A DNA stretch of 57,170 bases from Capnocytophaga leadbetteri (GTDB lineage: Bacteria; Bacteroidota; Bacteroidia; Flavobacteriales; Flavobacteriaceae). A program made the translations under genes and the position numbers. The notes beneath the pieces are model-generated. The model made no database searches. It worked only from the letters and a program-made list of their open reading frames with translations, and was not told the origin of the DNA. Shown here one piece after another: positions 1-57,170 of the stretch; positions within the stretch are counted from its first letter, which is position 1; every line of letters begins with the position of its first letter. Location: contig NZ_QBKG01000014.1 of NCBI RefSeq assembly GCF_003054025.1, forward strand, positions 1 through 57,170, written 5' to 3'.

Positions 1-75
1 CACGTTGATAGGTTACAGGTGTAACGGTGGTAACATCATAGCCGAGTAATACTAATAACCCGTAGACTTTTCGCG
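1..75 (+). rRNA. rrl: 23S rRNA, 3' end (partial)
   Basis: The opening bases match the end of bacterial 23S rRNA: an acGTTGATAGG segment followed by a GTAATACTAATAACCC segment, which corresponds to the helix near the 3' terminus. Only the last ~75 bases are in the window. The exact 3' end is approximate. A 5S gene follows about 100 bases later on the same strand, as expected for a 16S-23S-5S operon. Confidence 0.85.
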
Positions 76-175
76 CAGCATTCTTTTTAAGGGAAGAGTT
101 AGTTAAATATTTGCTTTTTATCCTCATATGTTAAAATATATGGGCTATGATTAATATGATATAGTCTAAATGATT

Positions 176-283
176 TAAGGTGGTTATAGTCAAAGGTCTC
201 ACCTCTTACCATTCCGAACAGAGCAGTTAAACCTTTTAGCGCAGATGGTACTACGCAAGTGGGAGAGTATGTCGCCGCCTTCT
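176..283 (+). rRNA. rrf: 5S rRNA
   Basis: The conserved 5S core is readable: GGTGGTTATAG near the 5' end, TCACCTCTTACCATTCCGAA with ACAGAG in loop B/C, and GATGGTACT and GTGGGAGAGTA in the 3' half. The ends aaGGtGG and CCgCCtt pair as the terminal helix. Length is about 108 nt, normal for Bacteroidota. A terminator hairpin follows at once. Ends are good to a few bases. Confidence 0.92.
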
Positions 284-286
284 TAT

Positions 287-325
287 AAAAAGAGCAATCT
301 AAATAATTAGATTGCTCTTTTTTTT
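287..325 (+). terminator. rRNA operon terminator
   Basis: Inverted repeat with arms aaaaagagcaatct and agattgctcttttt followed by a T run, just after the 5S gene. The A-rich left arm gives a T run on the other strand, so it probably also ends the minus-strand gene whose stop is at 329. Confidence 0.9.
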
Positions 326-328
326 GCT

Positions 329-898
329 CTATAGGGTTTGCTTTTTCTCGGTTACATTCTTAGGAAGGTCTGTAACTGTAACGGTGAGAACGCTGCCTGT
401 AAAGCTGCTCTGATTAGCTGTAGCAGTATAGACATATAGCATACCTTCTTTTACTGCATCACCTTGCTCGATAAGAGTGCCTCCGCTTTGATGAAGGGCT
501 ACTTTTACTGATTGGACTGAAATATCGTCCAAGATGATAAAGTAGATTTTATCGCCTATTTTTCCGCGATAGTTGCTGACATCTATACGACGTACTACTG
601 GAGGGTTCAGATAGTCTGCTATGGCTACGTTGAACGCACTCATTAGCTTTCTTTTTACCTTGTGGTCTGCTTGATACAATGCTTTTTGAGTAGGATTAGC
701 AAGCGCACTTTTGGCATACAAAACCGCTTCTTGGAATTTGCTACGGCGTTTTAGCTGCTTTTCGGTAGCTTTGAGCTCTGGGTTTCGTGGTCGTGGATAA
801 CGAGCTACGAATGTTTTTTCGCCACGTTGGCGGAATACGATGGTTTTACCTACCTCGCCGCGGAGGTCTTGGGTAAGAATGTTGAAACTTTGTGCCAT
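329..898 (-). CDS. hypothetical protein, 189 aa
   Basis: Small basic protein beginning MAQSFNILTQDLRG. I do not recognise a named domain. The first ~90 residues are rich in Lys and Arg and predicted helical (ELKATEKQLKRRSKF). The last ~80 residues look like a beta-sandwich (NYRGKIGDKIYFIILDD, then VYTATANQS, VLTVTVTDL). No signal peptide is seen. An upstream ATG at 955 is rejected as the start because it falls on the -33 element of a TTG-N20-CAACTTTG promoter (925-955), so it would lie outside the transcript. The gene is alone, convergent with the 5S gene. The style resembles small DNA-associated or phage-derived proteins of Bacteroidota, but this is a guess. Confidence 0.75.
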   Translation of the reverse strand: MAQSFNILTQDLRGEVGKTIVFRQRGEKTFVARYPRPRNPELKATEKQLKRRSKFQEAVLYAKSALANPTQKALYQADHKVKRKLMSAFNVAIADYLNPPVVRRIDVSNYRGKIGDKIYFIILDDISVQSVKVALHQSGGTLIEQGDAVKEGMLYVYTATANQSSFTGSVLTVTVTDLPKNVTEKKQTL

Positions 899-924
899 TT
901 TTTTATTGTTTTTGTTTGACGGTG

Positions 925-955
925 CAAAGTTGCGGCAATTTTGTTTCTTAGGCAA
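925..955 (-). promoter_or_regulatory. promoter of the 189-aa gene
   Basis: On the minus strand there is TTG (955-953), a 20-base spacer and CAACTTTG (932-925), one mismatch from the Bacteroidota -7 consensus TAnnTTTG. It places the RNA start near 918 and fixes the CDS start at 898. Confidence 0.6.
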
Positions 956-1063
956 ATAGTTGTTTCAGGGTGGAACAGAGTTGTAAAGATGGGAAAAGCT
1001 AATTGCTTAAGAATGATTGCTCTAGCTGAAGTGCACAGATTGGTGTATTAATTAGCAAATAAG

Positions 1064-1087
1064 AAAGCCAGCTCCCTAGCTGGCTTT
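1064..1087 (-). terminator. terminator of the restriction-modification gene
   Basis: Hairpin AAAGCCAGC-tccc-tAGCTGGCTTT lies 24 bases after the stop of the minus-strand gene ending at 1111. On that strand the stem runs into a short T-rich stretch. Confidence 0.7.
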
Positions 1088-1110
1088 GTTGTTGCGTGGA
1101 AGATTGTTAT

Positions 1111-3576
1111 TTATAACAAAAATTGGTATTGATATACTTTAGGTTCTATGGCTTTGGCGAGAGTGGCAAGGGCTTGGCGTAGGGTGGTGATAAGACGTTT
1201 ATAGGTTTCGTCCTCGCTTTTGTTGTTCATTTTGCCTTTTTCATTACGCCCTTGGAAATGTTCTCGGATGTCGTAGAGGGAGGCGTTTGGATTGGGGTTG
1301 GGCTGGGTGAAGTAGTATTGCCATACGGCTTTGCCTGCCTGAAATACTGCTTGTGCTTCGGGGGTGAATTGGATAGGCTCTGTAGGTACAAAAACTGTAT
1401 TTTGGTGTGGGTTTTCTTCTCCTGCGAGGGTGAAGAGGTTGTGCTCCTCAGGGGCTTTCTTACTGAGTTTTCCTGCTATAAAATTGGTCATAAAGTGAGA
1501 GGTGAAGCGTGCAGGGGCATTCACTTCTTGTTCGGTAAAGGGTATCCAATGGTTAGCGCCTTCGGCACTACTAATGCGGTTTTGCCCGTGAAAAAGGGTG
1601 TAGGCGAGACAGTTGGTTTGGAAATCGGTGTCGGTTTGCCAGCCGTTTATAGGGTATAGGAATTGGTCGCGGTCGTTCAGCCACGTGGCTGAAATACAGT
1701 GACGAACAGAAAAATAGATAGCTATTTCAATCAAATTTTTATCAGTAACCCAACTGCCTCTGGGGTGAGGTAATTGTTCTTTGTTGTTAATAATAAAGAT
1801 ATAGTTAGTATTAGAAAAATCATTCCCTTTACAGGAGATGTAAGCAATGTTTTTTTCTGTTCCTCTATTTCTTGTAGATATAACCCATTCATTTATAAAG
1901 TTTCTATTATCATAAGAACTAATATTTTTAACATTTAAAAAACTTCCCTCTTTATTATATATATCAGCATTTATTTGTTTAAAATCCTCTTGTTTTGCTC
2001 CATCCCATATTTGAAAACTGATAGGGAATTGTCCTTTTACGTTATCAAATGTATCGGCTGGAACTATAAAAATTTTTTCGAGCTTCGCTCGATATTTTTT
2101 TCTGAAATCCGAGAAGTTAGGAGATTGCAAATTTTTCAAAGTTGAAAAATTTGCAATCTTGCTATTAGGGATTTCCTTGTATATTCTTATCAGGAACTGG
2201 GCGAAAAGTTCTCTACCTGCTATCCCTATTTTATCTACGTATTTAGAATAAGTATTCATCTTTACAGCTACATCTATTTTGTTTTTATTAGTACCTATAA
2301 CAGTTCCTCTACTTGCAGCTTCTGCATAAGGAGGGTTGATATAGATGATGAGTTTTTTACGCTTTTCTTCGTCGTTGAGGACTTGAAGAAGGTCGTCGGG
2401 AAGTTTTTCGGTGTTGAACTCATCATTGAGGAAATCGAACTGAAAAATATGACTTTCTAAGAGGTTGAGAGCTTTGTTATGGGCGATGTCTTTCATTACT
2501 TTTACATCGGCAGTATCGAGGGTGCTTGCCCAGATATGGTATTTGTTGGTAAGCCCTGCCAGTAGGTTACCGGTGCCGGCAGCGCAGTCCCAGATGTAGT
2601 ATTCGTCTTGCCAATCGTCTCCAAAGACTTCGGCGAGGTATTGTTGTGAGAGTTCGACCCACAGCTGTGGGGTAAAGAATGAGCCTTTGCGCTCACGTAC
2701 ATCTTGAGGTACGAGCAAGTCGCGGCGGTTGAGGATGTATTCCCAATATTCTTCACGTGGGGGGCGTTGGTAGTGGTTCCAGAATTGGTGATAGGCCTTC
2801 TGCTGGTCGGTAAATTCGACTGTGGAGGACTCATAAATTCCTATTTTGTTTTTGTGCTTGTTCATTTCGTAGTACTTTTCTTTGAGGACTACGAATAGGC
2901 TTTCTTTGAGGGAAATATTATCGGAGGAGAGGAGGTCGGCGAGATAGAAGTCGGCATCGAGGATTCCTCCTTTTTTGGCTTCCTCCCAATCAATACTAAT
3001 AGTGGGGCGTACGGCTTGTAGCCATTTGTTGTAGATAGTGATGAAGTTGTTTTTGGTGATTTGTATTTTGTTGGTGGTTGTTTTTCCGATGACGAAATTT
3101 TCTTTTATAAAGGAGTGTAGTTCTTTGTCGTCGGTGCCGAATCGAAAGTGGAAGGCGTTGCACTCGAGGATGTTTTTGACACGGTTGTATACTTGCTCGA
3201 ACTCGGCGGTGCTATGGTCGGAGGGGGTAACGCTCCAGTTGAAATCGTTTTGTGAAAAGATGTCTTGTACTTCCCAATAGGGGATAAAGGCGATGATCTG
3301 GCTATTGAATACGCCGAGGTAGTTAGGTGGCAAGAGGCGCTCAAAGGTGCGTGCTTTCCCGATGGTGAGGATGAGTTGTGCGAGAGCTTTGTAGATGTCG
3401 GAGTTAGCGCGTTTGGCTTCTGCCCACAGAAAATAGTGTTTTTGTCCGAAGAAGGTTTCGGGGTGTGCGACGGCGAAATCGATGCGTTCGATGATGTCGG
3501 TATGGTTATAGGGGGCGAAATAATCGTGCCCTACTTTGTTTTTGAGTTCTTCTTCGAGGATGTTGTTATAGCTCAT
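1111..3576 (-). CDS. single-chain restriction enzyme / adenine-N6 DNA methyltransferase (type IIG-like)
   Basis: 821 aa. The methyltransferase core is clear: motif I DCAAGTGNLL (from Asp330) and motif IV NPPYAEA (from Asn414), the amino-methyltransferase signature. It is preceded by KGSFFTPQLWVEL, typical of N6-adenine enzymes. The N-terminus carries a PD-(D/E)xK-like pattern: IDF (Asp33), then 19 residues, then Glu53-Ala-Lys55 in FLWAEAKR. The ~300 residues after motif IV would be target recognition. Cutting and methylation in one chain, with no separate R, M or S genes nearby, fits a type IIG enzyme. It has its own TAnnTTTG promoter and a terminator. A 9-bp minisatellite lies just upstream of the promoter. 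It could instead be a solitary methyltransferase with a degenerate nuclease domain; specificity cannot be read. Confidence 0.88.
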   Translation of the reverse strand: MSYNNILEEELKNKVGHDYFAPYNHTDIIERIDFAVAHPETFFGQKHYFLWAEAKRANSDIYKALAQLILTIGKARTFERLLPPNYLGVFNSQIIAFIPYWEVQDIFSQNDFNWSVTPSDHSTAEFEQVYNRVKNILECNAFHFRFGTDDKELHSFIKENFVIGKTTTNKIQITKNNFITIYNKWLQAVRPTISIDWEEAKKGGILDADFYLADLLSSDNISLKESLFVVLKEKYYEMNKHKNKIGIYESSTVEFTDQQKAYHQFWNHYQRPPREEYWEYILNRRDLLVPQDVRERKGSFFTPQLWVELSQQYLAEVFGDDWQDEYYIWDCAAGTGNLLAGLTNKYHIWASTLDTADVKVMKDIAHNKALNLLESHIFQFDFLNDEFNTEKLPDDLLQVLNDEEKRKKLIIYINPPYAEAASRGTVIGTNKNKIDVAVKMNTYSKYVDKIGIAGRELFAQFLIRIYKEIPNSKIANFSTLKNLQSPNFSDFRKKYRAKLEKIFIVPADTFDNVKGQFPISFQIWDGAKQEDFKQINADIYNKEGSFLNVKNISSYDNRNFINEWVISTRNRGTEKNIAYISCKGNDFSNTNYIFIINNKEQLPHPRGSWVTDKNLIEIAIYFSVRHCISATWLNDRDQFLYPINGWQTDTDFQTNCLAYTLFHGQNRISSAEGANHWIPFTEQEVNAPARFTSHFMTNFIAGKLSKKAPEEHNLFTLAGEENPHQNTVFVPTEPIQFTPEAQAVFQAGKAVWQYYFTQPNPNPNASLYDIREHFQGRNEKGKMNNKSEDETYKRLITTLRQALATLAKAIEPKVYQYQFLL

Positions 3577-3598
3577 TGGTGTTATTGTTGTGAGGGGA

Positions 3599-3629
3599 CA
3601 AAGGTAGGGATAATTTGTGAATTAGGCAA
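3599..3629 (-). promoter_or_regulatory. promoter of the restriction-modification gene
   Basis: Minus strand: TTG (3629-3627), 20-base spacer, TACCTTTG (3606-3599), a perfect -7 element 23 bases before the ATG at 3576. The minisatellite starts about 19 bases upstream of the -33 box. Confidence 0.8.
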
Positions 3630-3647
3630 TTTGTTGATAGGAGGAAT

Positions 3648-3737
3648 GGGAAGGCTGAGAAGGCTGGGAAGGCTGGGAGGTTTGGGACGAGTGAGACAAG
3701 TGAGACGAGTGGGACAAGTGAGACGAGTGGGACGTGA
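3648..3737. repeat. 9-bp minisatellite, ten units
   Basis: Ten contiguous 9-bp units of the form GRGA-N-G/A-N-N-T: three variants of GGGAAGGCT, one GGGAGGTTT, then six of the GRGACRAGT type. The purine-rich strand is plus. Read on the minus strand it gives Ser-His/Gln-Ser tripeptides, but that ORF has no other support. A shorter copy of the same unit is at 9423-9458. Confidence 0.9.
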
Positions 3738-3771
3738 CAGAGGGCGAGCAGAAAGGGCGTTTGTAAGATGT

Positions 3772-3835
3772 TTGTTCTTTGCTAATTTTTCGCTTAAACT
3801 TCGCTAATTGTTCGCTCATCCTTCGCTTAACGTTC
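3772..3835. repeat. TTCGCT-type dispersed repeat
   Basis: Several TTCGCT(T/C/A) units about 12 bases apart (ttttcgctta, cttcgctaa, ttcgctcatcc, ttcgctta). The same CCTTCGCTCATCC unit recurs at 30000-30030, 41370-41400 and, inverted, at 54285-54325. All copies are intergenic. Confidence 0.65.
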
Positions 3836-3898
3836 GGTGAGGGGAGAGGAGTGTGATGATAAAATTAGAATTATCATTCGTAATTCAAAAAAGTTTTG

Positions 3899-3906
3899 TA
3901 CATTTG
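3899..3906 (+). promoter_or_regulatory. purL promoter (-7 element)
   Basis: TACATTTG fits TAnnTTTG. The -33 box is weak (TTC at 3877-3879). It would give a leader of about 105 bases before the purL ATG, with a small possible hairpin (CCTGT...ACAGaagg). No purine riboswitch core was recognised. Confidence 0.6.
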
Positions 3907-4019
3907 CCCCAAGTTTAATGAAAGTTATAAGCGAACGCCTGTCAGAAATACAGAAGGTTATTTTTGATGTTAAATACAATCTCTTAAAACTGTTAATTAT
4001 AAATTATTAATTGAAAAAG

Positions 4020-7000
4020 ATGCTTCTTTTCTTTAAAAATCCTAAAAAAACGCTTTATGTGGTGGCTGTCGAGGCTGCCCTTGCTGAGCCTCACCTCAAT
4101 AAACTGAAATGGCTGTTTGGCAACGCTGAACAAATTGACCTACCTACACTTAGTGGCTCTTTCGTTGGGCCTCGCGCGGCAATGATTACTCCTTGGAGTA
4201 CTAACGCGGTGGAAATTACCCAGAATATGGATATTCAGGGCATTACTCGTATTGAGGAGTTCCACGAACTGACTGACCCTGATACATCTTTTGACCCGAT
4301 GCTTTTTGAGCGATACGACGGTCTTACTCAGGATAGTTTTACCATTAATATAGCTCCGCAAACTACCCTTGAAATAGACGATATTGAGGCGTATAACCAA
4401 CAAGAGGGACTTGCGCTAAGCCCTGAAGAGGTGGCTTATCTGGAGAACCTCTCTAAGCAACTGAACCGCAAACTTACCGACTCGGAAGTGTTTGGCTTCT
4501 CGCAAATTAACTCGGAGCACTGCCGTCATAAAATCTTCAATGGTACTTTTGTAATTGACGGTGAAGAAAAACCTTCTACTCTCTTTAAACTTATTAAAAA
4601 GACTTCGCAGGCAAACCCTAATAGCATAGTATCGGCTTATAAAGACAATGTGGCTTTCATTAAAGGGGCTACCGTAGACCAGTTTGCCCCCAAAAGTGCT
4701 GATAAACCTGATTTTTATGAGGTTAAACCTTTTGAGGCAGTACTTTCGCTAAAAGCCGAAACCCATAACTTCCCTACAACCGTAGAGCCTTTTAACGGGG
4801 CAGCTACGGGTTCGGGTGGTGAAATACGCGACCGCTTGGCAGGTGGACAAGGTTCGTTGCCTTTGGCAGGAACAGCGGTGTATATGACGGCTTACCCCCG
4901 ATTAGAAGAAGACCGCCCTTGGGAGCAAGGAATGGCTGAACGCAAATGGTTGTATCAAACGCCTATGGATATCCTTATCAAAGCCTCGAATGGGGCGAGC
5001 GATTTTGGCAATAAGTTTGGTCAGCCGCTGATTACTGGTTCGCTTTTCACCTTTGAACACGAAGAAGGCGGTCGCAAATTAGGTTTCGACAAAGTGATTA
5101 TGCAAGCGGGTGGGGTAGGCTATGCCAAAGCTTCGCAAGCTATAAAACACACACCTAAAGAAGGTGATAAAATAGTTATTTTGGGCGGTGAAAACTACCG
5201 CATTGGTATGGGGGGTGCTGCCGTATCGTCAGCTAATACAGGGGCTTTTGGCGCAGGTATTGAGCTTAATGCGGTGCAGCGTTCTAACCCTGAAATGCAA
5301 AAACGTGCCGCTAATGCTATCCGCGCGATGGTAGAATCGGACGAGAATCCTATCGTCTCTATACACGACCACGGGGCAGGCGGACACCTAAACTGCCTCT
5401 CTGAACTTATTGAGGAAACCGGCGGTAAAATAGATTTGGATAAACTGCCTGTAGGTGACCCTACTTTATCGGATAAAGAGATTATAGGCAATGAATCGCA
5501 AGAACGTATGGGCTTGGTATTGCCCGAAAAGGCTATAGCCCAACTAAAAACTATCGCTGAGCGCGAGCGTGCGCCTATGTATGAGGTGGGTGTGGTAACT
5601 GATGATAAGCACTTCAGTATAGCCTCTGAAAAGAAAGGCACTCACCCAATGGACTTAGACCTTAGCGCCCTATTTGGCAGTTCGCCTAAAACGGTAATGA
5701 CCGATGAAACGGTAGTTACCACTTACGAAGGGCTTACTTACTACCCAAGTCAGCTATACACTTATTTGTCGCAAGTGCTACAATTAGAGTCGGTAGCTTG
5801 TAAAGATTGGCTTACCAACAAGGTAGACCGCTGTGTAGGGGGTAAGGTGGCCAAACAGCAATGTGCAGGCGCTCTGCAACTCCCCTTGAACAACGTAGGG
5901 GTAATGGCTCTCGACTACAACGGCAAAGAGGGAATCGCTACCAGCATAGGTCACTCGCCACTTACGGCACTTATCAGCCCTACAGCGGGTAGCCGCAATG
6001 CGATAGCAGAAGCCCTTACTAATATAGTATTTGCTCCATTAGAAGGGGGACTAAAAGGCGTATCGCTATCTGCCAACTGGATGTGGGCTTGCCGCAACAA
6101 AGGCGAAGATGCCCGTTTGTACGAAGCGGTAGAAGCGGCTTCGGACTTTGCTATACAATTGGGGATCAATATCCCTACGGGGAAAGATTCGCTATCGATG
6201 AAACAAAAATACCCTGAAGGAGGCGATGTGATTGCCCCTGGTACTGTTATCATCTCGGCCGCTGCTCATTGTACTAATGTGCAAAAGGTAGTTGAGCCCG
6301 TACTGAAGAGAGACGGAGGGGCTATTTACTATCTGAATTTATCAGATGATAGTTATCGATTAGGCGGTTCGGCTTTTGCTCAAGTCCTCAACAAGATAGG
6401 CACAGAAGCGCCTACGGTGAGAGATAGCAACTACTTTAAGAAAGCCTTTGATGCGGTACAAACTCTTATAAATGAAGGCAAAATACAAGCAGGGCACGAC
6501 ATAGGTAGTGGAGGGCTTATCACTACCCTCTTAGAAATGTGCTTTGCTGATAACGAGTTGGGGGCTACCATAGACCTTGCTGCTTTGGGCGAAGAAGACT
6601 TGCTAAAAGTGCTTTTTGCAGAGAATGTAGGGCTTGTATTGCAAGCTGATGCCTCTGTAGAGCGCTTTTTGGAGGCACAAGGCATACATTACGCTAAAAT
6701 AGGTACCGTAGCTACTGCTGAAACCCTTAGAATTAACCATTTTGGCAAAGAATACCACTTCAGTATACCTGAATTGCGCGATGTGTGGTATTTGACTTCT
6801 TACTTATTAGACAAACAGCAAACCAAGAACGATAAGGCTACAGAGCGTTATCAGAACTACTCTGAGCAGCCTTTGCAATACACTTTCCCTGCGCACTTCA
6901 CCGGTGAAAAAACAATCCGCCCTGCAGGCAAGCGTCCAGTAGCGGCAGTGATACGCGAGAAGGGTAGCAACTCTGAGCGCGAAATGGCAAATGCTCTTTA

Positions 7001-7685
7001 TTTGGCAGGTTTTGACGTGAAAGATGTGCATACCACTGACCTTATCAGCGGGCGTGAAACTTTGGAAGATGTACAGTTTATAGGAGCTGTAGGCGGCTTC
7101 TCTAACTCTGATGTATTGGGTAGTGCCAAAGGTTGGGCAGGAGCGTTGCTCTACAACGAGCAGGCTAAAAAGGCATTGGATAATTTCTTTGCTCGTCCTG
7201 ACACTCTTTCAGTAGGTATATGCAATGGATGTCAGCTGTTTATGGAGTTGGAGGTCATCAATCCCGAACATTCAGAGCACGGCAAGATGTGGCATAACGA
7301 CAGTGGCAAGCACGAAAGCGGCTTTGTGTCGGTAGCAATTCCGGAGAACAACTCGGTGATGTTATCGAGCCTTGCAGGCAGTACTTTAGGGGTATGGATT
7401 TCGCACGGTGAGGGTAAATTTCATTTGCCGTTAGAAGAAAGCGCTTATAACATAGTAGGTAAATACGCTTATGAAGAGTATCCTGCTAATCCTAATGGTT
7501 CAGATTACAACACGGCTATGCTGTGCGATAAATCGGGAAGACATTTGGTAACGATGCCCCATATAGAGCGCTCGGTATTCCCTTGGCAGTGGGCTTATTA
7601 TCCGAATGAAAAGGCAGCGGTAAGTCCTTGGTTAGAGGCATTTATCAATGCCAGAGAGTGGATAGAGGCGCACAATGCGAAATAA
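4020..7685 (+). CDS. purL: phosphoribosylformylglycinamidine synthase
   Basis: 1221 aa, the length of the large single-chain PurL that carries its own glutaminase. It converts FGAR, glutamine and ATP to FGAM in de novo purine synthesis. Visible marks: SQINSEHCRHKIFNG in the synthetase part, AETHNFPTTVEPFNGAATG, and a second synthetase half with GKDSLSMK. The C-terminal class I glutaminase has nucleophile Cys1068 in VGICNGCQLF and His1181/Glu1183 in PHIERSVFPW. A TTG three codons upstream (4011) is also open, but ATG at 4020 (MLLFFKNPKK) fits better. The gene is alone, with its own promoter and a terminator at 7741. Confidence 0.97.
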   Translation: MLLFFKNPKKTLYVVAVEAALAEPHLNKLKWLFGNAEQIDLPTLSGSFVGPRAAMITPWSTNAVEITQNMDIQGITRIEEFHELTDPDTSFDPMLFERYDGLTQDSFTINIAPQTTLEIDDIEAYNQQEGLALSPEEVAYLENLSKQLNRKLTDSEVFGFSQINSEHCRHKIFNGTFVIDGEEKPSTLFKLIKKTSQANPNSIVSAYKDNVAFIKGATVDQFAPKSADKPDFYEVKPFEAVLSLKAETHNFPTTVEPFNGAATGSGGEIRDRLAGGQGSLPLAGTAVYMTAYPRLEEDRPWEQGMAERKWLYQTPMDILIKASNGASDFGNKFGQPLITGSLFTFEHEEGGRKLGFDKVIMQAGGVGYAKASQAIKHTPKEGDKIVILGGENYRIGMGGAAVSSANTGAFGAGIELNAVQRSNPEMQKRAANAIRAMVESDENPIVSIHDHGAGGHLNCLSELIEETGGKIDLDKLPVGDPTLSDKEIIGNESQERMGLVLPEKAIAQLKTIAERERAPMYEVGVVTDDKHFSIASEKKGTHPMDLDLSALFGSSPKTVMTDETVVTTYEGLTYYPSQLYTYLSQVLQLESVACKDWLTNKVDRCVGGKVAKQQCAGALQLPLNNVGVMALDYNGKEGIATSIGHSPLTALISPTAGSRNAIAEALTNIVFAPLEGGLKGVSLSANWMWACRNKGEDARLYEAVEAASDFAIQLGINIPTGKDSLSMKQKYPEGGDVIAPGTVIISAAAHCTNVQKVVEPVLKRDGGAIYYLNLSDDSYRLGGSAFAQVLNKIGTEAPTVRDSNYFKKAFDAVQTLINEGKIQAGHDIGSGGLITTLLEMCFADNELGATIDLAALGEEDLLKVLFAENVGLVLQADASVERFLEAQGIHYAKIGTVATAETLRINHFGKEYHFSIPELRDVWYLTSYLLDKQQTKNDKATERYQNYSEQPLQYTFPAHFTGEKTIRPAGKRPVAAVIREKGSNSEREMANALYLAGFDVKDVHTTDLISGRETLEDVQFIGAVGGFSNSDVLGSAKGWAGALLYNEQAKKALDNFFARPDTLSVGICNGCQLFMELEVINPEHSEHGKMWHNDSGKHESGFVSVAIPENNSVMLSSLAGSTLGVWISHGEGKFHLPLEESAYNIVGKYAYEEYPANPNGSDYNTAMLCDKSGRHLVTMPHIERSVFPWQWAYYPNEKAAVSPWLEAFINAREWIEAHNAK

Positions 7686-7740
7686 AAATGGTAAATAAAA
7701 TCTTAAAAAGGATAAGATTTTCAATATTAAAATTACGCTA

Positions 7741-7765
7741 AAAGGGGCTGTATAAGCCCCTTTTT
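7741..7765 (+). terminator. purL terminator
   Basis: Hairpin AAAGGGGC-tgtataa-GCCCCTTTTT about 55 bases after the purL stop. Confidence 0.9.
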
Positions 7766-7797
7766 GTATTAAACTTTTGTTAAACTTAAAAATACAC

Positions 7798-7827
7798 TTG
7801 ACAAGTACGGTTTTATTCGTACCTTTG
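7798..7827 (+). promoter_or_regulatory. strong promoter of the 7834 transcript
   Basis: TTG (7798-7800), 19-base spacer, TACCTTTG (7820-7827): a perfect Bacteroidota sigma-A promoter. The RNA start is expected near 7834, and a full terminator lies only ~75 bases further on, before the next ORF. Confidence 0.82.
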
Positions 7828-7833
7828 CAGTGC

Positions 7834-7945
7834 AATGAGGGTGGTAGCTCATTGTAAACTTCAAATAATAGTTTTCATAATTTAAAGTTTTGGTTGGTTA
7901 ATGAAGAAGTCCGATAATTTTTTATCGGACTTTCTTTTTTTTTTG
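7834..7945 (+). ncRNA. candidate small RNA or terminated leader of the next gene
   Basis: A transcript from the 7798 promoter would be about 110 nt. It starts with hairpin CAATGAG-ggtggtag-CTCATTG and ends in an intrinsic terminator (7907-7944). The next ATG is at 7964, only 20 bases past the T run. It is therefore either an independent small RNA or a leader attenuator for the 302-aa gene. A 16-codon reading frame from ATG 7835 (MRVVAHCKLQII...) starts almost at the predicted RNA 5' end and could be a leader peptide, but has no other support. I match it to no known family. Confidence 0.5.
7907..7944 (+). terminator. intrinsic terminator or attenuator before the 302-aa gene
   Basis: Perfect 11-bp stem, AAGTCCGATAA and TTATCGGACTT, with a 4-base loop, followed by a nearly pure run of twelve T. 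It sits directly before the 302-aa gene rather than after a gene. Confidence 0.9.
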
Positions 7946-7963
7946 TAGGTAAGAGATAAGATA

Positions 7964-8872
7964 ATGAGAAATGATTTAGTACCCCATATACAAGTACCCG
8001 ATAGTTTTAAAAGCTATTTAAACACTATTGAAACTCAAATTAATACCCTTCCTAAAGAAGCTTTTCTTCCTTGGGGCTGTTGGGTGTGTGAAGAATTATG
8101 GCAACAAAGCCAACCGCAAATAACTCACTTCTTTGAAGAAAACGAAATACAACTTTTTCAAGATATACTCAACTACCTATGGCAAATAGTAGATGAAGCT
8201 ATTACTCCCGACCTCAATACTCTTTCTAGCTATTACCTATCGTTACAAAATATAGATGAAAGCTATTTAGATGAAACAGACCCCGATGAAAAAGTGCTCT
8301 ATGAGCTTATAGTTTCGTTAGATCATCTTCTACAATGCTCTTTAAAAACACAGTACAACTGTGCCTTACCGCTTTCGCAAGCCCTTATTGATGTGATTGA
8401 TGTCTGCCTACAGTTGGAAGACAAAGATATACTTACTCCTGAAGGTTTTGCCAATGCCTCTGTACAAAATGAAATCAAAGCCCAGTTATATATGATTTGG
8501 GAACTGCGAAACTACGGACTTAAAAGCGACCAAAAACATCTTTTTCGTAATGGTAAGTTCCCTCAACTCAATCGTGAAAAAGTTATTGCTATTGTTGAGA
8601 CATATAGGGAAAACTACCCATCTTCTGATTACACTTTTACTGAGTTACAGTTTGTAACTAAATGGAAAGATGTGCAAGGCAATATGGCTTGGATACTCAC
8701 CGCAGAAGGTGAACTATTCGGCGAACATAAGCACTGCTTATATGTAGTAAGTGATGAAACACAGCGAGTAGCCTATATTATCGATGAATTTGGAGGCATA
8801 CATTCCCCCTATTCGCTACCAAAGCCAAAGAAGAAAAAAAGAATACACGGAGTGAGAACAACAGATTATTAG
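7964..8872 (+). CDS. hypothetical protein, 302 aa, DUF416-like N-terminus
   Basis: Acidic, helical, soluble-looking protein with no signal peptide or membrane segment. The N-terminal ~180 residues resemble the DUF416 (E. coli YjaG) pattern from memory: a CWVCEELW segment, an ILNYLWQIVDE helix, then a long helix around LYELIVSLDHLLQC. The last ~80 residues look like a separate beta-rich module (AWILTAEGELFGEH, CLYVVSDETQRVAYIIDEFGG) and end in a Lys-rich tail (PKPKKKKRIHGV). Function unknown. It lies behind the terminated leader, so expression may depend on read-through. Its stop shares a short hairpin with the convergent gene at 8882. Confidence 0.8.
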   Translation: MRNDLVPHIQVPDSFKSYLNTIETQINTLPKEAFLPWGCWVCEELWQQSQPQITHFFEENEIQLFQDILNYLWQIVDEAITPDLNTLSSYYLSLQNIDESYLDETDPDEKVLYELIVSLDHLLQCSLKTQYNCALPLSQALIDVIDVCLQLEDKDILTPEGFANASVQNEIKAQLYMIWELRNYGLKSDQKHLFRNGKFPQLNREKVIAIVETYRENYPSSDYTFTELQFVTKWKDVQGNMAWILTAEGELFGEHKHCLYVVSDETQRVAYIIDEFGGIHSPYSLPKPKKKKRIHGVRTTDY

Positions 8873-8886
8873 GCTTCTTGCCTAAT
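8868..8886. terminator. short hairpin over two convergent stops
   Basis: ATTAGGC-ttctt-GCCTAAT overlaps the stop codon of the plus gene (8872) and ends just before the stop of the minus gene (8882). The T tract is weak on both sides, so it may act only as a modest bidirectional terminator. Confidence 0.5.
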
Positions 8887-9220
8887 TGTTACTTTTTAAG
8901 TGTTGTAACACTTCTTCTAAATTAATAGGGGTAGAAGGTAATTGTATTGTAATAGTACTGAAAGGGCAATTACTTTTTAGGGGTTTTGTGATATGAATAT
9001 ATAAGGCATTGGCTTTCAAATTAAACTCTACATCTTGGCATAGGGCATAAATGTAGTGAGTTTGCTCATTGTATTCAAAATAAAGTTCTTCTTCATAAGC
9101 TAATCTGCTTATAGAAAAATATTGCTCTTTATTTATAAAAGCTATTTGCAAAAGCTCTGCCCAAGATGTACGAGGGTTGAGGTCTATTTCTTCACAAGTA
9201 AAAAATAAGGATTCACTCAT
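8882..9220 (-). CDS. hypothetical protein, 112 aa
   Basis: Small acidic protein (MSESLFFTCEEIDLNP...) with no recognised domain, signal peptide or membrane segment. The middle alternates beta-type segments (YFEYNEQTHYIYALCQDVEFNL, then LYIHITK and STITIQL), suggesting a small beta or alpha-beta fold. It is convergent with the 302-aa gene and 9 bases from it. A TTACTTTG element at 9280-9287 (minus) could be its promoter. Tail-to-tail placement of two orphan genes might mean a linked pair, but nothing shows it. Confidence 0.68.
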   Translation of the reverse strand: MSESLFFTCEEIDLNPRTSWAELLQIAFINKEQYFSISRLAYEEELYFEYNEQTHYIYALCQDVEFNLKANALYIHITKPLKSNCPFSTITIQLPSTPINLEEVLQHLKSNN

Positions 9221-9422
9221 AAAATTATATTGTTAATCTCCTTAATAGGGCATTGGTTTTATAGATGCCTAAATCGTTGCAAAGTAATTTTATTTTTGGG
9301 TGTTGTTGTTATATCTTAGATTATTTTCTACTATCGTAGCTGGATAACAACAGGGATAATTATATAGTGCAAATGTACAAAATAATTATGAGAAAGCAAG
9401 TTAGCAATGATAGTGATAATAT

Positions 9423-9458
9423 GGGAAGGCTGTGAAGAATGAGAAGGCTGGGGGAAGA
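9423..9458. repeat. second copy of the 9-bp minisatellite (four units)
   Basis: GGGAAGGCT, GTGAAGAAT, GAGAAGGCT, GGGGAAGAT in a row. The first and third units are identical to units of the ten-unit array at 3648-3737. Confidence 0.75.
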
Positions 9459-9727
9459 TACGAGCTGCAAACTTGCGTTGGGGTGTGATAGTAGCGTTAA
9501 ATTATTCTTAATGTCTTCATAAATAATAGCTAAAAATTGAGGGCTTTGCAGGGGGTGACAGTACTGCGAAAGGGAGGGGAACGAGAGGTAAATGCTTTAG
9601 AAATGAGCTACTTAAAAGGTTTGTAGAAGGTAGCGATGCATCGTGGCATTATTTTTGCCGTACTAAACTGATATGTAAGTCATAAAAGTAACCTTAATTA
9701 GAATTTTTTTATATGATTCTTTTTTTG

Positions 9728-9735
9728 TACTTTTG
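9728..9735 (+). promoter_or_regulatory. promoter (-7) of the T9SS cargo gene
   Basis: TACTTTTG fits TAnnTTTG. A T-rich region lies upstream without a clear TTG at -33. The distance to the ATG is 65 bases. Confidence 0.6.
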
Positions 9736-9800
9736 TGCGATTTATAGTGCTTAGTAGGCACTTCAGTTTAGCAATGTTTTTAATATTTTAAAGGAAAAAG

Positions 9801-12800
9801 ATGAAAGTAACAAGATTTTTAGCGTGTACTATAGTAGCTTTTCTGACGTATTTTAGCAATGTACAGCTATACGCTCAGACCCAAGGCTCGCTTAAGCAGG
9901 CTAAGTTGGGTTTTGCGATATATGCTTGTCCTAAAAGTGATTTTAACAGCTTTAGGGTAAATATCTCGTGGAAACCTCCTTTCCCTAACGCTGATAACAA
10001 ATACTTCGTAGAACTTTCGGATGCTGATGGTAATTTTGACAACCCTACCATTCTCTCTACGATTACTGATAAAAACAATCGCAGTGAGATACCTGTAACA
10101 TTTCAGTTCCCTTCTACTACCCAAGGTAAGAAATACAAAATAAGGGTAAGAAGTACAAGTCCGTCGAATGAAGTGGTAGCCTTTTGGGAAGCTGGCGGCA
10201 ATAGAGGGGAAGAGATAGAAGTTCATTATCAGGATGTTACCACTCAGATAACCGTATCGCCTATTAATGTAACGCTTTGCTCAGGACATACACAAGAGCT
10301 GAAAGTTACCGCTTTGCCAGGGGGTAAAAATCCGTCTAACTACAAGTACAAATGGTATAAGCTGAAAGAAGCAGGCTCTTCGGGCAACAACATTCTTTTG
10401 GCAAGTGATGCGCCTCCTACCCAGACGGTTAGCGAGGCAGGTAAATATTATGCTGAAATAGATTATGGCGCTTGTTCAGGAGCAACTAATGCGCGTTCTG
10501 CCAATATCACAGTAGGAGTATCGGGTAATCAGACCGTTACCCTTAGCAGTTCGGCTACCGCTATCTGTACTAACGATGCTTTTACACTTACCGCTACGCC
10601 TCCTATAGCAGGGAGTAAGTATTTTTGGTATTACTACGCTTCAGACCCTCAGACAAAAACTAAAATAGCAGAGACTGACAATAATACCTATACCGTGAAT
10701 GCGCCTGATAATAAGGCAGGGAAATATTATGTGGAAGTGGGAAGCGGAGGTAATTGCGATGTGCGTTCTAACCAAATTGCCATTACTCGCAAAGACGCTA
10801 TTACGGCTACCCTAAATACTACAGGCGGTAGCGTGCTAATGCCCGGTAAGAATAAGACTTTTACGGTAAGCACTACTGCTGAAGCCCCTACCTACAAATG
10901 GTTTAAAGATGGTACGGAGATTAGCGGTGAAACAGGAGCGACCTTAGTAACTACTTCGGCAGGTAAATACAAAGCTGAAATAAGCCAGACAGGTAGTTGC
11001 CCCGTAACAGTGCAAACGGCTGAATATGAGCTTACTCAGCCAGATAACTTCAAAGTAAGCATCAAAACAAAATCGGCTTATCAGGATTGTACGTACGACC
11101 GTGTAACCCTAACGGTAGATAAGATTATAGCGCAAATAGGCAGCAATGAGGTAACCGTAGACCCTGCTGATTATTCGTTTTTCACCTTTCAATGGCAAGC
11201 GAACATCACAGGTACTTATGCTAATGTAGGCACTAATGCCAAAGAGATAACCTTGAGTAGCGCCTTAGAAAATGGTAAATATAAACTGAATATAACAGGG
11301 CCTAACTATAGTAGCATCCCCGAATCGAACGAAATAAACATTTTATTGAAAGATGCTAATGCGCTGAAGATAAACGGAGGTGTTGCAGACTTAGAATATT
11401 GCGGTGCCTCGGTAACCTTAACCGTTACTACTGGTGCTAATGCTTCGTCTACCTACACTTGGTATAAAGACGGAGCACAAGTAGCACAAGGGGTAGGGCT
11501 TACTGAGTATAGTACTGAGGGCTCGGGGGCATTCTATGTGTCGGTAAGTGCTAATTACGGTGGTTGCCCTGCAACTTCAGCTGCGATAGTAGTAAGGAAG
11601 AAAAATATAGTAGTGCGTTGGGAAGATGATATGGGTACACGCGAGATTTTCTACGCAGGGAAAACTAACGAGCTGAAAGTATCGCACAATATGGAATCGC
11701 CTACTATAGAGTGGACAAAAAATGGTACTGTATTGACAGGAGAGACAGGTACCTCGCTTACTATAAGCACTGCGCCTACTTCAGTAGATATTTATCAGGT
11801 AAAGCTAACAGATACTGGTACTTGTGGTAATACAGTAACTTTAGGGCCTGTTTATTTTGAAACCATCTCTGATATTCAGCAATTGCGCGTAGGTACTGTA
11901 GCCTCAGTAAATTGCGAGACGCGTACACAAACTACCCTTGAATTGCAACAAATAAAAGTAAAATTGAGCAGTTCGGGAGAAGAAGTGATTGTAAAGAAAT
12001 CGGATTATCGTTATTTTAGCTTCCAATGGGCTAAAGATGGTAATGATGTATATGGAGAAACAAATCCTACTTATGTAGTATCGAGCGCGAGCAACTCTGA
12101 TGCCGCTCAATACACTATACGTGTGATTTACAATACTAGTATCATAAAGGTTTCAGACCCTAAAACGATAGCTTTTACACCTATTCCTGATTTTGAAATT
12201 TCTTCATCAGAAGGAGCGAAGACTACCGCTTACTTATGTCCCGGAGGTTCGCTAACTTTAACTGTAGCCTCTGATAGTTTTGACCCAAGTTCGTCAGTAG
12301 CGGATAGTTTTTCGTACAAATGGTATAAAGTAACCAGTGCTAACTATCGCAACGATACCGCTTTGGGTAGTGAACAACCCACAGCAACCGTGAGCGAGAC
12401 AGGAGAGTACTATTTGGAGATAAACAACGGAGGTTGCCCTAAGCGCGCCCATATAAAGGTAGAAAATTACCGTACAGGTAACCTAAAAATAAAACAAATA
12501 ACCGCTACAGGCGCTTTAGCTAAGGAAATCAACCAACACAGTTCGGCAAGAGAGCGCAAGTTAGATGTGAATGTAGGACAACAATTGGTAGCTGACGGAG
12601 GTAATAACTTTGTTTGGGCGAAGTCAGACGGCACTGTGACCTATGGCAGTACCCTCAGAATCACTTCAAAAGATATGGCAGGCACCTATACACTAAAAGA
12701 AGAATCGTGTACGGCCGTAGGGGCTAATACCCTTGATTTTGAGCTGAATATTTTTGAAGTAAAAGTAATTCCGAATATAGTAACGCCTAATGCTGATGGC

Positions 12801-13025
12801 GTAAACGACTATTGGGTAATACCTGATACGTATTGCCAACCTAATGTGCGCGTGACCATCTATAGTCAGGAAGGGAAAGAGGTGCTTTCGACTACTAATT
12901 ATCAGAACAATTGGCCAGATAGCACTACTTATAAAGAATTAGGCAAACGCTCATTAGTGTTTATCTATGTGATAGAAGGGGGCAATGTGGAAAAACAAAA
13001 AGGAGTGATTACCTTATTAAAGTAA
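9801..13025 (+). CDS. secreted multi-domain adhesin-like protein with type-B T9SS sorting domain
   Basis: 1074 aa. Residues 1-26 are a Sec signal peptide (MKVTRFLACTIVAFLTYFSN, ending around LYAQ). Residues ~150-930 are tandem Ig/PKD-like beta-sandwich repeats with recurring cues (YKWYK, YTWYKDG, TGEYYLEI, GGCP), several holding a Cys pair. The last ~90 residues are the gliding-motility-associated C-terminal domain (TIGR04131, CHU_C type): IPNIVTPNADGVNDYWVIP, then VTIYSQEGKEV and FIYVIEGG. This is the type-B signal for T9SS export and surface attachment. The next gene, 9 bases on, is a PorP/SprF protein, the usual genetic partner of type-B cargo. Ligand unknown. Confidence 0.93.
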   Translation: MKVTRFLACTIVAFLTYFSNVQLYAQTQGSLKQAKLGFAIYACPKSDFNSFRVNISWKPPFPNADNKYFVELSDADGNFDNPTILSTITDKNNRSEIPVTFQFPSTTQGKKYKIRVRSTSPSNEVVAFWEAGGNRGEEIEVHYQDVTTQITVSPINVTLCSGHTQELKVTALPGGKNPSNYKYKWYKLKEAGSSGNNILLASDAPPTQTVSEAGKYYAEIDYGACSGATNARSANITVGVSGNQTVTLSSSATAICTNDAFTLTATPPIAGSKYFWYYYASDPQTKTKIAETDNNTYTVNAPDNKAGKYYVEVGSGGNCDVRSNQIAITRKDAITATLNTTGGSVLMPGKNKTFTVSTTAEAPTYKWFKDGTEISGETGATLVTTSAGKYKAEISQTGSCPVTVQTAEYELTQPDNFKVSIKTKSAYQDCTYDRVTLTVDKIIAQIGSNEVTVDPADYSFFTFQWQANITGTYANVGTNAKEITLSSALENGKYKLNITGPNYSSIPESNEINILLKDANALKINGGVADLEYCGASVTLTVTTGANASSTYTWYKDGAQVAQGVGLTEYSTEGSGAFYVSVSANYGGCPATSAAIVVRKKNIVVRWEDDMGTREIFYAGKTNELKVSHNMESPTIEWTKNGTVLTGETGTSLTISTAPTSVDIYQVKLTDTGTCGNTVTLGPVYFETISDIQQLRVGTVASVNCETRTQTTLELQQIKVKLSSSGEEVIVKKSDYRYFSFQWAKDGNDVYGETNPTYVVSSASNSDAAQYTIRVIYNTSIIKVSDPKTIAFTPIPDFEISSSEGAKTTAYLCPGGSLTLTVASDSFDPSSSVADSFSYKWYKVTSANYRNDTALGSEQPTATVSETGEYYLEINNGGCPKRAHIKVENYRTGNLKIKQITATGALAKEINQHSSARERKLDVNVGQQLVADGGNNFVWAKSDGTVTYGSTLRITSKDMAGTYTLKEESCTAVGANTLDFELNIFEVKVIPNIVTPNADGVNDYWVIPDTYCQPNVRVTIYSQEGKEVLSTTNYQNNWPDSTTYKELGKRSLVFIYVIEGGNVEKQKGVITLLK

Positions 13026-13034
13026 AAGAAACAG

Positions 13035-14444
13035 ATGAAGATTATATCTAAAATAACAGTTCTTGTGTTTGTGCTTTGTACCCAATACCTTTTGGGGCAA
13101 AGTGACGGTAATTACTTGCCATACGAATTGCCAGGACATACAGCCGTAAAGTATAACACCTATCTGATGAACCCTGCTTTCCCGATTTTTGGCAAGAATG
13201 AATCGCAAATTACCTTCTTCCACCGAAACCAATGGATGGGCTTTAAAGAGGATAAATTTAATACCTTTGGGCTATCGTACGGAAAGAAATGGGGCGGTGA
13301 TGCCGGCAAGAAAACAGTAGTAGATGACGGGAATAATATGGCGCACGGGCTTATCTTTCAACGTACCGCTTCTATCTTTGCTAACACAGGTGTATTAGGC
13401 AACTACGTGCACCAAGTGGAAATATCAGATGATAACTTTTTGAGATTGGGTATTAATGCGGTGTTTGCCCGCAGTAGCATAGATAAGAGCAAAGTGCGTG
13501 TGAATGTGAATGACCCTCTTATAGAGAATGCTAAGGCGGTAAATATTATCAATATACAACCAGGTTTTGATATTAATTTTAACGAAATGCACTTTGGTAT
13601 TACTGCTGAAAACCTGTTAGATTACGCTTTTTCGGCTGGAGAAATGGCAGTGCCTTTCAACGAAAAATCGCTTACTGCCCACGCGATGTATCGCCACGCA
13701 TTAGATAGCAATAGCGATTTTTTAGAAGATGCCGTTTTGACCGTTTTAGCTAAAGGGAAGAAGAGCAGTGATAACTTTCAGTTAGGCGGACACGTGATGC
13801 TTGATGCTAAAATGGGTTGGGCTTATGCCGGTTACGACCAAAAGTATGGCGCTTTTGGAGGGCTGGGCTTTAATATAGCCAACCACGTGAGTATAGGGTT
13901 TGGCTACGAACAGAGCATAGCGGCTTATGTATCGGAATTGGGAGGTAGTTATGATATAGTACTTTCGTATCAGTTTGGTGGTAAACATCACATCAAACCG
14001 CCGAAGGTAACGCCTACGCCACCTACACCGCCAGCACCAGTAGTAGAAAAACCTAAACCAGCTGTTGCCACTCCGACAGTAAGCGAAACTAAAACGCCTA
14101 CTACGCCACCACCAGCACCAAAGAAACCTAAGCCAATTTCAGAGCAACTAAAAGACCGTATGACTTTGGTAGAAGATAAGATTGCAGGAGCAGGTATCCC
14201 AGAAGGGCACTATGTAGTGATAGGGGTATATCGCAATGCATCAGGAGCTTATGATATGCTGAAGAAAGTACGTCAGTTAGGTTTATCAGTATTCTCATTT
14301 AAACACCCAGAAAATCAGATGACTTATCTATACGTAGAAAAACCATTTGCATCGAGAGGTGAAGCCGGAGAAGCAATGATAAACCTACTGCGCCGACCTG
14401 AGTTTAGGAACTCTAAGGTATGGGTACTAAAAGTAGGACGATAA
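13035..14444 (+). CDS. PorP/SprF family T9SS outer-membrane protein with C-terminal SPOR-like domain
   Basis: 469 aa. Signal peptide (MKIISKITVLVFVLCTQYLLGQ), then a PorP/SprF beta-barrel (TIGR03519 type) beginning NTYLMNPAFPIFG and ending near SYDIVLSYQFGG (~residue 310). A Pro/Lys/Thr-rich linker follows (~315-370). The last ~80 residues (HYVVIGVYRNASGAYDMLKK ... KVWVLKVGR) look like a SPOR-type peptidoglycan-binding domain. SprF-like proteins are needed for secretion or anchoring of the type-B cargo encoded beside them, here the 1074-aa gene. The SPOR-like tail would link the barrel to the cell wall. A terminator follows at 14453. Confidence 0.9.
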   Translation: MKIISKITVLVFVLCTQYLLGQSDGNYLPYELPGHTAVKYNTYLMNPAFPIFGKNESQITFFHRNQWMGFKEDKFNTFGLSYGKKWGGDAGKKTVVDDGNNMAHGLIFQRTASIFANTGVLGNYVHQVEISDDNFLRLGINAVFARSSIDKSKVRVNVNDPLIENAKAVNIINIQPGFDINFNEMHFGITAENLLDYAFSAGEMAVPFNEKSLTAHAMYRHALDSNSDFLEDAVLTVLAKGKKSSDNFQLGGHVMLDAKMGWAYAGYDQKYGAFGGLGFNIANHVSIGFGYEQSIAAYVSELGGSYDIVLSYQFGGKHHIKPPKVTPTPPTPPAPVVEKPKPAVATPTVSETKTPTTPPPAPKKPKPISEQLKDRMTLVEDKIAGAGIPEGHYVVIGVYRNASGAYDMLKKVRQLGLSVFSFKHPENQMTYLYVEKPFASRGEAGEAMINLLRRPEFRNSKVWVLKVGR

Positions 14445-14452
14445 CCATATAT

Positions 14453-14488
14453 AAAAACGATGCTTTAGACAACTAAGGCATCGTTTTT
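14453..14488 (+). terminator. terminator after the SprF-like gene
   Basis: Stem AAAAACGATGC and GCATCGTTTTT with an inner TTTAG/CTAAG extension and a 4-base loop. It lies directly before the rlpA-like gene. Confidence 0.88.
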
Positions 14489-14513
14489 ACACAATAAAAA
14501 TATTGATGAGAAT

Positions 14514-14900
14514 ATGAAGATAAGACTTGTGAGGATAATCTTGTGCTTGTGTTGTGCTTTGATGATGAGTGCTTGTGGGACAGCAAAAAAGCCAACAGGA
14601 GTGTATAAGAGTGATGTGAGTGCGAGTTATTACCACGATAAGTTCAACGGGCGAAAGACTGCCAGCGGAGCGATATTTAGCAATAATAAGCTCACTACAG
14701 CTCACCCCTCTTTGCCCTTTGGCACTCAGCTAAAAGTGACGAATAGGGCTAACGGCAAATCGGTAATAGTAACCGTAACCGACAGAGGACCTTTTACTAA
14801 AGGGCGTGAGCTCGACCTTACCAAACGCGCCTTTATGGGTATCACCGATAATAAGAACAAAGGCGTATTGCAAGTAGATATAGAAATTGTAAAACAATAA
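14514..14900 (+). CDS. rlpA: RlpA-like lipoprotein (double-psi beta-barrel)
   Basis: 128 aa. A lipoprotein signal ends in MSAC (Cys21). The rest is one RlpA double-psi beta-barrel: ASYYHDKFNGRKTASG, then LPFGTQLKVTN and VTVTDRGPFTKGRELDLTKRA. Many RlpA proteins are septal lytic transglycosylases acting on denuded peptidoglycan; here the SPOR domain found in larger RlpA is absent. The upstream neighbour carries a SPOR-like tail, which is suggestive but may be chance. The start ATG lies 25 bases after the terminator. The next gene begins 3 bases after the stop, so the two are probably co-transcribed. Confidence 0.9.
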   Translation: MKIRLVRIILCLCCALMMSACGTAKKPTGVYKSDVSASYYHDKFNGRKTASGAIFSNNKLTTAHPSLPFGTQLKVTNRANGKSVIVTVTDRGPFTKGRELDLTKRAFMGITDNKNKGVLQVDIEIVKQ

Positions 14901-14903
14901 CAA

Positions 14904-15407
14904 ATGATAACTTCAACAACCAAGATTCTTTACCTACACGGGCTTGATAGTACCCTGCAAGACGACCGCCGAGCGGTGCTGGCTCCCTACGGAGAGATTG
15001 TTGCCCCTGTGCTCGATTATCGCAATACCCCCGACCTTTTTTCAACATTGGTTAGGGATTATGCCGATGTAACGGCTATTATAGGGTCGAGTGCTGGTGG
15101 ATTAGTGGCTTACTATCTGGCACAAGCGTTGCTAAAACCGTGTTTGCTCTTTAATCCTGCTTTCACTTATAAAAACGAACTGCCAGCTACGGTACAGTCC
15201 AATCCTTATTACGCCGCTTATACTCAAATAGTCATAGGATTGCAAGACACTGTGATAGACCCTTGGCAGTCGTTAGCAGAATTAAAAGGACAGCTTAAAA
15301 CCCGTCAGCCAGCCGAAATACACCTTATCAACACTATGGCACATAGCTATCCGATAGGGATTTTTGAAAAAGAAGTAGCTTACTTTATGCAAAAGATTGA
15401 TGATTAA
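14904..15407 (+). CDS. YqiA-like alpha/beta hydrolase
   Basis: 167 aa, the size of the YqiA/YcfP family of small esterase-like proteins. Opens with KILYLHGLDSTLQDD. The nucleophile elbow is GSSAGG with Ser63. A later QDTVIDPW segment fits the acid residue loop, and His in TMAHSYP is the likely catalytic His. Soluble and cytoplasmic. Substrate unknown; the family is annotated as esterase. It is 3 bases after rlpA and 19 bases before hemB, so it belongs to the rlpA-hemB-cytochrome run. Confidence 0.85.
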   Translation: MITSTTKILYLHGLDSTLQDDRRAVLAPYGEIVAPVLDYRNTPDLFSTLVRDYADVTAIIGSSAGGLVAYYLAQALLKPCLLFNPAFTYKNELPATVQSNPYYAAYTQIVIGLQDTVIDPWQSLAELKGQLKTRQPAEIHLINTMAHSYPIGIFEKEVAYFMQKIDD

Positions 15408-15426
15408 TAATTTATAATTAATAAAG

Positions 15427-16419
15427 ATGTATCCATTAAGAAGAAACCGCCGTTTGCGCCAGAATGAAGCTGTGCGCAGTCTTGTAAGAGAAACTATAAT
15501 TACTCCAGATGATTTTATGGTGCCCCTATTTGTAGTAGAAGGTAAAGGAGTAAAAGAAGAAATAGCTTCGATGCCAGGTTATTACCGCTATAGCCTTGAC
15601 CTATTGGCAGTGGAAGTGAAAGAACTTTGGAACTTAGGGTTGAAAGCAGTACTTCTATTTGTAAAAGTGCCTGATGACTTAAAAGACAATAGAGGGACAG
15701 AAGCCTCTAACCCTAAAGGGCTGATGCAGCGCGCTATACAAGCCGTTAAGAACGCTATGCCTGAAATGTTGGTGATGACTGACGTGGCTCTTGACCCTTA
15801 TTCTGTTTACGGGCACGATGGTATCGTAGAAAAAGGACAGATAATAAATGACCCTACAGTAGAAGCCCTCTGTGGTATGGCACTTTCGCACGCTGAAGCA
15901 GGTGCTGACTTTGTAGCCCCCAGCGATATGATGGACGGGCGCATAGAGGCGATACGTGAGACCTTAGAAGACAATAACTTTCAGAATGTAGGGATAATGT
16001 CGTACAGTGCTAAGTATGCTTCGGCTTTTTATGGTCCTTTCCGCGATGCGCTCGACAGTGCTCCTGTAGACCAAAACGATATTCCTAAGGATAAGAAAAC
16101 CTATCAAATGGATTATCACAACCGTTTGGAAGCCCTACGCGAAACCCGTATGGACATAGAAGAAGGTGCTGACATCGTGATGGTGAAACCAGGGCTTTGC
16201 TATTTAGATATCGTGCGCGAAGTGAAGAATATGAGCGAGGTGCCAGTAGCAGTTTACCAAGTATCAGGCGAGTATGCTATGCTGAAAGCAGCTGCAGCTA
16301 ATGGTTGGCTTGACCACGATGCGGTAATGTTAGAGCAGGTAGTGAGCATAAAACGCGCTGGTGCTGACATTATTGCGAGCTATTTTGCTAAAGAAGTAGC
16401 TAAAATTATTAACAGATAA
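15427..16419 (+). CDS. hemB: delta-aminolevulinic acid dehydratase (porphobilinogen synthase)
   Basis: 330 aa, standard length. It condenses two 5-aminolevulinates to porphobilinogen in heme synthesis. Schiff-base lysines are Lys196 (SYSAKYASAFYGPFRDA) and Lys254 (VMVKPGLCYLDIV). In the metal-site segment DVALDPYSVYGHDG the three Cys of zinc enzymes are replaced by Ala/Asp, which marks the Mg/K-type enzyme. A cytochrome c gene follows 9 bases later, consistent with use of the heme. Confidence 0.97.
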   Translation: MYPLRRNRRLRQNEAVRSLVRETIITPDDFMVPLFVVEGKGVKEEIASMPGYYRYSLDLLAVEVKELWNLGLKAVLLFVKVPDDLKDNRGTEASNPKGLMQRAIQAVKNAMPEMLVMTDVALDPYSVYGHDGIVEKGQIINDPTVEALCGMALSHAEAGADFVAPSDMMDGRIEAIRETLEDNNFQNVGIMSYSAKYASAFYGPFRDALDSAPVDQNDIPKDKKTYQMDYHNRLEALRETRMDIEEGADIVMVKPGLCYLDIVREVKNMSEVPVAVYQVSGEYAMLKAAAANGWLDHDAVMLEQVVSIKRAGADIIASYFAKEVAKIINR

Positions 16420-16428
16420 CACTATACT

Positions 16429-16941
16429 ATGAAAAAAACACTATACACACTCTCAGCTATAGCTTTTTTGGCAGTAGGCTGTGGCGGAGGCACTAACAAT
16501 AATAACTCTGCTAATGATAATGCGAATGAAACTGTAAATACAGCCAATACTACAGAAGTACCTAAAGAGGCTTCAGCAAAACCTACTGAATATCCTAACT
16601 GGCAGACAAACAAAGGAATAGGGAAAGTAAAGACTATCACTCCTCCTTTAGCCGACACTCCTGATGCCGCTATGGCAGCCAAAGGAGAGGCTACGTTTAA
16701 CCAATATTGTATGGCTTGTCACCGTCCTACTAAACGACTTATAGGGCCAGCAATGGCAGGGCTAACCGATTATCGCACTCCTGAATGGTTGATGAATATG
16801 ATACTGAATCCGGAGCAGATGATAAAAGAAGACCCTATCGCCAAAGCACAGTTAGAAGAGTACGGCAGCATAATGCTAAACCAGCATTTAACTGAGCAAC
16901 AAGCCAGAGAAGTGTTGGAGTATTTGCGAACCATAAAGTAA
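16429..16941 (+). CDS. c-type cytochrome lipoprotein
   Basis: 170 aa. Lipoprotein signal MKKTLYTLSAIAFLAVGC (Cys18), an Asn/Thr/Glu-rich linker to ~residue 75, then a single cytochrome c domain with heme motif CMACH (Cys94, Cys97, His98). The segment LIGPAMAGLTDYRTPEWLMN is typical of class I cytochromes; a Met in SIMLNQHL is the likely sixth ligand. It should be a membrane-tethered periplasmic electron carrier. The partner oxidase or reductase is not in the window. Confidence 0.92.
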   Translation: MKKTLYTLSAIAFLAVGCGGGTNNNNSANDNANETVNTANTTEVPKEASAKPTEYPNWQTNKGIGKVKTITPPLADTPDAAMAAKGEATFNQYCMACHRPTKRLIGPAMAGLTDYRTPEWLMNMILNPEQMIKEDPIAKAQLEEYGSIMLNQHLTEQQAREVLEYLRTIK

Positions 16942-16942
16942 T

Positions 16943-16973
16943 TTGCTTATTAAGATTATTTTTTGTACCTTTG
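16943..16973 (+). promoter_or_regulatory. pgk promoter
   Basis: TTTG with TTG at 16943-16945, 20-base spacer, TACCTTTG at 16966-16973. It begins directly after the cytochrome stop codon. Confidence 0.8.
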
Positions 16974-17014
16974 TAGCTTGAAAAATATAATAATATTTTA
17001 AATATATAAGATAT

Positions 17015-18205
17015 ATGAGAACCATAGACAATTTTAATTTTGCAGGCAAAAAAGCCCTTATTCGTGTGGACTTTAACGTGCCTTTAGATGAAAACTTCAA
17101 AGTAACCGACAATACCCGTATTGAGGCTGCTAAACCTACTATCAGCAAAATCTTAAACGACGGCGGAACAGTAGTGCTAATGAGCCACTTAGGTCGTCCT
17201 AAAGGAGAGCGCAACGATAAGTATTCATTACGCCACATCGTAGGTGAAGTAGAGAAAGTATTGGGCAAGAAAGTGATTTTCGTAGAAGATTGCGTAGGCG
17301 AAGTAGCTGAGAAAGCCGTAGCCGCAGCTCCTGCTGGTAGTGTAATATTATTAGAAAACCTACGTTATCACAAAGAAGAAGAAAAAGGTGATGAAGGTTT
17401 CTCTAAAGAGTTGGCTAAGCTCGGCGATATTTATGTGAACGATGCTTTTGGTACAGCTCACCGTGCTCACGCTTCTACAACTATTGTAGCAAAATTCTTC
17501 CCAGAACGCAAATGCTTTGGTTATCTTCTTGCTAAAGAGATTGAAAGTATCGACAAAGTGATGAAATCAGGTGAAAAACCTGTAACTGCTATCTTAGGAG
17601 GCTCTAAAGTATCATCTAAAATCACTATTATTGAAAATATTTTAGATAAAGTGAACCACCTTATCATCGGTGGAGGTATGGCGTATACCTTTATTAAAGC
17701 TCAAGGCGGTAAGATAGGTAATTCTATCTGCGAAGACGATAAACAAGAACTCGCTCTTGATATTTTGGCTAAAGCAAAAGCTAAAGGGGTAGAAGTACAC
17801 TTACCTATAGATGTGGTAGCTGCTGATGCTTTCGACAACAATGCTAAAACCCAAGTAGTACCAGTAAATGCTGTACCTGATGGATGGGAAGGTCTTGATG
17901 CAGGGCCTAAAACCCTTGAAAACATCAGACAAGTACTTCTAAAATCTAAAACTATTCTTTGGAATGGGCCTGTAGGAGTATTTGAGTTGCCTACTTTTGC
18001 TAAAGGGACTATAGAAGTAGGTAATTTTGTAGCTGAAGCTACTAAAAACGGAGCTTTCTCGCTTGTAGGAGGTGGTGACTCAGTAGCAGCGGTGAAACAA
18101 TTTGGCTTTGAAAACAAGGTAAGCTATGTATCTACCGGTGGTGGTGCAATGCTCGAAAGCCTTGAAGGGTTAGTATTACCAGGTATTCAAGCTATTAACG
18201 AATAA
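17015..18205 (+). CDS. pgk: phosphoglycerate kinase
   Basis: 396 aa, normal length. It interconverts 1,3-bisphosphoglycerate plus ADP with 3-phosphoglycerate plus ATP in glycolysis. Signature RVDFNVPLD near the N-terminus, SHLGRPKG (substrate loop), [14 protein letters not shown], and the nucleotide end GGGDSVAAV and [11 protein letters not shown]. It has its own strong promoter. The AraC gene starts 14 bases after its stop, so some read-through is likely. Confidence 0.98.
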
Positions 18206-18219
18206 AAACGATACTACTT

Positions 18220-19047
18220 TTGAAAGTAGCTATCAAACATATAACAGAACAACAATTCTCCACCGCACCAGTGCGTGTGGAGAATTATTGTATTTATATG
18301 TTGCAAGGGGAAGGCGATTTTGTAGTAGATGGGACTCCTTATTCTTACAAAGGTAATACGCTGCTTTTTCTTACGCCTTTTCAGTATTTTCAGTGGGTAG
18401 CCGCTAGCCATAAAGAGGCGGTACTATTGCAGTTTCACGGTGATTTTTACTGTATAGAATATCACAAAAAAGAAGTAGCCTGCAATGGGTTGCTCTTCAA
18501 TGCGCTATTCTTGCAGCCACATATAACTGTTAGCGAGGGTGTTTATGCTGAAATACAGACACTTTTTACTCGTATAGAGGCTGAGGTGGCTAGTCACTCT
18601 CCTTATTCTGAAGCGGTATTGCGCTCTTATCTACAGCTAATCTTAGCACTCTCGAGCAAAGCCAAAGGCGAACAAATAGAAGAGGTTCCTACAGAGGCAG
18701 ACCACCGTTTGGCTACAGACTTTCAACAATTGTTAGAAACGCATTTTATAGACCAGCGCGAACTACCTTTTTATGCAGAAGCGTTGTACCTGACTCCAGA
18801 TAGTTTCAGCAAGAAAATAAAAAAGCAACTCGGTAAGACGCCTACCCAGTTGCTACAAGAACGTTTGGTGCTTGAAGCCAAAAAACAGTTGCACCTCACC
18901 TATAAATCTATTAAAGAGGTAGCTTTCTACCTTAATTTTGACGATCCTTTTTACTTCAGCAGATTCTTCAAAAAACACGTAGGAGTATCGCCTAAAAGCT
19001 TCCGCGAACACGTAGGTATTTCAATCGTGGCAGAAAAGTCTATGTAA
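18220..19047 (+). CDS. AraC-family transcriptional regulator
   Basis: 275 aa from a TTG start (MKVAIKHITEQQ); no closer ATG keeps the full sensor domain. Residues ~15-90 form a cupin-type sensor (QGEGDFVVDGTPY ... LFLTPFQYFQW). Residues ~170-265 are the double helix-turn-helix of AraC proteins (TPDSFSKKIKKQLGKTPTQL, then FYFSRFFKKHVGVSPKSFRE). Cysteines 24, 78 and 88 lie in the sensor domain. The next gene encodes a DUF417 membrane protein. In E. coli the AraC-type RclR controls DUF417 protein RclC in the reactive-chlorine response, and RclR uses two sensor cysteines, so a similar redox role is possible but inferred. Confidence 0.9.
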   Translation: MKVAIKHITEQQFSTAPVRVENYCIYMLQGEGDFVVDGTPYSYKGNTLLFLTPFQYFQWVAASHKEAVLLQFHGDFYCIEYHKKEVACNGLLFNALFLQPHITVSEGVYAEIQTLFTRIEAEVASHSPYSEAVLRSYLQLILALSSKAKGEQIEEVPTEADHRLATDFQQLLETHFIDQRELPFYAEALYLTPDSFSKKIKKQLGKTPTQLLQERLVLEAKKQLHLTYKSIKEVAFYLNFDDPFYFSRFFKKHVGVSPKSFREHVGISIVAEKSM

Positions 19048-19085
19048 TGGACTTTTTTATCCATTCTTATCTACTTAAATTGTTG

Positions 19086-19093
19086 TACCTTTG
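19086..19093 (+). promoter_or_regulatory. promoter (-7) of the DUF417 gene
   Basis: TACCTTTG 37 bases before the ATG. No good TTG stands at -33, which fits a promoter that needs an activator such as the AraC protein upstream. Confidence 0.65.
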
Positions 19094-19129
19094 CCCCCGA
19101 AATAAGTAATTTAAAAAACAGTATTTATT

Positions 19130-19765
19130 ATGCAAAAGTTATTATCATTTTTAGCAGGTAGCGAACGTTGCTTTGTAAACTATATTAGAGTCGCTATCTT
19201 TATTGTAATGGCGTGGATTGGCGGATTGAAAGTATGCCAATACGAAGCTGATGGTATCGTACCATTTGTAACTAACAGCCCTTTTATGAGCTTTTTCTAT
19301 GCTAACTCTGGCAAAACTGCCATAGACGAAAACGGCGTAACAGGCGAAGCTAACAAAGGTAAAGAGGTAGCTCAATACAAGCTGCACAAAAACCCTGAAG
19401 GTAAGATGGTGAAAGCCAATATAGAGTGGCACAAAGAAAACGGTACTTATGTTTTTTCTTACGGTTTAGGAACTTTTATCTGCTTTATTGGGTTACTTAC
19501 TCTATTAGGTATCTGGTCACCTAAGATTGGTGTGATAGGAGGCTTGCTTACCTTTGGTATGAGCATTGTTACTCTTTCATTCCTTATCACTACACCTGAA
19601 GTGTACGTACCTAATTTAGGAGGAGATATGCCTACACCAGCTTATGGCTTTCCTTATTTATCAGGAGCTGGACGTTTGGTGTTAAAAGACATTATTATGT
19701 CGGCAGGAGGACTTATAGCAGCTTCTGAAGCAGCTCGTCGTTTGCTTAAAAAACAAGAGAAATAA
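19130..19765 (+). CDS. DUF417 (YkgB/RclC-like) inner-membrane protein
   Basis: 211 aa with four hydrophobic segments (near residues 20-35, 105-125, 130-150 and 183-198). The start SFLAGSERCFVNYIRVAIFIVMAWIGGLK and the core PFVTNSPFMSFFYANSG match the YkgB/DUF417 family as I know it. E. coli RclC of this family protects against hypochlorous acid by an unknown mechanism. A hydrophilic insert of ~45 residues (INENG... to KENGTY) lies between the first and second membrane segments. An AraC gene lies directly upstream. A perfect 25-bp stem terminator follows. Confidence 0.87.
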   Translation: MQKLLSFLAGSERCFVNYIRVAIFIVMAWIGGLKVCQYEADGIVPFVTNSPFMSFFYANSGKTAIDENGVTGEANKGKEVAQYKLHKNPEGKMVKANIEWHKENGTYVFSYGLGTFICFIGLLTLLGIWSPKIGVIGGLLTFGMSIVTLSFLITTPEVYVPNLGGDMPTPAYGFPYLSGAGRLVLKDIIMSAGGLIAASEAARRLLKKQEK

Positions 19766-19770
19766 GATTT

Positions 19771-19826
19771 ATAACGCCATAAAAAATAGGCTGCCCGATA
19801 AGGCAGCCTATTTTTTATGGCGTTAT
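19771..19826. terminator. bidirectional terminator, perfect 25-bp stem
   Basis: Arms 19771-19795 and 19802-19826 are perfect reverse complements around the 6-base loop cgataa. The core is TAGGCTGCC/GGCAGCCTA with A-rich and T-rich flanks, so it works on both strands. It separates the convergent DUF417 and PiT genes. Confidence 0.95.
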
Positions 19827-19835
19827 TTTTTTATA

Positions 19836-22130
19836 TTATTTATTGTAGTTTGATTGTACTTCTTTGAGGTTCAGAGGTCGCTTTTTGCGTGCTTGTTGCT
19901 TTTGATACTCATCAAACTGCATCATTAGGTTATTATTAGCTCTGATAAGCGCATTGGTCTCTAATAAGATACTGAAGTACAGTTTAGTAGTTTTCTGACT
20001 TGTTTCAGTAGTGCGAATACGGTCTATCTGCTTTTGCACCATTTTAGACACCTCATCTTTCAGATTGCGACAATCGGCTAAGATAGTGTGCAACTTAGAA
20101 TAGTCTTCCCCTTTAAATATTTCAGCCTCTGCCTTAAATACCTCTTCCATCTTATCTGATATACTCTTCAGGTCGCGGAGCTGATTAAATTTCAGGTTTT
20201 TATGATTGTTGTTTACGTGCTCATAACTATTTAGTGTGATAGCCGTCATACATTGTGCCATATCTTGCAAGTAATCTAAGATAAGAATATAAAACTTGCT
20301 CGAAGCTACTGAACTTTCTGTCAGCGACTTGATAAAGTAGTATACATTCCCTTTCATCTCATCTAACTCTTTCTCTAATTTCTTAGCGTTCTTCTTGTTC
20401 TTTGTTAGCTTGCTGAGGTCTTGTGTGCCAAGATTTTTCACCACTTTACTATATAGTTGGTCTATGCGGAAAATAGTGTCTGATACATAAGTAGAACTTT
20501 CTTTTATAACCCCGCCTATGGTAGCTAAGTCAGCGCGATGGAAGTGTCGCCCTTGCGACTGGGCACGCTGTTTGTTTCGGTAAGCTATTGCGTTGCGTAT
20601 CAACAAGAAGCCCACTACGAAAATCATCACGATAAGTCCTATAACGCTGCCGTAGTACAATATACCTGCTACGATAAACGCTCCTATGCAAGCCACTATA
20701 GCTGTTAAAAACCAGCCGCCTACTACGTTTAGTACCCCAGCAACCCTATATACGGCACTATCGCGACCCCAAGCTCTATCGGCTAATGAAGACCCCATTG
20801 CCACCATAAAGGTAACGTAGGTAGTAGAAAGAGGTTGCTTTAGCGAAGTACCAATCGCTATTAAGCTACTCGATACCACCAAGTTAATGGCAGCTCTTAC
20901 CAAGTCGAATGCCGGAAGGTCTTCTTCCTTTATATCGGGGTTAGGCGCAGGTTTTTCGAAGCGTTTGTCTATCTTCCTGCTGATGCTCTTAGGGGTTATA
21001 AACTCTATAAAGTTAGCGGTACCTACTGTGATGCGCACCAAAAAACGAGACAAGAAGTTAGCCGAAAACTGCTCCGCTCCTTCGCTCTGACGTGAGAGAT
21101 TTACCCCTGTTTGTATTACGTGGTGGGCTTTCTTTGAGAACCAAAGCGTCAGAATCATTATAGAGCCTGTTAAAAGCAAAATAGCTGTAGGGGTACTCAT
21201 CTGTCCGCTGCCTAATGCTGTCATCTCCAAAGCATTATGGGCTACCCCGCTATTGTGCCATATATCATACGACTGATAAGCGGCTACAGGCACCCCTATA
21301 AAGTTTACCAAGTCGTTGCCTGCAAAAGCCATCGAAAGAGCAAACGTACCGCTGAGGATGATAATTCTAAATATATTTACGCCCATACGTATAAGAATGT
21401 GCGAGAGTATGCTGTAGAACACTAAGCAACCTATTAGCAACATTCCTATATTGTCATTCATCCACTCTATGGTTGTTTTAGGGATAAAAGTAACGTCTTT
21501 AAGTCCTTTGAAGATAATAAAATAAGAAAGGGCAGTAAGCGAAAAACCTCCGAATACACCTCCTATATATTTGATACTCTTCTCATAACGGAACGAAAAT
21601 ACCAAGCGTGCAAAATACTGCACGATAGCCCCCACCACAAAGGCAATTGCTACCGAAACGAAGATACCTAAAATAATTTTTCTTGCTTCAGTAGTATTGA
21701 TATAGTTATAAATATTGCTTAAAGGCTGATCTGCCTGTAGGGTTTTGATAAAAGCCACGCACATAGCCGCTCCTAAAAGCTCAAATACGATAGAAACAGT
21801 GGTAGAAGTAGGCAGCCCAATGGTATTGAAAAGGTCAAGCAGCAGTATATCAGCCAAAATGACCGACATAAAGATAACCATTACCTCATCAAAGTAGAAT
21901 TGAGAGGGGTTGAATATCCCTTTCCGCGCAATTTCCATCATTCCACTCGAGAAAATAGCCCCTATGGCTACCCCTACACTGGCTACTATCATAATAGTGC
22001 GTAGGGTTGCTACTTTCGAACCCACAGCCGAGTTTAAGAAATTTCCTGCGTCATTGCTTACCCCTACCGTCAAATCGATGATAGCGAGTACTGCAAAGAC
22101 AAAAAGCATAAAAATATATACTTGTTCCAT
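19836..22130 (-). CDS. pit: PiT-family inorganic phosphate transporter with C-terminal PhoU-like domain
   Basis: 764 aa, longer than the usual ~420-500 aa PiT. The membrane part starts IIDLTVGVSNDAGNFLNSAVGSK, the GxNDxxN-type phosphate signature, and has the paired motif FAGNDLVNFIGVPVAA in the second half. About 12 hydrophobic segments span residues 5-530. The last ~220 residues are soluble, helical and charged (LTKNKKNAKKLEKELDEMK), resembling PhoU/DUF47 accessory proteins fused to the transporter. It should be a cation-coupled phosphate importer. It lies 26 bases after the CNNM gene and probably shares its transcript. Confidence 0.92.
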   Translation of the reverse strand: MEQVYIFMLFVFAVLAIIDLTVGVSNDAGNFLNSAVGSKVATLRTIMIVASVGVAIGAIFSSGMMEIARKGIFNPSQFYFDEVMVIFMSVILADILLLDLFNTIGLPTSTTVSIVFELLGAAMCVAFIKTLQADQPLSNIYNYINTTEARKIILGIFVSVAIAFVVGAIVQYFARLVFSFRYEKSIKYIGGVFGGFSLTALSYFIIFKGLKDVTFIPKTTIEWMNDNIGMLLIGCLVFYSILSHILIRMGVNIFRIIILSGTFALSMAFAGNDLVNFIGVPVAAYQSYDIWHNSGVAHNALEMTALGSGQMSTPTAILLLTGSIMILTLWFSKKAHHVIQTGVNLSRQSEGAEQFSANFLSRFLVRITVGTANFIEFITPKSISRKIDKRFEKPAPNPDIKEEDLPAFDLVRAAINLVVSSSLIAIGTSLKQPLSTTYVTFMVAMGSSLADRAWGRDSAVYRVAGVLNVVGGWFLTAIVACIGAFIVAGILYYGSVIGLIVMIFVVGFLLIRNAIAYRNKQRAQSQGRHFHRADLATIGGVIKESSTYVSDTIFRIDQLYSKVVKNLGTQDLSKLTKNKKNAKKLEKELDEMKGNVYYFIKSLTESSVASSKFYILILDYLQDMAQCMTAITLNSYEHVNNNHKNLKFNQLRDLKSISDKMEEVFKAEAEIFKGEDYSKLHTILADCRNLKDEVSKMVQKQIDRIRTTETSQKTTKLYFSILLETNALIRANNNLMMQFDEYQKQQARKKRPLNLKEVQSNYNK

Positions 22131-22156
22131 ATAAAAGTTTAATTTAGCTATTTCAT

Positions 22157-23416
22157 TTATTCATCATTCTCCTTGATGAATACTCTTACGGTTTCTATTC
22201 TGGTTTGCGAACAAGCCTCTATCGAAAATACAAAAGGCGGCAGATTTATCGTTTCTCCTTTCGTGGGTATTTCTTCAGTATGCAAAACAATAAGTCCTGA
22301 TAGCGTTTCGTACTCTTCGCTCTCAGGCAAGTTCAAATGATAAGTTTCGTTGATGTAATCTACCTCTAATCGCGCTGAAAATAGGTATTCATCATCTGAT
22401 ATTTTTTCTTCTATAAATTTATCTTTGTCGTGTTCGTCTTCTATTTCGCCAAATAGCTCTTCAACTATATCTTCTAAGGTAACGATGCCTGAAGTACCAC
22501 CATACTCGTCCAATACCACCGCCATACTCTTGCGCTTGCGCATTAGCAGGTTGAGGACTTCATTTATCTGTATCGTCTCCGGAATTGTTACTACAGGTAT
22601 AAGCACTTCTTTGATAGTTTTAGGTTTTTTAAACATATCAAAAGAATGCACATACCCTACTATATCATCTATATTCTCATTGTAAATCAATATTTTAGAG
22701 AATCCAGATGAAACAAAAGTGGCTATTAGATTCTCAATAGTTTCATTTAGGTCTACCGCTACTATCTCCGTGCGCGGTATCATAATCTCGCGTGCTTTTA
22801 CTCCAGAAAACTCCAGCGCATTCTGAAACATCTGTACTTCAGCATCAACCTCTTCTTTTTTGGGGGCATTACCCATTTGCTCTGAGATGTAATCTACTAA
22901 CTCTACTTTGGTAAATGAAAGTGGCACATAATCGCCTTTGGTTTTAAAAAACACCCGCAGTACGAAGTCTGAAATCCATATAATAAAACTCGAAAAAGGA
23001 TAAAAGAGAAGATAAAAAAAGTAAGCAGGTATCGCAAAGAGTTTTAGTAATTGGTTAGCGTAGATTTGAAAGAAAACTTTAGGCATAAACTCTGCCGTGA
23101 TAAGGATAATCAGAGTAGAAATAATGGTATGCCACAGTACATTCTGAAAAAAAGGAGGAAGAAGTAGCGTCATCACCTTACCCATTTCAAAACCGTACAC
23201 TACTAAGGCTACATTATTGCCTACAAGCATAGTAGCCAGCAGTTTAGATGGGCGATAAGTCAGTCGCGTAAGTATATTCGCTATCAGCCCCTCTTGCTTC
23301 TTTAGAATTTCGATGTGTACTTTGTTAGAAGATACGTACGCAATCTCAAACCCTGAAAAAAAAGCCGACAGCACAAGGGTAGTCAGTATTATAACTATGG
23401 ATATTGGTTCAATCAT
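22157..23416 (-). CDS. CNNM/CorC (hemolysin-type, GldE-like) membrane protein with CBS pair
   Basis: 419 aa. Residues 1-~150 are the DUF21/CNNM membrane domain (LSAFFSGFEIAYVSSNKVHIE, several helices). Two CBS domains follow (~200-320; REIMIPRTEIVAVD, KSMAVVLDEYGGTSGIVTLEDIVEELFGEIEDEHD). A CorC/HlyC C-terminal domain ends the protein. The family includes Mg/Co efflux proteins and GldE of gliding bacteria. A terminator hairpin for the upstream YceI gene ends only 11 bases before the ATG, and no clear promoter lies in between, so expression may rely on read-through. Confidence 0.9.
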   Translation of the reverse strand: MIEPISIVIILTTLVLSAFFSGFEIAYVSSNKVHIEILKKQEGLIANILTRLTYRPSKLLATMLVGNNVALVVYGFEMGKVMTLLLPPFFQNVLWHTIISTLIILITAEFMPKVFFQIYANQLLKLFAIPAYFFYLLFYPFSSFIIWISDFVLRVFFKTKGDYVPLSFTKVELVDYISEQMGNAPKKEEVDAEVQMFQNALEFSGVKAREIMIPRTEIVAVDLNETIENLIATFVSSGFSKILIYNENIDDIVGYVHSFDMFKKPKTIKEVLIPVVTIPETIQINEVLNLLMRKRKSMAVVLDEYGGTSGIVTLEDIVEELFGEIEDEHDKDKFIEEKISDDEYLFSARLEVDYINETYHLNLPESEEYETLSGLIVLHTEEIPTKGETINLPPFVFSIEACSQTRIETVRVFIKENDE

Positions 23417-23426
23417 ATATTTAAAT

Positions 23427-23456
23427 AAAAGGCAGCAGTAGCTACCACTGCCTTTT
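23427..23456 (-). terminator. YceI gene terminator
   Basis: AAAAGGCAG...CTGCCTTTT, 9-bp arms with a 12-base loop, 12 bases after the yceI stop on the minus strand. Confidence 0.8.
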
Positions 23457-23467
23457 ATAGGTTTGCA

Positions 23468-24136
23468 TTATTTAGTAGCTTTAGCTTTTACTACTAACTC
23501 TATATCGTCATTGATAAACTTATCTTTAAGGTCATCAAAAACTGATTTAGAACCGTAGTTTACTCCGAAATCTACACGGTTAATTTTAAAAGGCTCAGAG
23601 CTAATTTCCACTGCGTTATCGCTAACAGCTACAGTGGCAGGGAAAGAAATCTCTTTGGTTTTACCTTTGATAGTAAGGTCGCCTATAAGGTTTTTACCGT
23701 CAAAACTTTTGAAAACAAAAGAAGCAGTAGGATACTCTTTTATGTTGAAAAAGTGGTCTACTTTCTCAGGGTCAGTACCTTTTAGGTGCGCTTCAAGAGC
23801 TTCTTTGCCATCGCCAGCTTTCAGGTCAAGTACGGTGATAGTGCCCATATCGAGTACAAATTCAGCTTTAGTGATAGCGCCGTTTTCAACGTTTACACCA
23901 CCAGAAGTTACATTCACAGTACCGTGATGTTTACCTGCTGGCTTAGAGCCTACCCATTCTACTACCGAGGTAGGGTCTACTGTATAAGCATAAGCAACTT
24001 GAGCTTCAGGAGTTTCTACTACAGCTTGTTCAGTAGTGGCCGAAGCGGTATCAGCTCCTTGCTGAGAGTTAGTATTCTCACAACCTACCAAAGCAATACT
24101 GGCTATCATAGCCATACTAAGTACGATTTTTTTCAT
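23468..24136 (-). CDS. YceI-family lipoprotein
   Basis: 222 aa from ATG 24136 (MKKIVLSMAMIASIALVGC, lipobox Cys19). An in-frame ATG 40 codons upstream is rejected because it lies beyond the promoter. After a Gln/Thr/Ala-rich linker comes a YceI lipocalin-like barrel: DPTSVVEWVGSKPAGKHHGTV, AEFVLDMGTI, HFFNIKEYPTASFVFKS, GDLTIKGKTKEISFP. The family binds long polyprenoid or amide lipids in the periplasm. Here it is membrane-tethered. The ligand is unknown. It has a near-perfect promoter and its own terminator. Confidence 0.93.
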   Translation of the reverse strand: MKKIVLSMAMIASIALVGCENTNSQQGADTASATTEQAVVETPEAQVAYAYTVDPTSVVEWVGSKPAGKHHGTVNVTSGGVNVENGAITKAEFVLDMGTITVLDLKAGDGKEALEAHLKGTDPEKVDHFFNIKEYPTASFVFKSFDGKNLIGDLTIKGKTKEISFPATVAVSDNAVEISSEPFKINRVDFGVNYGSKSVFDDLKDKFINDDIELVVKAKATK

Positions 24137-24167
24137 AAGTGAAAATATTATTAAGTTTATTATGCGG

Positions 24168-24197
24168 CAAAGGTACAAAATAATTATTAATTGACAA
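24168..24197 (-). promoter_or_regulatory. yceI promoter
   Basis: Minus strand TTG (24197-24195), 19-base spacer, TACCTTTG (24175-24168), 32 bases before the ATG at 24136. This decides the start codon. Confidence 0.85.
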
Positions 24198-24209
24198 TTA
24201 GCAATTAAT

Positions 24210-24246
24210 AAAAAAAGACCCTCCTTTGTTAAGGAGAGCCTTTTTT
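24210..24246. terminator. terminator-like hairpin
   Basis: CTCCTT-tgtt-AAGGAG flanked by A and T runs on both sides. It stands between the yceI promoter and an empty 490-bp region and would stop transcription entering from the right. Confidence 0.75.
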
Positions 24247-24736
24247 CACAATGCATATAAATACTACTACTAACTCCAAAATTAATACTTTAGTTCTAAT
24301 AAATGATCTTTAGTAATTTAATTTTTTTCAATACTTTGTTTTAATGAAATGAATATAATGATGATAGGATTTGTTTTAAGTATTTTCCAAAAATAAATGT
24401 TTTAATGAATGTAATTTAATTTTTATCTAACAATGTTTCTTATAGCAATTTCAGTAATTTTGTTTAATTCAGTTTTTTCAAGCAATATTAGTTTATCATT
24501 TATTATATTTAAAATGCACTACTGTAACCTAACTAACATCCCGTCTGCCAGTTACGCTATCTATATAGAAAATAGCGTGCCAAACTCATAATCTTTTATA
24601 TAAATATTTGTAAAACACTCATTATCAGTATAAAATAAAAATTCTTTTATCTCGAATTTTTATGCTTAATCCCTTCTGATTGTATAGTAGATATACAGCT
24701 AACTGTATAGTCAAGCCTCTTATACACGCTAAAATA
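24247..24736. other. 490-bp AT-rich intergenic region
   Basis: No convincing ORF in any frame and no strong promoter. It holds small hairpins ACGCTAT...ATAGCGT (24554-24578) and TATACAG-ctaa-CTGTATA (24692-24709). It could be decayed coding DNA. Confidence 0.55.
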
Positions 24737-24770
24737 AAACAGGCAGCGAGCCGAAAACTTCACTGCCTGT
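24731..24770 (-). terminator. terminator of the 176-aa barrel gene
   Basis: Hairpin ACAGGCAG...CTGCCTGT with TTTTATTTTA on its minus-strand 3' side, just after the stop at 24793. Confidence 0.8.
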
Positions 24771-24792
24771 ATGATTATTAGAAAAAAGATTA

Positions 24793-25323
24793 TTAAAACT
24801 TATAGCCTATTTTGATACCTAAGTTAGGTTCGATAGCCCAGAATTTGCCATCGTCATTTACTCCTTTACCAAAGTTGCGTGCTATGTTAGCATATGGTGC
24901 GATGATAAAAGTATCGTTGTAATTCCACTGATAACCAGCCCCTATACCTAATATAAAGCTGTTAAGACTTGTTTTGGTACCATCTTCGTATTTGAAATTT
25001 CCAAAACGTTGTTTGATAAAAGGGTTAATGTATGGACCAGAGTTGCCGTCTAAATCGAAGTAGTAGTTATAACCTACTTTGATACTTGTAGCATTAAATT
25101 TTTCCCCTTCTTTACGAGTAAAGAAAGAGAAACGGTCATTGATAAAAATCTCACCTTCTATCGATTGGTTAAAGGCGATATAGTGTTCGTATCCTAACTC
25201 TACAGAAGATAACCATATAACATTCAATATGTTAAGATTTACTTCGTGTTTAGGAAAATCGTCTTGTGCGAATGTTTTACCAGTGAAAAACAATAGCACT
25301 GCTGCTAAAATAATTCTTTTCAT
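24793..25323 (-). CDS. outer-membrane beta-barrel protein (DUF3575-like)
   Basis: 176 aa. Signal peptide MKRIILAAVLLFFTGKTFAQ, then alternating amphipathic strands (VELGYEHYIAF, SIKVGYNYYFDL, FILGIGAGYQWNYN, PNLGIKIGYKF) ending in an aromatic residue, the usual mark of a small outer-membrane barrel. It resembles DUF3575 proteins of Bacteroidota. Function unknown. It is transcribed alone from a consensus promoter (25352-25381). Confidence 0.82.
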   Translation of the reverse strand: MKRIILAAVLLFFTGKTFAQDDFPKHEVNLNILNVIWLSSVELGYEHYIAFNQSIEGEIFINDRFSFFTRKEGEKFNATSIKVGYNYYFDLDGNSGPYINPFIKQRFGNFKYEDGTKTSLNSFILGIGAGYQWNYNDTFIIAPYANIARNFGKGVNDDGKFWAIEPNLGIKIGYKF

Positions 25324-25351
25324 TGTTCTTTCTTAAATTAAAAAATAATGG

Positions 25352-25381
25352 CAAAGATACAACTAATTTGTTAATTAGCAA
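25352..25381 (-). promoter_or_regulatory. promoter of the 176-aa barrel gene
   Basis: Minus strand TTG (25381-25379) inside TTTGCTAATT, 19-base spacer, TATCTTTG (25359-25352). Confidence 0.85.
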
Positions 25382-25401
25382 ATTTGTGGTGACTAAATAG
25401 C

Positions 25402-25431
25402 AAAAAGTCCAGCATCGCGCCGGACTTTTTT
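25402..25431 (-). terminator. terminator of the candidate small RNA
   Basis: AAAAAGTCC...GGACTTTTTT with GC inner pairs. It lies upstream of the barrel gene's own promoter, so it must end a separate transcript from the right. Confidence 0.88.
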
Positions 25432-25561
25432 ATTTAAAACTAACTAATTCACAATTTGAAGGAGTAGGTAACAACTATAAAAAACACTAAAAAAAAATAC
25501 CCCCCAAACGATGAACTGCAAACGAAATATAAAAACACTGCTATAATGTTTCTGTTTAAAT
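25402..25561 (-). ncRNA. candidate small RNA, about 160 nt
   Basis: A consensus promoter on the minus strand (25568-25597) and a terminator (25402-25431) enclose ~160 bases with no ATG-initiated ORF apart from an ATG inside the terminator stem. The RNA would begin CCCCGTATTTAAAC and contains a GTTTGGGGGGTATTT stretch that could pair with the 5' CCCC, then U-rich sequence. No known family recognised. It lies between the gamma carbonic anhydrase and barrel genes. Confidence 0.55.
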
Positions 25562-25567
25562 ACGGGG

Positions 25568-25597
25568 CAAAGATATATATTATTTTGATATATTCAA
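25568..25597 (-). promoter_or_regulatory. promoter of the candidate small RNA
   Basis: TTG (25597-25595), 19-base spacer, TATCTTTG (25575-25568) on the minus strand. No ORF follows before the terminator. Confidence 0.8.
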
Positions 25598-25644
25598 AAT
25601 AATATATAGAATAATTTTAAACAATATAGCTAATTACTTCATTG

Positions 25645-26172
25645 TCAGTCTTTAGTATTTTCTTCTTTGTCTATCCAACTAGCGTATTTTGGGTAGTTAG
25701 TGGCGGTACGGCGTATGAGGGCTTTCTGCGCCTCGGTCGTATCTTTTAGCTTTTTGGCAGGTATTCCAGCATACAGACTCCCTTGCTCTATATGAGTATT
25801 GGGGGGCACTACAGCGCCCGCTGCTATAATACTGTCGCTTTCTACCACACAGCCGTCCATCACTATGCTGCCCATTCCTATCAGTACATTATCTTCTATG
25901 GTGCAGCCGTGTACTATAGCATTATGCCCTATAGATACATTGTTACCTATAGTAGTAGGGTGTGTTTGGTAGGTAGCGTGGATAACCACTCCATCTTGAA
26001 TATTAGTATTATTGCCTATGCGAATGCTATTAACGTCGCCGCGCACTACAGCGTTGTACCATACGGTGCAATGGTCGCCTAATTGTACATCGCCTGTAAG
26101 GGTGGCGTTTTCAGCAAAAAAGCAACCTTCCCCAAAGGTAGGTTGCTTCCCATTTACTTTCTTTAGTAACAT
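25645..26172 (-). CDS. gamma carbonic anhydrase-like protein (YrdA/PaaY type)
   Basis: 175 aa left-handed beta-helix made of hexapeptide repeats (VQLGDHCTVWYNAVVRGDVNSIRIG, then TIGNNVSIGHNAIVHGCTIEDNVLIGMG). The conserved RGD and the His of VIHATYQT and SIGHNAIVHG match the trimer metal site of gamma-class carbonic anhydrases. Many such proteins have weak or no CO2 hydration activity, so the reaction is uncertain. It is the last gene of the cmk-bioB-DUF3820 run. Confidence 0.92.
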   Translation of the reverse strand: MLLKKVNGKQPTFGEGCFFAENATLTGDVQLGDHCTVWYNAVVRGDVNSIRIGNNTNIQDGVVIHATYQTHPTTIGNNVSIGHNAIVHGCTIEDNVLIGMGSIVMDGCVVESDSIIAAGAVVPPNTHIEQGSLYAGIPAKKLKDTTEAQKALIRRTATNYPKYASWIDKEENTKD

Positions 26173-26214
26173 TTTTTTTGAATTATAATTTTTTAATTAT
26201 CTAACCACTAACGA

Positions 26215-26439
26215 CTAGCGACTAACCACTAACGACTTCGGATTATCAATAATCTCTTGTAGTCCGTTAGTTTTTATCTCGAAAGTAGTAGCTAAAAGCA
26301 TACCCAATTTGCCTTTCGGGAAGCCTTGAGTGCTAAACCACTCCAGATAATGAGAGGGCAAATCGGCTATCATAACACCCTTATATTTACCATAAGGCAT
26401 TGGGGTAGTAATGATTTCTTTTAGAATATCAGGGTTCAT
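26215..26439 (-). CDS. DUF3820 family protein
   Basis: 74 aa. The string MPYGKYKGVMIADLPSHYLE, WFSTQGFPKGKLG and EIKTNGL is the core of the DUF3820 family, short proteins of unknown role found in many bacteria and phages. Cytoplasmic. It lies 17 bases after bioB and 42 before the carbonic anhydrase gene, so it is within the operon. Just after the stop are short direct repeats of CTAACCACTAACGACT type. Confidence 0.87.
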   Translation of the reverse strand: MNPDILKEIITTPMPYGKYKGVMIADLPSHYLEWFSTQGFPKGKLGMLLATTFEIKTNGLQEIIDNPKSLVVSR

Positions 26440-26456
26440 TTAATTAGCAAATCAGT

Positions 26457-27575
26457 TTACGCTAATTTCACCATTTTTTTCTTCTCTTCGTTGCGCTCTA
26501 TCTTATGGTTAGGACGCGTCCATTTAGGGTTTTCTCCTAACGAATGGTACTGCGAGTCAGCTGCTTCTACGGTCTGTGGTTGTGGGTGCGTTTCGAAAGG
26601 CTTTTGTATGCGCATACCCAGTACGCCAAGCATCTGCATATCCTCATTGATGTCAGGGTTAGGGGTAGTCAGTAACTTGTCGCCTGCAAAGATTGAGTTA
26701 GCGCCCGCAAAGAAACACAAGGCTTGTCCCTCTTGGCTCATCTGGGTACGTCCGGCTGATAGGCGTACTTGCGACTCTGGCATCACAATACGCGCTGTGG
26801 CTACCATACGCACCATCTCGAATATATCTACCGGCTTGCAATCTTCTAAAGGAGTGCCTTCTACGGGTACTAAAGCGTTGATAGGCACTGACTCAGGCTG
26901 CGGATTGAGCGTTGATAAGGCTACCAACATACCTGCTCGGTCTTCTAATGATTCGCCCATACCTATAATACCCCCACTACATACGGTGATATTAGTCTTG
27001 CGCACATTGTCAATCGTTTTCAGACGGTCTTCATAGCTACGGGTAGAGATAATCTCTTTGTAGTATTCTTCTGAGGTGTCGAGGTTGTGATTGTAGGCGT
27101 ACAAACCAGCTTCGGCAAGGCGTTTGGCTTGGTTTTCGGTCAGCATACCTAGGGTGCAGCACACTTCCATATCAAGTTTGTTGATAGTACGCACCATTTC
27201 GAGTACTTGCTCAAATTCCGGACCATCTTTTACATTGCGCCACGCTGCCCCCATACACACGCGCGAAGCCCCTGCTGATTTGGCGCGTAGCGCTTGTGCT
27301 TTCACGTGGGTAACGCTCATCATATCGGCGTTGTCTATTTTTACCTCTGTTTCGTAGCGTGCCGACTGCGGACAGTAAGCACAGTCTTCTGAGCAGCCCC
27401 CTGTCTTGATAGAGAGTAGGGTAGAGACTTGCACCGAGTTAGGGTCGTGATACTTGCGGTGAACGGTCGCTGCTTCGTAGAGCAACTCCATTATAGGTTT
27501 GTTATAGATAGCGATAATTTCTTCTTTCGTCCAGTTGTGGCGCGCTCCGCCACAAGAGCAATTGTGTTCACACAT
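26457..27575 (-). CDS. bioB: biotin synthase
   Basis: 372 aa. Radical-SAM enzyme that inserts sulfur into dethiobiotin. The 4Fe-4S motif is Cys61-x3-Cys65-x2-Cys68 in [16 protein letters not shown]. Other marks: [34 protein letters not shown] and [10 protein letters not shown]. The N-terminus has three extra cysteines ([10 protein letters not shown]: 2, 6, 8) before the usual start, a possible metal-binding tag. No other biotin genes are in the window. It lies 16 bases after cmk. Confidence 0.97.
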
Positions 27576-27591
27576 ATTTTTATTTTGTCTT

Positions 27592-28269
27592 TTATTTATT
27601 ATTAACCAAAGATAGTATTTTTTCTACTTGTTGGTCGATGGTTAGGTGGGTGTTGTCGATAACGATAGCATCATCGGCTTTCTTTAGGGGCGACTCTTTG
27701 CGAGTGGTGTCGATATGGTCGCGGTGCTGTATATTGGCAAGCACTTCGGCAAAAGAGGTGTTGTCGCCTTTGCTTTGCAGTTCGTTATAACGGCGCTCAG
27801 CACGTACTTGTTCGCTGGCGGTCATAAATATTTTTAGTTCAGCATCGGGGAATACTACCGTCCCAATATCCCGACCGTCCATCACTACGCCTTTCTGTTC
27901 GCCCATCTTGCGTTGTAGGTTTACTAAGTAAGTGCGTATTTCAGGTTGTTTGGCTATCTCGCTCACCCAATTAGCTACATCTATGCTGCGGATGTCGTTT
28001 TCTATATTTTTACCGTTGAGGTATAACTCTGCGAAGCCTACTTCGGGGTTGTATACGAATTTTATTTCTGACTGTCTGAGGGCTTTCATCAGCGGTTTCA
28101 CCTCGATGCCTGAGGTAGAGGCATAGCCTTTCTCGAGGGCGAGGTAGGTAACGGCGCGGTACATCGCACCTGTATCAATATACACATAGCCTAATGCTTT
28201 GGCTACTGCTTTGGCGGTAGTACTTTTCCCTGTAGAGGAATAGCCATCAATGGCGATAATGATTTTCAT
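27592..28269 (-). CDS. cmk: cytidylate kinase
   Basis: 225 aa. Phosphorylates CMP and dCMP with ATP. P-loop [15 protein letters not shown], then [35 protein letters not shown] (CMP-binding Asp and Arg) and [14 protein letters not shown] 28269 is chosen over a TTG one codon upstream. First gene of cmk-bioB-DUF3820-carbonic anhydrase, with a consensus promoter at 28346-28375. Confidence 0.96.
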
Positions 28270-28345
28270 CAATTTTAAAATTTGAATTAATAAATTAGTG
28301 ACTGTAAATCAGGGTGGTTGAATAAACCGCTCATATTCTACACGG

Positions 28346-28375
28346 CAAAGGTACGAATAATTTGCCAATTAGCAA
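28346..28375 (-). promoter_or_regulatory. cmk-bioB operon promoter
   Basis: Minus strand TTG (28375-28373) within ATTTGCTAATTGG, 19-base spacer, TACCTTTG (28353-28346). Confidence 0.85.
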
Positions 28376-28420
28376 ATATGTCAATCAGCAAATTAGTAGC
28401 TTTTCCTATTATTTAAAATA

Positions 28421-28450
28421 CAAAAAAGCCTCTCCGCTCGGAAGAGGCTT
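28421..28450 (-). terminator. terminator of the second candidate small RNA
   Basis: AAGCCTCT-tccgagcgg-AGAGGCTT (minus strand) followed by TTTTTTG. It lies upstream of the cmk promoter. Confidence 0.88.
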
Positions 28451-28527
28451 GTAGTTGTTCGCTTTTTAAGTGCCTGTTTTACTGCTTGTGTAAAAGGACA
28501 CTGTTGCCAAAATGCCGTCGCATTTCT
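28421..28527 (-). ncRNA. candidate small RNA, about 107 nt, three stem-loops
   Basis: A minus-strand promoter (28534-28562) and the terminator at 28421-28450 frame a short transcript. It can fold into (1) GCC-ataga-AATGC-gacg-GCATT-tt-GGC, (2) AGTG-t-CC-TTTTAC-acaagca-GTAAAA-ca-GG-CACT and (3) the terminator stem. The only ORF is 14 codons (MRRHFGNSVLLHKQ), which overlaps stem 1. The conserved SRP RNA core is absent. It lies between the orphan 337-aa gene and cmk. Confidence 0.57.
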
Positions 28528-28533
28528 ATGGCG

Positions 28534-28562
28534 CAAAATTACAACATTTTTTATTCTATCAA
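28534..28562 (-). promoter_or_regulatory. promoter of the second candidate small RNA
   Basis: TTG (28562-28560), 18-base spacer, TAATTTTG (28541-28534) on the minus strand. Confidence 0.68.
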
Positions 28563-28651
28563 AGAAATTTTTGATTTATCTTTTATGATTTTCATAATGC
28601 TCTTATTATCAGAATTTTTAAGAAATAACTCTTTTTCTTTTCTGAAATCAT

Positions 28652-29665
28652 CTACACCACCATTTTGCAGAGGGTGATACGCTCTGACTCGTCGCTGATA
28701 AATACGTGATTATCCCAAATATCCATAATTCTGAATTTGGAATATCCTCTTGGAAATGTAATATCCAGAAGCTCTAGGTCAGACAATCTCAACAGTTTTT
28801 GGTTTCCTTTCCATTCATCTTTCTTAAAAATTGAGGATAGAATTAGGTATTCTTTTTGGGCGCTGAATTTTCCCCTCAAGCCTTGTTTTTGTGCAAGCTT
28901 TTCTAATTTTTCCTTTCCCCATATTTTTCTCTTGTAGATACCATCTTGGGTGAGTTCGAGGTACCAATAATACTTGAATTGTGATAAGCTGCAAGGATTT
29001 ATCATATCCGCTTCCACGAAGGCATAAATCGAATTATCTTTTATCATAAGGCTGCCTATCTGGGGATAAGAGTAACTAAAATCCATTTTGTGATACATAC
29101 CCTCTGCCCGTCCTAAGGATAGCATAAAATTGCTTCGGACTTTTTCATTTGTAAACACAGGGGTGAGTTGCTTGTCCCAATGCAGCGTATGTGTCTCATT
29201 TTCATAGTGTAGAGAGGTAAAACTATTTGCGGCAAACACCTCTCCGTCTACACGACAAATAATCGGATAAACCCCGTTTTCGCCAAGTGTGGAAATCTCC
29301 GTGATATTCTTTGTGGCACACAAGTTTTCACTTACTACTTCGCACGGTTTCTGCTCAGGAGATGACACCCACCAGACTTTTTTGTCTTCTCCGCTAATAA
29401 TTAAAATATCGGAACCTGTATCCAACAAAACGGGCTTATTCCAGCTTTTCTTTTGTGCGGGAGATGGAATGAATGACCATTGCCCCGCCTTTATCCAAAT
29501 GATACCGTAGCTATTGCCGTCATTGCCGCTGCTCCAGATAACAAATTCGTCTTTTCCTCGTGCAAAATGATTTTTTGCATTTATGGGAGCATATTGATAG
29601 GCACCGTTGCTTAGCTTGAATCCCGTAGTCGTCCACTCTGAAATTTTATCTAATTTTACCTGCAT
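28652..29665 (-). CDS. hypothetical protein, 337 aa, propeller-like
   Basis: Not recognised. No signal peptide or membrane segment. Repeating W-rich beta segments about 40-50 residues apart (EFVIWSSGNDGNSYGIIWIKAG, ILIISGEDKKVWWVSS, SIYAFVEADM, YYWYLELTQDG, FRIMDIWDNHVFISD) suggest a cytoplasmic beta-propeller. The start is preceded by AGGAG (29672-29676), a real Shine-Dalgarno sequence, rare in this window; it overlaps the stop region of the transposase remnant 11 bases upstream. That position may mark an insertion or deletion junction and a gene brought in by transfer. Confidence 0.75.
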   Translation of the reverse strand: MQVKLDKISEWTTTGFKLSNGAYQYAPINAKNHFARGKDEFVIWSSGNDGNSYGIIWIKAGQWSFIPSPAQKKSWNKPVLLDTGSDILIISGEDKKVWWVSSPEQKPCEVVSENLCATKNITEISTLGENGVYPIICRVDGEVFAANSFTSLHYENETHTLHWDKQLTPVFTNEKVRSNFMLSLGRAEGMYHKMDFSYSYPQIGSLMIKDNSIYAFVEADMINPCSLSQFKYYWYLELTQDGIYKRKIWGKEKLEKLAQKQGLRGKFSAQKEYLILSSIFKKDEWKGNQKLLRLSDLELLDITFPRGYSKFRIMDIWDNHVFISDESERITLCKMVV

Positions 29666-29676
29666 AATTTTCTCTC

Positions 29677-29859
29677 CTAATCTCCACAGATATTACAAGT
29701 ACGCGAAAAATCTTTTCCGATTTTATATTTTTTATAACCACATTTGCGACAGCAATATCCATCTTCCCACTTTAAAGAAGCTAGATATTCTTCGCAATCT
29801 AAGTCTGTTTTAAAGCGTTCTGTAAACTCTAAGAGGCTTTGTCCTTTAAATAATTCCAT
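29677..29859 (-). pseudogene. IS1595-type transposase remnant (N-terminal zinc ribbon only)
   Basis: 60 aa (MELFKGQSLLEFTERFKTDL ...) ending after the zinc ribbon CRKCGYKKYKIGKDFSRTC-NICGD. Full IS1595-family transposases are ~250-320 aa and continue into an ISXO2-type DDE domain, which is missing. The frame stops right after the second Cys pair and the orphan 337-aa gene starts 11 bases later. No terminal inverted repeats were identified, so the element is a dead fragment. Confidence 0.75.
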
Positions 29860-30136
29860 AATGCATTAATTCTCAGAGTGCAAATATATGAAATTATTTT
29901 GATACCTCAAAGAATATTTTTCTGGCGTTTGACAATTTATTAGATAGTTATTTTTCGGTAATCTTTCGTCACATACTCGGCTGCGTTAGCTCGCCGACTT
30001 TCCTTCGCTCATCCTTCGCTCATCCTAAAGGGTAGGTATATCCTTTATAAAGGGTAAGTACAAAAGAAAAAAAATCTGAATTAGTAAATTTGCTAATTGA
30101 CAAATTTGCTAATTGGCAAATTATTTTATGTCTTTT
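29860..30136. other. intergenic region with dispersed repeats
   Basis: No ORF. It contains the covarying hairpin repeat (29977-29997), two CCTTCGCTCAT units (30001-30027), an imperfect palindrome GGTATATCCTTTATAAAGGG (30032-30052), and three ATTTGCTAATT-type units before the mreB promoter. Confidence 0.65.
29970..30030. repeat. dispersed hairpin repeat, copy with TCGGC/GCCGA stem
   Basis: cACATACTCGGCTGCGTTAG continues into CTCGCCGACTTTCCTTC and TTCGCTCATCC units. The same sequence occurs inverted at 54548-54580 and 56877-56909, where the stem is TCCGC/GCGGA. The hairpin is 29977-29997. Confidence 0.8.
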
Positions 30137-30167
30137 TTGCTCATCTCAAAAAAAATTCGTAAAATTG
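30137..30167 (+). promoter_or_regulatory. mreB operon promoter
   Basis: TTG (30137-30139), 20-base spacer, TAAAATTG (30160-30167; one mismatch to TAnnTTTG), followed by CACCCGC. It would drive the eight-gene operon up to 39603. Confidence 0.65.
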
Positions 30168-30245
30168 CACCCGCTAAGAATAGTGTCCTAAAAACACTTA
30201 AATAACTGATTATCAAGATATATACATTAATAGAAAGTACATAAT

Positions 30246-31274
30246 ATGGGTTTTTTTGATTTCTTAACAGAAGAAATAGCCATTGATTTGGGTACTGCTA
30301 ACACCCTAATTATCCATAATGATAGGGTAGTAGTGGATAGTCCTTCTATCGTAGCTTTAGATAGAAACACTAAAAAAATTATAGCCGTAGGGCAAGAAGC
30401 GCGCCTTATGCAGGGGAAAACACACCCTAGCATCAGCACTATTCGTCCGCTAAAAGACGGGGTTATCGCCGATTTCGACGCTTCTGAGCAGATGATTAGT
30501 ATGCTCATCAAGAGTATTCCTGCTCTTAAAAAGCGTTTCTTTTCGCCTTCACTCCGTATGGTGGTGTGTATCCCTTCGGGCATTACCGAGGTAGAAACAC
30601 GTGCGGTACGCGAGTCGTGCGAGCGTGTAAACGGAAAAGATATTTACTTAGTACACGAACCTATGGCAGCCGCAATAGGTATTGGGCTCGACATTATGCA
30701 GCCTAAAGGTAATATGATTATAGACATAGGGGGGGGAACTACCGAGATTGCTGTCATTGCACTTGGCGGTATCGTTTGCGATAAGTCTGTAAAGATAGCA
30801 GGGGATATTTTCAGCTCTGATATAGTGCATTATATGCGTACTCAGCACAACCTATACGTAGGCGAAAGTACGGCTGAAAATATCAAAATAACAGTAGGGG
30901 CAGCCATCGAAGATCTCGATTCGCCACCAGAAGATATTATGGTGCAAGGTCGCGACCTGCTAACCGGCAAACCTAAGCAGGTACAAGTGTCGTACCGCGA
31001 AATGGTAAAAGCGTTAGACAAGTCTATTTTGCGTATAGAAGACGCTATTATGGAAACGCTTTCGCAAACGCCGCCCGAGCTTGCTGCCGACATCTATAAC
31101 ACCGGTATTTATATGGCAGGCGGTGGCGCGATGCTACGCGGGTTAGACAAGCGTATTTCGCTCAAAACCGATTTGCCTGTATACGTTGCCGAAGACCCAT
31201 TGCGCGCAGTAGTACGCGGTACCGGTATCACCCTAAAGAATATTAATAAATTTAAGAGTATATTGCTTAAATAG
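30246..31274 (+). CDS. mreB: rod shape-determining protein MreB
   Basis: 342 aa, standard length. Bacterial actin that forms filaments under the membrane and guides lateral wall synthesis. Phosphate-1 motif IDLGTANTLI, phosphate-2 motif MIIDIGGGTTEIAVIALGG, adenosine motif GIYMAGGGAMLRGLD. Near the N-terminus MGFFDFLTEEIAIDLG is typical for the family. First gene of mreB-mreC-mreD-mrdA; its stop overlaps the mreC GTG. Confidence 0.98.
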   Translation: MGFFDFLTEEIAIDLGTANTLIIHNDRVVVDSPSIVALDRNTKKIIAVGQEARLMQGKTHPSISTIRPLKDGVIADFDASEQMISMLIKSIPALKKRFFSPSLRMVVCIPSGITEVETRAVRESCERVNGKDIYLVHEPMAAAIGIGLDIMQPKGNMIIDIGGGTTEIAVIALGGIVCDKSVKIAGDIFSSDIVHYMRTQHNLYVGESTAENIKITVGAAIEDLDSPPEDIMVQGRDLLTGKPKQVQVSYREMVKALDKSILRIEDAIMETLSQTPPELAADIYNTGIYMAGGGAMLRGLDKRISLKTDLPVYVAEDPLRAVVRGTGITLKNINKFKSILLK

Positions 31275-32110
31275 TGAATAAAATCATACAGTTCTTTATT
31301 CGCTCAAGGGACTTTCTAGTGTTTCTGACGCTGTTTTTGGTAGCTATTAGTTTGGTGTTCAAAAGCAATTACTATTCGCAGAGTGCTTATTTGCATTCGG
31401 CTAATGCTATTAGTGGCAAACTCTATGGCTTTTCTAACTATTGGGTGCAGTATTTCAACCTCAGAAGCCAAAACGAGTTGCTCAGCGAGGAAAACCGCAC
31501 GCTTCGCAAAGAGTTATTGCAGCTACAGCAGCAGGTCAGCACTTTATCTCATACCGATTCGCTTACCTTTGCTCACGCTGATACTTTGCGCTTCAAGGTG
31601 CTTACTGCCAATGTGATAAAGAATAGCTTCAGATTGCACAAAAACTATTTAACGATAGACAAAGGTAGCAATGACGGAGTGAAGCAAGATATGGGGGTAG
31701 TGTCGCCACAAGGGATTGTGGGGATAGTTGAGAATACCTCGGGGCGATTTGCTACCGTGCAAAGTGTGCTAAACACTAAATCAGCCCTTAATGCGATGAT
31801 AAAACGCACCCGCCATTTCGGTTCGCTACATTGGGATACCCAAGCACTCAATAAAGTACAGCTATTGGAAGTCCCTAATATAGCGCCTATACAATACGGC
31901 GATACTATAGTAACTGGGGGAATGTCTAACATCTTCCCTAAAGGAATACCTATTGGCAAAATAGTACATTATCAGAAAAGTCAGCATGATAATACTTACA
32001 TTATCGATGTACAGCTTTTTACCGATATGTCTAACCTCGATTATGTATATATTATCGAAGACACCAACCGTACTGCTGTAAAGGCAATTGAAAAACAAAA
32101 CACCAAATGA
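31274..32110 (+). CDS. mreC: rod shape-determining protein MreC
   Basis: 278 aa from a GTG that overlaps the mreB stop by one base. One N-terminal membrane helix (FLVFLTLFLVAISLVF), a coiled coil (~60-95; LLSEENRTLRKELLQLQQQVS), then the two-lobed periplasmic beta domain (TIDKGSNDGVKQDMGVVSPQGIVGIV, GDTIVTGGMSNIFPKGIPIG). It bridges MreB/MreD to the penicillin-binding protein 2 encoded downstream. Confidence 0.96.
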   Translation: MNKIIQFFIRSRDFLVFLTLFLVAISLVFKSNYYSQSAYLHSANAISGKLYGFSNYWVQYFNLRSQNELLSEENRTLRKELLQLQQQVSTLSHTDSLTFAHADTLRFKVLTANVIKNSFRLHKNYLTIDKGSNDGVKQDMGVVSPQGIVGIVENTSGRFATVQSVLNTKSALNAMIKRTRHFGSLHWDTQALNKVQLLEVPNIAPIQYGDTIVTGGMSNIFPKGIPIGKIVHYQKSQHDNTYIIDVQLFTDMSNLDYVYIIEDTNRTAVKAIEKQNTK

Positions 32111-32613
32111 ATCACCCTATAGTAAAAAATACATTTCTCTTTATAGTATTGGTACTGTTGCAGGTGCTTATTTTTAACAATGTAGCTTATTGGGGGTATG
32201 TAAACCCGATGATTTACATCGTTTACCTATTGGCAGCCCCTTATAGAGAGAATAGGGTACCCTATCTGCTGACGGCATTTTTGTTGGGGCTCTGTATAGA
32301 TATGTTTTCTAATACAGGCGGCTTGCACGCTGCCAGTAGTGTGTTTATAGCTTATTGGCGCTCGCCTATCTTGCACCTTGTGTTTGGCAAGAATTTTGAG
32401 TACCAAGAGTTAGACCTTTTGGCCTATCCGTTTACCAAAGTGTTTAGTTATACCACTCTGATGGTGGTGTTACACCACATATTATTCTATTTTTTAGAGA
32501 TTTTCAACTTTAATCACGTACTGATTACCCTTGTAAAAATCATTTGTGCCTCAGTATTCACCATCATTGTTTGTTTGCTATACATTTATCTGTTTAGTAA
32601 AAGTAAAAAATGA
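32107..32613 (+). CDS. mreD: rod shape-determining protein MreD
   Basis: 168 aa, almost all membrane helices (FLFIVLVLLQVLIFNNV, MIYIVYLLAAPY, LLTAFLLGLCIDMFSNTGG, and two C-terminal segments). Overlaps mreC by 4 bases (ATGA), the usual translational coupling. Part of the elongasome with MreB, MreC and PBP2. Confidence 0.94.
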   Translation: MNHPIVKNTFLFIVLVLLQVLIFNNVAYWGYVNPMIYIVYLLAAPYRENRVPYLLTAFLLGLCIDMFSNTGGLHAASSVFIAYWRSPILHLVFGKNFEYQELDLLAYPFTKVFSYTTLMVVLHHILFYFLEIFNFNHVLITLVKIICASVFTIIVCLLYIYLFSKSKK

Positions 32614-34472
32614 GAAAATTTCTGTTGCCATTCATCATATTATTTACAACCATTGTGATAATCTTGCGCTTATTCTTCTTGCAAGTGTTTTATCACGATG
32701 AGAATACTTCTGGTATCGACAATATCGCTATCGAAACGGTATACGACTATCCCGAACGCGGCTATATATACGACCGCAATGGCGAATTGCTGGTCTCTAA
32801 TCAGCCTGCTTATGACGTGATGGTGATACCCAGTGAGGTGAAGAACTTAGATACCCTCGAACTTTGCAGCTTATTAGAACTCTCAAAAGCTGATTTCACC
32901 GAAAAACTACAGAAAGCCAAAGATTATTCGCGCAAAAAACCATCAGTAATAGTGCATCAGCTCTCTAACACCGACTATGCAGTGTTACAAGAGAAGATGC
33001 GCAAATTCGAGGGTTTTTATATACAAAAGCGAATGCTGCGCAGCTATCTGACCCATAACGCGGGTAATGTGTTGGGCTACATCAGTGAGGTAAACGAGTG
33101 GGAACTGAAGAAGAACCCTTATTATCTGGCGGGAGAGCTCATTGGGCGCAGTGGGGTAGAGAAGCAGTACGAAGAGTTTTTGCGCGGCAAAAAAGGGGTA
33201 CAATACTTCCAAAAAGACAAACACAATGCGGCGATAGAGCGTTATAAAAATGGAGCGCTCGACACCTTGCCTATTATGGGGCAACCGCTACAACTGACCA
33301 TAGACATTGGGCTACAGGCTTATGGCGAGCTGCTGATGCAGCACAAGCACGGCGGTATAGTAGCTATCGAGCCTAAGACGGGCGAGATACTCGCTTTGGT
33401 ATCGGCGCCTTCTTTTGACCCCAGTCTGTTGGTAGGGCGCGACCGTTCTAAGAACTACACGGCTCTCTACAATGATTCTATAGGGAAACCTTTATACGAC
33501 CGCACGCTATTGGCGCAGTACCCCCCAGGGTCGCCTTTTAAGGTGGTCAATGCTCTTATAGGGCTGCAAGAGGGGGTAATTACTCCTCAAAGCGTTTTCA
33601 GTTGCGGTGGGGGCTATCGCTACGGGGGGCATATAATGCGTTGCCACTGCGGACGCGGTTCTAATGACCTGCTATACGGTATTGCCCTATCGTGCAACGC
33701 CTATTTTGCCAATACTTATAAGCGGGCTATCGATATGAAAACTTCTTCGGAAGTGGGAATGGAAAAATGGACTGCCCACGTGAAGAGTTTTGGGCTCGGT
33801 AACTTCTTAGGTTCTGATTTGCCTACAGGTACCCCTGGGAAGGTGCCCGACATCAACCTCTACAACAAGCAATACGGCAAAGGGCGGTGGAATGGCACTT
33901 CCAACATCTCGAATGCTATTGGGCAGGGTGAGATACTCACCACCCCTATACAGCTTGCTAATGTAATGGCAGCCATAGCTAATAAGGGCTATTACTACAC
34001 CCCTCACATTGTGAAGAAGATAGACAATAAGGTAACTCCTTTCAAGGAATATACGGTGCCTAAACATACTACCATCGACCCTAAACATTTCGACCCTATT
34101 ATCAGAGGAATGAATATGGCGTACTTAGCCGGTACGGCACGGCGTACGCAGATAGATGGCATAAATATTGCGGCTAAAACAGGGACGGCGGAGAACTTTA
34201 TCAGGGTAAATGGCAAGCGTATGCAGCTAACTGACCACTCTATATTTGTAGCTTTGGCTCCTGTTGAAGATCCTAAGATAGCCATAGCGGTTTTTGTTGA
34301 AAATGGGTATTACGGAGCGCGTGTAGCAGGGCCTATTGCCTCGCTAATGATAGAGAAATACCTGAAAGGAGAGGTATATCGCTGCGATTTTGAGCGACAA
34401 ATGCTCGAAAAGAGTCTCGAACACGAATACCTAAAGCCTTATCTGGGGCAGAAGTTTTATATCAACCAGTAA
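32610..34472 (+). CDS. mrdA: penicillin-binding protein 2 (elongasome transpeptidase)
   Basis: 620 aa. Membrane anchor at 4-20, PBP dimerisation domain (VYDYPERGYIYDRNGELLVSNQPAYDV), then the transpeptidase with Ser308-Pro-Phe-Lys311 (PPGSPFKVVN), Ser361-Cys-Asn363 and Lys523-Thr-Gly525 (AKTGTAEN). It cross-links lateral peptidoglycan. It overlaps mreD by 4 bases. The usual partner rodA is not next to it here. Confidence 0.97.
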   Translation: MRKFLLPFIILFTTIVIILRLFFLQVFYHDENTSGIDNIAIETVYDYPERGYIYDRNGELLVSNQPAYDVMVIPSEVKNLDTLELCSLLELSKADFTEKLQKAKDYSRKKPSVIVHQLSNTDYAVLQEKMRKFEGFYIQKRMLRSYLTHNAGNVLGYISEVNEWELKKNPYYLAGELIGRSGVEKQYEEFLRGKKGVQYFQKDKHNAAIERYKNGALDTLPIMGQPLQLTIDIGLQAYGELLMQHKHGGIVAIEPKTGEILALVSAPSFDPSLLVGRDRSKNYTALYNDSIGKPLYDRTLLAQYPPGSPFKVVNALIGLQEGVITPQSVFSCGGGYRYGGHIMRCHCGRGSNDLLYGIALSCNAYFANTYKRAIDMKTSSEVGMEKWTAHVKSFGLGNFLGSDLPTGTPGKVPDINLYNKQYGKGRWNGTSNISNAIGQGEILTTPIQLANVMAAIANKGYYYTPHIVKKIDNKVTPFKEYTVPKHTTIDPKHFDPIIRGMNMAYLAGTARRTQIDGINIAAKTGTAENFIRVNGKRMQLTDHSIFVALAPVEDPKIAIAVFVENGYYGARVAGPIASLMIEKYLKGEVYRCDFERQMLEKSLEHEYLKPYLGQKFYINQ

Positions 34473-34483
34473 AAAGAGTAATA

Positions 34484-35038
34484 ATGAAAAAGATAATCTT
34501 AGCTTCAGGCTCACCGCGGCGTCAGCAGTTTTTGAAAGAATTAGATATACCCTATGAGGTAGTACTCAAACCAGTAGAAGAGACCTATCCCGCTCATTTG
34601 CAGCGCGAGCAAATCACTGATTATTTGGCAGAGCTAAAGGCCACGCCTTTTGCAGGCGAAATACCTCCTAACTGTGTGCTGCTGACCTCTGATACCCTTG
34701 TGTGGCACGAGGGTAAAGCTCTTGGCAAACCCAAAGATGCTGCCGATGCCTTTGCAATGTTGCGTTCGCTCTCAGGTAAGACCCACGAGGTGATTACCTC
34801 GGTGTGTTTTACTACCAATGACGCTCAGGGCACGCATCACTGCGTTACAAAAGTAACTTTTAGAGAGCTTACCGATAAGGAAATAACGCACTATATTGAA
34901 AAATATAAGCCTTTTGATAAAGCAGGCGCTTACGGCATACAAGAATGGATTGGACATATAGGGGTAACCTTTATTGAGGGCTCTTATAACAACGTAATGG
35001 GACTGCCTACGCACCTGATTTGCCAATTTGTCAATTAG
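34484..35038 (+). CDS. maf: Maf family nucleotide pyrophosphatase
   Basis: 184 aa. Opens IILASGSPRRQQFLKEL, the Maf signature, followed by LLTSDTLVWHEGKALGKPKD (active-site Asp) and FDKAGAYGIQEWIG. Hydrolyses non-canonical or dTTP/UTP-type nucleoside triphosphates. It lies 11 bases after mrdA. In many bacteria maf sits beside mre genes, as here. The 3' end contains a TTTGCCAATTTGTCAATTAG stretch of the dispersed AT-rich repeat. Confidence 0.95.
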   Translation: MKKIILASGSPRRQQFLKELDIPYEVVLKPVEETYPAHLQREQITDYLAELKATPFAGEIPPNCVLLTSDTLVWHEGKALGKPKDAADAFAMLRSLSGKTHEVITSVCFTTNDAQGTHHCVTKVTFRELTDKEITHYIEKYKPFDKAGAYGIQEWIGHIGVTFIEGSYNNVMGLPTHLICQFVN

Positions 35039-35067
35039 CAAATTCATAAATTAGTAAATAGAAAAAT

Positions 35068-36291
35068 ATGAAAAAACTTCTTTTAATACTCTTATTTCCT
35101 TGGGCGATGCTGTCGCAGGAGTTGTTAGTAGAGAAAACGCCCCCTGATTATATAAAAACGATTATCTTTAAAGCCGATGGTAATGATAAGAACCAATTTC
35201 CTATTGTGCGCAGCAATGAGTCGTTTAGCTTGCAGTTTGACGACCTCGGAGGGAATGAGGAGACTTACTACTATAAAATTACCCATTGCAATGCCGATTG
35301 GTCTGCTTCTTCTCTGATGAAAAGCGAATACCTAAAAGGGATTGACAATCAGCCGATACAGCCTGAAAGCAACTCTTATGGCACTCTACAGAGCTATTCG
35401 CACTACCGCCTTACTTTCCCTAATGAACTTACCCAACTGACCCTCAGTGGCAACTATATACTCTCTATAACCGACAGCTATGGCACCGAACTCTTTTCGC
35501 GTCGGTTTGTGGTCTATACTCCTCAGGTAAACGTGCCGGCTGAGGTAAAGCGCGCTCGCGACCTAAAGTACTACGACACGCAGCAGGTGGTACAGTTCAC
35601 CATCAATCAGAAAGATTTTAGACTCGACAATCCACAAGTAGCCGTAAAGGTGGCTATATTGCAAAATTACCGTTGGGATACCGCTATCACGGGGCTTAAA
35701 CCGCAATATATCATCGGTAATGAGCTGGTATATCGCTACGACCGCGAGACGGCTTTCTGGGCAGGTAATGAGTATTTCTATTTCGACAGCAAAGATATAC
35801 GCGTAGCGGCTTCGGGTATTGCGCGTTTTACCCGCGATCGCCTTGTGGGTAGTTATCTTTTTACTAATGTCAGTCGCGCCAATAGTGTCTATACTTATTA
35901 CCCCGACATCAATGGCGACTTCCTTATCACTACTGTCAATGGGGCTAACCCTGCCAACGAAGCTGACTATACCCAAGTGCATTTCGCCTTAGAAGGCAAA
36001 TCGACTTTTTGGGGCAAAGAGGTGTATGTATATGGCAAGTTTAGCAACTATGAGCTTCGAGACGAATACAAACTTACCTATGATGAAAAGGACGGTCTTT
36101 TCAAAGGGCAAGTACTACTCAAACAAGGTTTTTACAACTATAAGTTCGCTACCAAAGAGGGGCGCACTATCGACTTCAATGAGATAGGAGGCAACTTCTA
36201 TCAAACCGAAAATACGTATATCATATTAGTATATTATCGCGCTCCTGGTGCTCTCTATGACGAAGTAGTAGGGGTGGGAGCTACTAAATAA
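35068..36291 (+). CDS. type IX secretion system plug protein (DUF5103)
   Basis: 407 aa. Signal peptide (MKKLLLILLFPWAMLSQ), then DUF5103: FPIVRSNESFSLQFDDLGG, YYYKITHCNADWSASSLMKS, LRYYDTQQVVQF-like strand and a C-terminal domain (GKFSNYELRDEYKLTYDEKDG, GFYNYKFATKEGRTIDFNEIGG). In flavobacteria this protein closes the periplasmic side of the SprA translocon. Its position inside the cell-shape operon, between maf and rarA, suggests constant expression. Confidence 0.9.
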   Translation: MKKLLLILLFPWAMLSQELLVEKTPPDYIKTIIFKADGNDKNQFPIVRSNESFSLQFDDLGGNEETYYYKITHCNADWSASSLMKSEYLKGIDNQPIQPESNSYGTLQSYSHYRLTFPNELTQLTLSGNYILSITDSYGTELFSRRFVVYTPQVNVPAEVKRARDLKYYDTQQVVQFTINQKDFRLDNPQVAVKVAILQNYRWDTAITGLKPQYIIGNELVYRYDRETAFWAGNEYFYFDSKDIRVAASGIARFTRDRLVGSYLFTNVSRANSVYTYYPDINGDFLITTVNGANPANEADYTQVHFALEGKSTFWGKEVYVYGKFSNYELRDEYKLTYDEKDGLFKGQVLLKQGFYNYKFATKEGRTIDFNEIGGNFYQTENTYIILVYYRAPGALYDEVVGVGATK

Positions 36292-36302
36292 TTGTTAATC
36301 AG

Positions 36303-37580
36303 ATGACGCCACTTGCAGAACGTATGCGTCCCACTACCCTTGAAGACTATGTGGGACAAGAACATTTGGTAGGCACGAAGGGTGCTTTGCGCCAACAGAT
36401 AGCGCGTGGCTTCTTGCCCTCGCTTATCTTCTGGGGGCCTCCTGGTACCGGCAAAACTACTTTGGCAAACATCATTGCTCATCAGAGTAATCGCACTTTC
36501 TATACCCTCAGTGCTATCAGTTCGGGCATTAAAGAGGTGCGCGAGGTTATTGAGCAAAGCAAACAAAGCGGGGGACTCTTCACCACTCAAAACCCTATTG
36601 TTTTTATAGACGAAATTCACCGTTTCAATAAAACCCAACAAGACTCACTACTGCAGGCGGTAGAAAAAGGCTGGATAACCCTTATTGGGGCTACTACCGA
36701 AAACCCTAGTTTTGAGGTGATTCCTGCGCTGCTATCGCGTTGCCAAGTGTATATACTCAACGCTTTTGAGCGCAAGGATTTAGAGCAATTACTACAAAAT
36801 GCTATCACTAAAGATAGCGTGCTAAAGACCAAAGATATACAGCTAAAAGAAACTGAAGCGCTGCTAAAGCTATCGGGGGGTGACGGGCGCAAGTTGCTCA
36901 ATACCTTTGAACTTATTGTGAATGCTACCCCCGAAGGACAGCCCGTAGTAATAACTAACGATAGTGTGCTACACCTCGTGCAGAAGAATACGGTGCTGTA
37001 TGACAAAACTGGCGAGCAGCATTATGATATTATTTCGGCGTTTATCAAGTCGATACGTGGTAGTGACCCCAATGGGGCGGTCTATTGGTTAGCGCGAATG
37101 ATAGAAGGAGGTGAAGATGTGAAGTTCATTGCGCGGCGTATGCTCATTTTGGCTTCCGAAGATATAGGTAATGCCAATCCTACGGCTATGATTTTGGCTA
37201 ACAATACTTTTCAGGCAGTTACGACCATCGGCTATCCTGAAGCCCGCATTATATTGAGTCAGTGTGCTATTTATTTGGCATCATCGGCTAAGAGCAACGC
37301 TTCGTACAAGGCTATCAACAAGGCACAGCAGGTGGTAAAACAAACAGGCGACCTATCAGTGCCTATACACCTGCGCAATGCACCCACTAAGCTGATGAAA
37401 GAGCTGGGGTATGGCAAAGACTATCAATACGCCCACGACTATGAGGGCAATTTCGCTTTTCAGGATTACCTACCTGACGAATTGCAAGGAGAGACTTTTT
37501 ACGAGCCTTCTGATAACCCTCGCGAAAATGCCCTAAGAGAGTATCTGAAAAAACATTGGGGTAACAGATACGGCTATTAA
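36303..37580 (+). CDS. rarA: replication-associated recombination protein A (AAA ATPase)
   Basis: 425 aa. Start [20 protein letters not shown], Walker [13 protein letters not shown], Walker [16 protein letters not shown], sensor 1 [11 protein letters not shown], and the C-terminal tetramer domain with [20 protein letters not shown]. Acts at stalled replication forks. It lies 11 bases after the plug gene and 22 before uvrB, so DNA-repair genes form the end of the operon. Confidence 0.97.
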
Positions 37581-37602
37581 ATTTAATACCTAACGACTAA
37601 AA

Positions 37603-39603
37603 ATGAAATTCTCTATAGTTTCCGATTTTGCCCCTATGGGCGACCAGCCTCAAGCGATACAACAGCTTGTAGAGGGTATTGAAAAAGACGATAAATACCA
37701 AGTGCTATTGGGCGTTACAGGCTCGGGCAAGACTTTTACTATCGCTAATGTGGTAGAGAAGATACAACGCCCTACCCTCGTATTAGCCCATAATAAAACT
37801 CTTGCTGCCCAACTTTATTCCGAATTTAAGGCTTTCTTCCCTAATAATGCGGTGGAATACTTTGTGTCGTACTACGATTATTACCAGCCCGAAGCCTATA
37901 TTCCTACCACAGGTACTTATATTGAAAAAGACCTTTCTATTAATGATGAAATAGAAAAGCTGCGCCTCAGTACTACCTCTGCCTTACTATCGGGCAGGCG
38001 CGATGTGCTGGTGGTTGCCTCAGTGTCGTGTCTTTACGGTATCGGTAACCCTGTGGAATTTCAGAAGAACGTTATCACTATTAAACGAGGCGATATATTG
38101 CCGCGCACTAAGCTGATGCATCGCCTTGTGCAGAGCCTCTATGCCCGCACTACGGCTGACTTTAGGCACGGTAATTTCCGCATCAAAGGCGATGTGTTAG
38201 ACGTTTTCCCAGGGTATGATGATAACGCCTTTCGCATTCACTTCTTTGGCGATGAGATTGAAGAAATAGAGCAATTCGACCCCACTACCAATCATATATT
38301 AGACCACTACGAGAGCCTCAATATCTACCCTGCTAATATGTTTGTTACCTCGCCGGATATACTTCAGAAGGCGATATGGAACATTCAGCAAGACCTGATG
38401 AAGCAAGTGGAGTTTTTTGAAGCATCGGGTAAAGCTTTGGAAGCGAAACGCCTGAAAGAGCGCACAGAGTTCGACCTTGAGATGATACGCGAACTGGGCT
38501 ATTGCTCAGGTATTGAGAACTACTCGCGCTACTTAGACGGTCGTGAGGCAGGTACACGTCCGTTCTGTCTTATCGACTACTTTCCTGATGATTTTCTGAT
38601 GGTAATAGACGAAAGTCACGTTACGATGCCCCAAGTGCACGCTATGTATGGGGGCGACCGCAGTAGGAAGGAAAACTTGGTAGAATACGGCTTTAGGTTG
38701 CCCGCAGCTATGGACAACCGTCCGCTGAAGTTCGAGGAGTTTGAAGCCCTTCAAAACCAAGTGATATACGTGAGTGCCACCCCTGCCGACTACGAGCTAC
38801 AAAAAGCGCAAGGGGTGTATGTAGAACAAGTGATACGCCCTACAGGGCTGCTCGACCCCGAGATAGAAGTCCGCCCAAGCCAGAATCAGATAGACGACCT
38901 TGTGGAAGAAATACAAGTGCGTGTAGAGAAAGACGAGCGCATACTCGTAACGACCCTTACCAAGCGTATGGCTGAGGAACTCACCAAATACCTTACTCGT
39001 ATAGGGGTGCGCTGCCGTTATATACACAGCGATGTCGATACTTTGGAGCGCGTAGAGATTATGCAAGACCTCCGCAAAGGGCTTTTTGATGTGCTCATAG
39101 GGGTAAACCTCCTCCGCGAGGGGTTAGACTTGCCTGAAGTGTCGCTTGTGGCTATTCTCGATGCCGATAAAGAGGGCTTTCTGCGCTCTACGCGTTCGCT
39201 TACCCAAACCGTAGGACGGGCAGCGCGCAACGTAAATGGCAAGGCTATAATGTATGCCGACAAGATAACCGACAGTATGCAGCGCACTATTGACGACACT
39301 AACTATCGCCGTGAAAAGCAAATGAACTACAACAAAGCACACGGCATCACACCACAGCCGCTGCACAAGAAGATAGAGAACAGCCTTAGCAAGAGTCCCA
39401 TTACCGAGTTTCATTACGACCCTTCGTTTGCTCATAGGCAAGCGGCTGAAGCTCAGGCAGTATATATGACAGCCAAAGAGATAGAGAAGAAAATTAAGGA
39501 GACTCGCAAACTTATGGAGACCGCCGCTAAAGACCTCGATTTTCTGAAAGCTGCCCAATACCGCGATGAAATTGCCCGACTAAATGAATTGCTGAAACAG
39601 TAG
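37603..39603 (+). CDS. uvrB: excinuclease ABC subunit B
   Basis: 666 aa. Nucleotide excision repair helicase-like subunit. N-terminus FSIVSDFAPMGDQPQAI, Walker A LGVTGSGKTFTIANV, beta-hairpin region YYDYYQPEAYIPTTGTYIEK, DESHVTMPQ (Walker B), helicase motif VGRAARNVNGK and a C-terminal UVR motif (DFLKAAQYRDEIARLNELL). Last gene of the mreB-uvrB operon, followed by the terminator at 39746. Confidence 0.98.
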   Translation: MKFSIVSDFAPMGDQPQAIQQLVEGIEKDDKYQVLLGVTGSGKTFTIANVVEKIQRPTLVLAHNKTLAAQLYSEFKAFFPNNAVEYFVSYYDYYQPEAYIPTTGTYIEKDLSINDEIEKLRLSTTSALLSGRRDVLVVASVSCLYGIGNPVEFQKNVITIKRGDILPRTKLMHRLVQSLYARTTADFRHGNFRIKGDVLDVFPGYDDNAFRIHFFGDEIEEIEQFDPTTNHILDHYESLNIYPANMFVTSPDILQKAIWNIQQDLMKQVEFFEASGKALEAKRLKERTEFDLEMIRELGYCSGIENYSRYLDGREAGTRPFCLIDYFPDDFLMVIDESHVTMPQVHAMYGGDRSRKENLVEYGFRLPAAMDNRPLKFEEFEALQNQVIYVSATPADYELQKAQGVYVEQVIRPTGLLDPEIEVRPSQNQIDDLVEEIQVRVEKDERILVTTLTKRMAEELTKYLTRIGVRCRYIHSDVDTLERVEIMQDLRKGLFDVLIGVNLLREGLDLPEVSLVAILDADKEGFLRSTRSLTQTVGRAARNVNGKAIMYADKITDSMQRTIDDTNYRREKQMNYNKAHGITPQPLHKKIENSLSKSPITEFHYDPSFAHRQAAEAQAVYMTAKEIEKKIKETRKLMETAAKDLDFLKAAQYRDEIARLNELLKQ

Positions 39604-39745
39604 AAAGCGCTTCGTAGGAGGTAGCCCTTGAGTAATAAAACCTCCCCCTTGCCCCCTCCAAAGGGGAATAGGTACTTACGACTTTTAGTGTTTAGTTATA
39701 AGGTTTAAGGTATCACAAACCTTATATAAACTTGCGTTAATAGAT

Positions 39746-39783
39746 AAAAAAGCACCGCTTAGTATCTAAGCGGTGCTTTTTTT
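39746..39783. terminator. bidirectional terminator
   Basis: AAAAAAGCACCGCTTA-gtatc-TAAGCGGTGCTTTTTTT. It can end the uvrB operon on the plus strand and the structured RNA on the minus strand. The same core (AAGCACCGCTTA) is used at 45535. Confidence 0.93.
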
Positions 39784-40028
39784 GTTAAAGTTTTCTAATC
39801 TTTTAGATAAACTTCTTATCTTTGCAACGTTATTGAAAGTCAATAATGCCTATGCAAAGAGGGCAAGTTCTTTGAAATTATTTTAAGAGATTAACTTAGT
39901 AATCCAAATTAAGTTTAAATCCTTTGAAATGCTTATTAGCTTTTCACTAAAGAAAATGCTAAGAAAGTTATTTTAGGGGTTAGGCAGGGGGTTGCAGCCC
40001 TCTGCCTACATCTCTTAAAAAGATTTTA
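39746..40028 (-). ncRNA. candidate structured RNA, about 280 nt
   Basis: A perfect promoter on the minus strand (40035-40064) and the terminator at 39746 frame ~280 bases without an ORF. An 11-bp stem closes the 5' part: TTTTAAGAGAT (40020-40010) with ATCTCTTAAAA (39891-39881). Inside are three hairpins: TAGGCAGAGGG/CCCCCTGCCTA (40008-39981), TTAGC-atTTTC/GAAAA-GCTAA (39962-39936) and TTAAACTTA/TAAGTTAA (39918-39891). A fourth, CTTTGCA...TTATTGA/TCAATAA...TGCAAAG, lies at 39859-39819. This multibranch shape resembles a regulatory or housekeeping RNA. Known flavobacterial classes such as 6S-Flavo should be tested; I do not recognise tmRNA, RNase P or SRP cores. Confidence 0.58.
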
Positions 40029-40034
40029 CAAGTG

Positions 40035-40064
40035 CAAAGATACTACTTTTTCTGAAATAAACAA
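40035..40064 (-). promoter_or_regulatory. promoter of the structured RNA
   Basis: Minus strand TTG (40064-40062), exactly 19 bases, TATCTTTG (40042-40035). It stands just downstream of the regulator gene that ends at 40084. Confidence 0.82.
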
Positions 40065-40083
40065 CTGTCTATTACAATTTCAT

Positions 40084-40740
40084 CTAACTAAATCTTTCAA
40101 TTAAGCTTTCTACTATTCCATAATTTAGCTTCTTCCCTAAACTATAAAGATGTTCTTTGATAGCTCTTCGCTCAGAGAACTTCTGCTTCTCGGTTCGCTT
40201 TAGCGCTATAAGCCACTGCTGTATTTCTTCATAATGTTGCGTCTTCCAATGCGGTTGTCGTTTCGATTCTAAAAGTGGAATACTCTCATCAAAAAGGTGC
40301 ATCATCTCTACAGTCTGTGCGGCAAAATTAGTGTCGCGTTCGTATACAAAGTTCTTCGACTGATGTTCTACGGGGTCTTTCGTTAGGAAAAGTTCCTCGC
40401 TAAAAGTACTGTAAATCTCTATAGCAAAATCTATTTTTCCCATCCATATAAGGGCATTGCAGAGCTTAGATACTAATATGTCGGGCGTCTGAAAGTACTC
40501 GCCAAATACGTATAACGGCTTAGCACGTAAGTTGCGGTTTAGCGCGGCTTCGGCTACCCTAATAGCCTCTTGCTCATTGCCTTGTAGATATGCTTGTGCT
40601 ACCTTAGCAATAGTATAGCGCGTTTCGGGGTAATGAAAGAAACTGTCGGGGTAGTCTCGATATATCGAATCTATGTATTTATCGGCGTTTTTGACGTATT
40701 TCTCTACTGCGGTGAGGGTTTCTCCTCCCCCCCCCCCCCG
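40084..40740 (-). CDS. C-terminal part of the phase-variable regulator (TPR-like), out of frame
   Basis: The open frame runs to 40878, but the region before the poly-G tract (MVPLLRPNGTAQLC...) duplicates in another frame DNA that codes for the upstream part, so only the portion after the tract (ETLTAVEKYVKNADKYIDSI onward, ~215 aa) is natural. It is helical and TPR-like (RYTIAKVAQAYLQGNEQEAIRVAEAAL, ALIWMGKIDFAIEIY). It would join the 40704-41315 frame if the 13-G run held 11 or 14 G. As read here the protein is split. Confidence 0.78.
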   Translation of the reverse strand, partial: RGGGGGETLTAVEKYVKNADKYIDSIYRDYPDSFFHYPETRYTIAKVAQAYLQGNEQEAIRVAEAALNRNLRAKPLYVFGEYFQTPDILVSKLCNALIWMGKIDFAIEIYSTFSEELFLTKDPVEHQSKNFVYERDTNFAAQTVEMMHLFDESIPLLESKRQPHWKTQHYEEIQQWLIALKRTEKQKFSERRAIKEHLYSLGKKLNYGIVESLIERFS

Positions 40741-41315
40741 TTTGCGGCGCAAAACGCCCCATATGCAAGGAAAGAGTTCTGACAAACGCGTAAGTGCTCT
40801 AAAGGCTCCGTAGCTAAGTAGGCTTCGATAAGCTGGACATAGCTGCGCTGTGCCATTTGGTCGTAGTAAGGGAACCACGGGTAGAGCGATTGGGTGATAA
40901 CGGGATAGTCTTTATAACGCTCTAAAAAAGTGTGGGCATAAGGTAGGTCTTTGATGATAAGTTCGGCATATGCCTCGTGGGTGTCGCGCAGCTTGGGGTC
41001 GAAGAAAGCAGCCCCAGAGTAGGCAACGGTATCGTAGAAAGCGTTGATAAGCTGGTGTACATTCACCTTAGGGGTATCGGGTTGGGCACAAAAACTCTCC
41101 CAGTCGGCAAAACCTATGTATTGGCAAATTAGGTTGAGGCTTGCGGCGCTCAGCTGTTTGTCCTTATCGATTTTGCCATAAAAACGGCGTAGCGTTTGGG
41201 TAGAGAGGTGTATTTTTTCGGCTAATAGTTCAAAATCGAACATTGAGGTAACGGTGCGCCCAAAAGTGCGATTTACTTCTGTTTGTAGTCGTATAATATG
41301 CTCTTGGTAATTCAT
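40704..41315 (-). CDS. N-terminal part of the phase-variable regulator
   Basis: 203 aa as read, ending 13 codons after the poly-G tract (GGGGEEKPSPQ). The first ~80 residues (FDFELLAEKIHLSTQTLRRF, then LSAASLNLICQYIGFADWESF) match a helix-turn-helix-like domain common at the N-terminus of Bacteroidota proteins. The following helical region ends at AYGAFCAAN, where the G run begins. With 11 or 14 G the frame continues into the TPR-like part for a ~410-aa protein. In the G13 state a truncated protein is made, with the DNA-binding-like part but no TPR part. No clear promoter element was found upstream. Confidence 0.8.
   Translation of the reverse strand: MNYQEHIIRLQTEVNRTFGRTVTSMFDFELLAEKIHLSTQTLRRFYGKIDKDKQLSAASLNLICQYIGFADWESFCAQPDTPKVNVHQLINAFYDTVAYSGAAFFDPKLRDTHEAYAELIIKDLPYAHTFLERYKDYPVITQSLYPWFPYYDQMAQRSYVQLIEAYLATEPLEHLRVCQNSFLAYGAFCAANGGGGEEKPSPQ
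40727..40739. repeat. homopolymer of 13 C (poly-G in the coding strand)
   Basis: Thirteen consecutive C on plus, inside the regulator gene at the exact point where its two open frames meet. This is the classic form of a slippage switch. Homopolymers are also prone to sequencing error. Confidence 0.9.
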
Positions 41316-41551
41316 TTTGATAGGATATTTTTCTGATTTTTATATGATGATTAGATGTTCATCTTTTGCTTATCCTTCGCTCAACCTTCGCTCATCCTAT
41401 AGTGTTCTTATATCTAATGTAAAGGGAAGGGGTAAGAGAAAAAATTTCTGGGCAGCAAAAATATAATAAAAACTTTATTTGTACAAATTTGGACAAAACT
41501 TTTACACTTCAATTGGAAAATATTGGACTTTTATATTTTTTGGGGAGGGTG
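41316..41551. other. intergenic region upstream of two divergent genes
   Basis: No ORF. It holds TTCGCT-type repeat units (41370-41400: CCTTCGCTCAACCTTCGCTC) and AT-rich sequence. It must contain the minus-strand promoter of the phase-variable regulator, but none fits the consensus well. Confidence 0.5.
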
Positions 41552-41559
41552 TAGATTTG
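41552..41559 (+). promoter_or_regulatory. promoter (-7) of the PorT-like barrel gene
   Basis: TAGATTTG fits TAnnTTTG, 80 bases before the ATG. No TTG at the right distance upstream. Confidence 0.5.
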
Positions 41560-41638
41560 CGGCAAAATTTCTATAAAAATAATGTTTAGCAAGGTACTTT
41601 TTAAAAATAATATTTTTAACTAATTTATAGCATTTCGA

Positions 41639-42298
41639 ATGAAAAGAATTATTACAACCGTAGCAGTTGCTATTGCAACTATTGGTGCTGTTAGTGCTCA
41701 AGAAATAAAATTTGGAGCTAAAGCAGGTCTTAATCTCTCTACTGTTTCTATTTCTGAACAGAGTATGACGAGAGCAGGTTTTACCACTACTACTAAACAA
41801 ACAACAGGTTTCAGACCCAGTTTTCATATTGGGGCATTTGCTGAATACGGCTTTACTGATAAACTGTTTGTAGAAGCAGGGATAGCTTATTCATCACAAG
41901 GGGCTACCTTGGAAAAAACAGAAAGTAAGACTATAAACAATGCTACTAAAGTGGTAGTAGATGAGCGTACTACAGAATCTAAAGATACTTCTCTTATTTT
42001 AAACTTTCTAAATGTACCTATTTGGCTGAAGTATGATATAGCAGGTTTCCGCCCTAAAGTAGGGGTAAATTTAGGTTATTTAGCAAATGTTAAGTCTAAA
42101 GTAGGAAGTCAGACAGAAAAATTAGAAGCTAACAAACGTTTTGATTTTGGCGTAGGTGTAGGAGCTGAATACAATTTGCCAATGGGACTATTTGTAGATG
42201 CTGACTTTGTATTAGGCTTGGGTAATATGGCAGATAAGGACATCGATACTACTGTAAAAAACCGCGCTATACAAATAGGAGTAGATTATAAATTTTAA
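41639..42298 (+). CDS. outer-membrane beta-barrel protein (PorT/OmpA-barrel type)
   Basis: 219 aa. Signal peptide MKRIITTVAVAIATIGAVSAQ, then an eight-strand-type barrel: FGAKAGLNLSTVS, SFHIGAFAEYGFTDKLFVEAG, LNFLNVPIWLKYDI, PKVGVNLGYLANVK, DFGVGVGAEYNLPMGLFVDA and the last strand IQIGVDYKF. This is the common outer-membrane beta-barrel family of Bacteroidota (PorT-like). Specific role unknown. It is followed by a long inverted-repeat terminator. Confidence 0.88.
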   Translation: MKRIITTVAVAIATIGAVSAQEIKFGAKAGLNLSTVSISEQSMTRAGFTTTTKQTTGFRPSFHIGAFAEYGFTDKLFVEAGIAYSSQGATLEKTESKTINNATKVVVDERTTESKDTSLILNFLNVPIWLKYDIAGFRPKVGVNLGYLANVKSKVGSQTEKLEANKRFDFGVGVGAEYNLPMGLFVDADFVLGLGNMADKDIDTTVKNRAIQIGVDYKF

Positions 42299-42304
42299 TC
42301 AATA

Positions 42305-42379
42305 AAAAAGACTGTGGTAGATTTTTGTTAAAAAGATGTTTAAAAAGTACCTTAACAAAAAAATACCACAGTCTTTTTA
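42305..42379 (+). terminator. long two-part inverted-repeat terminator
   Basis: Outer arms AAAAAGACTGTGGTA and TACCACAGTCTTTTT, inner arms TTTTTGTTAA and TTAACAAAAA, separated by a small internal loop, with a ~17-base apical loop. The whole stem is ~25 bp. Confidence 0.88.
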
Positions 42380-42397
42380 TCTATAACTAAAAAAAGA

Positions 42398-43303
42398 ATG
42401 ATTATGAAAGAAGACACATCAAAAACAAAGCAAATAGCACAAAAAGTAATTTATGCAGTTTTTGAAATTCTAAAAAAAGAACCAGAAGGATTGCCTAAAA
42501 AAGATTTACTCAGTAGGGTAGCTCCTATTTTTTCTTCAGATGAGTATTCTAATAGTTTTCTTGAGAAATCAGGAGCACGTCGATGGGAGACGATACTTAA
42601 CTTCTATAGCATTAACTGTACTAAAGCAGGTTTTCTACTTAAAGAATCAGGAGTTTGGAGTTTGACTCAAGAAGGAGAAGAGGCTATGAAGAAAGGAGCT
42701 GAAAAGCTGCTACTAGTTATTAAACAAAAATATAAAGAATGGCAATCTTCAGATAATGCCGAAGCTGAAGTGGAAGAGCCTAATGCTGAGGTTAATTCGC
42801 AAGCACAATTAGCCATTTTAGAAACCTTTAAAGATAAGGCTTTAGAAGGTATAAATACTTTTATTAGAGCTAAAAACCCTTATGAATTTCAAAATTTAGT
42901 AGCTACACTACTAAAAGCTATGGGCTATTATATAGCAGAAGTGGCAAAGAAAGGTAAAGATGGGGGTGTTGATATTATAGCCTATAAAGACCCGCTGGGG
43001 GTAGAAGCTCCGCGTATTATTGTACAAGTAAAACATTACGCTGATGATAATAAAGTTTCAGCTCCAGCTGTACAACAATTGGCAGGAGCTCTGAAAAGGA
43101 GTACAGATATTGGCATTTTTGTAACTTCAAGTTCTTTTACCTCTGATACAAAACTTGAGGCGCATAATAATACTAAGCATATACAGCTTATAGACTTTAC
43201 TAAGTTTGTAGAACTATGGAAAACGTATTACGGCAACTTATCATTAGAAGATAGAAAGCTACTACCTTTACACCCTATATACTTTTTAGGCACAAACGAA
43301 TAA
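42398..43303 (+). CDS. mrr: Mrr-type restriction endonuclease
   Basis: 301 aa. N-terminal ~100 residues are the Mrr winged-helix domain (LPKKDLLSRVAPIF, GARRWETILNFYSINCTKAGFLL). Then an acidic linker (NAEAEVEEPNAEV), then the Mrr catalytic domain (~155-275): NPYEFQNLVATLLKAMGY, GKDGGVDIIAYKD with Asp192, and IIVQVKHY with Gln210-x-Lys212, the PD-(D/E)xK variant of this family. Mrr proteins cut methylated DNA. A type IIG-like methyltransferase is also in the window, 39 kb away. It stands alone between a barrel gene and a lipoprotein gene. Confidence 0.92.
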   Translation: MIMKEDTSKTKQIAQKVIYAVFEILKKEPEGLPKKDLLSRVAPIFSSDEYSNSFLEKSGARRWETILNFYSINCTKAGFLLKESGVWSLTQEGEEAMKKGAEKLLLVIKQKYKEWQSSDNAEAEVEEPNAEVNSQAQLAILETFKDKALEGINTFIRAKNPYEFQNLVATLLKAMGYYIAEVAKKGKDGGVDIIAYKDPLGVEAPRIIVQVKHYADDNKVSAPAVQQLAGALKRSTDIGIFVTSSSFTSDTKLEAHNNTKHIQLIDFTKFVELWKTYYGNLSLEDRKLLPLHPIYFLGTNE

Positions 43304-43351
43304 ATAATATTATAGAAAAATCATAACTGATATTAATTTTTATCTAAACAA

Positions 43352-44521
43352 ATGAAGAAACTTATTTTTATCGCGATGGCGATGCTTTCGGCTTTTGCAG
43401 TTACTAACTGCACACCTGACCAACAAAAAGAATTACTTGCTAAGATAGCTAACCAGACACTTAGAGGAGAAGGAGCACCTGCTCCTGAATTAGGTGTTAT
43501 TGGTAATTATTATTTCGATGAGAAGAACTCAGACCTCTATGGGCCTAAAACCGCTGAAGGTTGGGGTACCCCTGTGAGTCTTAAAGACTTTAAGGGAGCT
43601 AAGGGCGATAAAGGAGATCCTGGAGCTAATGGTACTAAAATATACACAGGCGAAGGGAAACCTTCTGATGAAATAGGAGCGATAGGTGATTGGTATTTTG
43701 ATACTAAGACTAAAACTTTCTACGGGCCTAAAACAGATAAAGGATGGGGGGATAAAACTGCTGATATATCAGGAGGACAAAATAGTATCTCATCTAATGC
43801 CTACGAACTTAGTCCTGATAAGAAAAGATTATTACGATGGTTTGATAAGAATCTTACCAAGATAGATATGCAGGCAGATAAACAGCTAAGTAAAATAAAA
43901 TCAGTAGATCCGGCTGTGTTTGAGGATTATACTACTTTGAAAGAGGTTGTGTTGCCACAAGGTCTTGAAAATATAGGTAAGGAGGCTTTTAAAGGATGTA
44001 TTTCTTTAAAGAGTATTATTATTCCTAATAATGTAATAGAAATAGGAGTAGAGGCATTTGCAGAATGTAGTAGTTTAGCTACCATAACACTATCAAATAA
44101 ATTAGGAACAATAGGTAATTATGCTTTCGCTAACTGCGATTCTTTAAAACGTATAGTCTTACCTAATAGTGTGGTAAAAATAGGTAATGGAGCTTTTGAG
44201 CACTCTAAAGCATTAGAAACAATAGAAATGTCTAATAATGTAATTTCAATAGGGGAATATGCCTTTAATGAGTGTCGTTCATTAAAAAGCATTACAATAC
44301 CTAGTAGTGTTATAAAAATAGGGAAAAATATTTTTCATCATTCAGGATTAGAATCTATTACTTTTGAAGCTACAACTCCACCAAATTTAGAAAATTTGAT
44401 AGATAGTATACATGAGGTTTCTTTTCGTTTCAATTTTACTATTTATGTACCAGCTAATAGTTTAAATGCTTATAAAAGTAGTTGGAGTTGGACAGGTTTT
44501 ACAATTAAGGCTAAAGAGTAG
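43352..44521 (+). CDS. BspA-type leucine-rich repeat lipoprotein with collagen-like segment
   Basis: 389 aa. Signal peptide ends VTNC (Cys20), so probably lipid-anchored. Two related ~30-residue modules (GVIGNYYFDEKNSDLYGPKT and GAIGDWYFDTKTKTFYGPKT) flank a short collagen-like GAKGDKGDPGANG stretch. Residues ~195-360 are LRR_5 repeats of BspA type (IGKEAFKGCISLKSIIIPNN, IGNYAFANCDSLKRIVLPNS). Such proteins are surface-exposed and often bind host or bacterial partners. It has no T9SS sorting domain. The unknown 286-aa gene follows 37 bases later. Confidence 0.92.
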   Translation: MKKLIFIAMAMLSAFAVTNCTPDQQKELLAKIANQTLRGEGAPAPELGVIGNYYFDEKNSDLYGPKTAEGWGTPVSLKDFKGAKGDKGDPGANGTKIYTGEGKPSDEIGAIGDWYFDTKTKTFYGPKTDKGWGDKTADISGGQNSISSNAYELSPDKKRLLRWFDKNLTKIDMQADKQLSKIKSVDPAVFEDYTTLKEVVLPQGLENIGKEAFKGCISLKSIIIPNNVIEIGVEAFAECSSLATITLSNKLGTIGNYAFANCDSLKRIVLPNSVVKIGNGAFEHSKALETIEMSNNVISIGEYAFNECRSLKSITIPSSVIKIGKNIFHHSGLESITFEATTPPNLENLIDSIHEVSFRFNFTIYVPANSLNAYKSSWSWTGFTIKAKE

Positions 44522-44558
44522 AATTACGAAAATTTGTTAAACGTAAAAAATAATAAAA

Positions 44559-45419
44559 ATGGCATCATTAATAGGATCAATAAAAGGAACATTTGATGAA
44601 AGGAAAAAGATGATGTTTCCTGAGCCAAAAGGTATAATTGAGGGGTATACTCAAGTGTTTGATGGTACTGAGGACTATGTGAAAAATGGTTATCACCACA
44701 TAGAAATTGACCTTTCTGTTTTATTGGAAAAATGTGCAAATATTGCAGACCAATATAACGAACCTGATATTTTTGAAACTAGTCCTTATACATTTACTCC
44801 TCCCCAAACTCTCATAGAGTACTATGTAGCAAAGTATCTACGTAGCCAGTTAGATAAAGAACGATGGAATCTTCTTTTTAAGAAACCAATAAATGGGGTT
44901 GTTCACGATATTAGATTGGTTGAAAAAGAACTTCCTCAAACGGATGAAAATACTCCCAAAAGGATACAAAAACTTAGAACTATTATTATTGATTTATTTG
45001 CAGAACTGTGGTTATTCCCACTATTTAATTCTCGTTTTATTCAGAGTAGAGAAGCAGAAATTCCTGCAATCACTCTTGATGAGCTTGTAGCAAAAATTAA
45101 GTCAAAAATGGAAGCTTCGGGTGTTACCCCTGAAAATTTTTTTGTTGTTTTAACCGTTTTGCCTATAACTAATGGTGGAGAGGAGATTGATTTAGATGAG
45201 CTTGCTAAAAGATTAGGGATTCCAAGAAAGAACCTCCTTATTTATGTCGATATTGTAAAGCTATTTGAAGAACTTATTATAATGATCCGGTCATTAAAGA
45301 TTCTTTTTGAATCAGAAGAAGAAGATATTAAACATCAGGAAAAAATGAAGAATTTTATTTATATTGCGACGGTGATAGCAGCTCCTATAACGTTAGTGGA
45401 CTGCACCAAAGAAAAGTAA
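44559..45419 (+). CDS. hypothetical protein, 286 aa
   Basis: Not recognised. It has no N-terminal signal peptide. It is acidic and mostly helical, with a hydrophobic helical core around residues 145-160 (IIIDLFAELWLFPLF), a segment EEIDLDELAKRLGIPRKNL that looks like a small helix-turn-helix, and a C-terminal hydrophobic stretch (NFIYIATVIAAPITLVDC) that may tether it to the membrane. It lies 37 bases after the LRR lipoprotein gene and is probably co-transcribed with it. A terminator follows at 45535. Confidence 0.72.
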   Translation: MASLIGSIKGTFDERKKMMFPEPKGIIEGYTQVFDGTEDYVKNGYHHIEIDLSVLLEKCANIADQYNEPDIFETSPYTFTPPQTLIEYYVAKYLRSQLDKERWNLLFKKPINGVVHDIRLVEKELPQTDENTPKRIQKLRTIIIDLFAELWLFPLFNSRFIQSREAEIPAITLDELVAKIKSKMEASGVTPENFFVVLTVLPITNGGEEIDLDELAKRLGIPRKNLLIYVDIVKLFEELIIMIRSLKILFESEEEDIKHQEKMKNFIYIATVIAAPITLVDCTKEK

Positions 45420-45534
45420 TTATAGAGGTACAAAAAGGGAATACTATCTATTAGCTATTGTAGTAATATAGAGTAGCACTTCCTTATAATCAGAGTTATA
45501 TAACTGCTAAATAACCTATAGCAACCTTAAAACT

Positions 45535-45568
45535 AAAGCACCGCTTACACAATGTTAAGCGGTGCTTT
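45535..45568. terminator. bidirectional terminator
   Basis: AAAGCACCGCTTA-cacaatgt-TAAGCGGTGCTTT between the convergent 286-aa and 71-aa genes. It shares its core with the terminator at 39746. Confidence 0.88.
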
Positions 45569-45573
45569 GGTTA

Positions 45574-45789
45574 TTAAACAGCTTCTGCTATTTTTATAGC
45601 ATTCAATCGTTCTGATACTTTTTTTATAGACTGATGTGTTTCTTTCATATCATTAAGAAAAAACTCGTAAATAAAAGACTGTTCTTTCTCAGTGGTGTAA
45701 GTATTTTTTAGTTGTAACAATCGGTCTTCAAAGTCTTTACTTCCAGAAAGAAGCATTAGGTTTTGTAAATCTTTTTTCAGTGTATCCAT
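45574..45789 (-). CDS. small hypothetical protein, 71 aa
   Basis: Helical, charged, likely coiled coil (MDTLKKDLQNLMLLSGSKDF ... MKETHQSIKKVSERLNAI). No domain recognised. It lies 18 bases after the 62-aa gene and reads with it from the promoter at 46023. Confidence 0.65.
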   Translation of the reverse strand: MDTLKKDLQNLMLLSGSKDFEDRLLQLKNTYTTEKEQSFIYEFFLNDMKETHQSIKKVSERLNAIKIAEAV

Positions 45790-45807
45790 TTTAATAACAG
45801 TTTTAGA

Positions 45808-45996
45808 TTAGTACTCATCACCTTCTATTGTTTTCCGTTTCTCTAATAATTTATGTAGGTCATCCAGCATTATATTAATTTGTATTTCTGTTTTTTCTGG
45901 GTGTTCCTCAAAAATTTTGATAAACTTTAAATAGTCGGACAGTTTCTTTTTTAGACGTTGAATTTCAATGTCAATTTCTTCTAATTCATCGTTCAT
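45808..45996 (-). CDS. small hypothetical protein, 62 aa
   Basis: Highly charged coiled-coil-like protein (MNDELEEIDIEIQRLKKKLS, then LHKLLEKRKTIEGDEY). First gene of a two-gene minus-strand unit with a consensus-like promoter. Both products are short, helical and without signal peptide, so they may form a complex; this is inferred from shape and pairing only. Confidence 0.62.
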   Translation of the reverse strand: MNDELEEIDIEIQRLKKKLSDYLKFIKIFEEHPEKTEIQINIMLDDLHKLLEKRKTIEGDEY

Positions 45997-46022
45997 AACT
46001 CTAATTGGTTTTTTTAATGCGA

Positions 46023-46053
46023 CAAAAATAATAAATTAAAACAGAATACACAA
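46023..46053 (-). promoter_or_regulatory. promoter of the small coiled-coil gene pair
   Basis: Minus strand TTG (46053-46051), 20-base spacer, TATTTTTG (46030-46023). Back to back with the lnt promoter; the two -33 boxes are two bases apart. Confidence 0.7.
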
Positions 46054-46055
46054 AT

Positions 46056-46086
46056 TTGCGCATTAACTAATAATTGCTTACTTTTG
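46056..46086 (+). promoter_or_regulatory. lnt operon promoter
   Basis: TTG (46056-46058), 20-base spacer, TACTTTTG (46079-46086), 20 bases before the lnt ATG. Confidence 0.75.
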
Positions 46087-46105
46087 GCACGTATTTTTAA
46101 ATCGT

Positions 46106-47710
46106 ATGAAAAAGAATATTTTATTAGCCTTATTGTCTGGGGGCTTGCTTGCTGGGTCGTGGGTTACTTATGGTTTTACTGCTCTGATATTCATTGCTTT
46201 AGTGCCTTTGTTGTTGATGGAATTGCGCGTTAGAACACGCTATCAGCACACCAAGCGGAAAGTATTTGCCCTTAGCTATTTGGCTTTTTTGGTGTGGAAT
46301 GTGCCTACTACTTGGTGGATATGGTATTCCACCCAAATAGGGGCTGTCTTTGCTATTTTGGCTAATACCTTGCTGATGACCATTACCTTTTTGTTGTATC
46401 ACCTTGTAGCTAAAAGGCTTTCAACAAAAGTATCGCTTATTTTTTTGGTCTGCATTTGGCTCTCTTTTGAGAAGTTTCACCTGTGGTGGGATGTCTCTTG
46501 GCCTTGGCTTAACTTAGGAAATGTCTTTTCTGAACAAATAACGTGGATACAATGGTACGAATATACAGGTGCTTTTGGGGGTACGCTATGGGTTTGGTTG
46601 GTGAATATAGTGCTTTTTATAGGAATAAAGGATTATTTATCGGATAAAAACCGTCCGCTACTTGCCAAAAGAGTAGGAGGGGCGACCCTTCTATTTGCTG
46701 TGCCGGTGCTTATTTCGTATTTTCAATACCAAAACTACTCCGAAGAGGGCAAAAAGACTATTAAAGCTATTGCTTTGCAGCCTAATATCGACCCTTATCA
46801 AGAGAAATATGACTTTAGTAATGCTAAAGTAGCGCAATTATTAGTACAATTGGCTGAGGTAAAGATGGATAAAGAAGTGAATTTTATCGTTACTCCTGAG
46901 ACTGTGTTTGCTGATAATGTGAAGTTGCAAGAACTGCCTTATACCCAAGAGGTGGCTATATTGCGCACTTTGGTATATCGCTATCCTCAGCTCAATTGGG
47001 TAGGGGGTACTGCTATGATTGAGTTCATTACTGATAAGGCGCGTACTACCTTGCAAAGCAACTACTTACCCCAATATAATATATGGTACAATGATTACAA
47101 CTCGGCTTTTCTGCTTAATAGTCGCCCTGAAGTGCCTTTGTATCACAAGAGTAAGTTAGTGGTAGCAGTAGAGAACTTCCCTTATCAGCAAGTGCTAAAG
47201 CCTATATTAGGCGAGACGCTAATCAATTTGGGTGGCACTGTGGCGCTTAAGACTACTCAGCCGGAGCGCACTGCTTTTGCAGGGGTAGGGACTGAGGGTA
47301 AAGCGGCACCTATCATTTGCTACGAGACGATTTATGGAGAGTTTGTAACCGATTATATCAAGAAAGGAGCTAACTTTTTGGCTATTCTCACTAACGATGC
47401 GTGGTGGCGCAATACGCAGGGACACAAGCAGTTGCTCAGCTATACTCGTTTGCGTGCTATTGAGACGCGCCGTAGTGTAGTGCGCAGTGCCAATACGGGT
47501 ATTTCGGCATTTATTAATGGTCGTGGCGAGGTACTGCAAACTCTACCCTATGGTGTGCAAGGCAGTCTGAAAGGCACTATTGCCCTTAATGAAGAAGTAA
47601 CTTTTTACGTGCGTATGGGCGATTACCTTGCGCGCATTGCGTATTTCTTGGCATTTTTTATTTTTTTAAGTGCTGTAGTAAAGCGCAGAGGGTTACTATC
47701 AAAGAACTAA
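46106..47710 (+). CDS. lnt: apolipoprotein N-acyltransferase
   Basis: 534 aa. Adds the third acyl chain to lipoproteins. N-terminal half has ~6 membrane helices (LLALLSGGLLAGSW, ALIFIALVPLLLMELR, AVFAILANTLLMTITFLLYH and others), one more at the C-terminus. The periplasmic nitrilase domain has Glu265 (TPETVF), Lys348 (YHKSKLV) and Cys405 (IICYETIYGE). First gene of lnt, HutH-like, fhs. Confidence 0.95.
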   Translation: MKKNILLALLSGGLLAGSWVTYGFTALIFIALVPLLLMELRVRTRYQHTKRKVFALSYLAFLVWNVPTTWWIWYSTQIGAVFAILANTLLMTITFLLYHLVAKRLSTKVSLIFLVCIWLSFEKFHLWWDVSWPWLNLGNVFSEQITWIQWYEYTGAFGGTLWVWLVNIVLFIGIKDYLSDKNRPLLAKRVGGATLLFAVPVLISYFQYQNYSEEGKKTIKAIALQPNIDPYQEKYDFSNAKVAQLLVQLAEVKMDKEVNFIVTPETVFADNVKLQELPYTQEVAILRTLVYRYPQLNWVGGTAMIEFITDKARTTLQSNYLPQYNIWYNDYNSAFLLNSRPEVPLYHKSKLVVAVENFPYQQVLKPILGETLINLGGTVALKTTQPERTAFAGVGTEGKAAPIICYETIYGEFVTDYIKKGANFLAILTNDAWWRNTQGHKQLLSYTRLRAIETRRSVVRSANTGISAFINGRGEVLQTLPYGVQGSLKGTIALNEEVTFYVRMGDYLARIAYFLAFFIFLSAVVKRRGLLSKN

Positions 47711-47726
47711 AGAAGCTATTATAGAG

Positions 47727-49124
47727 ATGGTACATTATATTTCTAATGAAGTACTCCTTTTGGAGCAGTTAGATACAATTATCAATACTGATGTGAAGCT
47801 CAAACTCTCTGAAGAGGCGGTGCTAAACATCGAAAAGTGTCATACTTTCTTCACTGAAAAGGTGAAAGATAGCTCATTGACCGAGGCCACGGAGCAGCAC
47901 TACACCCAATTGAGGCATTATGCTTGTGGAATAGGCGAGCGCCTGCCTTGCAAGTTAGTGAGGATAATGCTGTTTCTGAAAATTCAATCCTTTTCGTATG
48001 GATTTAGTGGGGTGCGTCTTGCTTTAGTACAGCGTCTTATTGATTTCTTCAACAGTGGGGTATACCCAGTGGTTTATTCTAAGGATATTCCTGATGAGCG
48101 CATCGCATTAGCACATCTCTCACTACCTCTGATAGGCGAAGGCGAGGTATGCATACAAAACAAAATCTATTCTGCGCAAGAGTTGGCTTCAAAATATGGT
48201 TGGGAGCCCTTACCTCTTAGTCAGCGTGAGGTAGATGCGTTGCTCAACGGCACGCAACTTACCACAGCCTATAGTGCGCACAACCTTATTGAGTCGCTTA
48301 AGCTTATAGAGTGGGCGGACTTTGTAGCTTCAGTTTCTACTCAAGTGTTTGGTGGCAATCTATCGGCTTTCTCAGAACTGATGCAGGTAGTACGCCCTCA
48401 CAAGGGGTTAGTAGAGACGGCACAGCACCTCCGCACGCTACTAAAAGACAGTACATTAGTAGATAGTCCTGAAGATTTTCAGAGTATGCCAGAAGCTTTC
48501 TGCTCTATTCCTCAGATACACGGAGCTGTACGCGAGGCTATTGCTGCTATTCGCAAGGTAGTAAAAACCGAGATAAACTCTGTAACCGATAACCCTATTC
48601 TCTTTCCTGAACAAGGCGAAATTATCTTTGGGGGCAACTCGCATACGTTACCTCTTTCCCTAAGTATGGATTTTCTCAGTATCACGCTCACCAGCTTAGG
48701 CAACATCTCCGAACGCCGTGTGTTTTACTTGCTTTCCAATGTTGGGAAAGATATAGAAACAGAGATTGATTACCCTATATTTCAGCGTATTATAGAGGGA
48801 ATACTCAATGAAAACCGCCGCCTTTCTACGCCTTCTAGCATAGAAAGTCCTATACTCTTTGAAAAAACGATAGATATAAAAGGGATGGGTGGTAGTTCGG
48901 CTATCAAATGCTCTCAAATAGTCAAAAATGTGATACAAATCATTGCTATTGAGCTTATCTTAGCTACTTCACTTTGGAAAAAGAAACCTCTTCGTTATCA
49001 TTCTTCTATATTTAAAGATTATCTTGATTTTATAGCAGAGGAAGGTAGCACAACTACACTTAAAAAGAATATTGAACAAACGCTACAGTTTTTCAATCAG
49101 TATAGAGAAAAAGTAGAAGATTAA
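47727..49124 (+). CDS. HutH/PAL-family protein without the MIO group: probable pseudoenzyme
   Basis: 465 aa, about 40 shorter than histidine ammonia-lyase. The fold is plain: RHYACGIGERLPCKLVRIML, YGFSGVRLALVQRLIDFFNS, LAHLSLPLIGEGEV, ALLNGTQLTTAY, SVTDNPILFPEQGEIIFGGN. Yet every catalytic piece known from bacterial HutH is gone. The MIO-forming Ala-Ser-Gly before LAHL is replaced by DIPDERIALAHL (residues 120-131), the Tyr of the TGFG loop is deleted, the DPYSLRCQPQ segment reads EAFCSIPQ, and the QEDH Glu is absent. It cannot work as a normal lyase. It is intact, 16 bases after lnt and 17 before fhs. It may be a regulator, a scaffold or an enzyme with new chemistry. Confidence 0.85.
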   Translation: MVHYISNEVLLLEQLDTIINTDVKLKLSEEAVLNIEKCHTFFTEKVKDSSLTEATEQHYTQLRHYACGIGERLPCKLVRIMLFLKIQSFSYGFSGVRLALVQRLIDFFNSGVYPVVYSKDIPDERIALAHLSLPLIGEGEVCIQNKIYSAQELASKYGWEPLPLSQREVDALLNGTQLTTAYSAHNLIESLKLIEWADFVASVSTQVFGGNLSAFSELMQVVRPHKGLVETAQHLRTLLKDSTLVDSPEDFQSMPEAFCSIPQIHGAVREAIAAIRKVVKTEINSVTDNPILFPEQGEIIFGGNSHTLPLSLSMDFLSITLTSLGNISERRVFYLLSNVGKDIETEIDYPIFQRIIEGILNENRRLSTPSSIESPILFEKTIDIKGMGGSSAIKCSQIVKNVIQIIAIELILATSLWKKKPLRYHSSIFKDYLDFIAEEGSTTTLKKNIEQTLQFFNQYREKVED

Positions 49125-49141
49125 GAAATAAATAAAATTTA

Positions 49142-50815
49142 ATGTTTATGACTGACTTAGAAATCGCCCAAAAGGCACAAATGCTTCCTATTAGAGAGGT
49201 AGCCAAGAAACTAAATATTAGTGAGGACGACCTCGACCCTTATGGCAAGTATAAAGCGAAACTACCCCTGCATCTTATCAATGCTGAGAAGATGAAAAAT
49301 AGCAAGTTAGTACTCGTTACTGCTATTACTCCTACCCCTGCAGGCGAGGGCAAAACTACTGTCAGCATCGGGCTTACAGAGGGGCTCAACAAGGTAGGCA
49401 AAAAAGCTATAGCCGTACTGCGCGAACCTTCTTTAGGGCCTGTATTTGGTATCAAAGGCGGAGCCGCTGGCGGTGGCTATTCGCAAGTAGTGCCTATGGA
49501 AGACATCAATCTACACTTCACAGGCGACTTTTCGGCTATTGAGAAGGCTAATAATCTTCTTTCAGCGGTTATTGACAATAATATACAAAGCAAAACCCAC
49601 AGCATCGGTATCGACCCGCGCACTGTAGTTTGGAAGCGCGTAATGGATATGAACGACCGCGCTCTCCGTCATATAGTGGTTGGCTTAGGGGGCAGCACTC
49701 ACGGTATACCTCGCGAAGATGGTTTTAATATCACTCCTGCTTCCGAGATTATGGCGATATTATGCCTCTCAGAGAACTTTTCTGACCTCAAAAGGCGTAT
49801 AGGCAATATCTATGTAGGCAAGAAGTTCGATGGCACTCCTGTTTTTGCACGCGACCTTAAGGTAGTGGGGGCTATGGCACTCTTGCTCAAAGAAGCTATC
49901 AAACCTAACCTTGTACAAACGCTTGAGAATAATCCCGCTATCCTACACGGTGGCCCTTTTGCTAGCATAGCGCAAGGTACAAACACGGTATTGGCTACCA
50001 AAATGGGGCTTTCATTAGGCGATTATGTAGTTACCGAAGCGGGCTTTGGGGCAGACCTCGGGGCAGAGAAATTCCTTAATATCAAATGTGTATCAGCAGG
50101 CTTAGCCCCTGATGCCGTGGTAGTGGTAGCTACTATTCGCGCGTTGCGTCATCACGGAGGCGCTAAAAAAGAGGAATACAACACTCCCGACTTGCAAAAA
50201 GTGAAACTTGGTATTGCTAATTTAGAAAAGCACATCGAAAATGTGCAACACTTCGGACTCAAAGCAGTAGTAGCCATTAACTATTTCCCACACGATAGTG
50301 AGGAGGAGATTGCTTATGTAAAAGAAGTATGTGCCAAAAAAGGGGTAGAAGCAGTGGTTAGCAAAGGCTTTAGTGAAGGAGGTAAGGGCACTGAAGAGCT
50401 TGCTCGTGCTGTAGTAGCCATTGCTGAAAGCGGCGAAAGTCATTTCGCGCCATTGTACTCTCACCAGGCAAGCATAGAGGATAAGATAACTACCGTAGCT
50501 ACTAAGATATATGGGGCAAGCAAAGTGAATTACAGCAGCAAAGCCCTTAGCCAGCTTAAGCAGATAAACAAGTTAGGCTTTGATAAATTACCGGTTTGTA
50601 TCGTCAAGACGCCCAAATCACTCAGCGATGACGAGAAAAAGCTCGCACGCCCTACTGATTTCGAGGTAACGGTACGCGAGTTTGAGTTCGCATCAGGGGC
50701 AGGCTTTGTAATCCCTATTTTGGGTGATACCGTTCGTATGCCGGGCTTACCTAGCGTACCCGCTGCCGAAGGTATGGATATAGATGATGAGGGCATCATC
50801 TCCGGACTCTCTTAA
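49142..50815 (+). CDS. fhs: formate-tetrahydrofolate ligase
   Basis: 557 aa, standard length. Makes 10-formyl-THF from formate, THF and ATP. P-loop TPTPAGEGKTTVSIGL, then LREPSLGPVFGIKGGAAGGG, DMNDRALRHIVVGLGG and FVIPILGDTVRMPGLPSVPA at the C-terminus. Third gene of the lnt operon, next to the HutH-like gene; a link to C1 units from histidine breakdown is tempting, but the HutH-like protein lacks its active site and no other hut gene is present. A terminator follows. Confidence 0.97.
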   Translation: MFMTDLEIAQKAQMLPIREVAKKLNISEDDLDPYGKYKAKLPLHLINAEKMKNSKLVLVTAITPTPAGEGKTTVSIGLTEGLNKVGKKAIAVLREPSLGPVFGIKGGAAGGGYSQVVPMEDINLHFTGDFSAIEKANNLLSAVIDNNIQSKTHSIGIDPRTVVWKRVMDMNDRALRHIVVGLGGSTHGIPREDGFNITPASEIMAILCLSENFSDLKRRIGNIYVGKKFDGTPVFARDLKVVGAMALLLKEAIKPNLVQTLENNPAILHGGPFASIAQGTNTVLATKMGLSLGDYVVTEAGFGADLGAEKFLNIKCVSAGLAPDAVVVVATIRALRHHGGAKKEEYNTPDLQKVKLGIANLEKHIENVQHFGLKAVVAINYFPHDSEEEIAYVKEVCAKKGVEAVVSKGFSEGGKGTEELARAVVAIAESGESHFAPLYSHQASIEDKITTVATKIYGASKVNYSSKALSQLKQINKLGFDKLPVCIVKTPKSLSDDEKKLARPTDFEVTVREFEFASGAGFVIPILGDTVRMPGLPSVPAAEGMDIDDEGIISGLS

Positions 50816-50833
50816 TACATAAACTACAAACAA

Positions 50834-50874
50834 AAAAAAGAGGCTGTACAAAACTTCTGTACAGCCTCTTTTTT
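50834..50874. terminator. bidirectional terminator
   Basis: AAAAAAGAGGCTGTACA...TGTACAGCCTCTTTTTT between the convergent fhs and tamL genes. Confidence 0.93.
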
Positions 50875-50887
50875 GTGTCTTTCGTCT

Positions 50888-53461
50888 TTAGAACGGATAG
50901 TTTATCCCAAAGTTAAATACCACATCTTTCATTTTAAACTTCTTAATCCATCGGTCGCCTACCTCGTAGGCAGGGTCGTAAGTCGGCACGCCCATATCAA
51001 GGCGAATTACAAAAAAGTTAAAATCATAACGTAGCCCAAAGCCCGTACTCACCCCTACATCTTTTAGCGAAGAGAAATTTACGAATTTATTATCTGCTAT
51101 AGGCGTATTGTCGGCTACATTCCAGATATTCCCCACATCCGTAAAGAGAGCCCCTTTAAAAGCCCCTAACATCTGAAAACGATACTCCAAATTCAGCGTC
51201 AACTTCATATTCGCCTCGTTATAATCAAATACCGACTGACTTGCCCCTGGTCCTAAACGATAGGCTTTAAAACCCCTATTGTCAGTGGTTCCTCCTGCAA
51301 AATAACTCTGCGAAAAAGGTATATTATCAGAGTTGCCATAAGGTACCGCTATACCAAAAAACGAACGAAAAGCCAGCGAATTCTGCTTTCCTATCGGGAA
51401 ATGCTTAATAAAATCCAGCTCTCCTTTAGCAAACTGAGCGTATTCAACCCCAAAAATCTTATTCTTGTTATTATCTGTCTTCACTACGTTATAAGTAGAA
51501 GCCAAAGTATTGAGCAAACCACCTGCAGCTTCTACTTTTATACGAAATTGCGAGAAGTCACGCTCAAAAAACTGCGATTTACTGTTGAAAATATACGTAT
51601 AACTACTCGAAACGATAAAGTCGTTGTTCGTAATCCGGTTGTACCGCTCCAAAATACCTAATAGTGGTACTGCATCTTCTGCTTGTACAGTTATATTTCG
51701 GTTGAAAATATCTTCTAAGAACCTAAAAGTACCCTCTCTGGGGGTCAGATTACCCCTATTATCCACATAAGCCGTTCCTAAATGATACTTTCTTGATATG
51801 TCATTCAGTCGTTCGTACGTACTCTGGTAGATGCTAAAGAAGTTTCGCGGATTGATATTATTAACATACTGTACGTTGATAAGATCAAAAATCACCTTAT
51901 TCTTCTGCTCACGCGGGTTCCATACATAGCGCAATAGCCCCGACGTGGTGCGCTTGTCAATACCTATATTCGTCTGATAACTCATACCCGCCTGCAATAT
52001 TGTCTGAGGAGTCATATAGTACGGAATCAGCTTGCGTGTATTCAGCGGAAAGAGAATAGTAGGGAAGATAAACCTCACATCGCCGCTTATCTCAGAAGTG
52101 TTAAAGAAACGCGAGTCATTTAGCGAAGGCTGCGACGCAAAAGTCCCTTGTAGGTTCAGCTCTAAAGTCTCAGCCCCTCTAAATACATTGCGCGCCGAGA
52201 AAGCAGTACCTACCCCAAAGCCTATCGCCTCAATCTCCGAACGCTTAATCTCATTGGTCAGCCTAAGCGAGAACTTATCCAACGGACTTAAATAGATATT
52301 CGCGTCTAACTTGTTCATTAGCGTATCTTTAGGCGGATATTTAAACTCCATATTCGGGTAGCGAAATACGCGCAAATTGTTCAGCTGCTTATAAGTATTC
52401 CCCCTATCAGTGTCGCTGTACAGCTGCCCTTGGCGCAAACCCGAAGCACGCCAAAGCACCCGCGGACGGTAGTGCAGCTTATCCTTGTAGTAGATAATTA
52501 GGTCGCGGTAAGTTATCGAATCAAGCGCCGATTTATCCGTCTGACTGTCATAGTCAGTATACATACGTATCTTATTGATATGATGCACTTTATACTTCTT
52601 AGTAGTCACCACATCACCATCGCGCTCTATTAGGTCGCCTATGTTAGTGGTTACCTGTAGGTTGCGGTCTTTCTGCTTATGCACCGTGTCGCGCACTATC
52701 TCAAAATTGATAGAACTCTGCTGAAAAGTATAAAAACCCTTGTTACGGAAAAGCGTATAGAGGCGCGTCCGCTCCCCAGCAAAGTCCGCCAACTGATACG
52801 GAGCCCCCTGTTTTAGCAGCGTCTTATCAAGGTGCAATCGGTACACCGAATCTATCTCTGGCGATGTGATAGCCGTCTTCAGACTGTCTATATAATAGCG
52901 GTCGCCCGTTTGTATGTAGTAATCTACAGTAGCCGTGCGCTTTTCTATTTTCGTCAGCTTGCGGACGCTATCACCTACCTTAGCGTTAAAATAGCCAATA
53001 CTCCTATAGTAAGCCGCCAGCTGCTTAGTCGACCGCCGCACTTGTGCCGTATCAAGTACTACCGGAGCCTCCCCAATCTTCTGAAGCTGGTGGTCAATAC
53101 CCGACACCAAAAAAGATTGTTGCAACCTCCCTACCTGCTTTTTAGAGAGGAAGCCATTCAAAAATCGATGCCAACGAGGGTGATTATCAAGCCATTGTAC
53201 AAATTCCTCTTCAGAATGAGGGTTCGCCCAGTTGTAAATATACAAACTTACCGGCAACCCTAAAATATACGAATTAGGCTTTTGAAAGATAAAATTGTTT
53301 ACCTTTGCATCATCAGTAGGGGTACCATTCACGTAAACCTTGTTTTCGCGCAGCAAATAATCATCGGCAGCCACCCGTTTAGTAGCCTCACAAGCCGACA
53401 AATAGCAGAGCAAAACACATAGCCCACTGACAAACGAATATCGAAAAAACGCCTTTTTCAC
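50888..53461 (-). CDS. tamL: TamL-type outer-membrane lipoprotein (BamA/TamA family)
   Basis: 857 aa. Lipoprotein signal with LSAC (Cys24), then POTRA-like domains (~30-420; KVYVNGTPTDDAKVNNFI, TKQLAAYYRSIGYFNAKVGD, YTLFRNKGFYTFQ) and a 16-strand Omp85-type barrel with the conserved loop motif GTTDNRGFKAYRLGPG (VRGF-type), ending GINYPF. Bacteroidota use the lipoprotein TamL in place of TamA, with a TamB partner; the tamB gene is not in the window. The -33 box of its promoter lies inside the start of the divergent SpoU gene. Confidence 0.92.
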   Translation of the reverse strand: MKKAFFRYSFVSGLCVLLCYLSACEATKRVAADDYLLRENKVYVNGTPTDDAKVNNFIFQKPNSYILGLPVSLYIYNWANPHSEEEFVQWLDNHPRWHRFLNGFLSKKQVGRLQQSFLVSGIDHQLQKIGEAPVVLDTAQVRRSTKQLAAYYRSIGYFNAKVGDSVRKLTKIEKRTATVDYYIQTGDRYYIDSLKTAITSPEIDSVYRLHLDKTLLKQGAPYQLADFAGERTRLYTLFRNKGFYTFQQSSINFEIVRDTVHKQKDRNLQVTTNIGDLIERDGDVVTTKKYKVHHINKIRMYTDYDSQTDKSALDSITYRDLIIYYKDKLHYRPRVLWRASGLRQGQLYSDTDRGNTYKQLNNLRVFRYPNMEFKYPPKDTLMNKLDANIYLSPLDKFSLRLTNEIKRSEIEAIGFGVGTAFSARNVFRGAETLELNLQGTFASQPSLNDSRFFNTSEISGDVRFIFPTILFPLNTRKLIPYYMTPQTILQAGMSYQTNIGIDKRTTSGLLRYVWNPREQKNKVIFDLINVQYVNNINPRNFFSIYQSTYERLNDISRKYHLGTAYVDNRGNLTPREGTFRFLEDIFNRNITVQAEDAVPLLGILERYNRITNNDFIVSSSYTYIFNSKSQFFERDFSQFRIKVEAAGGLLNTLASTYNVVKTDNNKNKIFGVEYAQFAKGELDFIKHFPIGKQNSLAFRSFFGIAVPYGNSDNIPFSQSYFAGGTTDNRGFKAYRLGPGASQSVFDYNEANMKLTLNLEYRFQMLGAFKGALFTDVGNIWNVADNTPIADNKFVNFSSLKDVGVSTGFGLRYDFNFFVIRLDMGVPTYDPAYEVGDRWIKKFKMKDVVFNFGINYPF

Positions 53462-53481
53462 AAATAATTGTTTTTAGGGCT

Positions 53482-53512
53482 CAAAATTACATAATATATT
53501 TATGCTTAGCAA
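53482..53512 (-). promoter_or_regulatory. tamL promoter
   Basis: Minus strand TTG (53512-53510), 20-base spacer, TAATTTTG (53489-53482). The -33 box overlaps codons 3-4 of the divergent methyltransferase gene. Confidence 0.65.
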
Positions 53513-54230
53513 AAATCAAGTAAAATTAATTCAGAAGTTACACCAAAAAAAATACCGTAACGAGCTGAAAATCTTCATAGTAGAGGGCAAGAAAAGTATC
53601 AACGAATTTCTACAAGCGGGCTATACCCCCCAGCTGCTTATCGCTACTGAAGCCTTTACGGCCAGCGTGCCCCAGCATCTTATTACACCAGTTAGCAAAG
53701 ACGAATTGCGCAAGGTCAGCACCCTTCAAAACCCCGATGAGGGCTTAGCCGTTTTTGAGCAACCTAAGCACAAAGGCATCTTGCAAGAGGGCGTTATTGT
53801 GGCGCTCGACAATGTGCAAGACCCTGGCAATCTGGGTACTATCATCCGCCTATGCGATTGGTTCGGAGTCGAAACCCTACTCTGCAACACCCAAACGGTC
53901 GATTGCTACAATCCCAAGGTAGTGCAAGCCTCTATGGGCTCGCTTACCCGTGTAGCAGTGCATTACCTCGATTTAGCTGCTTTTCTAACCACCACAGCGC
54001 TCCCTGTATATACAATGGACTTAGAGGGCGAAAATCTCTATACAGCTACTTTTCCCAAAGATTGCATACTTATTTTAGGCAACGAAGCCAATGGCATCAG
54101 TTCAGAGGTACGTGCCTTATCCAATGAAGTGATTACGATTCCCCGCTTTAGCCAACACCAACGCACCGAGAGTCTCAATGTAGCGATGGCAGGAGCTATT
54201 ATTTTAAGTGAAGTTATGGGGCATCATTAG
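53502..54230 (+). CDS. SpoU (TrmH) family RNA 2'-O-methyltransferase
   Basis: 242 aa. N-terminal substrate-binding domain (LSKNQVKLIQKLHQKKYRNE, FIVEGKKSINEFL), then the SPOUT knot domain with motif 1 ALDNVQDPGNLGTIIRLCDWFG, motif 2 ILGNEANGIS and motif 3 IPRFSQHQRTESLNVAMAGAI. It methylates a ribose 2'-OH in rRNA or tRNA; which one cannot be told. Divergent from tamL with a 40-base gap, an arrangement I recall in other flavobacteria. Confidence 0.94.
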   Translation: MLSKNQVKLIQKLHQKKYRNELKIFIVEGKKSINEFLQAGYTPQLLIATEAFTASVPQHLITPVSKDELRKVSTLQNPDEGLAVFEQPKHKGILQEGVIVALDNVQDPGNLGTIIRLCDWFGVETLLCNTQTVDCYNPKVVQASMGSLTRVAVHYLDLAAFLTTTALPVYTMDLEGENLYTATFPKDCILILGNEANGISSEVRALSNEVITIPRFSQHQRTESLNVAMAGAIILSEVMGHH

Positions 54231-54658
54231 AAAATTTTTCTAAATACGCCTACCCTATACAATCGATATAGGAAGGATACAGGAACACCGAAGGATAAGC
54301 GAATAATTAGCGAAGTACAAACGTCCAACAATCGACCTCAAAACAGAAAAAAGTACTACACTCACCAGTCCCACAATTGCCTGTGCGGCTCACACTCCTA
54401 CCTATCTCTACATTATATTAAGTATCTTCTTTTATTCAATAAAATCATATTTTTCGTGTATGCTTGCCCGTCACATCTCCCCCTTTGAAGGGGGCTGGGG
54501 GGGATGTTAATACCCCCGTTTGCCCGTCACATCTCCCCCTTTGAAGGAAGTCCGCGAGCTAGCGCAGCGGAGTATGTGTTAGGGGGGATGTTAATACCCC
54601 TCCCACTTTTTTAGCACGATTTTTGCATCACATTCTAAAACCTAACACCTAAAACCCA
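54231..54658. other. 428-bp intergenic region with repeats
   Basis: No ORF. Inverted TTCGCT-type units (54285-54325), then two CATCTCCCCCTTTGAAG repeat units (54464-54509 and 54528-54600), the second carrying the covarying hairpin module. Promoter for the next gene may be GATTTTTG at 54619-54626 (one mismatch). Confidence 0.6.
54464..54600. repeat. two units of the CCCCCTTTGAAG repeat, one with hairpin module
   Basis: Both units share tgCCCGTCACATCTCCCCCTT, then TGAAGG and GGGGGATGTTAATACCCC. The second has an extra ~37-base module whose hairpin is 54551-54571 (stem TCCGC/GCGGA). The same module is in the last unit at 56822. Confidence 0.85.
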
Positions 54659-55261
54659 ATGCCCTTACCTTATATATTAATACTGTTTCGCTTTTTATTA
54701 GCTCCTACTATATTGTGGATAGCCTACGCCACCCCCGAAAGCGTAGCCCGCCCCGCAATTGTCATTGCTATAGTAGTAGGACTCCTATCCGACATCTTCG
54801 ATGGTATCATAGCCCGCCATAGGGGCATTAGCACCGTAAAGATGCGTCGCCTCGATAGCCAAACCGATTTAGTTTTCTGGCTCTCAGTGGGGGTAGCCTG
54901 CTATTGGCTCAACCCCGCCCTTATTACAGCCTACCGCTATCAGATTATAACTCTATTTGTTATGGAAGCCCTCTGCTATGGTTTGAGTTTTTTGCGCTTT
55001 GGCAAAGAGACCTGCACCCACGCCTTCCTTTCTAAAATATGGGGACTTACCCTTCTCGTAGCCTTTGTCTCCCTTATTGGCTTTGGGTATGGCGGCTTCC
55101 CATTGCAGTTAGCTATCTATTGGGGACTATTATCCCAAACCGATGTCATTCTTATTATACTGTTGCTCCCCCGTTGGCAAAACGACATCCCCAGCGCCTA
55201 CCACGCCTACCTTATCAGAAAAGGAAAGACTATCAAAAAAAATAAATGGCTGAATAGTTAG
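54659..55261 (+). CDS. CDP-alcohol phosphatidyltransferase family protein
   Basis: 200 aa with about five membrane helices. The family motif D-x2-D-G-x2-A-R-x8-G-x3-D-x3-D is present as Asp45, Asp48-Gly49, Ala52-Arg53, Asp66 and Asp70, but the Gly at position 62 is Met (STVKMRRLDSQTD). It would transfer a phosphatidyl group from a CDP-lipid to an alcohol in the inner membrane. The acceptor is unknown. The Met for Gly change is unusual and may alter or abolish activity. Confidence 0.88.
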   Translation: MPLPYILILFRFLLAPTILWIAYATPESVARPAIVIAIVVGLLSDIFDGIIARHRGISTVKMRRLDSQTDLVFWLSVGVACYWLNPALITAYRYQIITLFVMEALCYGLSFLRFGKETCTHAFLSKIWGLTLLVAFVSLIGFGYGGFPLQLAIYWGLLSQTDVILIILLLPRWQNDIPSAYHAYLIRKGKTIKKNKWLNS

Positions 55262-55280
55262 GATAGTTAGAAAAAAGTAC

Positions 55281-55288
55281 TATATTTG
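55281..55288 (+). promoter_or_regulatory. promoter (-7) of the propeller gene
   Basis: TATATTTG fits TAnnTTTG, 28 bases before the ATG. No clear TTG at -33. Confidence 0.6.
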
Positions 55289-55316
55289 CGACTTAATTAT
55301 AAACTTTTAAAAACGT

Positions 55317-56507
55317 ATGAAATTACCAATCATTTTAGGGCTTCTTACCGCCTCTATTACTGCCAGCTTTGCACAGCCTTTTCGCGACACGGCTGTGCTA
55401 CAATTAGCCGATACCAAAGTGCTAACGGCAGAAACCTCCCAAGCCCAGCACTTAAATCTAAACCCTTTTTTAGTAAAGGACAAAGAATTCGATTTTGGAG
55501 CGTTACTCAAAGAAATCAATTTCGTACCTTTAGAGACCACGGCACAAAGCCGCTTAGGGCAGATTCGCAAAGTTGTTACCACTGCCGAACACATCTATAT
55601 TATGGACGACCTTGATGAGTGGGGCATTGCCATCTTCACTCGGCAAGGGAAATTCGTAAAGCGTATTCCTAACGGCAAAAAGCCAGAACAACTCTATCGC
55701 CTTTATGACATCGATTTTAATACCCAAACCAATGAACTAATAGCTTACAAGCATTCGTTTCTTCTTATTTTTGATAAAGAAGGCAATTTTCTTCGTTTCA
55801 AATACCTGCCTATAGGCTTTCTCAATATGGCAGCTACCCCCGATGGATATGTGCTAAAATCGCTTGTAGGGCAAAATACAAACTTAGGCGACAAAAGCAA
55901 CTACCGTTTGCAGTTTATAAATAAAGACCTCAAGCTCAATGCGGTAGCCCTACCCGATAAAGAGAGCAAAGCCTTTTCGGCTAAAAGTTACCTTTATAGA
56001 GTAGCCGATTTGGTAAAGATAACAGCCGAAATATCCGACACTATTTATCAATATAACCCTAAGGATAACAAATTAGCAGCAGAGTTTATTTTAGATTACG
56101 ACCACAAGCTGCCACATTCGTATATTTATGGCAAAGATTTTAGTGTTTTTGAAAATGCTATACGCAACCATAATTATAACTATTGTATAGGTGATTATAT
56201 CGAAACCACTTATCACAATGTGTTTTTTATTTCTAATAAAATAGGCAATGTTGTAGTTTACCGCGACAAGCACAGTGGCAATATGGTAGGAGGGGGGATA
56301 GCCCAAAGCAAACAGGGACTTCCTTTCTTAGCTTTCCCTGATAGTTTTTATGATGATCAGCTTATCAAGTATTATTATCCAAGGGAAAATGATTACGAAG
56401 TGCTAAAAGAAATGCCATTTCTTTCTGAAGCAAACAAGAAGAAAAGCGAATCCTTCAAAAAAGGCGATAATCCCATTCTAATTTATTACACGTTGAACAA
56501 GTTCTAA
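55317..56507 (+). CDS. secreted 6-bladed beta-propeller protein
   Basis: 396 aa. Signal peptide MKLPIILGLLTASITASFAQ. Then the pattern of the Bacteroidota 6-bladed propeller family (DUF4934-like): ALLKEINFVPLETTAQSRLG, HIYIMDDLDEWGIAIFTRQGKFVKRI, LYDIDFNTQTNELIAY, ILIFDKEGNFLRF-like blade and MAATPDGYVLKSL. The members are extracytoplasmic. Function unknown. It lies alone, with a strong terminator behind it. Confidence 0.85.
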   Translation: MKLPIILGLLTASITASFAQPFRDTAVLQLADTKVLTAETSQAQHLNLNPFLVKDKEFDFGALLKEINFVPLETTAQSRLGQIRKVVTTAEHIYIMDDLDEWGIAIFTRQGKFVKRIPNGKKPEQLYRLYDIDFNTQTNELIAYKHSFLLIFDKEGNFLRFKYLPIGFLNMAATPDGYVLKSLVGQNTNLGDKSNYRLQFINKDLKLNAVALPDKESKAFSAKSYLYRVADLVKITAEISDTIYQYNPKDNKLAAEFILDYDHKLPHSYIYGKDFSVFENAIRNHNYNYCIGDYIETTYHNVFFISNKIGNVVVYRDKHSGNMVGGGIAQSKQGLPFLAFPDSFYDDQLIKYYYPRENDYEVLKEMPFLSEANKKKSESFKKGDNPILIYYTLNKF

Positions 56508-56563
56508 AAAGATAACTAAAGAGATAAAGAGATATAGAAATATATTTTGATAAAGAACTTCGG

Positions 56564-56620
56564 AAAAAACTTTGCTAAAAGCTATAGGAATACCCACTAT
56601 AGCTTTTAGCAAAGTTTTTT
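56564..56620 (+). terminator. terminator with perfect 23-bp stem
   Basis: Arms 56564-56586 and 56598-56620 are perfect reverse complements (core TTTGCTAAAAGCTATA), with an 11-base loop and a T run. It ends the propeller gene's transcript. Confidence 0.93.
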
Positions 56621-56638
56621 TGCACAATATCCCACCCG

Positions 56639-56940
56639 TCCCTACATCATATTGTTCGTGTATGCTTGCCCGTCGCATCTCCCCCTTTGAAGGGGGGCGG
56701 GGGGATGTTTCCTCCCAAGCCTCCCACCTGTCCCTACATCATATTGTTCGTGTATGTTTGTCCGTCGCATCTCCCCCTTTGAAGGGGGCAGGGGGGATGT
56801 TACTCCCAAGCCTCTCACCTGTCCCTACATCATATTGTTCGTGTATGCTTGCCCGTCGCATCTCCCCCTTTGAAGGAAGTCCGCGAGCTAGCGCAGCGGA
56901 GTATGTGTTAGGGGGGGATGTTTCCTACCAACCTCCCAAA
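56639..56940. repeat. tandem array of three ~92-bp units
   Basis: Units begin at 56639, 56731 and 56822, each opening TCCCTACATCATATTGTTCG, then TGTATG, CCGTCGCATCTCCCCCTTTG and GGGGGATGTT. Units are 92, 91 and ~119 bases; the third carries the 37-base hairpin module (hairpin 56880-56900). The same unit type is at 54464-54600. The C-rich/G-rich core can form an imperfect hairpin. Confidence 0.9.
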
Positions 56941-57022
56941 AAATCTTCATCTCTCTAACATCTGATTTCCAACCACTTAACCATTTCCCTCAAAAAAACT
57001 TCAAAAAAAGTTGCTAAAAAAT

Positions 57023-57052
57023 TTGCAGAATTAAAAAAACGCCGTACCTTTG
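57023..57052 (+). promoter_or_regulatory. strong promoter, probably of an rRNA operon
   Basis: TTTG with TTG at 57023-57025, exactly 19 bases, TACCTTTG at 57045-57052, then CACCCGC. Both boxes are perfect. The downstream leader has no ORF. Confidence 0.85.
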
Positions 57053-57058
57053 CACCCG

Positions 57059-57170
57059 CAAATGAGACGATAAGTGCTCTTGCAAGAAGAAACAACACGT
57101 ACATTGACATAATGTTGTACAGCACAAAATAAGATTTAAAGAATCGAGTGAAACCTGAAGTCAATAACTT
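57059..57170 (+). other. probable 16S rRNA leader (partial)
   Basis: About 110 bases after the promoter with no ORF, containing ACATTGACATAATGTTGT and ending TGAAGTCAATAACTT. This is the style of Bacteroidota rRNA leaders (TTGACAT box, then a short stretch before AGAGTTTGATC). The window stops before any 16S sequence, so the call is inferred. Confidence 0.6.

Follow-up and report, generated by a model that had tools for sequence, protein, structure and literature searches.

MIO enzymes are the textbook case of a chemistry tied to a self-made cofactor. The closest described system for the locus reported here is HutH (TIGR01225; PF00221), the partner of HutU and HutI, represented by P. putida histidine ammonia-lyase (HAL; 1b8f) and by flavobacterial HutH. 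A second relative is ergothionase of T. denticola (PDB 6s7j/6s7q), which is reported to be related to these lyases, devoid of MIO and able to split trimethylamine from ergothioneine (PMC13405746). As ergothionase is active without MIO, the loss of MIO alone does not mean that catalysis has been lost.

The stretch of DNA analysed here (the window; 57,170 nucleotides of Capnocytophaga leadbetteri contig NZ_QBKG01000014.1) encodes a HutH-derived protein of 465 residues (Table 1), the only match to itself in its own 2.64 Mb genome. The protein scores 310.5 bits against PF00221 (Lyase_aromatic), above the gathering cut-off of 27.3, and 272.6 bits against TIGR01225 (hutH), about half of the equivalog cut-off of 539.15; its score against NF053541 (FlxA tyrosine ammonia-lyase) is 181.9 bits, with a cut-off of 700. 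Its alignment with P. putida histidine ammonia-lyase spans residues 63-413. The MIO-less family shares with HutH the N-terminal HYIS and the GTQ, IPQ[IV]HGA, TDN, GN-H and ERR landmarks, as well as the whole fold in the model and the position of tree neighbour, but differs from it in lacking both the Ala-Ser-Gly (ASG) that forms MIO and the Tyr loop. Orthologues from the 15 carriers among the 20 Capnocytophaga genomes searched share 50-79% identity with the window protein. We found no paper on this protein by title or opening of the abstract, in a search of a literature collection with few subscription papers. Because the catalytic parts have been lost and yet new, strictly kept residues stand in their place, the MIO-less protein, judged from these alignments, has the appearance of a functioning protein whose job has changed, not of the product of a decaying gene.

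Table 1. Positions of the gene, its remodelled segments and its neighbours in the window
Feature	Position	Strand	Description
lnt, apolipoprotein N-acyltransferase	46106..47710	+	Upstream neighbour; PF20154 and PF00795
MIO-less HutH-derived protein	47727..49124	+	465 aa; ATG start; orthologues in 15/20 genus genomes
Variable linker, residues 45-61	47859..47909	+	Takes the place of the HutH lid loop with Tyr53 (YGINTGFG)
Tyr65	47919..47921	+	At HAL His83 site; Y in 15/15 orthologues, H in 23/23 HutH
DIPDERI, residues 120-126	48084..48104	+	In place of MIO-forming GASGDLA, 3 residues shorter
Asn174	48246..48248	+	Asn195 equivalent; Asn here and in 7/15, G/T/V in 8/15
SMPEAFC, residues 253-259	48483..48503	+	In place of QDPYSFR; Glu256 at Tyr280 site, Cys259 at Arg283 site
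SHTL, residues 305-308	48639..48650	+	In place of FHGQ; Ser305 at Phe329 site
EKTIDIKGMGGS, residues 379-390	48861..48896	+	In place of NGQEDHVSMGAN; new invariant K385-G386, G389-S390
Formate-THF ligase (fhs)	49142..50815	+	Downstream neighbour; name from the first-pass annotation

We compared the old active site position by position between the 15 orthologues and 23 flavobacterial HutH proteins, out of 27 HutH loci in hand, which are the best 27 of 253 matching genomes outside the genus; neighbouring regions were taken for 6 of the 27. The residue numbers of P. putida HAL (Tyr53, His83, Asn195, Tyr280, Arg283, Phe329, Glu414 and others) are those that we take to be current in the literature. 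At the MIO site the window protein aligns the letters I-P-D with Ala-Ser-Gly. Across the orthologues the Ala142 site holds I, T, A, N or S, whereas the Ser143 site is Pro and the Gly144 site Asp in all 15, with three residues deleted there. Pro122, Asp123, Arg125 and Ile126 are invariant, and the segment PD[DE]RI[AS]LA is present in 15/15. ASG is missing from the MIO position in every orthologue, compared to [AST]SGD in 27/27 flavobacterial HutH proteins (best 27 of 253); two of the 15 contain the letters ASG, but within a YASGVG stretch away from that position. The linker at the Tyr53 loop site is unconserved and varies from 13 to 36 residues, while YG[IV]NTG occurs in 27/27 of the same best-matching HutH proteins. 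Glu256, as well as Ser305, Thr307 and Leu308, is kept in all 15 orthologues. By contrast, the Gln277 site is variable, the Arg283 site holds Cys in nine orthologues and Arg in a single one, and the Glu414 site is Ile382 in the window protein and Ile, Thr or Phe across the family. Thus none of Tyr53, His83, Tyr280, Arg283, Phe329 and Glu414 (0/6) is retained in the window protein, and apart from that one Arg none is found at its site in any orthologue; His83, Tyr280, Phe329 and Glu414 are replaced in 15/15 and Arg283 in 14/15. These results bear out the first-pass annotation, which had read the Ala-Ser-Gly as replaced, the Tyr-bearing TGFG loop as deleted, the Tyr and Arg of DPYSLRCQPQ as missing and the Glu of QEDH as absent, and had proposed conservation of the DIPDER-type segment as a check. 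Its statement that all catalytic elements are gone holds for nearly all of them, but is slightly too strong because Asn174 is still present.

The new residues are not scattered evenly over the protein. The window protein has 235 of the positions at which HutH is near-invariant; at 27 of these 235 the Capnocytophaga family is near-invariant too, but for a different residue. These switched sites cluster within five residues of a catalytic position (17/62, compared to 10/173 elsewhere; p=2.2e-5), and they do so at widths of 2, 3 and 8 residues as well (p 0.0016, 2.3e-5 and 3.1e-5). Restricting the count to changed positions gave 17/33 switched near catalytic residues versus 10/65 elsewhere (p=0.00028), and counting HutH columns including deletions gave p of 0.0024, 5.2e-5, 5.3e-5 and 7.5e-5 at widths of 2, 3, 5 and 8. 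An earlier set of windows (19/67 versus 8/168) had been drawn after the list of switched sites was seen, and the count was repeated with the fixed widths around catalytic residues given here. As a control, the HutH-column count on 13 intact paralogues from the same genus revealed no clustering, whichever of the widths was used (p 0.32-0.68); the control paralogue keeps 10 of 11 catalytic residues, with Glu414 changed to Gln. This control is imperfect, since the paralogue lies on a more distant branch and has 85 switched sites compared to 27. A merely tolerated protein would be expected to loosen at its old active site; the MIO-less family, as far as its alignment tells, has fixed a new set there.

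Structure prediction, which had been suggested as a check, indicated that the fold is kept: the monomer model and its structural alignment assign the window protein to the HAL fold. The model leans towards HAL because 23 HutH rows are in its alignment, and as a monomer it does not display the inter-subunit pocket. Residues 375-380, the site of new charged residues, have a pLDDT below 50.

In a tree of 60 proteins, obtained by a quick search with no bootstrap, the 15 orthologues group in a single clade (SH-aLRT 100), whose stem is 1.85 changes/site long and which lies next to the 27 flavobacterial HutH proteins (support 97). All of these tree neighbours, the best 27 of 253, carry [AST]SGD, the YG loop and QEDH. 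Among at least 80 loci listed in a search for MIO-less kin elsewhere, 77 have SGD at the MIO site and the three without it are all from Capnocytophaga; of 395 genomes from the order, two contain the pattern PD[DE]RI[AS]LA, one of them in the window itself and the other in a short unrelated frame. A flavobacterial hutH is thus shown by the alignments and the tree to have lost, in the Capnocytophaga lineage, its MIO motif and nearly all of its catalytic residues. The partners that HutH works with were not found over the cut-off either: hutU (urocanase) was found in 0/20 Capnocytophaga genomes, whereas in a family sample of 60 genomes 47 of the other 58 have it over the cut-off, and hutI in 0/20 over the cut-off, with weak short matches in 8/20. 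The natural reading of these gene contents is a loss of histidine degradation, with the first gene of the pathway retained for another use.

MIO-less HAL-fold proteins have a precedent in ergothionase, which shares with the Capnocytophaga family, and with the plasmid-encoded proteins L180, L182 and L183, a HAL fold without the MIO motif; the fold has been solved for 6s7j and is predicted for the Capnocytophaga protein, and their structural alignment gave 20% identity. A PDB search with a sequence fragment ranked ergothionase 15th. We obtained the T. denticola sequence via a plasmid-borne relative and compared the key segments with three Capnocytophaga rows. The ergothionase-like rows (4/4) keep the YGL loop, [SA]H, QDPLSFR and ED, whereas the Capnocytophaga rows do not, and membership of ergothionase was rejected on these motifs. 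The MIO-less plasmid proteins L181 and L184 likewise keep a YG loop, an SH/AH histidine and an ED pair, together with a QD-x-x-x-(F/L)-R-like stretch whose last residue is Arg; the Arg283 equivalent is kept in 1/15 Capnocytophaga orthologues. The best tree in this comparison joins the MIO-less family to flavobacterial HutH (support 97), with a long-branch warning, and the AU test did not reject a joint clade with ergothionase (p 0.357 with 21 rows and 0.366 with 19 rows, both on trees with long-branch warnings). By its motifs, the Capnocytophaga family has had its catalytic set replaced in a way of its own, and more completely. Within the same genus and superfamily, a paralogue resembling tyrosine ammonia-lyase (13/20 genomes), which we presume to be FlxA-like from that resemblance, differs in keeping ASGD in 13/13 and 10/11 catalytic residues, and shares 28-32% identity with the MIO-less protein. 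Fumarase and argininosuccinate lyase-type proteins of the fumarase/aspartase superfamily show 7-9% identity over partial coverage only.

Could the gene simply be on its way out? It is absent from 5 of the 20 genomes and hence dispensable. Mapped on the fhs tree, which covers 19 genomes because fhs was not matched in one, its presence requires two changes, and this would fit a gene long present in the genus and lost twice. Moreover, its dN exceeds that of fhs in all five orthologue pairs with unsaturated dS, i.e. the protein evolves faster. However, its dN/dS (Nei-Gojobori) in these pairs is 0.056, 0.062, 0.065, 0.071 and 0.060, compared to 0.014-0.044 for fhs in the same pairs and 0.060-0.108 for the ASG-bearing paralogue in three of four pairs; three of eight orthologue pairs and one of four paralogue pairs were dropped for saturated dS. 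Values of about 0.06 speak for strong purifying selection. The frame at 47727-49124 (+) has no internal stop, all 15 copies read through from end to end (461-488 aa), and the new invariants are common to them, so that a decaying pseudogene is highly improbable. The first-pass annotation had inferred a repurposed gene from the 465 open codons, naming close homologues with an intact ASG or full of frameshifts as what would contradict it; neither kind occurs among the 15 same-genus orthologues, and repurposing is supported by the open frames, the missing ASG and the dN/dS.

For the changed job, our tentative preference is a re-lined HAL-type tetramer that would bind a different ligand and act through binding, not as an ammonia-lyase. 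The tetramer would still be formed; its old catalytic site, with the Tyr-loop cover gone, would be re-lined with charged and Gly/Ser/Lys residues, the refixed set being Tyr65, Pro122-Asp123-x-Arg125-Ile126, Glu256, Ser305-x-Thr307-Leu308 and Lys385-Gly386-x-x-Gly389-Ser390. The Gly/Lys/Ser-rich loop 385-395 and Arg125 suggest that the ligand is probably anionic or zwitterionic, and the protein might sense a metabolite, have a regulatory part or, as a pseudoenzyme, bind a partner. Points against binding include that residues become fixed more readily inside a single genus than across families, and that in the alignment only 5 of the 11 catalytic positions are refixed to a new residue, while 6 drift or are lost. 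It is somewhat unlikely that the protein is instead an MIO-free enzyme, catalysing either an elimination made possible by a good leaving group, on the lines of ergothionase and ergothioneine, or some other reaction with Tyr65, Glu256 and Lys385 as acid/base residues; in this family an unconserved linker stands in for the loop that bears the catalytic Tyr base, the four segments kept by ergothionase-like rows are missing, and the best tree places the family with HutH. Its more specific form, in which hutH gave rise to a second, separate MIO-free activity of the HAL fold, is rather unlikely. Such an open-pocket enzyme would use Tyr65, Glu256 and Lys385 as a new acid/base set with Arg125/Asp123 on a substrate new to the superfamily, and would do so without the Tyr loop otherwise common to the MIO-containing and MIO-free members compared. 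A pure scaffold, that is, a HAL-fold tetramer serving as a structural or protein-partner platform whose refixed residues only stabilise remodelled loops, would fit the loss of the lid and the drift at the Asn195, Arg283 and Glu414 sites. In the model, P-D-[DE]-R and P-E-A-F stand at helix starts (residues 124-136 and 256-259 are helical) and therefore look like helix caps tidying a remodelled loop, so the refixed sites may be structural rather than ligand-binding. Nevertheless, we consider the scaffold unlikely, because refixation is concentrated near catalytic positions, whereas a platform would be expected to constrain its surfaces instead.

One genus of oral bacteria kept a fold over about 465 residues while its catalytic positions were replaced or lost together; the new residues stayed fixed in orthologues down to about 50% identity. 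Active HutH relatives, the MIO-less ergothionase and the Capnocytophaga MIO-less family form a natural series for the question of how an enzyme becomes something else. Automatic naming is at risk here, as such genes can receive histidine or aromatic amino acid lyase labels where the pathway is gone.

The gene sits tightly between lnt and fhs, as first described, with gaps of 16 and 17 nucleotides on the same strand. The proposed support from a conserved lnt-hutH-like-fhs order did not hold up: lnt lies directly upstream in 3/15 genomes and fhs directly downstream in 3/15, and the exact order with nothing in between occurs in 2/15. A conserved operon was thus rejected as a clue, and the neighbours give no hint of function. 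In 6/15 genomes the gene is directly followed by one for a YkuD L,D-transpeptidase lipoprotein-like protein (L143:6257-7936 and relatives in L144-L148), one of which showed YkuD, scaffold and peptidoglycan-binding domains in a Pfam scan. In G313 and G300, the two earliest-branching genomes of the gene tree, no lnt, fhs or YkuD gene adjoins it. G300 (fhs at L171) stands beside G252 (L172) on fhs trees and joins G313 (L041) in the MIO-less gene tree (G300 at L042), a conflict that may point to the transfer of one or the other gene. Elsewhere in the window, positions 43352-44521 encode, by translation, what looks like a lipoprotein; in it, a short GAKGDKGDPGANG stretch of collagen-like character precedes leucine-rich repeats that we take to be BspA-like, both names being presumptive.

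MIO-less relatives were also observed on plasmids. The proteins L179, L180, L182 and L183 (Sinorhizobium, Burkholderia and Paraburkholderia plasmids) have GS[VIM]G[EQ]AD[IM]T instead of ASG and hydrophobic, signal peptide-like N-termini; the best PDB match of L183 is ergothionase, and L180 is annotated as hutH/histidine ammonia-lyase. L181:2252-3823, on a plasmid of Deltaproteobacteria bacterium Smac51, is MIO-less (GSVGYLAVEGH), annotated as histidine ammonia-lyase and adjoins a sodium:solute symporter. Of 197 matching Klebsiella plasmid records of all kinds, the one examined, L184:1270-2799 (Klebsiella pneumoniae plasmid NZ_CP056433.1), encodes an "aromatic amino acid ammonia-lyase" with GSVGYLIATAH and no Ala-Ser-Gly. 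It keeps the YG loop, SHA, QDALSLR and QEDH, and its neighbours are ABC transporter genes, hutC and a gene of the HutD family. If ergothionase is a guide, a trimethylated histidine might be the substrate of its product.
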